In this document: piece after piece, positions 1 through 40,190 of the stretch
How positions within the stretch are numbered: position 1 is the stretch's first letter
Layout: every line of letters starts with the position of its first letter
NCBI GenBank assembly: GCA_012523265.1
Contig: JAAYIU010000071.1
Location: 1-40,190 of the forward strand
DNA length: 40,190 nt
Reading direction: 5' to 3'
Source of the DNA: Bacteroidales bacterium
GTDB taxonomy: Bacteria; Bacteroidota; Bacteroidia; Bacteroidales; 4484-276
Program-made: the position numbers and the translations under genes
Notes under the pieces: model-generated
What the model was told of the DNA's origin: nothing
Databases searched by the model: none
Seen by the model: the letters and a program-made list of their open reading frames with translations, nothing else

Positions 1-223
1 TATCGATATCTTTGTAGGCAGCCTCCTGATCGGAAAAATGAAACCCGATGTCGCGCAGGTTGGCAGCGCCCAACAGTGCATCGCAAATAGCATGTATCAG
101 CACATCGCCATCCGAATGCCCCAACGACCCGCTGTGATGCGGGATGTGCACTCCGCCAATCATCAGTGGCCGCCCTTCGGCCAACCGATGTACATCATAT
201 CCTAAACCTACCCGAAAATCCAT
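1..223 (-). CDS. ispF: 2-C-methyl-D-erythritol 2,4-cyclodiphosphate synthase, N-terminal part
   Basis: The first 74 codons of ispF, running off the left edge. IspF is the cytoplasmic zinc enzyme of the non-mevalonate isoprenoid pathway that cyclises CDP-methylerythritol 2-phosphate to the 2,4-cyclodiphosphate. The visible part starts [14 protein letters not shown] and contains the family landmarks: the metal-binding Asp10-x-His12 in GYDVHR, the [12 protein letters not shown] segment carrying the third metal ligand (His44), and DIGFHFSD. The ORF track missed it because it is truncated. The ATG at 223 gives the usual family N-terminus. Gene order relative to porV looks incidental, since a strong terminator lies between them. 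Identity is secure; the C-terminal half is outside the window. Confidence 0.95.
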
Positions 224-242
224 AGACTACATTTTTAATTTA

Positions 243-250
243 CGAAAGTA
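243..250 (-). promoter_or_regulatory. Possible -7 box for ispF
   Basis: On the minus strand the sequence reads TACTTTCG, one base from the Bacteroidetes -7 consensus TAnnTTTG, about 20 nt before the ispF ATG. The same variant octamer precedes the bifunctional nuclease gene near 24.6 kb. No clear -33 element is seen. Confidence 0.35.
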
Positions 251-295
251 GTTTTAAAATCACTTGAATGCACAAACACTAATAATCCAGGGCAT

Positions 296-328
296 AAAAA
301 AGCCGGGAGAAATGATTTTCTCCCGGCT
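296..328 (-). terminator. Intrinsic terminator after porV
   Basis: A perfect 12-bp stem (AGCCGGGAGAAA paired with TTTCTCCCGGCT, loop of 4) is followed on the minus strand by TTTTT. It lies about 45 nt past the porV stop and ends the porU-porU-porV row before ispF. Confidence 0.92.
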
Positions 329-371
329 GTATTTCTATAAATTTTAAACCCGCATAGGGGGCTTTTTACTT

Positions 372-1565
372 TTAAAACTCGGCAAAGTCGAAGCTCAGGG
401 TAAAACGCAATGTGTTTTCCAGTGGGTTTTGCTGTTCCAGCGGTATCAGATACGAGAAGTCCAACCCGAACACATTGTATTTAAGTCCGGCTCCCAGGGT
501 GAAATATTTACGATTTCCTTTGTTTTTATTTTCATAAAAGAAACCACCGCGAACAGCAAAAACCTTGTTGTACCAATACTCTGCGCCGACGGAGAAATAA
601 AATTCGCGCAGCTCTTCTTCGAAGCCGCCGGGTGCGTCGTACCACGACTGGATCATGCCTTCCACAGGCCCCACATTGGGATCTCGTCCGGCTTCGATGA
701 CCCGTTGCCCGTCGATAATAATATAACCTGACGAATCCCTGGCATAGACCGGAGGGGTGGGAACGAGCAGCTTGTTAACATCAAACATAAACGACAGGCG
801 GTTGTAGTCGTCCAGATCGAGGGTAAGGCGCGGGCCGATGCGCAAGTTGGTAGGAATAAAATCTTTTTCGGTGGTAGCGTCAGAATAGGAGATTTTTGAT
901 CCGATATTGGAGATATTAATACCCAGAGCGAATTCGGCATATTCAAAGTTGCGCCAGTCGAGTTCGCGCTGATGATACACCGCAACGTCGGCTGCCACTG
1001 ACTGGCCGGGCTTGGTAGCCTGTCCGCCCACGCTCACGCCCTGTGTAAGGTTGGAGTGGATGTAACGGGCGGCAACAGCTCCCGACCAGGTTTCGGAGAA
1101 CTTACGGCTATAGGTAGCATCTACCGAGAATTCGTTAGGCCGGTAGTTACCGATAGCATAACCTTCGATGTTGGTAAACTGAATATCACCCAAAGTAAAG
1201 TAAAGCAGCGAAGCGGCAACCGTTTGCTTGTCGTCGATGCGGTAAAAGCCTGACACATACGCCAGGTTGATGTCGCTGACCAATGCGCGCAGCCACGGGC
1301 TGTACGATGCCGAGAAACCGGCTTTAGGTTCGATGAAAGCATATTTGGCAGGATTCCAGTGCATGGAGGCGGCATCGGGTGTGGAGGCAGCGCCAACATC
1401 GCCCATGGCACCCGAACGGGCATCAGAGGCTATCAGCAGAAATGGCACTGCCGTAGTGATGGTGTTGGTTTGCCCGAGATAATTGGGTTTTTCACTATCC
1501 TGCGACCAGGCCAGGTGTGTCAGCATCATACATGCAGTTACAACTGCAAGGGTTTTTTTAATCAT
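372..1565 (-). CDS. porV: PorV, type IX secretion system outer-membrane shuttle protein
   Basis: PorV (LptO) is the outer-membrane beta-barrel of the type IX secretion system (T9SS). It receives cargo from the SprA translocon and carries it to the PorU sortase. The 397-aa product has a signal peptide (MIKKTLAVVTACMMLTHLAWSQ), then the N-terminal segment typical of PorV (TAVPFLLIASDARSGAMGDVG, TPDAASMHWNPAK), alternating beta-barrel strands, and a C-terminus ending in aromatic/hydrophobic residues (LSFDFAEF). Length fits the family. It lies 91 nt downstream of a porU, the usual porU-porV arrangement, and is closed by the terminator at 296-328. ATG at 1565 gives a clean signal peptide. Identification is by recognised family features and context. 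Confidence 0.95.
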   Translation of the reverse strand: MIKKTLAVVTACMMLTHLAWSQDSEKPNYLGQTNTITTAVPFLLIASDARSGAMGDVGAASTPDAASMHWNPAKYAFIEPKAGFSASYSPWLRALVSDINLAYVSGFYRIDDKQTVAASLLYFTLGDIQFTNIEGYAIGNYRPNEFSVDATYSRKFSETWSGAVAARYIHSNLTQGVSVGGQATKPGQSVAADVAVYHQRELDWRNFEYAEFALGINISNIGSKISYSDATTEKDFIPTNLRIGPRLTLDLDDYNRLSFMFDVNKLLVPTPPVYARDSSGYIIIDGQRVIEAGRDPNVGPVEGMIQSWYDAPGGFEEELREFYFSVGAEYWYNKVFAVRGGFFYENKNKGNRKYFTLGAGLKYNVFGLDFSYLIPLEQQNPLENTLRFTLSFDFAEF

Positions 1566-1656
1566 AAAGATCGGATTTACTTTTGTTGAAATTATGAAGG
1601 TAAACGGACATTCATTTTTAATATTGTTTTAAGCCATTGGCCAGAAACCATCGGGA

Positions 1657-4600
1657 TTAATCTGTGATAATGAGTTTCTGCACCCGTTCGGTAAACTGAC
1701 CTTTGGCGTTGCCCACACGCATGCGATACAGGTACATGCCCGGCGCCAGCTTCTGGCCGCCATAGCTGGTGCCGTCCCAGAAAATGGGTTCCATAGCATA
1801 GCCGCTGGTGGAAATCGTGTGTGATTCGAGTGTTTGTACCAGCTTACCATAAAAATCGTAAACTTCTACAGTAGCCGTCAGGTCGCCTTCAAACTGATTG
1901 TGGCGGAAGGTGAACCACGTTTCGTTGCGAAACGGGTTGGGATAGTTAAAAACATCGAGCAGGCTGACGCTGATACTGTCTGAAACAAAAAACTCCAGGG
2001 TTTTCTCCGAAGAGTTGTTAAACATATCCCAGGCGCGCAGACGCAACGTGTGCACCCCGTTTGACAATGGGCCGAGCGGCAGGGCAATGCTTCCGCTGCT
2101 GTGGTCGTCAAGCTCGGGATCGAAAAGATGGTTGAGGATCATCGAGTGATAGCTGTTTCCATCGATGGTAAGCACAATGTCGTGGCCTATGCCGGCACCG
2201 GTAGCGTTTATGCCCGATGGGTCGGAAAGACGCGCCAGAAATAGTGGCTCAGGATTGATGGCCGTACCGGGTATAAAAGTGCTGTCGTTAAGAAACATTT
2301 TGATGTCGGGGCCTTCATTATCGACCTGTGTGCTTTGTGGTGTGCCGCCCACCACCAGTCCCGAAAAGTAACCACTGGCATCGCGGGTGCTATCGATGGC
2401 ATAATAGCTCAGCTTTCCGTAGCCAAAATTATAGTCGATGTCGCGCGGGAGCATGAAGGTGTAGCTGAACCTGCCGTTTTTAACGCTTGCTTTTCCCTGG
2501 CAAAGGATGTTGTTTTGTAATTCAAAAGTATAAGGATAGCTTTCGGAGGCAGCGCCGAGTGTGGTTACCTGTTCAGGTTTGTCGTAAAGCACCGGGTATA
2601 TGGTTCCGTGAAAATCGCTAAGCATAACTCCCGGCATATTGTGCTGCTGAATGTGTCCGCTAATGGTGATGGTGCTGTTGGCGCTCAGCGTATCTTTAAA
2701 ATGAATAGCCGGCTGTCCGTTGATGGAATCGGTGATGATGTCGTGTTGTGGCAAGGCAAGCCTGAGGGCAGGATCGCCGAGCAGTGCAAAATTTAAGAGG
2801 CTGGTGCTGGTGGGCAGTTTTGATTTCATAATCAAATCGCCAAAGCGAAGGCTATTGGTACCTTGTACTGTAAAAAGTGTGTCGTAAACGCGCTGGTTGA
2901 GAACCAGGTTCACGCTGGCAAAAGCAACGCGTGTAGTTGTTAGCAGTGCGATACCGCCGCCATGCGGATTGAGCAGCACCAGCTCGCCGGCGGAGGTGAG
3001 TGCAGGATTATCATAACGACTAAACTCACAGGTAGCTGTTATTACCAGTGGCAGCCGGTCGTAGTTTTTCCAGGAGAGGATGTCGCTGATCTCTACCACA
3101 CTTTCGTGCGTAAGGCCGGTTTCGCCGCCGTGGCCGGTATAATTTACGATCAAAGCGCCTTCCTGCATCTGATCGTTAAAGGCTCTGTTGGCCTGCGGGA
3201 AAGTATTTCCGTTGGCAGTGCTTTCGAGCGGATAGGCATCGATATAAATTTTGTTGATGTTCACATCGCGGTTTTTGCGCCTGATGTCGCGCACCAGAAT
3301 CGTATCGGCCTGAAACAGGTGCAGGTTGAAATTGCCGTCGTCGGCCATAAAGCACATTTGCTTGCGCCAGGCGCCCTGGTTTCGGCTGGAAAGACGCATA
3401 TAGCGTTCTACTTTATCCACCATATCGTTAGCCTGTTGGGGGGTAACCACCGGAAATCTTCCGATACCCAGATCGATACTTCCCACCGATTCCTGACCCT
3501 CGCCGGCATCCATCATACCAAAAAAGTCGTCGGTGACAAAAGAGCCGGCATACCAATGCGAATTTTTGGCTTCAAAAGTGGGAACCATATTATGATTTTC
3601 ACCAGCGCGGTTTTTGAGATCGTAAGAAGCATCGCCAAAGAGCAACAAATACTTGAGCTTGGGCGCTGCCGGCGAGCGGTAATAAATCATGCGCACAAAA
3701 TCACGGATGGCTGACGGATCGGCTATTCCCGAACCAAACTCATTATAAATCTGGTCGGTAGTCACCACATGCACAGCCATATCATCCACCTCCTGGTGAA
3801 GTACTTTGAGCCGCTGGGCCTGCGCCAAAAAAAGCGGATGCGTAATAATGATAAAATCAGCGGCGCCAAGCTGATGCAGATTTTGATTTTCGACAGAACC
3901 CATCAATAGTGGTGAACGGTAATCGTTGGCGGTAAAGCCTACAAATTCGTTAATGGTATCGGATTTAATGATGAATTTGCATGCATCATTTTCAAAGGTG
4001 GTGTTCATCTGATAGGGTAGCAATGGGTTGTTGATATTCCAAACCTTAAGATTCGTTTCAGCATTGGCAATTACATATTGGCTAACACGATTGGGAAGTA
4101 CCTGCTGGCGATTTCTGAATGAGAAAAATTTACCATCATAAACCAAATGACTTACCACATTTACGGTAACGTAATTGAGCCATCCTGTCGAAAAATTGTC
4201 AGGTCTTAGATAGGTGATGTTAATGGTTACATCGGGGGTATCGTTAATTTTCAACCAGCGCGCTTTATTAGAAACGTTGGCATATTTGGTGACCGAATTC
4301 AACATAACATAACTCACCCTGTCGTAATACATTGAATCGCCGTTTGCACTGATTACAAACTGACTTGTCGATGCCGAGCGGGCGGCGAAGTCGGTGCTGA
4401 TGTGTGTGTTGGCGCTTACGTCGCGGTGCGGGAAAGGGAAGAAGAAGTCGTAGCTCAGCTGTTCGCTAAAGGTTTCGCCGTACCATTCGCGACCCGAACG
4501 AATAAGGTTGATGGAGTCGATTTCGTGCGTGGCATAATCGTCGTAGGTGGTTACAATATTTTCGGCTGTAAGCGTCTGTTGTGGCTGCATCTGGAGGCGC

Positions 4601-5496
4601 TTTCCGTCGATGGCTGAGGTATTAATAAAATAAAAGGCGGTATCCGAGTACTTATTCAGCGAAAATTCGTAAGCCTGCTTTATGTTGCTGTACTTCCATT
4701 GGTGTGGCGACTGGCCATAAAAGACGAAGTAGTCGCCGGCATCGAAAGAGCCATCGCCACCGTCGAACATTTCGATGGCATTTTCCTGCAGGTCGTCGTA
4801 GCGGAAGTCGTCGTTGGCCTGTGGCAACATGCCACCACCATTGCCATACACAGCAATAGCCGAAGAGGGGATGCTGCCCTGTGCCCCCAACTGCTGCAAA
4901 TGCTCCCAGGTAAGCTTGTAAATACCATCGGTGAGCAGGCCGATCTTAAACCACGTTCCGGCAGCCAGCACCGAGTTGTCGGCATAGTTAGGAATGGAAT
5001 CCCGCTTTACGCGGATATTCGCTTCGAAAGGCGATACTTCCCAGGAAAGCTCGAAGGAGATTATCTTTTCGAAATTGCCGGAGACGGCATTAAAGCGCAG
5101 CGGCATCAACCGGAAGATGGTGTGCCGCTCGCCCCGCGTCACGGCAATCTGCTCCGAATATTGTGGCGCGTCAGTGATCAGTTGTGCGTCTTCAATCAAA
5201 CGCATGTCGGCAGCTACGGTAGCCCATTTTACATTTTTTAATTCAAAACTAAGGCGCTCCGTATTTTCGTTCATCGGAATGCGCCGCGTAAAAACGGGCA
5301 GCAAGCCATAGGCATCCACGAAAGTGGCATCATCGAAATTCAGCACCAGCTCTGTCGATTCTTTTGCAGAAGCATCCCACGGCGCCGGAGCATTCCATTG
5401 CAGGATGTGATGCTCAGCAGAAACAGCCTGGCCAAAGAGATCAAAAGCTGCCGTGATGAGTAGCAGCAGCAGCAAGGGTTTATAAATATTCTTCAT
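1657..5496 (-). CDS. porU: PorU, type IX secretion C-terminal signal peptidase/sortase (copy 1, next to porV)
   Basis: PorU is a gingipain-type (peptidase C25) cysteine protease on the cell surface. It removes the C-terminal domain of T9SS cargo and attaches the cargo to A-LPS. This 1279-aa copy has a signal peptide (~1-22), an N-terminal beta-rich region, a C25 catalytic domain (about residues 548-912) and a C-terminal T9SS-type domain beginning near residue 1182 (NYPNPF...). Catalytic His789 sits in NYTGHGG and Cys823 in ITATCEF, a 34-residue spacing. It starts 56 nt after the stop of a second complete porU and is followed by porV. A possible -7 box just upstream suggests it can be transcribed separately. 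It is clearly PorU family; which of the two copies is the ancestral orthologue cannot be told from the window, although adjacency to porV favours this one. Confidence 0.93.
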   Translation of the reverse strand: MKNIYKPLLLLLLITAAFDLFGQAVSAEHHILQWNAPAPWDASAKESTELVLNFDDATFVDAYGLLPVFTRRIPMNENTERLSFELKNVKWATVAADMRLIEDAQLITDAPQYSEQIAVTRGERHTIFRLMPLRFNAVSGNFEKIISFELSWEVSPFEANIRVKRDSIPNYADNSVLAAGTWFKIGLLTDGIYKLTWEHLQQLGAQGSIPSSAIAVYGNGGGMLPQANDDFRYDDLQENAIEMFDGGDGSFDAGDYFVFYGQSPHQWKYSNIKQAYEFSLNKYSDTAFYFINTSAIDGKRLQMQPQQTLTAENIVTTYDDYATHEIDSINLIRSGREWYGETFSEQLSYDFFFPFPHRDVSANTHISTDFAARSASTSQFVISANGDSMYYDRVSYVMLNSVTKYANVSNKARWLKINDTPDVTINITYLRPDNFSTGWLNYVTVNVVSHLVYDGKFFSFRNRQQVLPNRVSQYVIANAETNLKVWNINNPLLPYQMNTTFENDACKFIIKSDTINEFVGFTANDYRSPLLMGSVENQNLHQLGAADFIIITHPLFLAQAQRLKVLHQEVDDMAVHVVTTDQIYNEFGSGIADPSAIRDFVRMIYYRSPAAPKLKYLLLFGDASYDLKNRAGENHNMVPTFEAKNSHWYAGSFVTDDFFGMMDAGEGQESVGSIDLGIGRFPVVTPQQANDMVDKVERYMRLSSRNQGAWRKQMCFMADDGNFNLHLFQADTILVRDIRRKNRDVNINKIYIDAYPLESTANGNTFPQANRAFNDQMQEGALIVNYTGHGGETGLTHESVVEISDILSWKNYDRLPLVITATCEFSRYDNPALTSAGELVLLNPHGGGIALLTTTRVAFASVNLVLNQRVYDTLFTVQGTNSLRFGDLIMKSKLPTSTSLLNFALLGDPALRLALPQHDIITDSINGQPAIHFKDTLSANSTITISGHIQQHNMPGVMLSDFHGTIYPVLYDKPEQVTTLGAASESYPYTFELQNNILCQGKASVKNGRFSYTFMLPRDIDYNFGYGKLSYYAIDSTRDASGYFSGLVVGGTPQSTQVDNEGPDIKMFLNDSTFIPGTAINPEPLFLARLSDPSGINATGAGIGHDIVLTIDGNSYHSMILNHLFDPELDDHSSGSIALPLGPLSNGVHTLRLRAWDMFNNSSEKTLEFFVSDSISVSLLDVFNYPNPFRNETWFTFRHNQFEGDLTATVEVYDFYGKLVQTLESHTISTSGYAMEPIFWDGTSYGGQKLAPGMYLYRMRVGNAKGQFTERVQKLIITD

Positions 5497-5531
5497 AATA
5501 TCTTTACGGAATTATCAGCAGTTTTATTTAT

Positions 5532-5539
5532 CAAAAATA
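5532..5539 (-). promoter_or_regulatory. Possible -7 box for the downstream porU
   Basis: The minus strand reads TATTTTTG, a match to TAnnTTTG, 36 nt before the porU copy 1 start, in the 56-nt gap between the paralogues. It could let the second copy be expressed apart from the first. No convincing -33 element is seen. Confidence 0.4.
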
Positions 5540-5552
5540 ATTTCTTAAAAAA

Positions 5553-8500
5553 TTAGCGTGCAATTACAAGCTTACTTACCGCAGAGGTAGTGCGTCCGAT
5601 TTCATCTCTAATCTGAACCCTGTACACATACACGCCGCCGCCCAGACTTCGGCCACTGTCGGTGGTGCCATCCCAACGAATAGGCTCAGCATAGAAACCG
5701 CTGCTCAGGTTGTTTTGTTGCAAGGTGGTCAACAACCGGCCGCTAAGATCGTAAATTTCTATTTTCACTTCTGTAAGCTCGTTGGCCTTATTGTGATTGT
5801 ATTTGAACCAGGTTTCGGTGGCAAAAGGATTTGGATAGCTGTAGATTTTATCAATAATGATCTGATCGCCACCTACTACAACAAATTTGAGCGATGCTTC
5901 GGAAGAGTTATTAAAAACATCCCACACCCTAAAAGTAACCATATGCTCTCCCGGCTCCAGGTTGCGAAAGGGAAAGCGCACGTAGCCGCTGGTATACCCT
6001 TTGGCATCCGACTCGTAATAGTCGTTTAGGTTATAGGGTCTTTCGGTATTTCCATCCAGCACGGCAGTAATATCGTGGCCAATGCTGTTGCCCACAGTGT
6101 TGATGCCGCTGTGGTCGAAGACATGCGCCAGCAGCACAGGGTTTTCGTTGGTAAAGTCGCCCCAGCGGAAGGTGGTGTCGTTCATATAAAGTTCTACCTC
6201 CGGCCCCTCTTTATCGGCAAGGGTGTTTTCGTCGAACCCGCCGACGATCAGATTAAAGTCATAACCATTGGCCGTTTTCACGCCGTCTTCGGCAAAATAA
6301 CTGATTTTACCCTGCCCATAATTGTAGGCTATGTCGATGGGAACCATAAATCTGAAAGAGAAAACGCCGTCCGTCACCTCGGTTTGTCCTTTATAAATTA
6401 CATTTTTGCGCAGCTTGAAAGTGCGCACCTGGCTCGACGAATCCTGACCCAGTGTACTTTCCACCGATTCTTTGTCATAAACAATGGCTTTTAATATCCC
6501 GTTAAAATCAGATTGAACGGCACCCGTGTTATCGGTAACCACGCCTTCGATTTTTACATTCGACAATGCATTGATTGTATCGGCCACTTGTCCGGTTTCT
6601 GCAAAAGTGATAGCGGTGGTGTGCACCTCGTAATCAGGATAGGCAATTTTCAGCGCGGGATCGCCAATCAGCAGAAACTTCAAGCCGTTGCCCAGTGTAT
6701 TGCTCTCGCGTTTGGCCAAACGGATAAGATCGCCCATAGCGTAATAGGCGCTGTTATTTTTAGAGAACATTTTTTGGTAAATCTTTTCGTTGAGCGTGTA
6801 GTTGGAACCGGCATAAGTGGCACGCGCCGTAGTAAACAGGGCTATTCCGCCGCCTTTGGGATTCAGGAAAACATACTCGCCTGCCGAGGTGCGCCCGGGG
6901 TCGTCATAGCGGGCAAACTCACAGGTAGCGGTGATAAACACAGCCATCTTATCGTAGTTTTTCCAGCTATTAATATCTCCGTTTTGCAGAACGCGCTCAT
7001 GTGCCCAGCCCACTTCGCCCCCGTGGCCGGTGTAATTCATAACGAGTGTACCTTTTTCGATGCGGTTGTTGATGGCCTCATTTACATCGGGATAACGCTG
7101 CCCGCCGGCAGTAGTCTGCTGCGGGTAGGCATCGAGATAAATCTTGTCGGTGTTGTATTGCGGATAGTAGTTCTCGATAAGTTTTGCCAGGTCGTCGGCC
7201 TGATTGGTGTGCAGATTGCCTTCTTCGTCGTCGCCGACAAATGTTAACACATTGCGCCAGTCGTCCATGCACTTGCGGCTGGTGGCATAATGCATTACCT
7301 TGTCCACACTTCGCTTGGCTTCTTCAGGCGTGGCTACCACAAAGCGTCCGATGCCGATATCTACCAAATCTCTTTCGCTCACACTTTCGTTGGGATCGAG
7401 AAACCCGAAATAGTCGTCGGTAGCAAAGGAGGCGATATACGAAATGGAGTTGACCGATTCGTAGGTCGGGACAAAGTTGGTGTTGTTTTGCAGGCGGTCT
7501 TTGTAGTCGTAGGAAGCATCACCAAAAAGCAGCAGATAGCTTGGCATCACCTCGCCATTGCCGGCGCGGGTATAAAACATGCGCATCATCTCTTTGATGG
7601 CTGTAATATCCTGCGCTCCCGACGAAAATTCGTTGTACACTGCCTGTGGCGTAGTGACCATTACCGTCAGGTTAGAAAAATCGCGGTGGAAATCGGCCAG
7701 GCGGTCGGCCTGCTCCAGAAAGTCGGGATGTGAAACGATGACGTAGTCGATGTTGCGCTGCGCGTGCAGGTTTTGGTTGGTAATAGTTCCGGCGGCTTCA
7801 GCCGTTAGAAACTGGCTGCCGTCGAAAGCCATAAATTCGCGGATCACGGGAGTTTCGAGCTTGAAGCGCAGCGTGTTATTTTGCGCTGTGGTTTGCACCT
7901 GATGCGCGTCGGTGGGTGATGTTACCTCCCACACAGTAATGCCGGAGCCTGCATTCCCGAGTACAAATTGAGTAATGTCTCCTTCCCCAAATGTGTCTGT
8001 ATTTCTAAAATCCATTTGCGCCCCGCTGAAAACCAGATTGCGCACCACGTTCAGTTCGATGTAGTCGAGCCAGCCAATGGAGCTGCTCACGGATTTGTTG
8101 TATTTGAGGCCGACGTTAACATCGCTGTCCGAAATCTCCAGCCGTCTTGTAATGGTATTGTCTTTGGCATAATCGCCTTGTGACGTTTCGGGAGCACCCT
8201 GTATGGGTATGGTTGCAACATTGTCGCCATTCATCGAAACTGTAAATGATGAAGAGACTACTGATTTCGCCACAGCTCTTATCATCAAGGTGTGTTGCGC
8301 TGAGGTAACAATATTGGGAAACGAAAAAGCAAAGTTGTGGGTTGTCTGCACGTCAAAGACCTCGCCCAGCCACTGGCGACCGGTTTTATAAATGCTCAGA
8401 TTGTCCCGCTCATGAAACTTGTGATCGGCAAAAGTAGTGGCCTCGTGTGTAGCGGCCTGGGTAGCCTGCGGCAGCATAGCGATGCGTTTTCCTTCGCCGG

Positions 8501-9365
8501 CTTTTATGGTAATAAAATAATAGGTGTGATCGGAATAAATGTTTTGCTGATGATCAAATTTCAACGCGCTGGGATTGTACTTCCAGGCGTGCGGCGACTG
8601 GCCATAAAACAGGAAATAGTCGCCCGGATCGAAACGGCCGTCGCCGCCATCCATCATTTGAATAGCGTTTTCTATCAGGTCGTCGGGGCGATATTCGCTG
8701 TTGGCTTCGGGCAGCATGCCGCCGCCATTGCCGTAAAGGCGCACTGTGGCCGAACTCACGCCGGAAAGATTCATCCCCATTTGCGCAAGCTGCTCATAGG
8801 TAACTTTGTAAATGCCGGTTTCCTGCACACTTATCCTGAACCACTCGCCACTGGCCAACACCGAGTTGGCGGCGTACTCCTTGGCGGCTGTTGTATTTTT
8901 TAATCCCTCCTTGGGCGTCAGCTCCAAATCGAACGCCACCAGTTTTTCGTATTTCCCGCTAAGCATGTTCAGCCTGAAGGGGAGCAGATGCACCATGGCA
9001 ACCGATACACCACGTGCACCGGCAATGTGGCTTTGCGGCTCGATGGCCGGCGTTATCATCAAAAGATTATCTATCAGCATCAGCTCGTCAGAAGTCAAAG
9101 GCAGGTATTCGGCATTGAGCAGTTTGGCTTCCACCGAGGTTGCTGCATTCTCCAGGGGCATCGCGATTGAAAACAGTGGCAGATTTGCGGATTGGCTTCC
9201 ATAGTCAGCACCGGTAAAAAATAAACGCGAAACTACAGGCGCCTCGGGGGTGGCCTGTTGATGTATGGTATGCCACTGGAGCTGGTAATGTTGCACCAGC
9301 TCGCCGGCCGATGCCACGGCTGAAACCAACACCAGAAAAACTGTAAAAAAGTGACGATTGATCAT
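5553..9365 (-). CDS. porU: PorU-family type IX secretion sortase (copy 2, upstream paralogue)
   Basis: A second full-length PorU homologue, 1270 aa, with the same layout as its neighbour: signal peptide (~1-20), N-terminal beta region, gingipain-like C25 domain (about 540-900), linker, and a T9SS-type C-terminal domain from about residue 1175 (SYPNPFATETW). The catalytic pair is intact (His781 in NYTGHGG, Cys815 in ITATCEF) with the same 34-residue spacing as copy 1, and many motifs are shared (GNGGGMLPEAN, DGGDGRFDPGDYFLFYGQSPH, FLNPKGGGIALFTT). It is therefore a tandem duplicate rather than a decayed copy. It is the first gene of the leftward row and diverges from the porP-like gene. It may be a redundant sortase, or one with different cargo or linkage chemistry; that is inference. 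Confidence 0.92.
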   Translation of the reverse strand: MINRHFFTVFLVLVSAVASAGELVQHYQLQWHTIHQQATPEAPVVSRLFFTGADYGSQSANLPLFSIAMPLENAATSVEAKLLNAEYLPLTSDELMLIDNLLMITPAIEPQSHIAGARGVSVAMVHLLPFRLNMLSGKYEKLVAFDLELTPKEGLKNTTAAKEYAANSVLASGEWFRISVQETGIYKVTYEQLAQMGMNLSGVSSATVRLYGNGGGMLPEANSEYRPDDLIENAIQMMDGGDGRFDPGDYFLFYGQSPHAWKYNPSALKFDHQQNIYSDHTYYFITIKAGEGKRIAMLPQATQAATHEATTFADHKFHERDNLSIYKTGRQWLGEVFDVQTTHNFAFSFPNIVTSAQHTLMIRAVAKSVVSSSFTVSMNGDNVATIPIQGAPETSQGDYAKDNTITRRLEISDSDVNVGLKYNKSVSSSIGWLDYIELNVVRNLVFSGAQMDFRNTDTFGEGDITQFVLGNAGSGITVWEVTSPTDAHQVQTTAQNNTLRFKLETPVIREFMAFDGSQFLTAEAAGTITNQNLHAQRNIDYVIVSHPDFLEQADRLADFHRDFSNLTVMVTTPQAVYNEFSSGAQDITAIKEMMRMFYTRAGNGEVMPSYLLLFGDASYDYKDRLQNNTNFVPTYESVNSISYIASFATDDYFGFLDPNESVSERDLVDIGIGRFVVATPEEAKRSVDKVMHYATSRKCMDDWRNVLTFVGDDEEGNLHTNQADDLAKLIENYYPQYNTDKIYLDAYPQQTTAGGQRYPDVNEAINNRIEKGTLVMNYTGHGGEVGWAHERVLQNGDINSWKNYDKMAVFITATCEFARYDDPGRTSAGEYVFLNPKGGGIALFTTARATYAGSNYTLNEKIYQKMFSKNNSAYYAMGDLIRLAKRESNTLGNGLKFLLIGDPALKIAYPDYEVHTTAITFAETGQVADTINALSNVKIEGVVTDNTGAVQSDFNGILKAIVYDKESVESTLGQDSSSQVRTFKLRKNVIYKGQTEVTDGVFSFRFMVPIDIAYNYGQGKISYFAEDGVKTANGYDFNLIVGGFDENTLADKEGPEVELYMNDTTFRWGDFTNENPVLLAHVFDHSGINTVGNSIGHDITAVLDGNTERPYNLNDYYESDAKGYTSGYVRFPFRNLEPGEHMVTFRVWDVFNNSSEASLKFVVVGGDQIIIDKIYSYPNPFATETWFKYNHNKANELTEVKIEIYDLSGRLLTTLQQNNLSSGFYAEPIRWDGTTDSGRSLGGGVYVYRVQIRDEIGRTTSAVSKLVIAR

Positions 9366-9540
9366 AAGATTATTATTTTATTAATAAAAGAGCCAACAAC
9401 ATGAGACAGACTATTGTTTATGGGAGCTTTACTGCCAATGCTGCTGACTATTGCCCGGTAACTACCTGTAATTAACACTTTGAAAAACGAAACTTTCGGG
9501 GCAATATTGCCGTTTTTTCCGTTTGCGTTCTTGCTGCGCT

Positions 9541-9548
9541 TATATTTG
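9541..9548 (+). promoter_or_regulatory. -7 promoter box for porP/sprF-like gene
   Basis: TATATTTG matches TAnnTTTG exactly. A TTTG lies upstream at 9522-9525, though that spacing is shorter than usual. It would give a leader of about 90 nt before the porP-like ATG and serves the rightward side of the divergent T9SS locus. Confidence 0.55.
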
Positions 9549-9647
9549 CACGCTGAACGCATCAGAAGGATTGTTGTTAAAATATCCCGAAAAATAAAGA
9601 GTTAATAATCAAGTGAAAGGTTGCGTAACATCTCCGGAATGGTCATC

Positions 9648-10646
9648 ATGAAAAAGCTCCAAAAGCTTTCTGTCCTGCTGTTATTAATTGTTCTGGCTGC
9701 TACTATGCAGGCTCAGGATTACACCTATTCACAGTTTTATGCCAATCCGGTTTACCTCAACCCTGCCCTTGCCGGCTCCGCCTATTGCCCGCGCATTACG
9801 CTCAACTACCGCAACCAGTGGCCGCAGTTGCCGGCGTCGTTTGTTTCGTACAGCGCTGCCTACGACCAGCATGTCGATTTTATCTCCGGCGGCGTGGGCG
9901 TGCAGTTTCAATACGATAAAAGCGGCCAGGCAGCTATCCGTCAGTTTCGCCTTGGCGGGATGTATGCTTACCGGCTCGACATCGCCGAGCGGTGGCAGGC
10001 AAGCATGGCCCTCGAAGCGGCCTTTGGCCAACGGGGCGTCAGTTGGGACGACCTCGTTTTTGCTTCACGCATCGACCCGGCAAGCGGCAACCTGCTCCCA
10101 TCGGGGCCTCCCCCCGACAACTTTCGCGACAACGTCAACTACGCAGATTTTGCAGCCGGCTTTGTGGTAGGTTTTGATGAGAAAATTTTTCTGGGTGGCG
10201 CCGTGCATCATCTCACCACGCCTGACGTAGGCTTCATTAGCGAAAGCGACAACAAGCTGCCGATGAAAATTACGGTACACGCCGGGGCAAATATCGAAAG
10301 TGGCGGCCGCCGCAGCTACCGGAGCCGCGGGCCGGAACTAACCATTTCGCCCAATATTCTGTATCAGCAGCAAGGCGACTTCCGTCAGCTCAATATTGGC
10401 ACCTATTTTACGTTTGCACCTTTTGTTGGCGGCCTTTGGTATCGCCATGCGTTCGAAAATGCCGATGCCGTCATCGTACTGCTGGGATTACAATACAACA
10501 ATCTGAAGTTCGGTTACAGTTTCGACTACACTGTCTCCACACTGGCTATAGCCAGTGGTGGAGCACACGAAATATCTGTCGGCTGGCTTTTTGATTGCGA
10601 CAAAAAAAGTAACCGTTCCAGAGCAATAAAGTGTCCATCGTTTTAG
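9648..10646 (+). CDS. PorP/SprF-family type IX secretion membrane protein
   Basis: An outer-membrane beta-barrel protein of the PorP/SprF family, part of or associated with the T9SS. Starting at MKKLQKLSVLLLL the product is 332 aa with a signal peptide ending at AATMQAQD. It is followed by the family hallmark QFYANPVYLNPALAGS and a series of amphipathic strands (GGVGVQFQYDKSG, GGLWYRHAF, KFGYSFDYTVS, ISVGWLF). The ORF track begins at an upstream TTG; the ATG at 9648 (or 9639) gives a standard signal peptide. It probably forms an operon with gldJ about 30 nt downstream. Bacteroidetes usually have several PorP/SprF paralogues. Because this one is not next to porKLMN in the window, it may not be the core PorP, so no symbol is given. 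Confidence 0.88.
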   Translation: MKKLQKLSVLLLLIVLAATMQAQDYTYSQFYANPVYLNPALAGSAYCPRITLNYRNQWPQLPASFVSYSAAYDQHVDFISGGVGVQFQYDKSGQAAIRQFRLGGMYAYRLDIAERWQASMALEAAFGQRGVSWDDLVFASRIDPASGNLLPSGPPPDNFRDNVNYADFAAGFVVGFDEKIFLGGAVHHLTTPDVGFISESDNKLPMKITVHAGANIESGGRRSYRSRGPELTISPNILYQQQGDFRQLNIGTYFTFAPFVGGLWYRHAFENADAVIVLLGLQYNNLKFGYSFDYTVSTLAIASGGAHEISVGWLFDCDKKSNRSRAIKCPSF

Positions 10647-10676
10647 TTAATTAAACCTATTTGCAAAAAAATCTTA

Positions 10677-12173
10677 ATGATGATAATCAAAAATCAGCAA
10701 ATTATAAGCCTGATAACCGTTGTGGCGTTAGCGTTCACGCTCTCTTCGTGCAGCGGAATCTTTGGATCGAAAAAGAAAACTTCGGCTACCACCGGATGGG
10801 ATTACAACAGTAGCACCAACGGAGGCTTTGCTGTTTCGGATATCAACGAACAGGAAACCGGCCCCGGATTGGTTTTCGTAGAAGGCGGCACCTTTGTTAT
10901 GGGACAAATGGGTGAAGACCCGATGTACGAAAATTCCGCTCCCGCACGCCGCGTCACGGTTCGTTCGTTTTATATGGACGAAACAGAGGTTACCAATCTC
11001 GATTATCTGGAATACCTCTACTGGCTAAGCAGGGTTTTCGGCGCTGATTATCCGGAGGTTTACCGCAAAGCGCTACCCGACACATTGGTGTGGCGCTCAC
11101 GGCTGGCTTACAACGAACCGTTGGCCAACCTTTATCTGCGTCATCCGGCCTACCACGATTATCCTGTGGTTGGCGTTACCTGGGTGCAGGCCACAGATTA
11201 CTGCCAGTGGCGTAGCGATCGTGTAAACGAGCTGTTGCTCATCAAAGCCGGCGTATTAGCCGAAGACCCGGACCAACGCAATGAAAATAGTTTCAATACC
11301 GAGGCTTACCTGGCGGGACAATATACCGGCTTGGTAAATAAGCCTATCGAAGACCTGGATCCCAGCAGCACCGGCGGGCGTAATGCACGCCTGGAAGACG
11401 GCATTATGCTTCCCAACTACCGGCTGCCCACCGAAGCCGAATGGGAATATGCTGCCTTAGGACTTTATGGCGACAATGAGCTTATCACCGAACGCCGCAT
11501 CTATCCGTGGGACGGTCATCTGGTGCGCAGTACCGGCGGCAAAAAAGAATATGGCAACTACATGGCCAACTTCAAACGTGCACGCGGCGACTACATGGGC
11601 GTTGCCGGAAGCCTCAACGATGGCGCCGACATCACAGCGCCGGTGGGCACCTATCCGGCCAACGACTTTGGCTTGTACAATATGGCCGGCAACGTTTCGG
11701 AGTGGGTGCAGGATGTCTATCGTAGCCTTAGCCACGAAGATGTTGCCGACTTCAGCCCGTTCAGAGGAAATATCTTTACCACCCCCGTGCTCGACGCCGA
11801 AGGCAACATCGCCGAAAAAGACAGCCTCGGACGAATCCGCTATCGCGAAATAACCATTAACGAAGCGCAGGACAGGTTTAACTACCGCGAAGCCGACAAC
11901 GTAAACTATCTCGACGGCGACAACCGCTCGGTGAACGATCCCGGCAAATGGCTCGACGACGTGAACAACGCCAACTCAACCAACCTGATGTACGACTACA
12001 AAAGCAGCAGCCTGATCAACGACCAGGCCCGCGTTTACAAAGGCGGCTCCTGGAAAGATGGCCCCTACTACCTCAGCCCGGGCGTGCGCAGATATCTCGA
12101 CCAAAACAAAGCCACCGATTATCTCGGATTCCGCTGCGCCATGGATCGCGTAGGGACTTCCGTGAAATTTTAA
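10677..12173 (+). CDS. gldJ: GldJ, gliding motility/T9SS lipoprotein with FGE-sulfatase fold
   Basis: An outer-membrane lipoprotein of 498 aa. The signal ends in the lipobox TLSSC (Cys25), followed by the GldJ-type lead-in TGWDYNSSTNGGF and a formylglycine-generating-enzyme (SUMF1-like) domain: GPGLVFVEGGTFVMG, FYMDETEVTNLDYLEYL, LRHPAYHDYPVVGVTWVQA, YRLPTEAEWEYAA, NMAGNVSEW, RVYKGGSWKDG, LGFRCAM. GldJ is required for gliding and secretion in Flavobacterium and stabilises GldK; GldK/PorK is a paralogue, so that is the main alternative. The long MDETEVTN...DTLVWR...YNEP...HPAY block and the position beside porU argue for GldJ. It follows the porP-like gene and ends at a strong terminator. Confidence 0.87.
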   Translation: MMIIKNQQIISLITVVALAFTLSSCSGIFGSKKKTSATTGWDYNSSTNGGFAVSDINEQETGPGLVFVEGGTFVMGQMGEDPMYENSAPARRVTVRSFYMDETEVTNLDYLEYLYWLSRVFGADYPEVYRKALPDTLVWRSRLAYNEPLANLYLRHPAYHDYPVVGVTWVQATDYCQWRSDRVNELLLIKAGVLAEDPDQRNENSFNTEAYLAGQYTGLVNKPIEDLDPSSTGGRNARLEDGIMLPNYRLPTEAEWEYAALGLYGDNELITERRIYPWDGHLVRSTGGKKEYGNYMANFKRARGDYMGVAGSLNDGADITAPVGTYPANDFGLYNMAGNVSEWVQDVYRSLSHEDVADFSPFRGNIFTTPVLDAEGNIAEKDSLGRIRYREITINEAQDRFNYREADNVNYLDGDNRSVNDPGKWLDDVNNANSTNLMYDYKSSSLINDQARVYKGGSWKDGPYYLSPGVRRYLDQNKATDYLGFRCAMDRVGTSVKF

Positions 12174-12211
12174 AAAATAACGCCGCTTTAGGCGGAGATC
12201 AAAAATTAGAT

Positions 12212-12256
12212 AAACGCTGTATCTGTTTTCACAAAAAACGATACAGCGTTTTTTTT
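12212..12256 (+). terminator. Intrinsic terminator after gldJ
   Basis: A perfect 12-bp stem (AAACGCTGTATC with GATACAGCGTTT) with a 16-nt loop is followed by TTTTT. It closes the porP-gldJ transcript. Its T-run overlaps the possible promoter of murF. Confidence 0.92.
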
Positions 12257-12280
12257 GTCTGCTTTTTTTCGATTATTTTG
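12254..12280 (+). promoter_or_regulatory. Possible murF promoter overlapping the terminator T-run
   Basis: TTTG at 12254-12257 and TATTTTG at 12274-12280 (one base short of TAnnTTTG) lie about 16 nt apart, 19 nt before the murF ATG. The match is imperfect, but it is the only candidate between the terminator and murF. Confidence 0.35.
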
Positions 12281-12298
12281 CCATCACAATAGCAACCT

Positions 12299-13594
12299 AT
12301 GACGACAAAAGAACTTTACGAAATTTATAACCGACACCCGCAAATCACCACCGACTCACGAAACATTGCTGCCGGCAGCATATTCTTTGCCCTGAAAGGT
12401 GATAGTTTCGACGGGAATCGCTTTGCTCTGGCTGCACTGCGCGAAGGCGCCGCGTGGGCAGTGGTGGACGATGCCGGCCTGGAAAATCATCAAAAAATAA
12501 TTCTGGTGAATGATGTGTTGGAATCATTGCAACAACTGGCGCAACATCACCGCAGGCAGCTCTGCATTCCCGTTATCGGTATTACAGGCAGCAATGGCAA
12601 AACCGCCACCAAGGAGCTTATCAGCCAGGCGTTGCTGACAAAGTATAAAACTACGGCTACCCGTGGCAATCTCAACAACCACATCGGTGTGCCGCTTTCT
12701 ATTCTTTCGATTACTAATGATGTTGAAATAGCAGTGATAGAAATGGGCGCCAACCACCAGGGAGAAATCGCATCGCTGTGCCGCATCGCCCGTCCCGATT
12801 ACGGCATCATCACCAATATCGGGCGCGCCCACCTCGAAGGCTTTGGTGGCTATGCCGGTGTAATAAAGGCCAAAACGGAGCTGTACGATTTTATCCGTGA
12901 AAATGGCGGGCATCTTTTCGTTCATCACGACGATGCTTTATTGATGGAAAAATCTGCCGGCATCCCGCGCACCACTTATGGCGCTTTGCCTGCCGCTGAC
13001 GTTCAGGGATTCATCACCGAAAAATTCCCCGTACTGGCACTGCAACTTGCGCATCCCGCTAAGGGAACCACCATCAACACCCAACTGGCCGGCAGCTACA
13101 ACTTCCCCAATGTGATGGCCGCCGTTGCCATTGCACGCTATTTCGGCGCCGACCTGCATGCTGTAGCCAGGGCTTTGCGAAATTACCAGCCTGCAAACAA
13201 TCGCTCGCAATGGCAAACCACATCCCAAAACAAACTGCTTATCGACCTCTACAACGCCAACCCCGGAAGCATGGCTGCGGCAATCGAAAACTTTGCCCAA
13301 GCGCCTTACGGCAATAAAATGCTCATCCTGGGCGATATGCTGGAGCTGGGCGCCGAAAGCTATGCCGAACATGCCACCATCATTAGGATGGCGCAAGATG
13401 CTGATTTTGAAAAAGTGATTTTGGTAGGAAAACACTTTTTAGCTTTCGCTGATGAAGCCTCCACGAAATTCTTGCTTTTTGTAAATGCCGATGCAGCCCG
13501 TAAAGCTATTCATGAAATGAATTTAAAAAACAAAACAATTCTGCTGAAAGGCTCGCGGGGTATCCGGCTCGAAAAAATATTGGATATTTTATAA
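12299..13594 (+). CDS. murF: UDP-N-acetylmuramoyl-tripeptide--D-alanyl-D-alanine ligase
   Basis: MurF adds D-Ala-D-Ala to UDP-MurNAc-tripeptide, the last cytoplasmic step in making the peptidoglycan precursor. The 431-aa product has the Mur-ligase order: an N-terminal substrate domain with TTDSRNIAAGSIFFALKG, an ATP-binding loop GITGSNGKTATKE (about 94-106), central-domain motifs IEMGANHQGEI and ITNIGRAHLEGFGG, and a C-terminal domain with YNANPGSM, LGDMLELG and LLKGSRG. Length is normal for Bacteroidetes MurF. It sits between gldJ and anmK; the gldJ terminator implies its own promoter. Placing wall synthesis beside the secretion genes may be simple synteny. Confidence 0.96.
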   Translation: MTTKELYEIYNRHPQITTDSRNIAAGSIFFALKGDSFDGNRFALAALREGAAWAVVDDAGLENHQKIILVNDVLESLQQLAQHHRRQLCIPVIGITGSNGKTATKELISQALLTKYKTTATRGNLNNHIGVPLSILSITNDVEIAVIEMGANHQGEIASLCRIARPDYGIITNIGRAHLEGFGGYAGVIKAKTELYDFIRENGGHLFVHHDDALLMEKSAGIPRTTYGALPAADVQGFITEKFPVLALQLAHPAKGTTINTQLAGSYNFPNVMAAVAIARYFGADLHAVARALRNYQPANNRSQWQTTSQNKLLIDLYNANPGSMAAAIENFAQAPYGNKMLILGDMLELGAESYAEHATIIRMAQDADFEKVILVGKHFLAFADEASTKFLLFVNADAARKAIHEMNLKNKTILLKGSRGIRLEKILDIL

Positions 13595-13608
13595 AAAATG
13601 GGATGTAC

Positions 13609-13649
13609 AGACGCACGGCTCCCGCTTGGGCGGGGCAGGCCGTGCGTCT
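13609..13649 (+). repeat. Long inverted repeat in the murF-anmK gap
   Basis: An 11-bp perfect stem (AGACGCACGGC / GCCGTGCGTCT) encloses a nested CCCGC...GCGGG hairpin. No T-run follows, so it is a poor intrinsic terminator. It resembles the dispersed 'GAGACGCACGGC' palindromic elements seen in many Bacteroidetes genomes. Confidence 0.75.
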
Positions 13650-13668
13650 CTATAAATAAAATTTTATT

Positions 13669-14724
13669 ATGGAACAAATCACCGCCTTAGGAATGATGTC
13701 GGGCACTTCGCTGGATGGCCTCGACATCGCCTGCTGCCGCTTTGGCCTGGCAGAGGCTCGCTGGGATTATGAGATTCTTTGCGCCGAAACCATCCACTAC
13801 TCCGATCATTGGCGCCGGCGCCTGGATCGGGCACCGCAGCTTAATGGCTTTGATCTTACGGCGTTGGATGCCGACTTTGGGCGCTATGCCGGCGAAGAGG
13901 CCGCAGCGTTTATTCGTCGCAACAATTGCCGGCCGCTTTTCGTGGCTTCGCACGGGCACACAGTTTTTCACCAGCCGGAGCAGGGGCTAACGCTTCAGAT
14001 CGGCCATGGCGCGCATCTGGCTGCCGCGGCAGGCATAAGAGTAATCAACGATTTCCGTTCGCTGGATGTGGCGCTGGGCGGGCAGGGAGCTCCATTGGTC
14101 CCCGCCGGTGATGCTTTACTTTTTGAACAATATGGGCTGTGCCTCAATTTGGGTGGTTTTGCAAATATTTCTTACCAGCTGGGTGATCATCGTCTTGCCA
14201 GCGATATTTCGCCGGCTAATATGGCGCTCAACTTTTTGGCCCGGCGCGCCGGAAAACTTTACGATAAAGATGGAGCTATGGCTGCCGTCGGAGCCATTAT
14301 CCACCCACTGCTGGAGCAGCTCGACGCATTGCCATTTTATCAGCAACCTACTCCAAAGTCGCTGGGACGCGAATGGTTTGAATCGCAAATGCTGCCGCTG
14401 ATAGAAGCGCACCATGCAGCTCCTGCCGACCTTTTGTGCACCCTCACCGAACATATTGCCCGGCAGGTAGCGGCTGTGGCTGATGTGGTGCCATCCTCCA
14501 CTTTGCTGGCAACAGGCGGCGGCACCCACAATCATTTTCTGATACAGCGCATTGGCCATCACACCCGACACGAGATTATTATTCCTGAGCCTTTGCTCAT
14601 CGATTACAAAGAAGCGCTGGTTTTTGCCTTTCTGGGAGTTTTGCGCTTACGCGGAAAAAATAATTGTCTGGCATCGGTTACGGGTGCCCGCACCGATAAC
14701 AGCGGCGGGAGTATTTGGGGATAG
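13669..14724 (+). CDS. anmK: Anhydro-N-acetylmuramic acid kinase
   Basis: AnmK hydrolyses and phosphorylates 1,6-anhydro-MurNAc to MurNAc-6-phosphate during peptidoglycan recycling. The 351-aa product begins with the family's nucleotide-binding signature LGMMSGTSLDGLDIA and continues with ASHGHTVFHQPE (the conserved SHGQT-like region), QIGHGAHLA, NLGGFANIS, PANMALNFLA, DGAMAA, LATGGGTHN and a C-terminal KEALVFAFLG. All are standard for AnmK, and the length is typical of Bacteroidetes versions. It follows murF by 75 nt across an inverted repeat, so wall synthesis and recycling genes sit together and could be co-transcribed. Confidence 0.95.
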   Translation: MEQITALGMMSGTSLDGLDIACCRFGLAEARWDYEILCAETIHYSDHWRRRLDRAPQLNGFDLTALDADFGRYAGEEAAAFIRRNNCRPLFVASHGHTVFHQPEQGLTLQIGHGAHLAAAAGIRVINDFRSLDVALGGQGAPLVPAGDALLFEQYGLCLNLGGFANISYQLGDHRLASDISPANMALNFLARRAGKLYDKDGAMAAVGAIIHPLLEQLDALPFYQQPTPKSLGREWFESQMLPLIEAHHAAPADLLCTLTEHIARQVAAVADVVPSSTLLATGGGTHNHFLIQRIGHHTRHEIIIPEPLLIDYKEALVFAFLGVLRLRGKNNCLASVTGARTDNSGGSIWG

Positions 14725-14815
14725 ACTTTAATAATCCCTAAAGCTGCTGCCTTCCGATTTCTTCCTAAAGCAAGCTAAGATGGCTACCATAAACGCATCC
14801 TATTATTCTGATTAT

Positions 14816-14893
14816 TTGGGCTAAAGCCCACTGAAATTTTTCTACCTTTTCCCCCCGGCCTAAAGGCCAGGGTTAGTGAACCCCCGGCTACAA
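14816..14893. repeat. Cluster of small palindromes (GGGCTAAAGCCC-type intergenic repeat)
   Basis: Three short hairpins occur in a row between convergent genes: GGGCTAAAGCCC (14818), GGCCTAAAGGCC (14857) and GGGTTAGTGAACCC (14870). This resembles a dispersed intergenic element common in Bacteroidetes. The rest of the 14725-14959 gap shows no gene. Confidence 0.65.
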
Positions 14894-14959
14894 TAATTTA
14901 TATCAGAGCCGATAAGATTGGATTAACAAATTTATTTCTGTATTAACAACTTTCCAACG

Positions 14960-15664
14960 CTACAACCCGCCAGTTTTATGATAACTTTCCTTTGCGTTTT
15001 CCACAAACGCTGTTACCAGCCGTGGGTCTTTGCAACCATTGGCATCTTCCACGCCGGTATGTACATCCACGCCGGCAGCGCCTGTAATTCGGATGGCCTC
15101 AGCAACATTGCCGGGGTGAAGTCCGCCGGCAACGATCACCGGGCGGGGGCTTTTTGCAACGATGCGCCTGGTGATGTTCCAGTCGTGGGTTTTGCCGGTA
15201 GCTCCGGAGGCGCCGGTGACAGGATCGTAAGTGTCGGTGATGAAGGCATCCACGAAAGGTGCGGTGGCGCCAAAGGTTTGGAGCAGCTCCTGCTCGTTTC
15301 CGGCTTTTACTACCAAACTTTTCCAGATTTCAATAGCCATTGCCGGCAATGATTCCGACCGACTCAACCGCCGCAGCTTTTCGAGCTCAGCCACCGAAAC
15401 GGCGCCATGCAACTGCACGATGTTGCAACCAATTTGTTGCAATAATTCATAAATAGCTGTCGCTTTCGCTAAATAGGTGATCAGCACCGGACGAATGACC
15501 GACGGTAGTTTGCGAATGATTCGGGCGACAGCTTCGTCGCTTAGGTCGGGACGGTGGACGTCCAAATGCAAAGGAAAGCCAATATGTGTGGCGCCTGAAG
15601 CACTGATCATTTCGGCTTCGTCCCAATTACGAACACCGGCAATCTGGATAATGGGAGCTGTCAT
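14960..15664 (-). CDS. TrpF-like (phosphoribosylanthranilate isomerase family) protein lacking the catalytic Cys
   Basis: A 234-aa TIM-barrel protein of the TrpF family. True TrpF performs the Amadori rearrangement of phosphoribosylanthranilate in tryptophan synthesis. Family landmarks are clear: NIVQLHG (about 81-87), ITDTYDP with the presumed acid Asp144, ASGATGKTHDW, VIVAGGLHPGNVAEAI and GVDVHTGVEDANGCKD. At the strand-1 motif KICG, however, the sequence is QIAG, so the general-base Cys is replaced by Ala9. The phosphate/substrate loop after GF is also unusual. It is not in a trp operon. It may be an isomerase with another substrate or a degraded TrpF. A TAAGTTTG box lies just before the ATG. 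Confidence 0.8.
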   Translation of the reverse strand: MTAPIIQIAGVRNWDEAEMISASGATHIGFPLHLDVHRPDLSDEAVARIIRKLPSVIRPVLITYLAKATAIYELLQQIGCNIVQLHGAVSVAELEKLRRLSRSESLPAMAIEIWKSLVVKAGNEQELLQTFGATAPFVDAFITDTYDPVTGASGATGKTHDWNITRRIVAKSPRPVIVAGGLHPGNVAEAIRITGAAGVDVHTGVEDANGCKDPRLVTAFVENAKESYHKTGGL

Positions 15665-15678
15665 ACTATTAAAACATC

Positions 15679-15686
15679 CAAACTTA
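15679..15686 (-). promoter_or_regulatory. -7 promoter box for the TrpF-like gene
   Basis: The minus strand reads TAAGTTTG, an exact match to TAnnTTTG, ending 14 nt before the ATG. This predicts a very short leader of about 8 nt. Confidence 0.5.
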
Positions 15687-15748
15687 AATAGTTAAAAAAT
15701 AACGCACTTAATCTTAAGAGATCACCAGCTTCCCAATCCAGCCGAAAG

Positions 15749-16477
15749 CTACTTTTCTATCAATCGACGAAGCGCCACCGAGGCACAGTAGCACCCAAAC
15801 ATGGCCGGCATATAGGAGATGGTGCCAACGGTAGATTTTTTGTTGGGTTCGTCATCAACAGGTTTTACAGCACTTTTCTCGACCGTTTCCGGCGAAAACA
15901 CCGCCTGAAAGCCATCTTTGACGCCGAATTTCTGCAAGCGTTTGCGAATGTAAAAAGCCAACTTGCAGCCGGAGGTCCGGGAGATATCAGCCACGGTGAT
16001 CATGGCCGGGTTGAGTTTGCCACCGGCGCCCATAGAGCTAACCAGAGGGCGATTGTAGCGCAAAGCCGCCAGGATAAAAAATACCTTGGGCGAGAGCGTG
16101 TCGATGGCATCGATCACATAATCGTAAGGATGACTTAGCAGCTCGTTGATTCGTTGATTTTTTAAAAACTCATCAACAACCACCAGCTCTACATCGGGAT
16201 TGATATCGCGCAGCCGCATGGCCATGAGCTGTGATTTGCGCTGGCCTTGTGTGCTGGCGAGCGCGAGCAGTTGTCGGTTGCGGTTGCTGGGCGTCACGCT
16301 GTCGCCGTCAACAATGGTGAGCTTCCCCACTCCTGCGCGGCACAACTGTTCGGCAGCAAAGGCGCCCACGCCGCCCAGGCCGGCCACCAGCACATGGCTT
16401 TGCTGCAGCCGCTCCAGCTTTTCATCTCCAAGCAGCAACCCGGTGCGGCTTCTCCAGTTTTCGTCAGACTGCATCAT
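15749..16477 (-). CDS. tcdA: tRNA threonylcarbamoyladenosine dehydratase (TcdA/CsdL)
   Basis: A ThiF/E1-like ATP-dependent enzyme that cyclises t6A37 to ct6A37 in tRNAs reading ANN codons. The 242-aa product has the nucleotide-binding GLGGVGAFAAEQLCRAG, then IVDGDSVTPSNRNRQ (the TcdA form of the ThiF arginine/aspartate motif), DYVIDAIDTLSPK, and the TcdA-typical SSMGAGGKLNPAMI and VGTISYMPAMFG. It overlaps the upstream tatD gene by 4 nt (ATGA), so the two are translationally coupled; DUF6544-tatD-tcdA form one leftward operon. MoeB and ThiF are paralogues, but the SNRNRQ and GAGGKLNP motifs point to TcdA. Confidence 0.93.
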   Translation of the reverse strand: MMQSDENWRSRTGLLLGDEKLERLQQSHVLVAGLGGVGAFAAEQLCRAGVGKLTIVDGDSVTPSNRNRQLLALASTQGQRKSQLMAMRLRDINPDVELVVVDEFLKNQRINELLSHPYDYVIDAIDTLSPKVFFILAALRYNRPLVSSMGAGGKLNPAMITVADISRTSGCKLAFYIRKRLQKFGVKDGFQAVFSPETVEKSAVKPVDDEPNKKSTVGTISYMPAMFGCYCASVALRRLIEK

Positions 16478-17139
16478 TTACCAAAACATTTTTTAAAATT
16501 ACGCTCAATTATTTCCATCAACTGCTCCGTTTTTAAACTTCGCAGCACGGCAGCCCGCTCATACAACTGCTTGATGTCGGCATCGGTGTTGTCGGTTTCC
16601 AGAAACAATTGTTCGGTGGGAATATTTTGAAAAACCTGTGCCAGTCTGGAATTTTGTTTTAATAAAGGTGTGCCAAATGAGAGATAAAAACCATGTGTGA
16701 GAAGCTGCCTGGCCGCCTGCTGGTTACCACGAAAGCCATGGATAATGAGTGGAATATGGGCTTTGGATTCTTTGTACGCCCGGATAATGTCGGGATAGGA
16801 TTTTACTGCATGCACGATCACAGGCATGTCGGATTTTTCGGCCAGAGAGAGGTGCCGGGAGAAAATATTGTGCTGAAGCCCTATCGCCGTTTCGAGGCTT
16901 CGGTCGAGGCCGGTTTCGCCAACTGCGATCACTTTTTCATGGTGCACTGCCTTTTCAAGCCATGAAAATATTTCATCAGACCTCCGGGCATCGACGTGCC
17001 AGGGATGCCATCCCACCGAGTACCACACCTGCGGCTGCGGCTGTATTAGCTTTAGCTGATCATGAAACAGGCTGTGAATCTGCACCACGTTTTCGGAGCG
17101 CTTATCGGTGTGTGTATGTACGTCGTAATAAACCGGCAT
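16474..17139 (-). CDS. TatD-family metal-dependent hydrolase
   Basis: A TIM-barrel amidohydrolase-superfamily protein of the TatD DNase family; characterised members are metal-dependent (exo)nucleases. From MPVYYDVHTHT the product is 221 aa. It has the metal-binding HTHT near the N-terminus, YSVGWHPW, AVGETGLDR (metal-ligand Glu), LAEKSDMPVIVHAVKS, IPLIIHGFRG and the C-terminal FLETDNTDADI with the catalytic Asp. It is a little shorter than the usual ~255 aa. The track begins at a TTG at 17157 that overlaps the previous stop; the ATG at 17139 fits the family start better. It is the middle gene of the DUF6544-tatD-tcdA operon, overlapping tcdA by 4 nt. Its substrate is unknown. Confidence 0.88.
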   Translation of the reverse strand: MPVYYDVHTHTDKRSENVVQIHSLFHDQLKLIQPQPQVWYSVGWHPWHVDARRSDEIFSWLEKAVHHEKVIAVGETGLDRSLETAIGLQHNIFSRHLSLAEKSDMPVIVHAVKSYPDIIRAYKESKAHIPLIIHGFRGNQQAARQLLTHGFYLSFGTPLLKQNSRLAQVFQNIPTEQLFLETDNTDADIKQLYERAAVLRSLKTEQLMEIIERNFKKCFGK

Positions 17140-17153
17140 GGAACATAGAAAAA

Positions 17154-17879
17154 TCAATAGCTTTCAAATCTAAAAAATTCGCCATCGTCCCACTGCTTCT
17201 CGCCATGCCACCAGCCTACGGAGCCTTTGTGTGGGATCAGCCGGTTTTGATACAATATCTCTTTGTGGATGTGTCCGCCAAAGGTGTGGTATTCAAAAGT
17301 TTTTACCTCGCCGGGGTTGCCCCATCGTTTCATCCACACCTCTTTAAGAGCGCCTTGCTCATCGATGATAAGATGCAGCGGTTGGTCTTCTGTATTGATT
17401 TTCCACCGGGCAGTGATGTGATTTTTATCTACCACTTCCCAGGTTACTGCAGGGTGGATGAGCAGATGTGGCGCAAAGATGCCCTCAAGGCGGGCACGTC
17501 CTTCGGCTGAGCGGCTTACGTCGGCGCCATCAGCGCGCGTCACAGGTATCACACCAAACAACTTCCACTGCATGGCGCCGGTATTTTTATTAAAATAATC
17601 ATACCCTTTTATAGGTAAAATTCCCATGCGTACCGTAGCTTCCCACAGAAAACCTTTGAGAGGGTTTGTGTAAAGTGTTGATGTAAAATTAGACCAATTA
17701 ACCAACTTGATGATGCCCCGCAAACGCGTGCTAATGAGCGTTCCTCCGGGAATTCCTTGTGGCAGATGACGACGGAAATACCTGGCTACGGGTTCGGGAT
17801 AACTCTTGAGCAGCTCCATGCGGTCGAAGCCGCTGCTGCTGTCGAGTGTTAAAGCTGCAAGAATTTCGTCACGGTTCAT
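17154..17879 (-). CDS. DUF6544-like conserved protein
   Basis: A 241-aa protein from MNRDEIL, with no signal peptide or membrane segment. It resembles the DUF6544 family: YPEPVARYFRRHLPQG near the start, LYTNPLKGFLWEATV in the middle, RSAEGRARLEGIFAPHLLIHPAVTWEV, and a C-terminal FGGHIHKEILYQNRLIPHKGSVGWWHG. The function of this family is not known to me. A GTG at 17912 could start it 11 codons earlier, but the ATG at 17879 is simpler. It is the first gene of a tight leftward operon with tatD (stop 15 nt before the tatD ATG) and tcdA. The family call is from remembered sequence pattern and would need a profile search. Confidence 0.7.
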   Translation of the reverse strand: MNRDEILAALTLDSSSGFDRMELLKSYPEPVARYFRRHLPQGIPGGTLISTRLRGIIKLVNWSNFTSTLYTNPLKGFLWEATVRMGILPIKGYDYFNKNTGAMQWKLFGVIPVTRADGADVSRSAEGRARLEGIFAPHLLIHPAVTWEVVDKNHITARWKINTEDQPLHLIIDEQGALKEVWMKRWGNPGEVKTFEYHTFGGHIHKEILYQNRLIPHKGSVGWWHGEKQWDDGEFFRFESY

Positions 17880-17939
17880 TGGTGTTTTGTTTTTATTAAT
17901 TTCCAAACGCACGTTGATTTTAAAAAAAAATTTAAAACA

Positions 17940-17971
17940 TTGCGATGTATTAAAGTTTTATGTTAGCTTTG
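17940..17971 (+). promoter_or_regulatory. Promoter for a candidate small RNA
   Basis: TTG at 17940-17942 and TAGCTTTG at 17964-17971 (exact TAnnTTTG) are separated by 21 nt, the normal spacing for the Bacteroidetes primary sigma factor. It points rightward into a gap between two leftward genes, with an intrinsic terminator about 60 nt beyond. Confidence 0.6.
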
Positions 17972-17977
17972 CCAGCT

Positions 17978-18037
17978 ATCGTTTATGAAGGAGGATTACT
18001 TGTATCCCTGTTGCCTGATTTGCAGCAGGGATTTTTT
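17978..18037 (+). ncRNA. Candidate ~60-nt small RNA
   Basis: Predicted transcript between the promoter at 17940-17971 and the T-run at 18032-18037, opposite in strand to both flanking genes (ppa and the DUF6544 gene). The 5' part carries GAAGGAGGATTACTTG and the 3' part is a 10-bp terminator hairpin. The only ORF inside (from ATG 17985) has no stop until 18054, beyond the T-run, so a terminated transcript would be non-stop; this favours a non-coding RNA. The exact ends are inferred. I do not recognise a known RNA family. Confidence 0.5.
18005..18037 (+). terminator. Intrinsic terminator (rightward) between ppa and the DUF6544 gene
   Basis: TCCCTGTTGC pairs with GCAGCAGGGA (10 bp, one G-U) around a 7-nt loop and is followed by TTTTTT. 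The T-run is on the plus strand only, so it cannot terminate the leftward genes beside it. Confidence 0.85.
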
Positions 18038-18052
18038 AATTTACTCCGCCGG

Positions 18053-18724
18053 TTAAACGTTAGAAAGCATGTTTCGCAGGTGGTCGAATTTCTGCTGGTA
18101 GTCGGTCACGCTGCGTACGATTACTTCATGAGCTTCCTCTATTCCGTAGGTATGTGTGATCTCGGCATTGCGATGGCGGCCGGGTAAATCTTTGTAGGTG
18201 AGGAAGTAATGTTTTAGCCGGTCGATGACCAGCAGAGAGCAGTCGGCCAGGGCGTTGTATCCGCCATACACGGCATCGTCGGCCAGCACGGCCACAATTT
18301 TGTCGTCGGCCTGATTGTCGTCTATCATTCTGAAACCGCCAATAGGACGTGCCTGCACCAGTATGTCGCCGTGGGCAATTGTTTTCTCGGTGAGGATGCA
18401 AATGTCGAGTGGGTCGCGGTCGCCGGTGATGTCGGTACGGCCGGTTTTTTCCATGCAAAACTCGGCCACTTTTTCCCAGCAGAAAGTCTGTGGGATGAAA
18501 CCATACAAGGCCGGGATGACGTTGGAATATTTCTGTGGGCGGTCTATTTTCAGATAGCCTGTCTCTTTGTCGATTTCGTATTTCACCGTGTCGGTAGGAA
18601 CCATTTCGATGAAACAGGTAACTACTTCGGGCGCATTATTGCCAATATCTACGCCATGCCACGGGTGCGATTTGTAGCGCAGCCCCATCAGCTTGCCGAT
18701 GGGATCCATCAATTTGTTGCTCAT
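18053..18724 (-). CDS. ppa: Inorganic pyrophosphatase (family I)
   Basis: A cytoplasmic Mg-dependent enzyme that hydrolyses pyrophosphate and so drives biosynthetic reactions. The 223-aa product shows the family I metal-binding signature DRDPLD (in GDRDPLDICIL), the substrate-site region ETGYLKIDRPQKYSNVIPALYGFIPQT, and IGGFRMIDDNQADDKIVAV. It is longer than the E. coli enzyme (176 aa), in line with the Bacteroidetes form that has an N-terminal extension (HPWHGVDIGNNAPEVV). A good TAATTTTG box lies about 32 nt upstream, so it is probably transcribed alone. Confidence 0.95.
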   Translation of the reverse strand: MSNKLMDPIGKLMGLRYKSHPWHGVDIGNNAPEVVTCFIEMVPTDTVKYEIDKETGYLKIDRPQKYSNVIPALYGFIPQTFCWEKVAEFCMEKTGRTDITGDRDPLDICILTEKTIAHGDILVQARPIGGFRMIDDNQADDKIVAVLADDAVYGGYNALADCSLLVIDRLKHYFLTYKDLPGRHRNAEITHTYGIEEAHEVIVRSVTDYQQKFDHLRNMLSNV

Positions 18725-18755
18725 ACTGTTGATTGCTCTTATGTAAATTTTGCCG

Positions 18756-18763
18756 CAAAATTA
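18756..18763 (-). promoter_or_regulatory. -7 promoter box for ppa
   Basis: The minus strand reads TAATTTTG, an exact TAnnTTTG, giving a leader of about 25 nt before the ppa ATG at 18724. Confidence 0.6.
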
Positions 18764-18847
18764 CAGATAATATTTTTGCACATAAATCGTATTGCGGAAA
18801 GCGGCAATCAAAAGGCAAAAAAAGTTAGTGACTTTGATAAAATGACC

Positions 18848-18855
18848 TATTTTTG
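18848..18855 (+). promoter_or_regulatory. -7 promoter box for the exopolysaccharide export genes
   Basis: TATTTTTG is an exact TAnnTTTG, 34 nt before the first possible ATG (18882) and 55 nt before the preferred one (18903). The -33 region is not clear. Confidence 0.5.
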
Positions 18856-18902
18856 CGCTCATTTTAAGCAATCTTACGTACATGCTGCAAAAGCCCTCAG
18901 TG

Positions 18903-19703
18903 ATGAAAAACCCAATGTCCTATATTCTTCGTGTCCTTGTTTTGCTTGTGACAGGGTCGCTGTTTTTCTCGTCGTGTATCCCGATGAAACGCATCGAGTA
19001 TCTGCAACAGGAAGCCCGCAAAGGGGATACCACCCGCACCCATTTTAAGAACATGAATCTTACCACCTACCGCATACAGGCAGGCGATAACCTTTACATC
19101 AAGGTGAACAGTGTGATGGCTGTGTCTGAAAACATTTTTGCTGAAGAAGGCTCCCGAACCAGCAACAACTATTACAGCGATGCTGGCATTTACCTGAACA
19201 GCTATCTGGTAAACGAAGAGGGCTACATCGACTTCCCCTATGTGGGCAGCATCTATGTGAAAGACCTGAGCGTGGAGCAGGCCAAAGATTTAATATCGGG
19301 CATCGTAAAAGATTACATCAAAGAATCGACGGTAGTGGTGCGGCTGGCGCTGTTTCAAATTTCTGCGTTGGGCGAGGTGAATCGCTCAGGACAAATGAGC
19401 ATTTATCAAAATCAGGTAACTATCTTCGACGTCATTGCTATGGCCGGCGATATGACCACCTTTGCCCGTCGCGACCAGGTGATCATCATACGTGAAAACC
19501 CCGATGGCGTTAAAACAAAAAAAATAAACCTCAATGATTTGTCAATCTTCGACAGCGAATATTACTACATTCAGCCCAACGACATCATTTACGTGCCGCC
19601 GGTAAAAGGCAAAAACTTTGCGTTCAGCCAATTTCCCTACGCACTGGTATTTTCGACCATCTCCACAACACTGCTTCTTATTAATTTTTTCCAAACAAAC
19701 TAA
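18903..19703 (+). CDS. Wza-type polysaccharide export lipoprotein
   Basis: An outer-membrane polysaccharide export protein of the Wza/GumB family, the exit channel for capsule or exopolysaccharide. From MKNPMSYIL the product is 266 aa, with a lipoprotein signal ending LFFSSC. A Poly_export domain follows (YRIQAGDNLYIKVNSV, VNEEGYIDFPYVGSIYVKDLSVEQAKDLI, VVVRLALFQISALGEVNRSGQ). Next is a SLBB-like segment (QNQVTIFDVIAMAGDMTTFARRDQVIIIRENPDG) and the typical YYIQPNDIIYVPPVK. A hydrophobic C-terminal segment (YALVFSTISTTLLLINFF) can act as a membrane helix, as in Wza. An ATG at 18882 would add 7 residues. It is 8 nt from the Wzc-type gene, so the two form an export pair. Confidence 0.9.
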   Translation: MKNPMSYILRVLVLLVTGSLFFSSCIPMKRIEYLQQEARKGDTTRTHFKNMNLTTYRIQAGDNLYIKVNSVMAVSENIFAEEGSRTSNNYYSDAGIYLNSYLVNEEGYIDFPYVGSIYVKDLSVEQAKDLISGIVKDYIKESTVVVRLALFQISALGEVNRSGQMSIYQNQVTIFDVIAMAGDMTTFARRDQVIIIRENPDGVKTKKINLNDLSIFDSEYYYIQPNDIIYVPPVKGKNFAFSQFPYALVFSTISTTLLLINFFQTN

Positions 19704-19711
19704 TACAATAA

Positions 19712-22165
19712 GTGGAACCTAATCTCAACAGCCAATTATCGAATCAGGAAGAATCGATCGACATCAAACTGTTATTTATCAAGTTTTTCAGATACTGGTA
19801 TTTCTTTGCCCTCACCGTTTTTGTTGCACTGGTGATCGCTTTTCTTTTTAATAAATACACCAAACCAGTGTATGAAGTGAAGACTACCGTGCTGATTAAA
19901 GACGACAAAGCCGGACAAAATCTCATCGGCATCGGCATTGGCAACAGCCAACAAAATCTGGAAAACGAAATGGGGATCATCAACTCTTATGCGCTTGCTG
20001 CACGCACCATCAACAACCTGAATTTTGAAGTTTCCTACTACAAAGAAGATAATTTTATTACCAGCGAGTTGTACAAGTCGTCGCCCTTTGAGGTGGTGAT
20101 GGACACCGCGCATGTGCAACCCATCAATGTAAAGTTCAGCATCATCATCCAAAGCAACTCAGCTTACCAGCTCATACTTCAGGCCGAAAATGCCTCGCTC
20201 TACAGCTTTGGAGAACGCGAGGAAATTTCTACCGTCGACGACCCGATTGTGATAAACAAAACCTACAAATTTGGTGAAGAGATAGAAACCGATATTTTTA
20301 AATTCACCATTTTGCTTACTGAAAACTTCGACAAGGAAGCTATCAACCAAAACCTGTCGTTTGTTTTTAACGATTACCAAAGTCTGATCAGAACCTTCAG
20401 AAGCACCAAGCTGGAGCCTATCAACCGCGAGGCTTCCATCATCGACATCTCGATAAAAGGTGGTAATGCCCAAAAGCTTTCGGATTACCTCAACGAGCTA
20501 ACCAACCAGTATCTGCTGCGTGGCATCGAGAAGAAAAATCAAATTGCTGAGAACACCATTCGCTTTATCAACTCCGAGCTGGTAGATATCACCGATTCGC
20601 TGACATACACCGAGGGTGAGCTGCAAGATTTCAGGGTAAGCAACGAATTTATGGATATGGATTTCAAATCCACACAGGTATTTGAAGGGATGAAGCAATT
20701 TCAGGATCAAAAGGCGCAGCTCATCGTCAAGGCCAAATATTACCGCAACCTGCAGGATTATCTAAAGAAAAACCAGGACAACATCGACGACATTGTGATT
20801 CCTTCGTCGATGGGTATTGAAGACCCGTTGCTTTCACAGCTCATCAGCGGACTGGCCGAACTCTATTCAAAACGAGCCGAGGCCTTGTTCAGCTCTTCAG
20901 AGAAAAACCCGCAGGTAGCAGCCATCGACCAGCGCATCCGCACCACCAAAAAAACCATCCTGGAAAACATCCAGAACATCGTCGTTACTTCCGAAATTTC
21001 TATCAAAGACATCGACGGCCGCATAGCGGCACTTAACCGGGAAATGAACCGACTGCCCGAAACCCAGCGTCGACTGGTAGGCATACAGCGGAAGTACAAG
21101 CTCAACGATGCGCTGTACACTTTCCTGCTGCAGAAACGCTCCGAAGCACAAATAGCCAAGGCCAGCAACCTGCCCGACAACGAGGTTGTCGACATTGCCC
21201 GCAGTGGCGAACAGGTGTACCCCAAGAAGAGCCTCAACTACCTCATAGCATTGGTGCTCGGATTGTTACTCCCGGTAGCTTACATTTTGGGTAAAGATTA
21301 TTTTAATGATAAAATCATCGAGCGCAAAGACATCGAAAAGATTACCAACGTACCAATTGTCGGGCACGTGATTCACAACAGCAAGGAATCGGCACTCGTG
21401 GTGAGCGAATCGCCAAAGTCGAGCATCGCCGAATCGTTCCGCTCCATTCGTACCAACCTGCAGTATCTTACCAAAGGCAAAGAGAAGCAGGTGATATTGG
21501 TAACCAGCGACATGGTGGGCGCCGGCAAGACGTTTATTGCCATGAACATCGCCTCCATCTTTGCCATGTATGATAAGAAAACCCTGCTCATGGGCTTCGA
21601 CCTGCGCAAGCCCAAAATTTATCAGGACTTTGGCCTCACCAACACCGAAGGCATCAGCTCCTATCTTATCAACAAGAGCAGCTTTGAAGACATCGTTCAA
21701 ACCTCACCGGTAAAGAATCTCGACATCATTATGGGAGGCCCTGTGCCACCCAACCCCGCCGAGCTTATCGCGTCAGCAAAAACCAACGAGCTGATGAAAC
21801 GCGTGATGGAGGAGTACGACTTTGTGATCATCGACACCCCGCCGGTGGGTCTGGTTACAGATGCTTTCCTGCTGATGAAATATACCGACGCCAACCTGTT
21901 CCTGGTGCGCCAAAACTACACCAACAAGAAAATCTTCGAGTCGATTATCAAAGACATCGAAAACCGCAAGATGCCCAACATGTACATCCTCATCAACGAC
22001 GTGAAGCTGGGCAAAGGCTCCTACGGCTATGGTTACGGGTATGGATACGGATACGGCTATGGATACGGATACGGATATGGCTACGGCTATGGTTACGGCT
22101 ATTACTCCGAAGACGAGAAAACCGATAAGAAATCCATCATCAGCAAGCTTTTCGGGAAAGCGTAA
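19712..22165 (+). CDS. Wzc-type chain-length regulator and tyrosine autokinase
   Basis: An inner-membrane polysaccharide co-polymerase with a cytoplasmic BY-kinase domain; it controls polysaccharide chain length and export with the Wza partner upstream. It is 817 aa with a GTG start 8 nt after the Wza stop. Two membrane helices (about 25-45 and 510-525) flank a large periplasmic Wzz/GNVR region with coiled coil and the proline-rich PEVVD-like end (NLPDNEVVDIARSGEQVYPKKS). The kinase has Walker A SDMVGAGKT (Lys606), Walker A' LLMGFDLRKPKIY and Walker B FVIIDTPPVG. The C-terminal tyrosine cluster, normally a handful of Tyr, is here 13 Gly-Tyr repeats (15 Tyr in all). No glycosyltransferase genes are in the window. 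Confidence 0.93.
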   Translation: MEPNLNSQLSNQEESIDIKLLFIKFFRYWYFFALTVFVALVIAFLFNKYTKPVYEVKTTVLIKDDKAGQNLIGIGIGNSQQNLENEMGIINSYALAARTINNLNFEVSYYKEDNFITSELYKSSPFEVVMDTAHVQPINVKFSIIIQSNSAYQLILQAENASLYSFGEREEISTVDDPIVINKTYKFGEEIETDIFKFTILLTENFDKEAINQNLSFVFNDYQSLIRTFRSTKLEPINREASIIDISIKGGNAQKLSDYLNELTNQYLLRGIEKKNQIAENTIRFINSELVDITDSLTYTEGELQDFRVSNEFMDMDFKSTQVFEGMKQFQDQKAQLIVKAKYYRNLQDYLKKNQDNIDDIVIPSSMGIEDPLLSQLISGLAELYSKRAEALFSSSEKNPQVAAIDQRIRTTKKTILENIQNIVVTSEISIKDIDGRIAALNREMNRLPETQRRLVGIQRKYKLNDALYTFLLQKRSEAQIAKASNLPDNEVVDIARSGEQVYPKKSLNYLIALVLGLLLPVAYILGKDYFNDKIIERKDIEKITNVPIVGHVIHNSKESALVVSESPKSSIAESFRSIRTNLQYLTKGKEKQVILVTSDMVGAGKTFIAMNIASIFAMYDKKTLLMGFDLRKPKIYQDFGLTNTEGISSYLINKSSFEDIVQTSPVKNLDIIMGGPVPPNPAELIASAKTNELMKRVMEEYDFVIIDTPPVGLVTDAFLLMKYTDANLFLVRQNYTNKKIFESIIKDIENRKMPNMYILINDVKLGKGSYGYGYGYGYGYGYGYGYGYGYGYGYGYYSEDEKTDKKSIISKLFGKA
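22020..22113 (+). repeat. Hexanucleotide repeats coding the Gly-Tyr tail
   Basis: About thirteen imperfect copies of a 6-bp unit (GGN TAY) inside the 3' end of the Wzc-type gene. Unit number could change by slippage without breaking the frame. Confidence 0.9.
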
Positions 22166-22203
22166 TCCCTATCATTTTTTAACGCTTCCATGGAAAATAA
22201 AGC

Positions 22204-22922
22204 TGTCCACTAATTTCCGCTAATCTTTTTTTTAACCACAGAGAACGCAGAGAAGACGCAAAGAGCGCGGAGGAAAATCTCTGTGCACACTGTGAAAAAC
22301 TCCGTGTCCTCTGTGGTTTTTCTTTGGTTTTAATCTAAAATTCGTGCTCATTCGCCTAATTTGTGTGAATTCGCGGATGCTTTTGACCGTCCACTAATTT
22401 CCGCTAATTTTTTTTTAACCACAGAGAACGCAGAGAAGACGCAAAGAACGCGGAGGAAAATCTCTGTGCACTCTGCGAAAAACTCCGTGACCTCTGTGGT
22501 TTTTCTTTGGTTTTAATATAAAATTCGTGCTCATTCGCCTGATTCGTGTGAATTCGCGGATGCTTTTGACCATCCGCTAATTTCAGCTAATCTTTTTTTA
22601 ACCACATAGAGAACGCAGAGAAGACGCAAAGAACGCGGAGGGAAATCTCTGTGCACTCTGTGAAAAACTCCGTGACCTCTGTGGTTTTTCTTTGGTTTTA
22701 ATATAAAATTCGTGTTCATTCGCCTAATTCGTGCGAATTCGAGGATAAACCGGCTGTCCGCTAATTTCCGCCAATTGAGCTAATTTCCGCTAATTATTTT
22801 TAACCACAGAGAACGCAGAGAAGACGCAAAGAACGCGGAGGAAAATCTCTGTGCACTCTGTGAAAAACTCCGCGGCCTCTGTGGTTTTTCTTAAAATTGA
22901 ATTCGTGTGAATTCGCGGACTT
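22204..22922. repeat. Four tandem copies of a ~183-bp intergenic repeat
   Basis: The 760-bp gap after the Wzc-type gene is almost wholly filled by four head-to-tail units starting near 22204, 22389, 22572 and 22755 (periods 185, 183 and 183). Each begins with CTAATTTCCGCTAAT, then TTTTTAACCACAGAGAACGCAGAG, and ends its core with CTCTGTGGTTTTTCTT, so the AACCACAGAG/CTCTGTGGTT ends form an inverted repeat. The last copy is slightly shortened, with a duplicated CTAATTTCCGC at its start. No credible gene is present; the short ORFs called here are repeat translations. Confidence 0.92.
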
Positions 22923-22927
22923 CATTA

Positions 22928-24370
22928 TCATTTAGCGACAGCGAAAACACGCCTTCTCATCCACCACAACAAAAGATACACCACTGCCGAAGTGGTAATA
23001 CCAAAGATATTGGCATCGAGGCCGAAAGGTAAATTCCATTCGGCGATGATAAGGGTGATGGTGGTAGTGCCACCAAGCAACATAGCTGCAAATGCCGCCA
23101 CCTTATCGGGCTGGCGCGTGTACAAAGCCGCAATGACAGGAACAAAAAGTCCGGAAACCATAAAAGCGTAAGAATAGAGCATTAGCTCCAGCACGTTTTG
23201 CATGGTGGTGGCAAGCAATAGCGCCAGCGCTCCAATGAGAAATGTAAGCAGTTGCGAGATGCGCAACATGGCCTTGCCTGTGGGAAGCTTCACCAGGCGG
23301 CTCACGATATCGGTAAGCACATTGCCCGACGAGGCCATCAGGCAACTATCAGCGGTGGACATGATGGCCGAGAAATATGCCGACATCATCAGCCCCATCA
23401 GGCCTACCGGTAAAATGGTGCGCAGCAGCAGCGGCAGCCCCATTTCGGGATCGATATCGCTTAACGAATTAAATCCAAGATACTCGAACATACCTTCCTG
23501 CAGCGCTACACGCGAAAAAAGCCCCAACAGCACGCCCATAAATGCCATGAGCGGCCACTCGAAAACGCCTGCTATAAACCATGCTTTGCGTGCCTGTCGT
23601 TCGCTGTTGCTGGCATAGATGCGCTGGTAGAGTGTCATACCCACAAACCAGATGGGAATAATGGTTACCGCCCAGTTGACAATGGTTTGCCACGACACGT
23701 TGGTCATGCTGAAAAAACGTGCCGGCAATGCAGCCAGAATGCTTTGGTATCCGCCTAAAGCGAAATAACTCAATGGGATGCCGATAAGGATAAGTCCGGA
23801 GATAAGCAGCAGCCATTGGATGGTATCGGTATAAATTACGGCCTTGAGACCACCCATCACGGTGTAGGCCACGGTGATGATGCCCATTATCAAGAGCGCA
23901 GTATCGAAACTAAGGTTTACAAATGAAGCAGAGGCCAGCTTGGCTCCGGCCAGAATTTGGGAGCTGGTAAAGCCCATGTAGCCAATAGCCGAAATAATGC
24001 CCGCCAGAATGGCTACCTCTTTGCCATAGAAATGCCTAAAGATTTCGGGGAAGGTGAAAAACTTATGTTTTGTCGAAAGGCGAAAAACACGCGGGATAAG
24101 AACAACAGCACTCAGCCAGGCACCGATAAGACCGGTAAAGAGCATCCAGGAGCCGGCCAGCCCCAGCACAAAACCCAATCCACCAAGGCCAATAGAAAAA
24201 CCGCCACCCACATCGGTGGCTACCACCGACAAGCCAATATGCCAACTGCCCATGGTGCGGCCACCCACAAAATAATCCTCAGCGCTGGTGTTGCGACGCA
24301 TGAAATAATACCCAACACCCAACATCGCCAACATGTAAAGAACAAATATCGAAAGGTCGATCCAATGCAT
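22928..24370 (-). CDS. Sodium:solute symporter family transporter
   Basis: A 480-aa integral membrane protein of the SSS family (LeuT fold), which uses the sodium gradient to import solutes. About 13 hydrophobic helices can be seen. Family landmarks include the N-terminal SAEDYFVGGRTMGSWHIGLSVVATDVGGGFSIG, the central GGLKAVIYTDTIQWLLL, and the Na-site region MSAYFSAIMSTADSCLMASSGNVLTDI. The substrate cannot be assigned from sequence alone. It is a lone gene: its 3' end abuts the tandem repeat array and its 5' end has its own TAGTTTTG box, divergent from the nuclease-family gene. Confidence 0.92.
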   Translation of the reverse strand: MHWIDLSIFVLYMLAMLGVGYYFMRRNTSAEDYFVGGRTMGSWHIGLSVVATDVGGGFSIGLGGLGFVLGLAGSWMLFTGLIGAWLSAVVLIPRVFRLSTKHKFFTFPEIFRHFYGKEVAILAGIISAIGYMGFTSSQILAGAKLASASFVNLSFDTALLIMGIITVAYTVMGGLKAVIYTDTIQWLLLISGLILIGIPLSYFALGGYQSILAALPARFFSMTNVSWQTIVNWAVTIIPIWFVGMTLYQRIYASNSERQARKAWFIAGVFEWPLMAFMGVLLGLFSRVALQEGMFEYLGFNSLSDIDPEMGLPLLLRTILPVGLMGLMMSAYFSAIMSTADSCLMASSGNVLTDIVSRLVKLPTGKAMLRISQLLTFLIGALALLLATTMQNVLELMLYSYAFMVSGLFVPVIAALYTRQPDKVAAFAAMLLGGTTTITLIIAEWNLPFGLDANIFGITTSAVVYLLLWWMRRRVFAVAK

Positions 24371-24400
24371 ATGCTATTTTTAAATGAATAAAACAGCGGA

Positions 24401-24408
24401 CAAAACTA
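24401..24408 (-). promoter_or_regulatory. -7 promoter box for the SSS transporter
   Basis: The minus strand reads TAGTTTTG, an exact TAnnTTTG, 31 nt before the ATG at 24370. The rest of the 24409-24656 gap is AT-rich with no gene; TACTTTCG near 24619 may serve the rightward gene. Confidence 0.5.
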
Positions 24409-24656
24409 CCAAAAATGAAGTTTTGACAAAACATCCCCTACCGGACAAGTTCAAAAAGATCATAAAATAATGCCCAACGAAATCTTAAAATTAAAAACAC
24501 AACCTCAAACATTGAACAACTATTTGAACAAATATCAGGCATGGTCAGTTTGATAGGTAAATAAGCAAACAGCCACAAAAGCTGCCCAGACATAAAATTT
24601 CTGCCCATAAAAAACAGTTACTTTCGTCAACCGATAAAAAAAATATGGATTGAACC

Positions 24657-25247
24657 ATGGACAAAATAAGACTTGAGATTTTAGGAATGTCGTACAGCCA
24701 GTCGCAAAGTGGCGCCTATGCGCTAATCCTTAGCGAAAGTAAAGGCCAGCGGCGGCTGCCCATCATCATTGGCGGTTTCGAGGCACAGGCCATCGCCATT
24801 GAGCTGGAAAAAATGAAGCCGGCACGTCCGCTTACCCACGACCTCCTGAAGAGTGTGGCTGATGCTTACAACATCAACGTCCGTGAGGTGGTGATCAACA
24901 AATTTTTTGAAGGTGTTTTTTACGCACAGCTTTTTTGCGACGACGGTAAAAAAACCACCGAGATCGATTCGCGCACTTCTGATGCGGTAGCACTGGCCAT
25001 CCGTTTCAACTGCCCCATCTATACCACCGAAAAAATTATGAGCGAAGCCGGCATTATCGTTAAAGAAGAGAAAAACAAACAAGAAGAAAAAGAGTGGCTG
25101 CCCAATCAGCCCAAAGGACAGCGCCCTTTCGACAAAAAATCCATCACCGAGCTAAAAGAGATGCTTCAAAAAGCTGTCGAAAAAGAAGAATACGAGAATG
25201 CTTCGATAATAAGAGATGAAATAAAGCGACGGGGTCAAACAAAATAA
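24657..25247 (+). CDS. Bifunctional nuclease-family (DUF151) protein with UVR motif
   Basis: A 196-aa cytoplasmic protein with two parts. Residues 1-130 match the BFN/DUF151 family: LEILGMSYSQSQSGAYALILSE, RRLPIIIGGFEAQAIAIELE, RPLTHDLLKSV and IDSRTSDAVALAIRFNCPIYTTE. Plant and bacterial members have been reported to have DNase/RNase activity. A lysine/glutamate-rich linker follows, then a UVR motif near 160-193 (SITELKEMLQKAVEKEEYENASIIRDEIKRR), the helical hairpin used for UvrB-UvrC contacts and found in other stress proteins. This BFN+UVR layout is usual in Bacteroidetes. Its role is unclear, perhaps nucleic-acid or stress related. The nucleoside transporter gene starts 48 nt downstream. 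Confidence 0.88.
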   Translation: MDKIRLEILGMSYSQSQSGAYALILSESKGQRRLPIIIGGFEAQAIAIELEKMKPARPLTHDLLKSVADAYNINVREVVINKFFEGVFYAQLFCDDGKKTTEIDSRTSDAVALAIRFNCPIYTTEKIMSEAGIIVKEEKNKQEEKEWLPNQPKGQRPFDKKSITELKEMLQKAVEKEEYENASIIRDEIKRRGQTK

Positions 25248-25295
25248 TGATATTTGCAGCTCTTTTTTTCAAAGCTGTTTTTATTATTATTTTTT

Positions 25296-27035
25296 ATGAT
25301 GAGAAAACCCTTGTTGCTCCTGCTCACGCTGCTCCTTAGCTTTACGCTTTTTTCACAATCCTCACCTACCTCCGACGACACCACCCTCCGGCTACTTTCG
25401 GCACACTGGATAGCGGTATCGGCTGCCGATAGTTTAGGAAATGCTGTGAACATACCACCCGGACAAGCGCATTTAAATCTGAAAGGTGATTCAGGTCTTT
25501 TTGAACAAAAATTTACCGAAGCCTCCCCAGCATACACAGGACAATGGGCTTTACATCAGAAAAATCTCATTCTTAATTACGATCCCACCACCATTCCCGA
25601 CAGCCTGCCCAAAATCGACAGCCGTAAATACGACATCGCTGCCATAGCCAACGACACGCTAAAACTCGTTGCCGACGGCACCACAATCGTTTACCTGCGC
25701 GAAAAACATGTGGTGGCATCGGTGGTAAAACGTGGCGGCGGCATGACCGTGACGACGCTGCTGCGCGGCCTGCTAGGCATGATCGTACTCATCTTTCTGG
25801 CCTGGCTTTTCAGCTCCAACCGCAAAGCCGTATCGTGGCGCGTGGTAGGCGTAGGCCTGCTCATACAGATAAGCATAGCGCTGGGAATCCTCTTTATCCC
25901 ATTCATCGAAGACTTTTTTGGCATCGTGGGCAGCATCTTTGTCGTGATTTTGGATTTTACAAAAATAGGCAGCACCTTCCTTTTCAACGATCTGATGGAC
26001 ATCCCCAAAGCAGGCTACATCTTTGCTTTGCAGATTTTGCCCACCATCATCTTCTTTTCCGCTTTGACGAGCGTACTTTTTTATCTGGGGATAATACAAA
26101 AAGTGGTGTGGGTGATGGCCTGGCTGATGACCAAGGCGCTGCGCATCTCCGGCGCCGAAAGCCTCTCGGTGGCCGGCAACATCTTTCTGGGCCAAACCGA
26201 ATCGCCGCTGATGATAAAAGCCTATCTCCCAAAGATGAACGATTCGGAGATGCTGCTGGTGATGATTGGCGGCATGGCCACAGTAGCCGGCGGCGTAATG
26301 GCTGCCTACATCAGCTTCCTGGGCGGCGACGACCCGGTGCAGCGGCTGATGTATGCGCGCCACCTGCTCACTGCCTCGGTAATGGCAGCTCCCGGCGCCA
26401 TCGTAATGTCGAAAATCCTGATGCCACAAACCGAATCTGTAGATATGAAAGTGGAGGTGACGCAGGAGAAAATTGGTAAAAACTTCCTCGACGCACTCTC
26501 AAACGGCACCACCGAAGGCCTCAAGCTGGCCGCCAACGTCGGCGCCATGCTGCTGGTATTTTTTGCCTTTATCGCCATGATGAATTTTATTTTGCTAAAA
26601 ATCGGCGTGTGGACCAACCTCAACGTAAGCATCGCCGCACTCACCAGCGGACAATACACCGAGCTGTCGATGGAGTTTATCCTGGGCTACACCTTTGCAC
26701 CGCTGATGTGGATAATAGGTGTCGGGCCGCAGGACATCACACTGGTTGGGCAACTGCTGGGCGAAAAGCTCATCGCCAGCGAGTTTGTGGGGTATACCAG
26801 CCTGGCCTCCATGAAAGAAACGGGGTTGTTTACCGATCAAAAATCGGTGATCATGGCTACTTACATGCTTTGCGGCTTTGCCAACTTCGCCTCCATCGGC
26901 ATCCAGATTGGCGGCATCGGCGGACTGGCACCCAACAAGCGTTGGTTCCTGTCGAAATACGGAATGAAAGCGCTGATTGGCGGTACGCTGGCCTCGCTGC
27001 TTTCGGCCACCATTATTGGAGCGATTATCGGGTAA
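25296..27035 (+). CDS. Concentrative nucleoside transporter (NupC/CNT family) with N-terminal extracytoplasmic domain
   Basis: From MMRKPLLLL the product is 579 aa. Residues from about 155 are a CNT nucleoside transporter: RGLLGMIVLIFLAWLFSSNRKAVSWRVV, ALQILPTIIFFSALTSVLFYLG, ESLSVAGNIFLGQTESPLMIKAYL (the conserved G-x-TE-x-P nucleoside/Na site), MTALMATVAGGV-like GGMATVAGGVMAAYIS, and CGFANFASIGIQIGGIGGLAP. These import nucleosides with Na+ or H+. Residues 1-20 are a signal peptide, and about 25-140 form a beta-rich domain (LSAHWIAVSAADS... YTGQWALHQKNLIL... YDIAAIANDTLKLVADGTTIVYLREK) resembling a lipocalin-like fold. The TTG start in the ORF track is unlikely. A weak hairpin with T-runs at 25256-25295 precedes it and may end the upstream transcript. 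Confidence 0.9.
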   Translation: MMRKPLLLLLTLLLSFTLFSQSSPTSDDTTLRLLSAHWIAVSAADSLGNAVNIPPGQAHLNLKGDSGLFEQKFTEASPAYTGQWALHQKNLILNYDPTTIPDSLPKIDSRKYDIAAIANDTLKLVADGTTIVYLREKHVVASVVKRGGGMTVTTLLRGLLGMIVLIFLAWLFSSNRKAVSWRVVGVGLLIQISIALGILFIPFIEDFFGIVGSIFVVILDFTKIGSTFLFNDLMDIPKAGYIFALQILPTIIFFSALTSVLFYLGIIQKVVWVMAWLMTKALRISGAESLSVAGNIFLGQTESPLMIKAYLPKMNDSEMLLVMIGGMATVAGGVMAAYISFLGGDDPVQRLMYARHLLTASVMAAPGAIVMSKILMPQTESVDMKVEVTQEKIGKNFLDALSNGTTEGLKLAANVGAMLLVFFAFIAMMNFILLKIGVWTNLNVSIAALTSGQYTELSMEFILGYTFAPLMWIIGVGPQDITLVGQLLGEKLIASEFVGYTSLASMKETGLFTDQKSVIMATYMLCGFANFASIGIQIGGIGGLAPNKRWFLSKYGMKALIGGTLASLLSATIIGAIIG

Positions 27036-27040
27036 ACGGT

Positions 27041-27083
27041 GTTCGTTGTTTGTTGTTTGTTGTTCGTTGTTTGTTGTTTGTTG
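27041..27083 (+). repeat. GTTCGTTGTTTGTTG tandem repeat (2 x 21 bp)
   Basis: Two perfect 21-bp units made of (GTT)GTTTGTTG-type sequence directly after the nucleoside transporter stop. It is low-complexity intergenic DNA, followed by the 'AACTGCTAACTGTGAATTGTGG' type filler common in Bacteroidetes. Confidence 0.75.
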
Positions 27084-27227
27084 CTCAAAATTGTTCTTAC
27101 TGAAGGCTGGTAACTGCTAACTGTGAATTGTGGACTGTTGTCTGCCTTTTATTTTGAACACAAGCTACCTGCAACAGGTTAATGTTTCGCTAATAAATAT
27201 TTCTAAGATATTAACTACCGAAACTAC

Positions 27228-28685
27228 ATGAACAATAGAATAACAATAGCCAAAGGCGATGGCATCGGGCCGGAAATAATGGATGCAACACTGCGTATTA
27301 TGCAGGCAGCCGGCGTTGAGCTGGAATACGATTTCATCGAAATTGGCGAAAAAGTTTACCACCAGGGGCATAAGTCGGGTATCACGCCTGAATCGTGGGA
27401 TTTGCTCAGGCGCAACAAAATATTTCTGAAAGCGCCCATCACCACGCCACAGGGAGGCGGCTACAAAAGCCTAAACGTAACCATCCGCAAGTCGTTGGGG
27501 TTGTTTAGCAATGTGCGTCCCTGCCGCGCCTATACGCCTTATGTGCACTCCAACTTCCCAAAAATGGATCTGTGTATTGTGCGCGAAAACGAGGAAGACC
27601 TCTATGCCGGCATCGAACATCAGCAAACTGCCGAAGTGGTGCAGTGCCTCAAGCTGGTATCCCGCCCGGGCAGCGAGCGCATTATCCGCTACGCTTTCGA
27701 ATATGCCCGCGCCTACAACCGCCGCAAGGTTACCTGTATGACCAAAGACAATATTATGAAACATACCGATGGCTTGTTTCATCAGTTGTTTGATAAAATA
27801 GCGCTGGAATATCCCGACATTATCAGTGAGCACCGCATCATCGACATCGGCGCGGCTTTGCTGGCCGAACGTCCCGAAGAGTTTGATGTGATTGTAACAC
27901 TCAACCTTTACGGCGACATCATCTCCGACATTGCGGCGCAGGTGGCCGGATCAGTTGGCCTGGGAGGCTCAGCTAACATCGGGCAGGACTTTGCCATGTT
28001 TGAGGCCATACACGGATCGGCACCCGACATTGCCGGAAAAAATATTGCCAACCCGTCGGGGCTGCTCAACGCCGCCATCATGATGCTGGTGCATATTGGC
28101 GAAACCAAAGCAGCCGAAGCCATCGAGAATGCCTGGCTCAAAACCCTGGAGGATGGCTACCATACCGGCGATATTTTTCAGCGCGAAACGAGTTTTAAAA
28201 AAACCAGCACCGAAGAGTTTGCCGACGAAATTATACAGCGCTTTGGGCAATTGCCTTTAGACCTGACGCCGGTAAAATATGCCGCGGGACGAAGTCATAT
28301 CAATATAAAAACATCGGAACCGGTGCCCGTAACGAAACAACTCGAGGGTGTCGACATCTTCCTGGACTGGAGTGAACCCGGTCGCAATCCGGCGGTTTTG
28401 GGCAAAAAACTCAAAAGTCTTACCCGTTCGCCACTTAAGCTAAAGATGATCACCAACCGCGGCGTGAAGGTTTATCCCGACGGACTTCCTGAAACCTTCT
28501 GCACCGACCACTGGCGCTGCCGTTTTGTGGCCAATCCGGGAGCAGCAAAAAACACTGAAATTACGCACAACGACATCATCACACTGATGACGGAGTTGAA
28601 TGAGCGTAATTTTGATTGTATTAAAACAGAAAACCTCTACAGCATCGACGGGCAACGTGGATATTCGCTGGGGCAAGGTGAATAA
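27228..28685 (+). CDS. icd: NADP-type isocitrate dehydrogenase, long form
   Basis: A TCA-cycle enzyme that oxidatively decarboxylates isocitrate to 2-oxoglutarate. The 485-aa product has the decarboxylating dehydrogenase fold: TIAKGDGIGPEIMDATLRIM at the start, the substrate loop ITTPQGGGYKSLNVTIRKSLGLFSNVRP, and CIVRENEEDLYAGIEHQ. It also has the Mg-binding signature NLYGDIISDIAAQVAGS (about 226-242) and the cofactor loop EAIHGSAPDIAGKNIANPSG. A C-terminal extension of roughly 140 residues beyond the usual catalytic core (from about 345) matches the long Thermus/Rickettsia-type enzyme, which favours IDH over isopropylmalate dehydrogenase. Cofactor preference is inferred from family, not proven. 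It is a lone gene. Confidence 0.87.
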   Translation: MNNRITIAKGDGIGPEIMDATLRIMQAAGVELEYDFIEIGEKVYHQGHKSGITPESWDLLRRNKIFLKAPITTPQGGGYKSLNVTIRKSLGLFSNVRPCRAYTPYVHSNFPKMDLCIVRENEEDLYAGIEHQQTAEVVQCLKLVSRPGSERIIRYAFEYARAYNRRKVTCMTKDNIMKHTDGLFHQLFDKIALEYPDIISEHRIIDIGAALLAERPEEFDVIVTLNLYGDIISDIAAQVAGSVGLGGSANIGQDFAMFEAIHGSAPDIAGKNIANPSGLLNAAIMMLVHIGETKAAEAIENAWLKTLEDGYHTGDIFQRETSFKKTSTEEFADEIIQRFGQLPLDLTPVKYAAGRSHINIKTSEPVPVTKQLEGVDIFLDWSEPGRNPAVLGKKLKSLTRSPLKLKMITNRGVKVYPDGLPETFCTDHWRCRFVANPGAAKNTEITHNDIITLMTELNERNFDCIKTENLYSIDGQRGYSLGQGE

Positions 28686-28784
28686 TACATCTTCATTTGC
28701 ATGGCAATGCAATAGGAAACACGGGGGGATTTTTAAAAAAATGTAATTGTAGTTTTTGCTAAAATTTAGATGAAATGAAAACTG

Positions 28785-28804
28785 GCATCAGCACAATCTG
28801 ATGC
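28785..28804 (+). promoter_or_regulatory. Leader hairpin upstream of the patatin-like gene
   Basis: GCATCAG and CTGATGC form a perfect 7-bp stem with a 6-nt loop, 45 nt before the ATG at 28850. No T-run follows. A near-consensus TAGTTTTTG lies upstream at about 28750-28758, so the hairpin would be in the 5' untranslated region. Confidence 0.4.
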
Positions 28805-28849
28805 GAAAAGAATAATTCACGGATCGACAAATTTTAAATTTTTAATACT

Positions 28850-30103
28850 ATGAAAACAACACAGTTTACCGAGCATCCGACAGTATTTCATCTCATCGAC
28901 GACTTAAAAAAAGAGGGCATCCCGCAAAAACTTTTCTCCGATGTTGTCGACGACAAGGGGAATCAGTACGTCGAGCTGGTGATGGAAGGCGGCGGCGTGC
29001 TGGGCGTGGCTTTGATAGGCTACAACTATGTGCTCGAACAGATGGGGATTCGGTTTTTCAGCCTGGCGGGTACATCGGCCGGATCGATCAACGCATTGCT
29101 ACTTGCCGCTTTGGGCGACGTTTCGCAGCCCAAAGCAGAGCGGCTGGTGGAGATTCTGGCTAACAAAAACCTGATGGAATTTGTAGATGGCGATAGTGAC
29201 GCACAAAGTTTTGTTAAAGCGCTGATTCAGGGCGACAGCATGATGAAGATGATATGGAAAGGCGCGCAGGTGATCGACAACCTGCGCGAAGATATCGGAC
29301 TAAACCCCGGCGATGACTTTCTGCAATGGATGACAGGGATTTTGAATGACAATGGTATAAAGACAATGGCCGATCTGCAGCGGCAATTTGGGCAGGTGCC
29401 ACCGTCGCTAAAAATCCGCAGCGGTGTCGATAAAAGCATCAGCGGCCTGAATCCGCGCTTTGCGGTTATTGCTGCCGACCTGTCCACCGAAACCAAAGTG
29501 GATTTCCCACGTATGACCCCACTCTATTGGGAAAATCCTGAAGAGGTGAATCCCGCCATTTTTGTCCGCGCATCCATGTCGGTTCCTTACTTTTTCCGGC
29601 CACTCACCATTACCGATTGTCCGGAAGGGCCTCAAGCGCTGACAAATTGGGAGAAGCTGGCCAGCTTCTACGGCGAGCCTCCAAAGACGGCTTATTTTGT
29701 AGATGGCGGCATCCTGTCGAATTTCCCGGTGGATATTTTTCATAAACAAAATGTAGTGCCGCGACTGCCTACCTTTGGCGTGCGACTGGGCATAGACCGC
29801 AATACGGCCAACAAAATTACCGGCCCGGGCAACCTGTTTGGCGCCATGTTCAATTCTATCCGCCACCTGCACGACTACGATTTTATACTGCGCAACCCCG
29901 ACTACAAGATGCTACTCGAAAAAATCGACATCGGCGACCACAACTGGCTCAACTTTGCCATGGATGAGAAATCCAAAATCGACTTATTTGTGCGTGGAGC
30001 AAAGACGGCGGCCAATTTTGTGCGCCGTTTCGACTGGAGCAAATACAAACAAATACGCCAGGCACTGCGCGATTCGGCACTGCAAATTGAGCTGAGGCAA
30101 TAA
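28850..30103 (+). CDS. Patatin-like phospholipase
   Basis: A 417-aa protein of the patatin family, lipid acyl hydrolases using a Ser-Asp dyad. The oxyanion loop is MEGGGVLGVALIG (about 45-57), the nucleophile is Ser76 in GTSAGS, and the catalytic Asp285 is in VDGGILSNFP. No signal peptide is seen, so it is probably cytoplasmic or membrane-associated. The C-terminal region (IDIGDHNWLNFAM... FVRGAKTAANFVRRFDWSKYK) is helix-rich. It lies next to a lipid kinase and an APP1-type phosphatase, suggesting phospholipid turnover. Natural substrate is unknown. The 30104-30327 gap after it has only AT-rich and GC-rich filler, including an imperfect palindrome near ACATTGAATTTTGAATGT. Confidence 0.92.
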   Translation: MKTTQFTEHPTVFHLIDDLKKEGIPQKLFSDVVDDKGNQYVELVMEGGGVLGVALIGYNYVLEQMGIRFFSLAGTSAGSINALLLAALGDVSQPKAERLVEILANKNLMEFVDGDSDAQSFVKALIQGDSMMKMIWKGAQVIDNLREDIGLNPGDDFLQWMTGILNDNGIKTMADLQRQFGQVPPSLKIRSGVDKSISGLNPRFAVIAADLSTETKVDFPRMTPLYWENPEEVNPAIFVRASMSVPYFFRPLTITDCPEGPQALTNWEKLASFYGEPPKTAYFVDGGILSNFPVDIFHKQNVVPRLPTFGVRLGIDRNTANKITGPGNLFGAMFNSIRHLHDYDFILRNPDYKMLLEKIDIGDHNWLNFAMDEKSKIDLFVRGAKTAANFVRRFDWSKYKQIRQALRDSALQIELRQ

Positions 30104-30327
30104 ATCTGATTGCTCCGCACAAAAACCAATGGCGTCGCTTGGAGCGCACCGTTGGTAAGTTTATGAAAGATAAAGAAAAATCGAATCTTGAATATCGAAC
30201 ATTGAATTTTGAATGTTGAAGTTGCTCGATGTATGATGAATCTGAATTCTACGGAAGCAACTGTAGCTGCGCCCCTCTCCTTGCTCTTTGCGCCTTTCGT
30301 CCCGCGCGCTTCGCCCTGCGCCCCGCG

Positions 30328-31263
30328 TTAGCAAATCAGCTTAACGGCTCCCGGCAGCACCTCTATGTCCAGTTGGCGTATGCGCCCCGCCACCTCACCA
30401 TCTACCTGCAGCTCCAGTTGCTTGCTGAAACGAATCCGGGCTTCGCGGCACGAGGTTACTTCCAGATGATCGGGATGATAGCCGGGCGCTTCGGTGACGA
30501 TAGAAGCGGCTGCGTTGAGGAGAAGCATCATGTTTAAGTTTTTAATAATTACCAACTCCACCACGCCATCGTCGGGCTGCCCCTCGGGATTGATGATAGC
30601 GCCGGTGCCATAGCTGCGTGCGTTGGCAATGGCCAGCATCACAGCTTTGCCATGACGGCGCTTGCCTTCCACAGTGATGTGGTACCTAAACCGTTTCTTT
30701 TTGGCTGTCATTTTTTTGACAAACTGGCGGGCATACCCCATCAAACCACGGCCTCCTTCGGCTTCAAAACCTTCGACGATCTGTGCATTAAAACCTGCAT
30801 CACTCAGATGAATCGAATAGTGATCGTTGATTTTGATCATATCAATGTTGCGGTGTCGGCCTTGTTTTATCAGCTCCCAGCATTGCATCAGGCTTTGGCG
30901 GCGGGCAGCGATGGTGATGCCTTTTATCGCCGGAATGTTTAGCTCCGCAGCCATGCCGTTGGCCGATCCTGATGGAAATAGGCCGATGAGCTGATCACGA
31001 TTTTTCAATAAGCGCGACACCATCAGCAAAGAACCATCGCCACCTGACACCACAACCACTTTGGGAGCGTAATCGCCCACCAGTTGCCCGATTTGCTTTT
31101 CGTCGCCGGTGCCGGTAGTTTTATAAATTTTGTAACCGAAACCTTCCTGCTGGGCGCGTTCAGCAACGAAATCTTCGATCAACTGCTTGTCGATTCCGCC
31201 TGCAATAGGATTGATAATAAAAAGGTAGCGTGCCGGCATAACTTGTAGTGTTTTGATAGACAT
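30328..31263 (-). CDS. Diacylglycerol kinase-like lipid kinase (DagK/YegS/BmrU family)
   Basis: A soluble lipid kinase of the DAGK catalytic family that phosphorylates diacylglycerol or a related lipid. From MSIKTLQVMPARYLF the product is 311 aa. Motifs are FIINPIAGG (about 14-22), the nucleotide-binding VVSGGDGSL, GLFPSGSANGMA (the usual GTxND loop, here G-S-A-N-G), LSDAGFNAQIVEG, and the C-terminal beta domain with NPEGQPDDGVVELVII and LELQVDGEVAG. The TTG at 31281 used in the track overlaps a TACTTTTTG promoter-like 9-mer; the ATG at 31263 or 31239 is more likely. It is divergent from the APP1-type phosphatase, whose reaction is the reverse, with only about 65 nt between them. Confidence 0.88.
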   Translation of the reverse strand: MSIKTLQVMPARYLFIINPIAGGIDKQLIEDFVAERAQQEGFGYKIYKTTGTGDEKQIGQLVGDYAPKVVVVSGGDGSLLMVSRLLKNRDQLIGLFPSGSANGMAAELNIPAIKGITIAARRQSLMQCWELIKQGRHRNIDMIKINDHYSIHLSDAGFNAQIVEGFEAEGGRGLMGYARQFVKKMTAKKKRFRYHITVEGKRRHGKAVMLAIANARSYGTGAIINPEGQPDDGVVELVIIKNLNMMLLLNAAASIVTEAPGYHPDHLEVTSCREARIRFSKQLELQVDGEVAGRIRQLDIEVLPGAVKLIC

Positions 31264-31328
31264 GAACGAATTACTGAACAAAAAGTAATTTTTTTAATTC
31301 ATTTTAATAAACAATATCTGATAACACG

Positions 31329-32237
31329 ATGAAAAGCGAAATTATCCCTTACAGCGGATTTGCTAACCATGAAAAGATTTATGTCGCCGGCCATGCTTTC
31401 AAAAGCTATAAACTGGGTAATGTGCGCGAAGATCAGCGCCGGCTTCGCAACTTCCTGCAGATGATCCGTCGCTACCGACTCCGGCCACTCACCGATATGC
31501 CGATAGAGGTGCAGATAAACGGCAGCGTCCATACCGTTACCACCAACAGCAAAGGTTTTTTTAGCGGCGTGTTTCCAAGTAGTGGCAAGCCCAAAGGCTG
31601 GGAGCCTTATCAGCTTAAGCTCGACGGGATGGACAAAACCGTGGAGGGACAATTTCTGGCTGCCGACCGGCACAGCGTGGGCGTTATCTCCGACATCGAC
31701 GATACGCTAATTGTTTCGCATGCTACGCGTTTGCTAAAAAAGGTGGCGCTGATGCTTTTCAAAAATGCTTACTCCCGTAAAACCGTTCCCAACATCGACG
31801 AGTTTTATGAAAAAATCAAAAGCCTCAACGACGGCAAGCTCCCCAACGATTTTTTCTACGTAAGCAACAGCGAGTGGAACCTCTTCGACCTCTTGCACAA
31901 CATCTTCTACATCCATCATTTACCCGAAGGTATATTTTTATTAAATGAGCTGAAAGTTGGATTGTGGGAGCCTGTGCGTGCCGGCAACACACATTCTAAG
32001 CATAAAATTAACATCATCAAGTTTCTTTTAAAGTTTTACCCCGACAAACAGTTTATCCTGCTGGGCGACAATGGCCAGAAAGACATGACCATCTATTCGG
32101 AGATATGCACCAGCCAGCCGCACCGCATAAAAGGGGTGCTGATACGGATACTAAAACGCAAAGGGATGAAGCAATACCACGCTTTCGAAGAGCGCATTTC
32201 AGGGCTAAATATTCCGGTGGGATATCTTAGCGAATAG
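31329..32237 (+). CDS. APP1-type phosphatidate phosphatase (DUF2183)
   Basis: A HAD-like phosphatase of the App1 family; the yeast member dephosphorylates phosphatidate to diacylglycerol. The 302-aa product has the N-terminal APP1 region (VAGHAFKSYKLG, TTNSKGFFSGVFPSSG), then the catalytic DxDxT motif GVISDIDDTLIVSHATRL (Asp122, Asp124, Thr126). Next come FFYVSNSEWNLFDLL (motif with Ser/Asn), WEPVRAGNTHSKHKINIIKFLLKFYPDKQFILLGDNGQKDMTIY (motif III Lys and motif IV GDNGQKD) and an arginine/lysine-rich end. No signal peptide is evident. It is head-to-head with the DAG-kinase-like gene, an arrangement that fits opposing enzymes on the phosphatidate/diacylglycerol balance. Confidence 0.9.
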   Translation: MKSEIIPYSGFANHEKIYVAGHAFKSYKLGNVREDQRRLRNFLQMIRRYRLRPLTDMPIEVQINGSVHTVTTNSKGFFSGVFPSSGKPKGWEPYQLKLDGMDKTVEGQFLAADRHSVGVISDIDDTLIVSHATRLLKKVALMLFKNAYSRKTVPNIDEFYEKIKSLNDGKLPNDFFYVSNSEWNLFDLLHNIFYIHHLPEGIFLLNELKVGLWEPVRAGNTHSKHKINIIKFLLKFYPDKQFILLGDNGQKDMTIYSEICTSQPHRIKGVLIRILKRKGMKQYHAFEERISGLNIPVGYLSE

Positions 32238-32284
32238 GCCTTGGTCTTCAGTAAGAAGTCTACATCAAAAATTACTGCAGAGAG

Positions 32285-32550
32285 CCTCTGCGGTGATTCT
32301 TATCTTTTCTCTGTTTTCTCAGTGCCTTCTCTGCGTCCTCTGTGGTAAAAAAAAGAGCGCGCAGCGCGATCTTTATTCCTCTGTGGTGATTATTCAAAAA
32401 GCAAAAACCGCGGAGACGCCAAGACGCGGAGAAAAAGATAATAACGCTGCGCCTCTCCGCCTCTGCGGTGATTCTTATCTTTTCTCTGTTTTCTCAGTGC
32501 CTTCTCTGCGTCCTCTGTGGTAAAAAAAAGGATCGCGAAACGCGATCTTT
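32285..32550. repeat. Composite intergenic repeat, block 1 (two units)
   Basis: Two copies (from 32285 and 32460) of a ~90-bp unit CTCTGCGGTGATTCTTATC...CTGCGTCCTCTGTGGTAAAAAAA, each ending in a GC hairpin (e.g. GATCGCGAAACGCGATC), separated by a unit with AACCGCGGAGACGCC. It fills half of the 532-bp gap before ssb. It is related to the repeat after the Wzc gene through the CTCTGTGGT core. No real ORF. Confidence 0.9.
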
Positions 32551-32630
32551 GAAAACTTGTTGCATATCGAAAACAACTTGTCTCTCCTTTCGCTTTCATC
32601 ATGTCCGCAGTTTGTGTTCAGCACTATCAT

Positions 32631-32680
32631 TATCCGTTTGTAAACGGTTAGAAACAACTATATCCGCTTTGAAACAGATA
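32631..32680 (+). promoter_or_regulatory. Pair of operator-like 20-bp inverted repeats upstream of ssb
   Basis: TATCCGTTTGTAAACGGTTA (32631) and TATCCGCTTTGAAACAGATA (32661) agree at 15 of 20 positions, begin exactly 30 bp apart (about three helical turns), and each has dyad symmetry (8/9 and 7/10 half-site matches). They end 38 bp before the ssb -7 box. The layout fits cooperative binding of a dimeric regulator; which one is unknown. Confidence 0.5.
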
Positions 32681-32718
32681 CAAATGTTTATTAACCGAAT
32701 CAGGCGCGAGCCCCGTGC

Positions 32719-32726
32719 TATCTTTG
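32719..32726 (+). promoter_or_regulatory. -7 promoter box for ssb
   Basis: TATCTTTG, an exact TAnnTTTG, 44 nt before the ssb ATG, giving a leader of about 38 nt. The -33 position lacks TTTG, which would fit a promoter needing an activator. Confidence 0.6.
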
Positions 32727-32770
32727 CTTCATAATTATTTATTCATTTATAAATTAAAAAACTTACTACT

Positions 32771-33112
32771 ATGAAATCTTTAAGAAACAGTGTTCACCTG
32801 ATCGGCAACCTGGGAATGGATCCGGAAGTAAAAGATGTGTCTAATGGCCGCAAAATGGCTCGCTTCTCGCTGGCCACCTCCGACAGTTACATCAACCAAA
32901 AAGGCGAGAAAGTTACCGAAACCCAATGGCACAACCTGGTAATCTGGGGCAAGCTGGCCGAAGTGGCCGGGCAATATCTAAAAAAAGGAAAGCAAATAGC
33001 TGTAGAAGGCAAACTGGAAACCAGCATCTTCGACGACAAAAATGGCAACCGCAAGTATTACACGCAAATTGTGGTAAACGACCTGCTTATGCTCAGCGGG
33101 AAAAGCAACTAA
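32771..33112 (+). CDS. ssb: Single-stranded DNA-binding protein, short form
   Basis: An OB-fold ssDNA-binding protein of 113 aa. Family motifs are clear: NSVHLIGNLGMDPEVKDVSNGRKMARFSLATSD, ETQWHNLVIWGKLAEVAGQYLKKGKQIAVEGKLE and YYTQIVVNDLLMLSG. It stops directly after the OB fold and lacks the disordered tail and acidic tip (DDDIPF-like) by which replicative SSB recruits partners. Short tail-less SSBs occur as paralogues in Bacteroidetes, so the main replication SSB is probably elsewhere; that is inference. The gene has its own promoter and an operator-like pair, and is bracketed by two blocks of the same composite repeat. Confidence 0.92.
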   Translation: MKSLRNSVHLIGNLGMDPEVKDVSNGRKMARFSLATSDSYINQKGEKVTETQWHNLVIWGKLAEVAGQYLKKGKQIAVEGKLETSIFDDKNGNRKYYTQIVVNDLLMLSGKSN

Positions 33113-33124
33113 AAGTTGGGATTA

Positions 33125-33433
33125 AACCGCGGAGACGCCAAGACGCGGAGAAAAAGATAATTACGCTGCGCCTCTGCGTCTCTGCGGTGATTCTACTCTT
33201 TTCTCTGTTTTCTCAGTGCCTTCTCTGCGTCCTCTGTGGTAAAAAAAAGAGCGCGCAGCGCGATCTTTGTGCCTCTGTGGTGATTCTTCAAAAAGCAAAA
33301 AACCGCGGAGACGCCAAGACGCGGAGAAAACAATAATAACGCTCCGTCTCTGCGGTGATTCAAAGCTTTTCTCTGTTTTCTCAGTGCCTTCTCTGCGTCC
33401 TCTGTGGTAAAAAAAGAGCGCACAGCGCGATAT
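33125..33433. repeat. Composite intergenic repeat, block 2 (two units)
   Basis: It starts 13 nt after the ssb stop: AACCGCGGAGACGCCAAGACGCGGAG units at 33125 and 33301 alternate with the CTCTGCGGTGATTC...CTGTGGTAAAAAAA units at 33180 and 33348. The same two-part composition and orientation as block 1 upstream of ssb. It fills the gap before the serine hydrolase gene. Confidence 0.9.
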
Positions 33434-33472
33434 TCTTAGTTAAACATCCAATAGTACCGCACTCGAAGAAAA

Positions 33473-34792
33473 CTACTCCCGCTGAAAAGTATAAACACCT
33501 CCACTTTGCATAAGCGTCATTTCGTTCGCTTCCGGATTGAACCGCATGACGATGCCGGCAGGAACAAACCCAAACTGATGCTCGCCGGTGGCAGTGAGCG
33601 GAAATGCCGGCTGCCCGGTAGCTTGCGCCATAAGCGTGCTATCCTCGCGGCTAATGGTGATCTTTAACGGAATATCATCGGAAGAATAAATACCAGTATA
33701 GCGATCGAGCTTTTCGGGTGGTAAAGTCAACGCGGCTGAAAAAACAGGCAACTGATAATCTTTCCCGAAAAATATGCTCAGCGCACCAATCAAAATATCG
33801 TTACGGGGCATCGACACAGCGTTGGTAGTGTAGGCAACGAATACTTCATCATCGGGAAAATAAGCTGCCATCGCCTGAAATCCATCGATGCCGCCGGTGT
33901 GCCCAAAAGCCTGGCGTTCAAAGAAGGGATAGGTAAAAAGCCCTAAACCATAACCATCGCGAATGTCCACCATCTGTTGGCGGGCGCTGTCGCTAATGAG
34001 TGTTCCGGTGAAAAGGCAAATCATAAAACGATTCAGATCGGCAGGTGTCGACACTACCCCGCCGGCGCCCATGGCTGCCGAGGTACTGGTTTCGGGCATA
34101 AGCTCCCACCTGGTGGCGCGGGCATACGAAAATGCCTCGTTGCGATCGCTGTTGGTGGCGCCACCAAAATAAGTATTCAGCAGCCCACAAGGTTTGGCGA
34201 TGCGCTGCTGCAAGAGTACGTCGTACCGTTGGCCGGTAATCTCTTCGGCGATGTAGGAAAGCAGCAAATAGTTGGTATTAGAATATTCAGCCTTTTCATC
34301 AGGCCCGAACACTACACCGCCCTCTTTTACCCGCAGCAGCATCTGCTCGCGCGACTGAGGCTCGTAGCACCATTGCCCATATTCGGGATTATCGGTGTAG
34401 TTGTACAATCCGCTGCGATGCCCCAGCAACTGATGGATGGTGATCTTATCGGCATTGGGAAGAAGCGGGAAAAATTTATCCAGCTTCGTCGCAAGCGTCA
34501 ACTGTTTTTCGTCGATAAGCTGCATGATGATCACCGCAGTAAATGTTTTGGAAATGCTTCCGATACGGTATTTGGTAAGTGCATCGGCGGGCATCTCTGC
34601 TTCGATATTGGCATAGCCAAAAGTGTTTTGATACACTTCCTTTCCATTTTTAAAAATAGAAATGCTGCCCATGCCCTGGTGGTTTTCGTCGATACGCTGA
34701 AACAGCGAGTCGAGTTTGGCTGTGTTTACAGATTGTGCAGCAACAGCAAGGCTGGCCAGCACTAGCGAAAAAAAGAGGAATTGTTTTTTCAT
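33473..34792 (-). CDS. Secreted serine hydrolase, class C beta-lactamase/DD-peptidase-like
   Basis: A 439-aa exported protein with a signal peptide (MKKQFLFFSLVLASLAVAAQS). It has the penicillin-binding/class C beta-lactamase fold: Ser79-x-x-Lys82 in GSISKTF, Tyr170-Ser-Asn172 in EYSNTNY, and His297-Thr-Gly-Gly in FGHTGGIDGF, which takes the place of KTG. A C-terminal beta domain (about 350-439, LDRYTGIYSSDDIPLKITISRED) is common in peptidase/esterase members such as the PbpE group. The substrate could be a D-amino peptide or an ester; resistance to beta-lactams should not be assumed. It is a single gene with an upstream TAATTTTG box. Confidence 0.9.
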   Translation of the reverse strand: MKKQFLFFSLVLASLAVAAQSVNTAKLDSLFQRIDENHQGMGSISIFKNGKEVYQNTFGYANIEAEMPADALTKYRIGSISKTFTAVIIMQLIDEKQLTLATKLDKFFPLLPNADKITIHQLLGHRSGLYNYTDNPEYGQWCYEPQSREQMLLRVKEGGVVFGPDEKAEYSNTNYLLLSYIAEEITGQRYDVLLQQRIAKPCGLLNTYFGGATNSDRNEAFSYARATRWELMPETSTSAAMGAGGVVSTPADLNRFMICLFTGTLISDSARQQMVDIRDGYGLGLFTYPFFERQAFGHTGGIDGFQAMAAYFPDDEVFVAYTTNAVSMPRNDILIGALSIFFGKDYQLPVFSAALTLPPEKLDRYTGIYSSDDIPLKITISREDSTLMAQATGQPAFPLTATGEHQFGFVPAGIVMRFNPEANEMTLMQSGGVYTFQRE

Positions 34793-34853
34793 AAAAATAA
34801 TGATTGATTATAACCTTTTAGACATCAAAAAAAGAATTTGGATACACTACATG

Positions 34854-34861
34854 CAAAATTA
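34854..34861 (-). promoter_or_regulatory. -7 promoter box for the serine hydrolase
   Basis: The minus strand reads TAATTTTG, an exact TAnnTTTG, 61 nt before the ATG at 34792, giving a leader of about 55 nt. No clear -33 element is seen. Confidence 0.5.
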
Positions 34862-35024
34862 CAGAAACATATTCAGGATGTCCGATATTCCGATTCACAG
34901 ATTACCAATTTTTAAAATTTAAAATTCCACGTTTCTTTTTTTCTTCCAACGCTCTCACCTGACGCTTTTCCTGATTGTTAATAAAAATAGTTCCTTTTGT
35001 TTTTCCATCGCGATCATAATGGGG

Positions 35025-35032
35025 TAATTTTG
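35025..35032 (+). promoter_or_regulatory. -7 promoter box for dnaB
   Basis: TAATTTTG (exact TAnnTTTG) ends only 4 nt before the dnaB ATG, so transcription would begin at or next to the start codon (near-leaderless). TTTG lies at 34996-34999, with 25-nt spacing. Confidence 0.5.
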
Positions 35033-35036
35033 CACC

Positions 35037-36635
35037 ATGGCAGAACAGGAAAAAACATTTCAGAACAAGACGCAGGTGGCTGATACTGAGAACCGCAGGA
35101 AAGTGCAGCGCACCCATACACAGAATTATTTCGAGTACGGCAAAATACCGCCCCAGGCGCTCGACCTGGAGGAGGCGGTGCTGGGCGCATTACTCATCGA
35201 TCAGAAGGCGCTATCGGAGACGGTGGACTTTCTGAAGACGGAGATGTTTTACACCGAAGCACATCGCAAGATTTACTCCGCAATCGTCGAATTATTTGCA
35301 AAGCAGCAGCCCGTCGATATGCTTACCGTTACCAACCAGCTCAAGAGCAGCGGCGACCTTGAACTTGTCGGCGGCGCCTATTACGTTGCGCAGCTTACAC
35401 GCCGGGTAGCCTCGGCGGCCAACATCGAATACCACGCCCGCATCATCCTGCAAAAGTATATCCAGCGGCGTCTCATCGAAATCTCCGCCGAGATCACTAC
35501 CGAAGCCTTCGAGGATTCTGCTGACGTATTCGACCTGCTCGACAAAGCCGAGCAGAAGCTCTTCTCGGTGAGCGAAAACAACCTGCGCCGCGACCATTCT
35601 GATATGACTTCGCTGGTCAGGGAAGCCATCGAAAACATCGAGAAAGCCAGCAAGCAAGATGGCCCCTACCGCGGTGTTCCTACCGGCTTCACTGATCTCG
35701 ACAATATTACGGGCGGCTGGCAAAAATCGGACTTGGTGGTGCTGGCCGCGCGCCCCGGCATGGGCAAAACGGCTTTTGTGCTTTCTATGGCGCGTAATGC
35801 AGCAGTGACTTACAACCGCCCCGTGGCGGTTTTCTCCCTGGAGATGGCAGCCGTACACCTGGTGCCACGACTGATCCCCAGTGAGACGGAACTCTCGGCA
35901 GAGAAGCTCAAAAAACGTCAGTTGCGTGAACACGAATGGCAACAGCTTCACACACGCATCGTTGGTCTGGTAGATGCACCACTGTATATCGACGATACGC
36001 CCGCTCTTACTATCTTCGAGCTGCGTGCCAAAGCCCGGCGCATGAAGCAGCAGTACAACATCCAACTCATCGTCATCGACTATATACAGCTCATGCAGGG
36101 CGGCAACGACAAAGGCAACCGCGAGCAGGAGATCAGCAACATTTCGCGCAGCCTCAAGAGCCTGGCCAAAGAACTCGACATACCTATTGTGGCGCTTTCG
36201 CAACTCAACCGCTCGGTGGAGACGCGAGGAGGCCTAAAAAAACCCATCCTCTCCGACCTCCGCGAATCGGGCGCTATCGAGCAGGATGCCGACATGGTGC
36301 TCTTCATCTACCGCCCCGAATATTATAAAATAGATGAAATGGAAGATGGCTCATCTTCGGCAGGCATGGCCGAACTCATCATCGCAAAGCACCGCAACGG
36401 CGCTCTTGCCGATGTTAAACTACGCTTTATCGCACAGTTTGCGCAATTTACCGATAGCAATGCCAAGTTTAACTATCCGGGTGACGAAGCCATGGCTCCC
36501 AACAATGCTTTCGATGATCGCGTGATTACCTTCCAAAGTAAAATGAACGACAACGACGATTTCACGCATCCGCGCGGGAGCGGCAATGACGAATTTATTC
36601 CGCCAGAGGAAGACCGCGACGGTGCACCATTCTAA
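35037..36635 (+). CDS. dnaB: Replicative DNA helicase DnaB
   Basis: The hexameric helicase that unwinds DNA at the replication fork. The 532-aa product has the N-terminal DnaB domain (GKIPPQALDLEEAVLGALLID, VDMLTVTNQLK) and a RecA-like C-terminal domain. The latter shows TGFTDLDNITGGWQKSDLVVLAARPGMGKTAFVLS (Walker A about 238-245), VAVFSLEM, SETELSAEKLKK, LIVIDYIQLM (Walker B), ALSQLNRSVETR, LSDLRESGAIEQDADMVLFIYRPEYY and IIAKHRNG. No intein interrupts it. An extra charged tail rich in Asp/Glu (from about 500) follows the core. The -7 box almost touching the ATG supports this start. The next gene begins 65 nt downstream on the same strand. Confidence 0.97.
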   Translation: MAEQEKTFQNKTQVADTENRRKVQRTHTQNYFEYGKIPPQALDLEEAVLGALLIDQKALSETVDFLKTEMFYTEAHRKIYSAIVELFAKQQPVDMLTVTNQLKSSGDLELVGGAYYVAQLTRRVASAANIEYHARIILQKYIQRRLIEISAEITTEAFEDSADVFDLLDKAEQKLFSVSENNLRRDHSDMTSLVREAIENIEKASKQDGPYRGVPTGFTDLDNITGGWQKSDLVVLAARPGMGKTAFVLSMARNAAVTYNRPVAVFSLEMAAVHLVPRLIPSETELSAEKLKKRQLREHEWQQLHTRIVGLVDAPLYIDDTPALTIFELRAKARRMKQQYNIQLIVIDYIQLMQGGNDKGNREQEISNISRSLKSLAKELDIPIVALSQLNRSVETRGGLKKPILSDLRESGAIEQDADMVLFIYRPEYYKIDEMEDGSSSAGMAELIIAKHRNGALADVKLRFIAQFAQFTDSNAKFNYPGDEAMAPNNAFDDRVITFQSKMNDNDDFTHPRGSGNDEFIPPEEDRDGAPF

Positions 36636-36700
36636 CAACGCCTCCACAATAACAGCCGGCATTTTTCATTATTAATGCTGACAATCAATCATAACGCATC

Positions 36701-37963
36701 ATGAAAAAATATTTGATCACCCTACTTTTTTTGTTAACGATCCTCACCAGTCAGGCAGCTTATCTGCTCATCCCGATGGACAACACACAGAAAAACCACC
36801 TGAAGGCCTACGGTGTGGCCTATTGGATTCTGGAGCGCGAAGTGGAGGTGAGCTGGCTACTCAATTACCGCGGAGGAAGCTTTATGTGCCAGCATCATCA
36901 GCAGATAGAAAATGAGATGGTAATACGCGGGGTAAGCTATGAGGTGATTGCTGATGTGCAGTCGCAGCAGATCTTGCTGGAGATAGGCCGGGCCGAAGTG
37001 AACATGGATGAAGTGAAGCTGCACAAAGCACCACACATCGCCGTTTACTCGCCCAAAAACCGCTTGCCCTGGGACGATGCCGTAACGCTGGCACTCACCT
37101 ACGCCGAAATACCTTACGATGTAGTTTACGACAATGAAATTATGGGAGGCGTCCTTCCTATGTACGACTGGCTGCATCTGCACCACGAGGACTTTACGGG
37201 GCAGTACGGAAAATTCTGGCGCGCTTTCCGCACGGCAGCCTGGTATCAGGAGGATGTGCGCGTTAACGAAGAAAATGCCCGCATGCTGGGATTTGACAAA
37301 GTTTCGCAGCTCAAATTGGCTGTTGCCAAAACCATCCGCGACTTTGTTTCAGGCGGCGGCTATCTGTTTTCGATGTGCTCGGCTCCCGACAGCTTCGATG
37401 TGGCGCTGGCAGCCGATGGGGTCGACATTGTGGATGTTATGTTCGACGGCGACCCGCCCGACCCCAACGCACAGCAACGCCTCAATTTTGACAACTGTTT
37501 CGCTTTTCGCGATTTCCAAATCTCGACCAACCCATACGAATATGAGATCTCTTCCATCGACGTCACCGATACCCGTTCACGAAGCATCAACGAGCAAAAT
37601 GATTTCTTCACACTTTTCGACTTCTCAGCCAAATGGGATCCGGTGCCTACCATGCTCTGCCAAAACCACATGCAGGTAATCAAAGGTTTTATGGGACAAA
37701 CAACAGCCTTTAATTCAAAGTATGTAAAACCAAATGTGCTGATTATGGGGGAAAATAAAGCTGCGGGCGAAGCACGCTACATTCACGGCGAGTACGGCTT
37801 TGGGACCTTCACTTTCTATGGCGGCCACGACCCCGAAGACTACCGCCATCTGGTGGGCGATCCGCCTACCGATCTCAATCTCTATCCCAACTCTCCGGGC
37901 TACCGCCTCATCCTGAACAATGTGCTGTTTCCGGCAGCGAAAAAGAAAAAGCAGAAAACCTAA
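36701..37963 (+). CDS. Conserved exported Bacteroidetes protein (often labelled 'asparagine synthetase B')
   Basis: A 420-aa protein with a signal peptide (MKKYLITLLFLLTILTSQAAYLL). Proteins with the same motifs (LLIPMDNTQKNHLKAYGVAYW, WLLNYRGGSF, KAPHIAVYSPKNRLPWDDAVTLALTYAEIPYDVVYD, YDWLHLHHEDFTGQYGKFW) are, as I recall, widespread in Bacteroidetes. They are often labelled asparagine synthetase B. That label is not supported here: there is no Cys at position 2 after Met and no SGGxDS pyrophosphate loop. The middle (VAKTIRDFVSGGGYLFSMCSAPDSFDVALA) and end (GEYGFGTFTFYGGHDPEDY) look like a class I glutamine-amidotransferase/ThuA-like fold, possibly with Cys in MCSA. The function is unknown. 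It overlaps the next, convergent gene by 4 nt. Confidence 0.85.
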   Translation: MKKYLITLLFLLTILTSQAAYLLIPMDNTQKNHLKAYGVAYWILEREVEVSWLLNYRGGSFMCQHHQQIENEMVIRGVSYEVIADVQSQQILLEIGRAEVNMDEVKLHKAPHIAVYSPKNRLPWDDAVTLALTYAEIPYDVVYDNEIMGGVLPMYDWLHLHHEDFTGQYGKFWRAFRTAAWYQEDVRVNEENARMLGFDKVSQLKLAVAKTIRDFVSGGGYLFSMCSAPDSFDVALAADGVDIVDVMFDGDPPDPNAQQRLNFDNCFAFRDFQISTNPYEYEISSIDVTDTRSRSINEQNDFFTLFDFSAKWDPVPTMLCQNHMQVIKGFMGQTTAFNSKYVKPNVLIMGENKAAGEARYIHGEYGFGTFTFYGGHDPEDYRHLVGDPPTDLNLYPNSPGYRLILNNVLFPAAKKKKQKT

Positions 37964-38352
37964 TAACTCACCTCCACCGGGCCGCTGTATTTGATGATGT
38001 GACAAACATCGGCGCCAATAGAAAATTGCTGCCTGACGACTTCCGTGGCATTTTTTATTCCTGCAAAAATAAAATCTTCACGCGTGCCTTCCAGCAGCGG
38101 TTGGTAACTGTCGTCGAGGATTGGATACCAATTGCTGAGCGGATACTGCCCGCTTTCGGTAAAGCGAATTGTGTCGGCAGTGGCCATGCGTATGGTATAG
38201 AAATCGTCGAGCCTGCCGCCGATAACCTTCACGCCGATAGTCTTAAACTCATCACTGCAGATAACTTCCTGATCATCATTGCCATTACATCCGGCAGCCA
38301 GCAAAGTGATCCATATTATTAGTAAAGCCACATGTCTATTTTTTATCAGCAT
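37960..38352 (-). CDS. Small putative lipoprotein, function unknown
   Basis: From the ATG at 38352 the product is 130 aa: MLIKNRHVALLIIWITLLAAGC gives a lipoprotein signal with Cys22, followed by an acidic stretch (NGNDDQE) that may favour display on the cell surface in Bacteroidetes. The mature part (CSDEFKTIGVKVIGG, YTIRMATADTIRF, QFSIGADVCHIIKYSGPVEVSY) looks beta-rich and has two further Cys that could pair. I do not recognise the family. The longer start at 38415 in the track is unlikely, because a TACTTTTG box lies at 38379-38386 inside that extension. The gene converges on and overlaps the upstream neighbour by 4 nt. Confidence 0.75.
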   Translation of the reverse strand: MLIKNRHVALLIIWITLLAAGCNGNDDQEVICSDEFKTIGVKVIGGRLDDFYTIRMATADTIRFTESGQYPLSNWYPILDDSYQPLLEGTREDFIFAGIKNATEVVRQQFSIGADVCHIIKYSGPVEVSY

Positions 38353-38378
38353 ATTTTTTGTTTTGATAGATGCACTGG

Positions 38379-38386
38379 CAAAAGTA
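38379..38386 (-). promoter_or_regulatory. -7 promoter box for the small lipoprotein
   Basis: The minus strand reads TACTTTTG, an exact TAnnTTTG, 26 nt before the ATG at 38352. It decides between that start and the longer upstream one. Confidence 0.5.
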
Positions 38387-38434
38387 ATCCAAAAAACATC
38401 CGCAGTTTCTCGCAAATTGAGCGGATAAACAAAA

Positions 38435-39193
38435 CTAATCAGCCTTTCGCGCCAGCTTCAGAAAAACTTCGTTCATGTCGGCAGCTTCGTATTTTATTTT
38501 GAGATTTTGTGGTGTGTCGAGGGCTTCTATACGCCCGTCCACCATGATGGAGATGCGGTGGCAATACTCGGCTTCGTCCATGTAGTGGGTGGTGATAAAG
38601 ATGGTTACGCCCTGATCCGCCGCCTGATAGATCATGTTCCAAAACTGCCGGCGTGTGATGGGATCGACGCCACCGGTAGGCTCATCCAGAAAAATAATGG
38701 CCGGACGGTGCAGCATGGCGATGCTGAATGCCAGCTTTTGTTTCCAGCCGGGCGGCAACGATTTTATGGGCTTGTCTTTAACATCTTCCAACCCCAGCTC
38801 CTCCAAAGCCGCACGTGTACGACTGCGAATATCAGCCCGCGAAAGCCCGTACACACCGCCATAAAACCGGATATTCTCCACCGGTGTCAAATCTTCGTAC
38901 AACGAAAACTTCTGGCTCATGTAGCCAATGTTTTTTTTGATGAGATTGCTTTGGGTATAAATATCGTAACCTGCAACTTTCGCCTCCCCTGCCGTCGGTT
39001 TCCAGAGGCCACATAATATTTTTATGGCCGTGGTTTTTCCGGCACCATTGGCACCCAAAAACCCGAATATCTCACCCCGCCGCACCGTAAAGTTCAAATC
39101 TTTTACGGCAGCAAACGTCCCAAACTTTTTCCACAGCCCGCTTACGCTGATGATGTTTTCGTTGTCGTTGTAAGAGTAAGGTGCTAAGCTCAT
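38435..39193 (-). CDS. ABC transporter ATP-binding protein (YbhF C-half-like)
   Basis: A 252-aa nucleotide-binding subunit of an ABC exporter. Walker A is GANGAGKTT, the Q-loop region is IGYMSQKFSLYEDLT, Walker B is AIIFLDEPTGGVDP, and the switch His is in FITTHYMDEAEYC. The signature motif is degenerate: SLPPGWKQKLAFS where LSGGxxQ is usual, as also seen in the second half of the YbhF/drug-exporter type. It lies downstream of a second ATPase gene (39-nt gap) and behind an HlyD-type adaptor, so the operon reads adaptor-ATPase-ATPase. The membrane permeases (YbhS/YbhR-like) are not in the window: the next gene downstream on this strand is the unrelated lipoprotein, so they must lie upstream, outside the window, or elsewhere. 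Confidence 0.9.
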   Translation of the reverse strand: MSLAPYSYNDNENIISVSGLWKKFGTFAAVKDLNFTVRRGEIFGFLGANGAGKTTAIKILCGLWKPTAGEAKVAGYDIYTQSNLIKKNIGYMSQKFSLYEDLTPVENIRFYGGVYGLSRADIRSRTRAALEELGLEDVKDKPIKSLPPGWKQKLAFSIAMLHRPAIIFLDEPTGGVDPITRRQFWNMIYQAADQGVTIFITTHYMDEAEYCHRISIMVDGRIEALDTPQNLKIKYEAADMNEVFLKLARKAD

Positions 39194-39232
39194 GTTATTA
39201 TTGATATTTGTCCAGGCTGATTTGGAATCACT

Positions 39233-40153
39233 TTACATGCTTTGTTTTTGCTGCATCAAATCCATAAAACAATCTTCGATGTTGGGTTTTATTTCGCTTG
39301 CGCTAATGTTGGTGTGATTTTTACTTTTTAAAAATTCCATAATCTCACCGGCTTGCAATCGATCGTCGGCTGGCGTAAGATGCAAAGCCTGACCAAACGG
39401 GAAAACGGTACGCGTTCGGCTGAAATCTGTCAAATCCTGAATGAGACGAAAGGTATCGCGGGTGCTGACGGCAAAAAGGCGATGCGGAAACTGCCGGATG
39501 ATGGCATCAGGCGTATCGGTTTGCATGATGGTACCTTGCTGAATCAGTGCCACCCGGTGGCACCGCTGCGCCTCGTCCATATAAGGTGTCGATACCATGA
39601 TAGTAATGCACTGGCTGCTGATGCGCTGAAGCATGTCCCAAAACTCCATGCGCGACACGGCATCCACGCCCGTGGTGGGTTCGTCCAGAAAAAGCACCTC
39701 CGGCCGGTGTATCAGCGCACAGCTCAACGCCAGCTTTTGCTTCATGCCACCCGAAAGCTTGCCGGCCGGCCGGTCTTTAAAAGGTTCTATCTGGTGATAA
39801 ATATCTTTGATCAGATCATAATTTTCGTGTAGCGTAGTTTTAAAAATAGTTGCGAAAAAGGAGAGGTTCTCTTCTACGGTCAGATCAGGATACAACGAAA
39901 AGCGTCCGGGCATGTAGCCCACCTTTTGCCGGATGGCTTTGTAATCTTTCACCACATCGTGTCCCAACACACTTGCTTTTCCGCTATCGGCAAGCAGCAG
40001 CGTTACGAGTATGCGAAACAGCGTGGTCTTCCCAGCGCCGTCAGAACCTATCAGCCCGAAGATCTCGCCTGGCTGCACCTGCAGGCTAATGTCGTGCAAC
40101 GCCTGCACTTTGCCATAAGCCTTGCTGACATTTATAACCTCAACCGGAATCAT
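39233..40153 (-). CDS. ABC transporter ATP-binding protein (YbhF N-half-like)
   Basis: A 306-aa ABC ATPase. Walker A is GSDGAGKTT, Q-loop VGYMPGRFSLYPDLTVEENL, the signature is canonical (KLSGGMKQKLALS), Walker B is VLFLDEPTTGVDA, and the switch position is STPYMDEAQRC, with Pro/Tyr where His is common. The GSDGAGKTTL loop and VGYMPGRFSLY wording match the first half of YbhF-type ATPases. About 80 residues after the core (from about 225) form a regulatory tail. It starts with ATGA overlapping the stop of an HlyD-like gene and is followed by the second ATPase. Together they look like a YbhF protein split into two genes. Confidence 0.9.
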   Translation of the reverse strand: MIPVEVINVSKAYGKVQALHDISLQVQPGEIFGLIGSDGAGKTTLFRILVTLLLADSGKASVLGHDVVKDYKAIRQKVGYMPGRFSLYPDLTVEENLSFFATIFKTTLHENYDLIKDIYHQIEPFKDRPAGKLSGGMKQKLALSCALIHRPEVLFLDEPTTGVDAVSRMEFWDMLQRISSQCITIMVSTPYMDEAQRCHRVALIQQGTIMQTDTPDAIIRQFPHRLFAVSTRDTFRLIQDLTDFSRTRTVFPFGQALHLTPADDRLQAGEIMEFLKSKNHTNISASEIKPNIEDCFMDLMQQKQSM

Positions 40154-40190
40154 GGCTGCGGGTGTTTCACAAAATTCACCTCAGCGGGCA
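40150..40190 (-). CDS. HlyD-family membrane fusion protein, last codons
   Basis: The right edge holds the last 12 codons of a leftward gene, PAEVNFVKHPQP and a TGA that overlaps the ATPase start as ATGA. 'PAEV' is what remains of the GMPAEV-type end of HlyD/YbhG adaptor proteins, and the operon context (two YbhF-like ATPases) agrees. It is too short for the ORF track. The call rests mainly on context and the overlap. Confidence 0.6.
   Translation of the reverse strand, partial: PAEVNFVKHPQP

Follow-up and report, generated by a model that had tools for sequence, protein, structure and literature searches.

Why should a bacterium keep two genes for the T9SS sortase PorU side by side, just upstream of the gene for PorV? 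This question is raised by a contig of a Bacteroidales bacterium (GenBank assembly GCA_012523265.1, contig JAAYIU010000071.1), of which the whole stretch of 40,190 nucleotides that was analysed is called the window. In P. gingivalis, cargo is brought by PorV to a complex of PorQ, PorU and PorZ, where PorU cleaves the C-terminal domain (CTD) and then transfers the cargo to A-LPS or releases it (PMC10202324). PorU of P. gingivalis is T9SS cargo itself and retains its own CTD, and it forms latent dimers in which one monomer is inhibited by a hairpin of its partner (PMC10202324; PDB 6za2). How PorU chooses between attachment and release is stated as unsolved (PMC10202324).

Results

The gene pair and its surroundings

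On the minus strand, the order of transcription is porUa, a gap of 56 nt, porUb, a gap of 91 nt and porV (Table 1). The two porU genes thus lie head-to-tail, and porV is followed by the beginning of a gene resembling ispF (YgbB), while a divergent PorP/SprF-family gene and gldJ are located upstream of porUa. An earlier note on this DNA had described two intact, full-length PorU sortases ahead of porV, which was confirmed by the open reading frames and by two family models. Both frames are open at the coordinates in Table 1, and both proteins begin with a hydrophobic leader and are complete in sequence. The model NF033707 ('T9SS sortase PorU') covered them from end to end with 1355 bits for PorUa and 1242 bits for PorUb, about three times its equivalog cut-off of 420 bits. 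Peptidase_C25 (PF01364) matched with 362 and 343 bits, respectively, and the model of the long-form N-terminus with 46 and 49.8 bits (cut-off 40). By these scores, both copies are PorU at the equivalog level and their family membership is clear. The two proteins are 40% identical over their whole length, and hence are not an assembly duplicate.

Table 1. Features of the porU-porV locus in the window (coordinates in nucleotides; codons are given on the same scale).
Feature	Position	Strand	Description
porUa	5553..9365	-	Upstream copy of the PorU sortase (1270 aa); long form, with an N-terminal extension
porUb	1657..5496	-	Copy of the PorU sortase adjoining porV (1279 aa); long form
porV	372..1565	-	T9SS outer-membrane shuttle protein, 397 aa; NF033710 497 bits (cut-off 250), PF19572 227 bits
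TATTTTTG, promoter -7-like element (TAnnTTTG)	5532..5539	-	Between porUa and porUb (56-nt gap), 35 nt ahead of the ATG of porUb
PorUa catalytic domain	6648..7745	-	PF01364 placement; His781 codon 7023-7025, Cys815 codon 6921-6923
PorUb catalytic domain	2758..3855	-	PF01364 placement; His789 codon 3130-3132, Cys823 codon 3028-3030
PorUa T9SS C-terminal domain, residues 1177-1253	5607..5837	-	TIGR04183 28.4 bits (cut-off 23), FlgD_ig 28 bits
PorUb T9SS C-terminal domain, residues 1185-1272	1681..1944	-	TIGR04183 22.3 bits (just under the cut-off of 23)

The gene of P. gingivalis PorU (PG0026) adjoins porV as well, as porUb does in the window. The proteins share a gingipain-type Cys/His domain, Ig-like domains, a latency hairpin region and a T9SS CTD with this enzyme (6za2). 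In contrast to the window, P. gingivalis is described with one PorU, which has a shorter N-terminus without the long-form extension and is 27-28% identical to the window copies in structural alignment. The gingipains RgpB and Kgp (C25; PDB 1cvr, 4rbm) have the catalytic fold in common with PorU, but differ in being secreted proteases and T9SS cargo. The genome of the window (G000) contains eleven more C25 (gingipain-type) matches that are not PorU, on contigs C36, C414, C392, C60, C115 and C411; on C36, one frame includes an in-frame TAG, and on C414 a gene is divided between two frames.

Another known second PorU-like protein beside a PorV-like barrel is the NCBIfam pair PorU2/PorV2 (NF052324/NF052325). 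PorU2 is a separate, divergent and longer family (~1670 aa), and membership of the window copies was rejected (143 and 184 bits vs a cut-off of 450). PorU2 occurs in some of the genomes studied here: in locus L219 (G038, contig C33, 1381-7471), a single-PorU genome, the genes of PorV2 and PorU2 (1672 aa) adjoin.

Active sites, domains and predicted structures

The His/Cys pair that had been noticed in both copies is indeed present at an equal spacing of 34 residues (His781/Cys815 in PorUa, His789/Cys823 in PorUb). In an alignment of 189 PorU proteins, this dyad was kept in all 187 rows that cover the site, for both copies; hence, no sampled sequence of either copy looks inactive. The T9SS-type CTD reported earlier was likewise found in both proteins by the model of the T9SS type A tail (TIGR04183; Table 1), and the NF033707 match reached the C-terminal end of PorUb despite its score just below the cut-off.

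The sole full-length relative with a solved structure is P. gingivalis PorU 6za2 (PorUa, E = 6e-168; PorUb, E = 9e-157). AlphaFold models of PorUa (residues 76-1270, pLDDT 88.8) and PorUb (residues 81-1279, pLDDT 87.3) also had 6za2 as their best PDB match in Foldseek (E = 1.8e-89 and 2.7e-78, respectively). According to these models both copies have the overall PorU fold, with a TM score of 0.49-0.54 against 6za2 and a domain arrangement that is not alike.

Comparison of the PorUa and PorUb clades revealed two type-II sites that switch cleanly between them, T850/A858 and K896/N902, and no clear-cut specificity residues beyond these two. Because so few sites switch, there is no sequence signature of an altered cleavage specificity, and the near-absence of a fixed switch in the active site favours two active enzymes with overlapping chemistry. 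T850/A858 is inside the catalytic domain, where several positions are conserved in PorUa and free to vary in PorUb. These positions could fit a division by reaction, in which one copy would favour transpeptidation to lipopolysaccharide (anchoring) and the other hydrolysis and release to the medium; two active paralogues retained for a long time would supply the split between attachment and release that the literature leaves unsolved (PMC10202324). However, organisms with a single PorU perform both reactions with one enzyme, the fixed differences are few and there is one PorZ only, and we therefore regard such a division as unlikely.

The latency hairpin region, with limits taken from the alignment and a review (PMC10202324), was ungapped and conserved in both copies (e.g., Thr971/979 in 98-100% and Gly993/1001 in 91-98% of the sequences). 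This conservation makes a PorUa-PorUb heterodimer possible, in which the hairpin of one copy would block the catalytic domain of the other, and the second copy would mainly time the activation of the first and protect its CTD. By analogy with the latent dimers of P. gingivalis PorU (PMC10202324; 6za2), the best match of both models to a chain of the latent dimer 6za2 and the adjoining position of the genes, usually less than 60 nt apart, would fit such an arrangement. Yet the hairpin region is equally conserved in single-copy PorU, so that homodimers suffice; moreover, PorUb can be lost while PorUa stays, and both copies have the full catalytic dyad, which a pure regulator would not need. A heterodimer thus seems improbable.

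The N-terminal extension is missing from one copy in some relatives, with a short PorUb in six and a short PorUa in three or four of them, which suggests that the copies may drift apart.

Origin of the two copies

In a tree of 70 rows, all copies of the A and B kind formed one clade (support 100), within which PorUb (99) and PorUa (98) were each a clade; a careful tree of 21 rows agreed (B 100/99, A 93/91). A duplication confined to the family of the window was rejected by the AU test on the 21-row tree (p-AU 3.3e-6). An assembly duplicate or a recent copy was ruled out by the tree and the AU test together with the 40% identity.

Across the 50 genomes that have both copies, 37 of the 48 splits were common to the A and B clades, as compared to at most 3 at random, and PorUa and PorUb distances were correlated with r = 0.92. 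PorUb distances were a median 1.2 times those of PorUa, i.e., PorUb evolves about 1.2 times faster. The identity of PorUa to PorUb within a genome (37-48%) was about the same as between genomes, and in the window pair no sequence exchange or recent gene conversion between the copies was seen. The mirrored branching, the shared splits and the lack of exchange point to a single old duplication followed by vertical inheritance, which explains both the tree and the identities.

Tandem PorU pairs outside the A/B clade (L192, L193, L195, L197) grouped together, apart from A and B, which indicates that PorU has been duplicated repeatedly within Bacteroidia. L195 and L197 belong to two genomes of family f63, L194 and L196 contain more tandems of f63, and L193 belongs to G410. 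The separate tandems of L192-L197 come from outside the order, and further PorU pairs are dispersed. In locus L192 (G103, 1347-12814), which belongs to another family not of this order, three consecutive PorV-family genes flank a pair of PorU genes.

Occurrence of the tandem

The order porUa-porUb-porV recurred in all congeners and family members with a long enough contig, the loci of G001 and G002 being interrupted by contig ends. GTDB genomes scanned with the PorUa alignment, a search skewed towards the lineage of the window, yielded 79 loci, 40 of them with a tandem pair of long PorU genes. These 40 came almost entirely from uncultured Bacteroidales, including a Lentimicrobium sp., a member of the Lentimicrobiaceae and a 'Marinilabiliales' MAG. 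With regard to the check that the earlier note had proposed, the tandem is lineage-wide, occurring in congeners, the family and dozens of other Bacteroidales lineages. In locus L126 (7941-11864), the first PorU copy ends early and the CTD continues past the stop, which reflects either an assembly error or a disrupted gene.

Of 237 genomes sampled evenly across the order, 211 had PorU. Two hits were obtained in 59 table rows, or about a quarter of the PorU-bearing genomes, with at most two candidates scored per genome and some broken or split genes among the 59. Hence, two PorU copies are common outside the model organisms. A search of plasmids returned one single-copy PorU, in Parabacteroides. 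The earlier statement that model T9SS organisms are usually described with one PorU fits the literature that we found, but does not extend to these sampled Bacteroidales. No description of a tandem PorU was found in the open-licence papers searched. The stable set of two sortases departs from the described T9SS; both proteins themselves clearly belong to PorU.

Selection, loss and cargo

In comparison with congener G003, dN/dS (NG86) was 0.09 for porUa, 0.15 for porUb and 0.14 for porV. More distant pairs gave values of 0.06 to 0.22 for PorU, with synonymous sites saturated in several of them. Judged by these ratios, both copies are under purifying selection. Together with the wide occurrence of the tandem and the trees, this excludes a second copy confined to one strain under relaxed selection, as considered in the earlier note. 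A degenerate second copy was also ruled out, by the dyad in all covering rows and the porUb ratio of 0.15.

Five loci of the PorUa clade (L123, L125, L129, L147, L179) had a single PorU followed directly by porV, and whole-genome searches found that one clade-A PorU only in each of the five genomes. L129/L147 and L125/L179 are sister pairs, and the five loci therefore represent at least three losses of PorUb in the sampled lineages. No clear case of a lost PorUa with PorUb kept was present among the sampled loci, where apparent cases coincided with contig ends; three losses against none are too few for a statistical claim.

The five genomes that lost PorUb contained 14-44 T9SS type A tails, whereas the tandem genomes tested contained 53, 96 or at least 116, a link drawn from three losses and from MAGs for which no completeness is stated. 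The many tails in tandem genomes and the few in loss genomes would agree with a dosage effect, in which two interchangeable enzymes provide more sortase for a large cargo load, and so would the small number of diagnostic differences between A and B. In contrast to typical dosage pairs, however, the copies share no more than 37-48% identity and evolved separately without homogenisation. Furthermore, many single-PorU genomes outside the A/B clade likewise had at least 116 tail domains; hence, the pair is not accounted for by the number of cargo proteins alone, and a large cargo set needs no second sortase. We consider it doubtful that dosage explains the pair.

Intergenic regions

The gap between porUa and porUb had a median of about 32 nt over 58 loci, usually less than 60 nt, which is operon-like. 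The 8-nt element TATTTTTG in the gap of the window (Table 1) is conserved in congener G003 and agrees with TAnnTTTG, the -7 consensus of the Bacteroidetes housekeeping sigma factor (PMC7366714). This motif was present in 16 of the 44 A-B gaps of related loci, whereas mononucleotide shuffles predict 1.7. Among the 99 porU-porV gaps, 69 had it as compared to a predicted 5.3, in these mostly at 20-37 nt upstream of the ATG. By eye, the porU-porV gap of the window itself had no exact match. These frequencies suggest that porV may commonly have a promoter of its own, as may porUb in some of the lineages, that of the window among them. The promoter that had been suspected between the two copies therefore stands as a sequence motif, which the congener has as well.

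Partner components

In the genomes checked, we found one strong PorV, one PorQ and one PorZ above the family cut-offs, a few of them having extra weak PorV-family members or split hits; in the genome of the window, each of the three genes occurred once at cut-off. As far as these family searches reach, the duplication is one of the sortase alone in the genomes checked, and a duplication of the whole attachment complex is ruled out there. A second anchoring machinery, as might go with the use of different anchors suggested earlier, is not supported by these single components.

A conserved unit of two genes, for a large protein and a barrel, was observed on contig C272 of G000 (L212: 1626-6020 and 6065-7132, plus strand). 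The large protein (1410-1500 aa) has a weakly PorZ-like C-terminus and matched no Pfam family above cut-off, and the barrel belongs to the PorV/PorQ family but, by cut-off, is not PorV, PorQ or PorV2. The large protein occurred in 97 of the 237 genomes of the order, 47 of which belong to the 59 two-hit PorU genomes, and a third barrel was not found in the five genomes that lost PorUb. This unit is possibly a further T9SS surface module.

Discussion

We lean towards a reading in which both PorU are active on one delivery path (single PorV and PorZ), with PorUa as the general enzyme and PorUb as an auxiliary one for partly different cargo or timing. The arrangement porUa-porUb-porV goes back to an ancient PorU duplication that much of the Bacteroidales has retained. 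According to our reading, both proteins would reach the surface by way of the T9SS and be retained there by C-terminal domains of their own that are not cleaved off, and both would act as C-terminal signal peptidase/transpeptidase on the cargo delivered by the single PorV, together with the single PorZ. PorUa would be the constrained enzyme, and the faster-evolving PorUb would serve part of the large cargo set or certain conditions. The porUb gene would be expressed from the same operon and, in some lineages, also from its own promoter. The analysis establishes that both copies are PorU with intact active sites, that they share an ancestor, have long been retained together and are under purifying selection, that the partner components are single and that PorUb alone was lost; the activity of both enzymes and a division of cargo or timing between them we infer.

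More tentatively, PorUa and PorUb may have had fixed different jobs in much of the Bacteroidales since the old duplication, such as separate cargo classes, anchoring vs release, or mutual latency, while sharing one PorV-PorQ-PorZ set; such pairs may have arisen independently in other Bacteroidia.

PorU has been treated as the single enzyme that decides on cutting, anchoring or release of T9SS cargo, a choice whose basis, according to a review (PMC10202324), is not known. The PorU copy number of the model organisms is unrepresentative, and a natural PorU pair that has long been kept, and that has re-evolved elsewhere, offers a comparative handle on the choice between anchoring and release.
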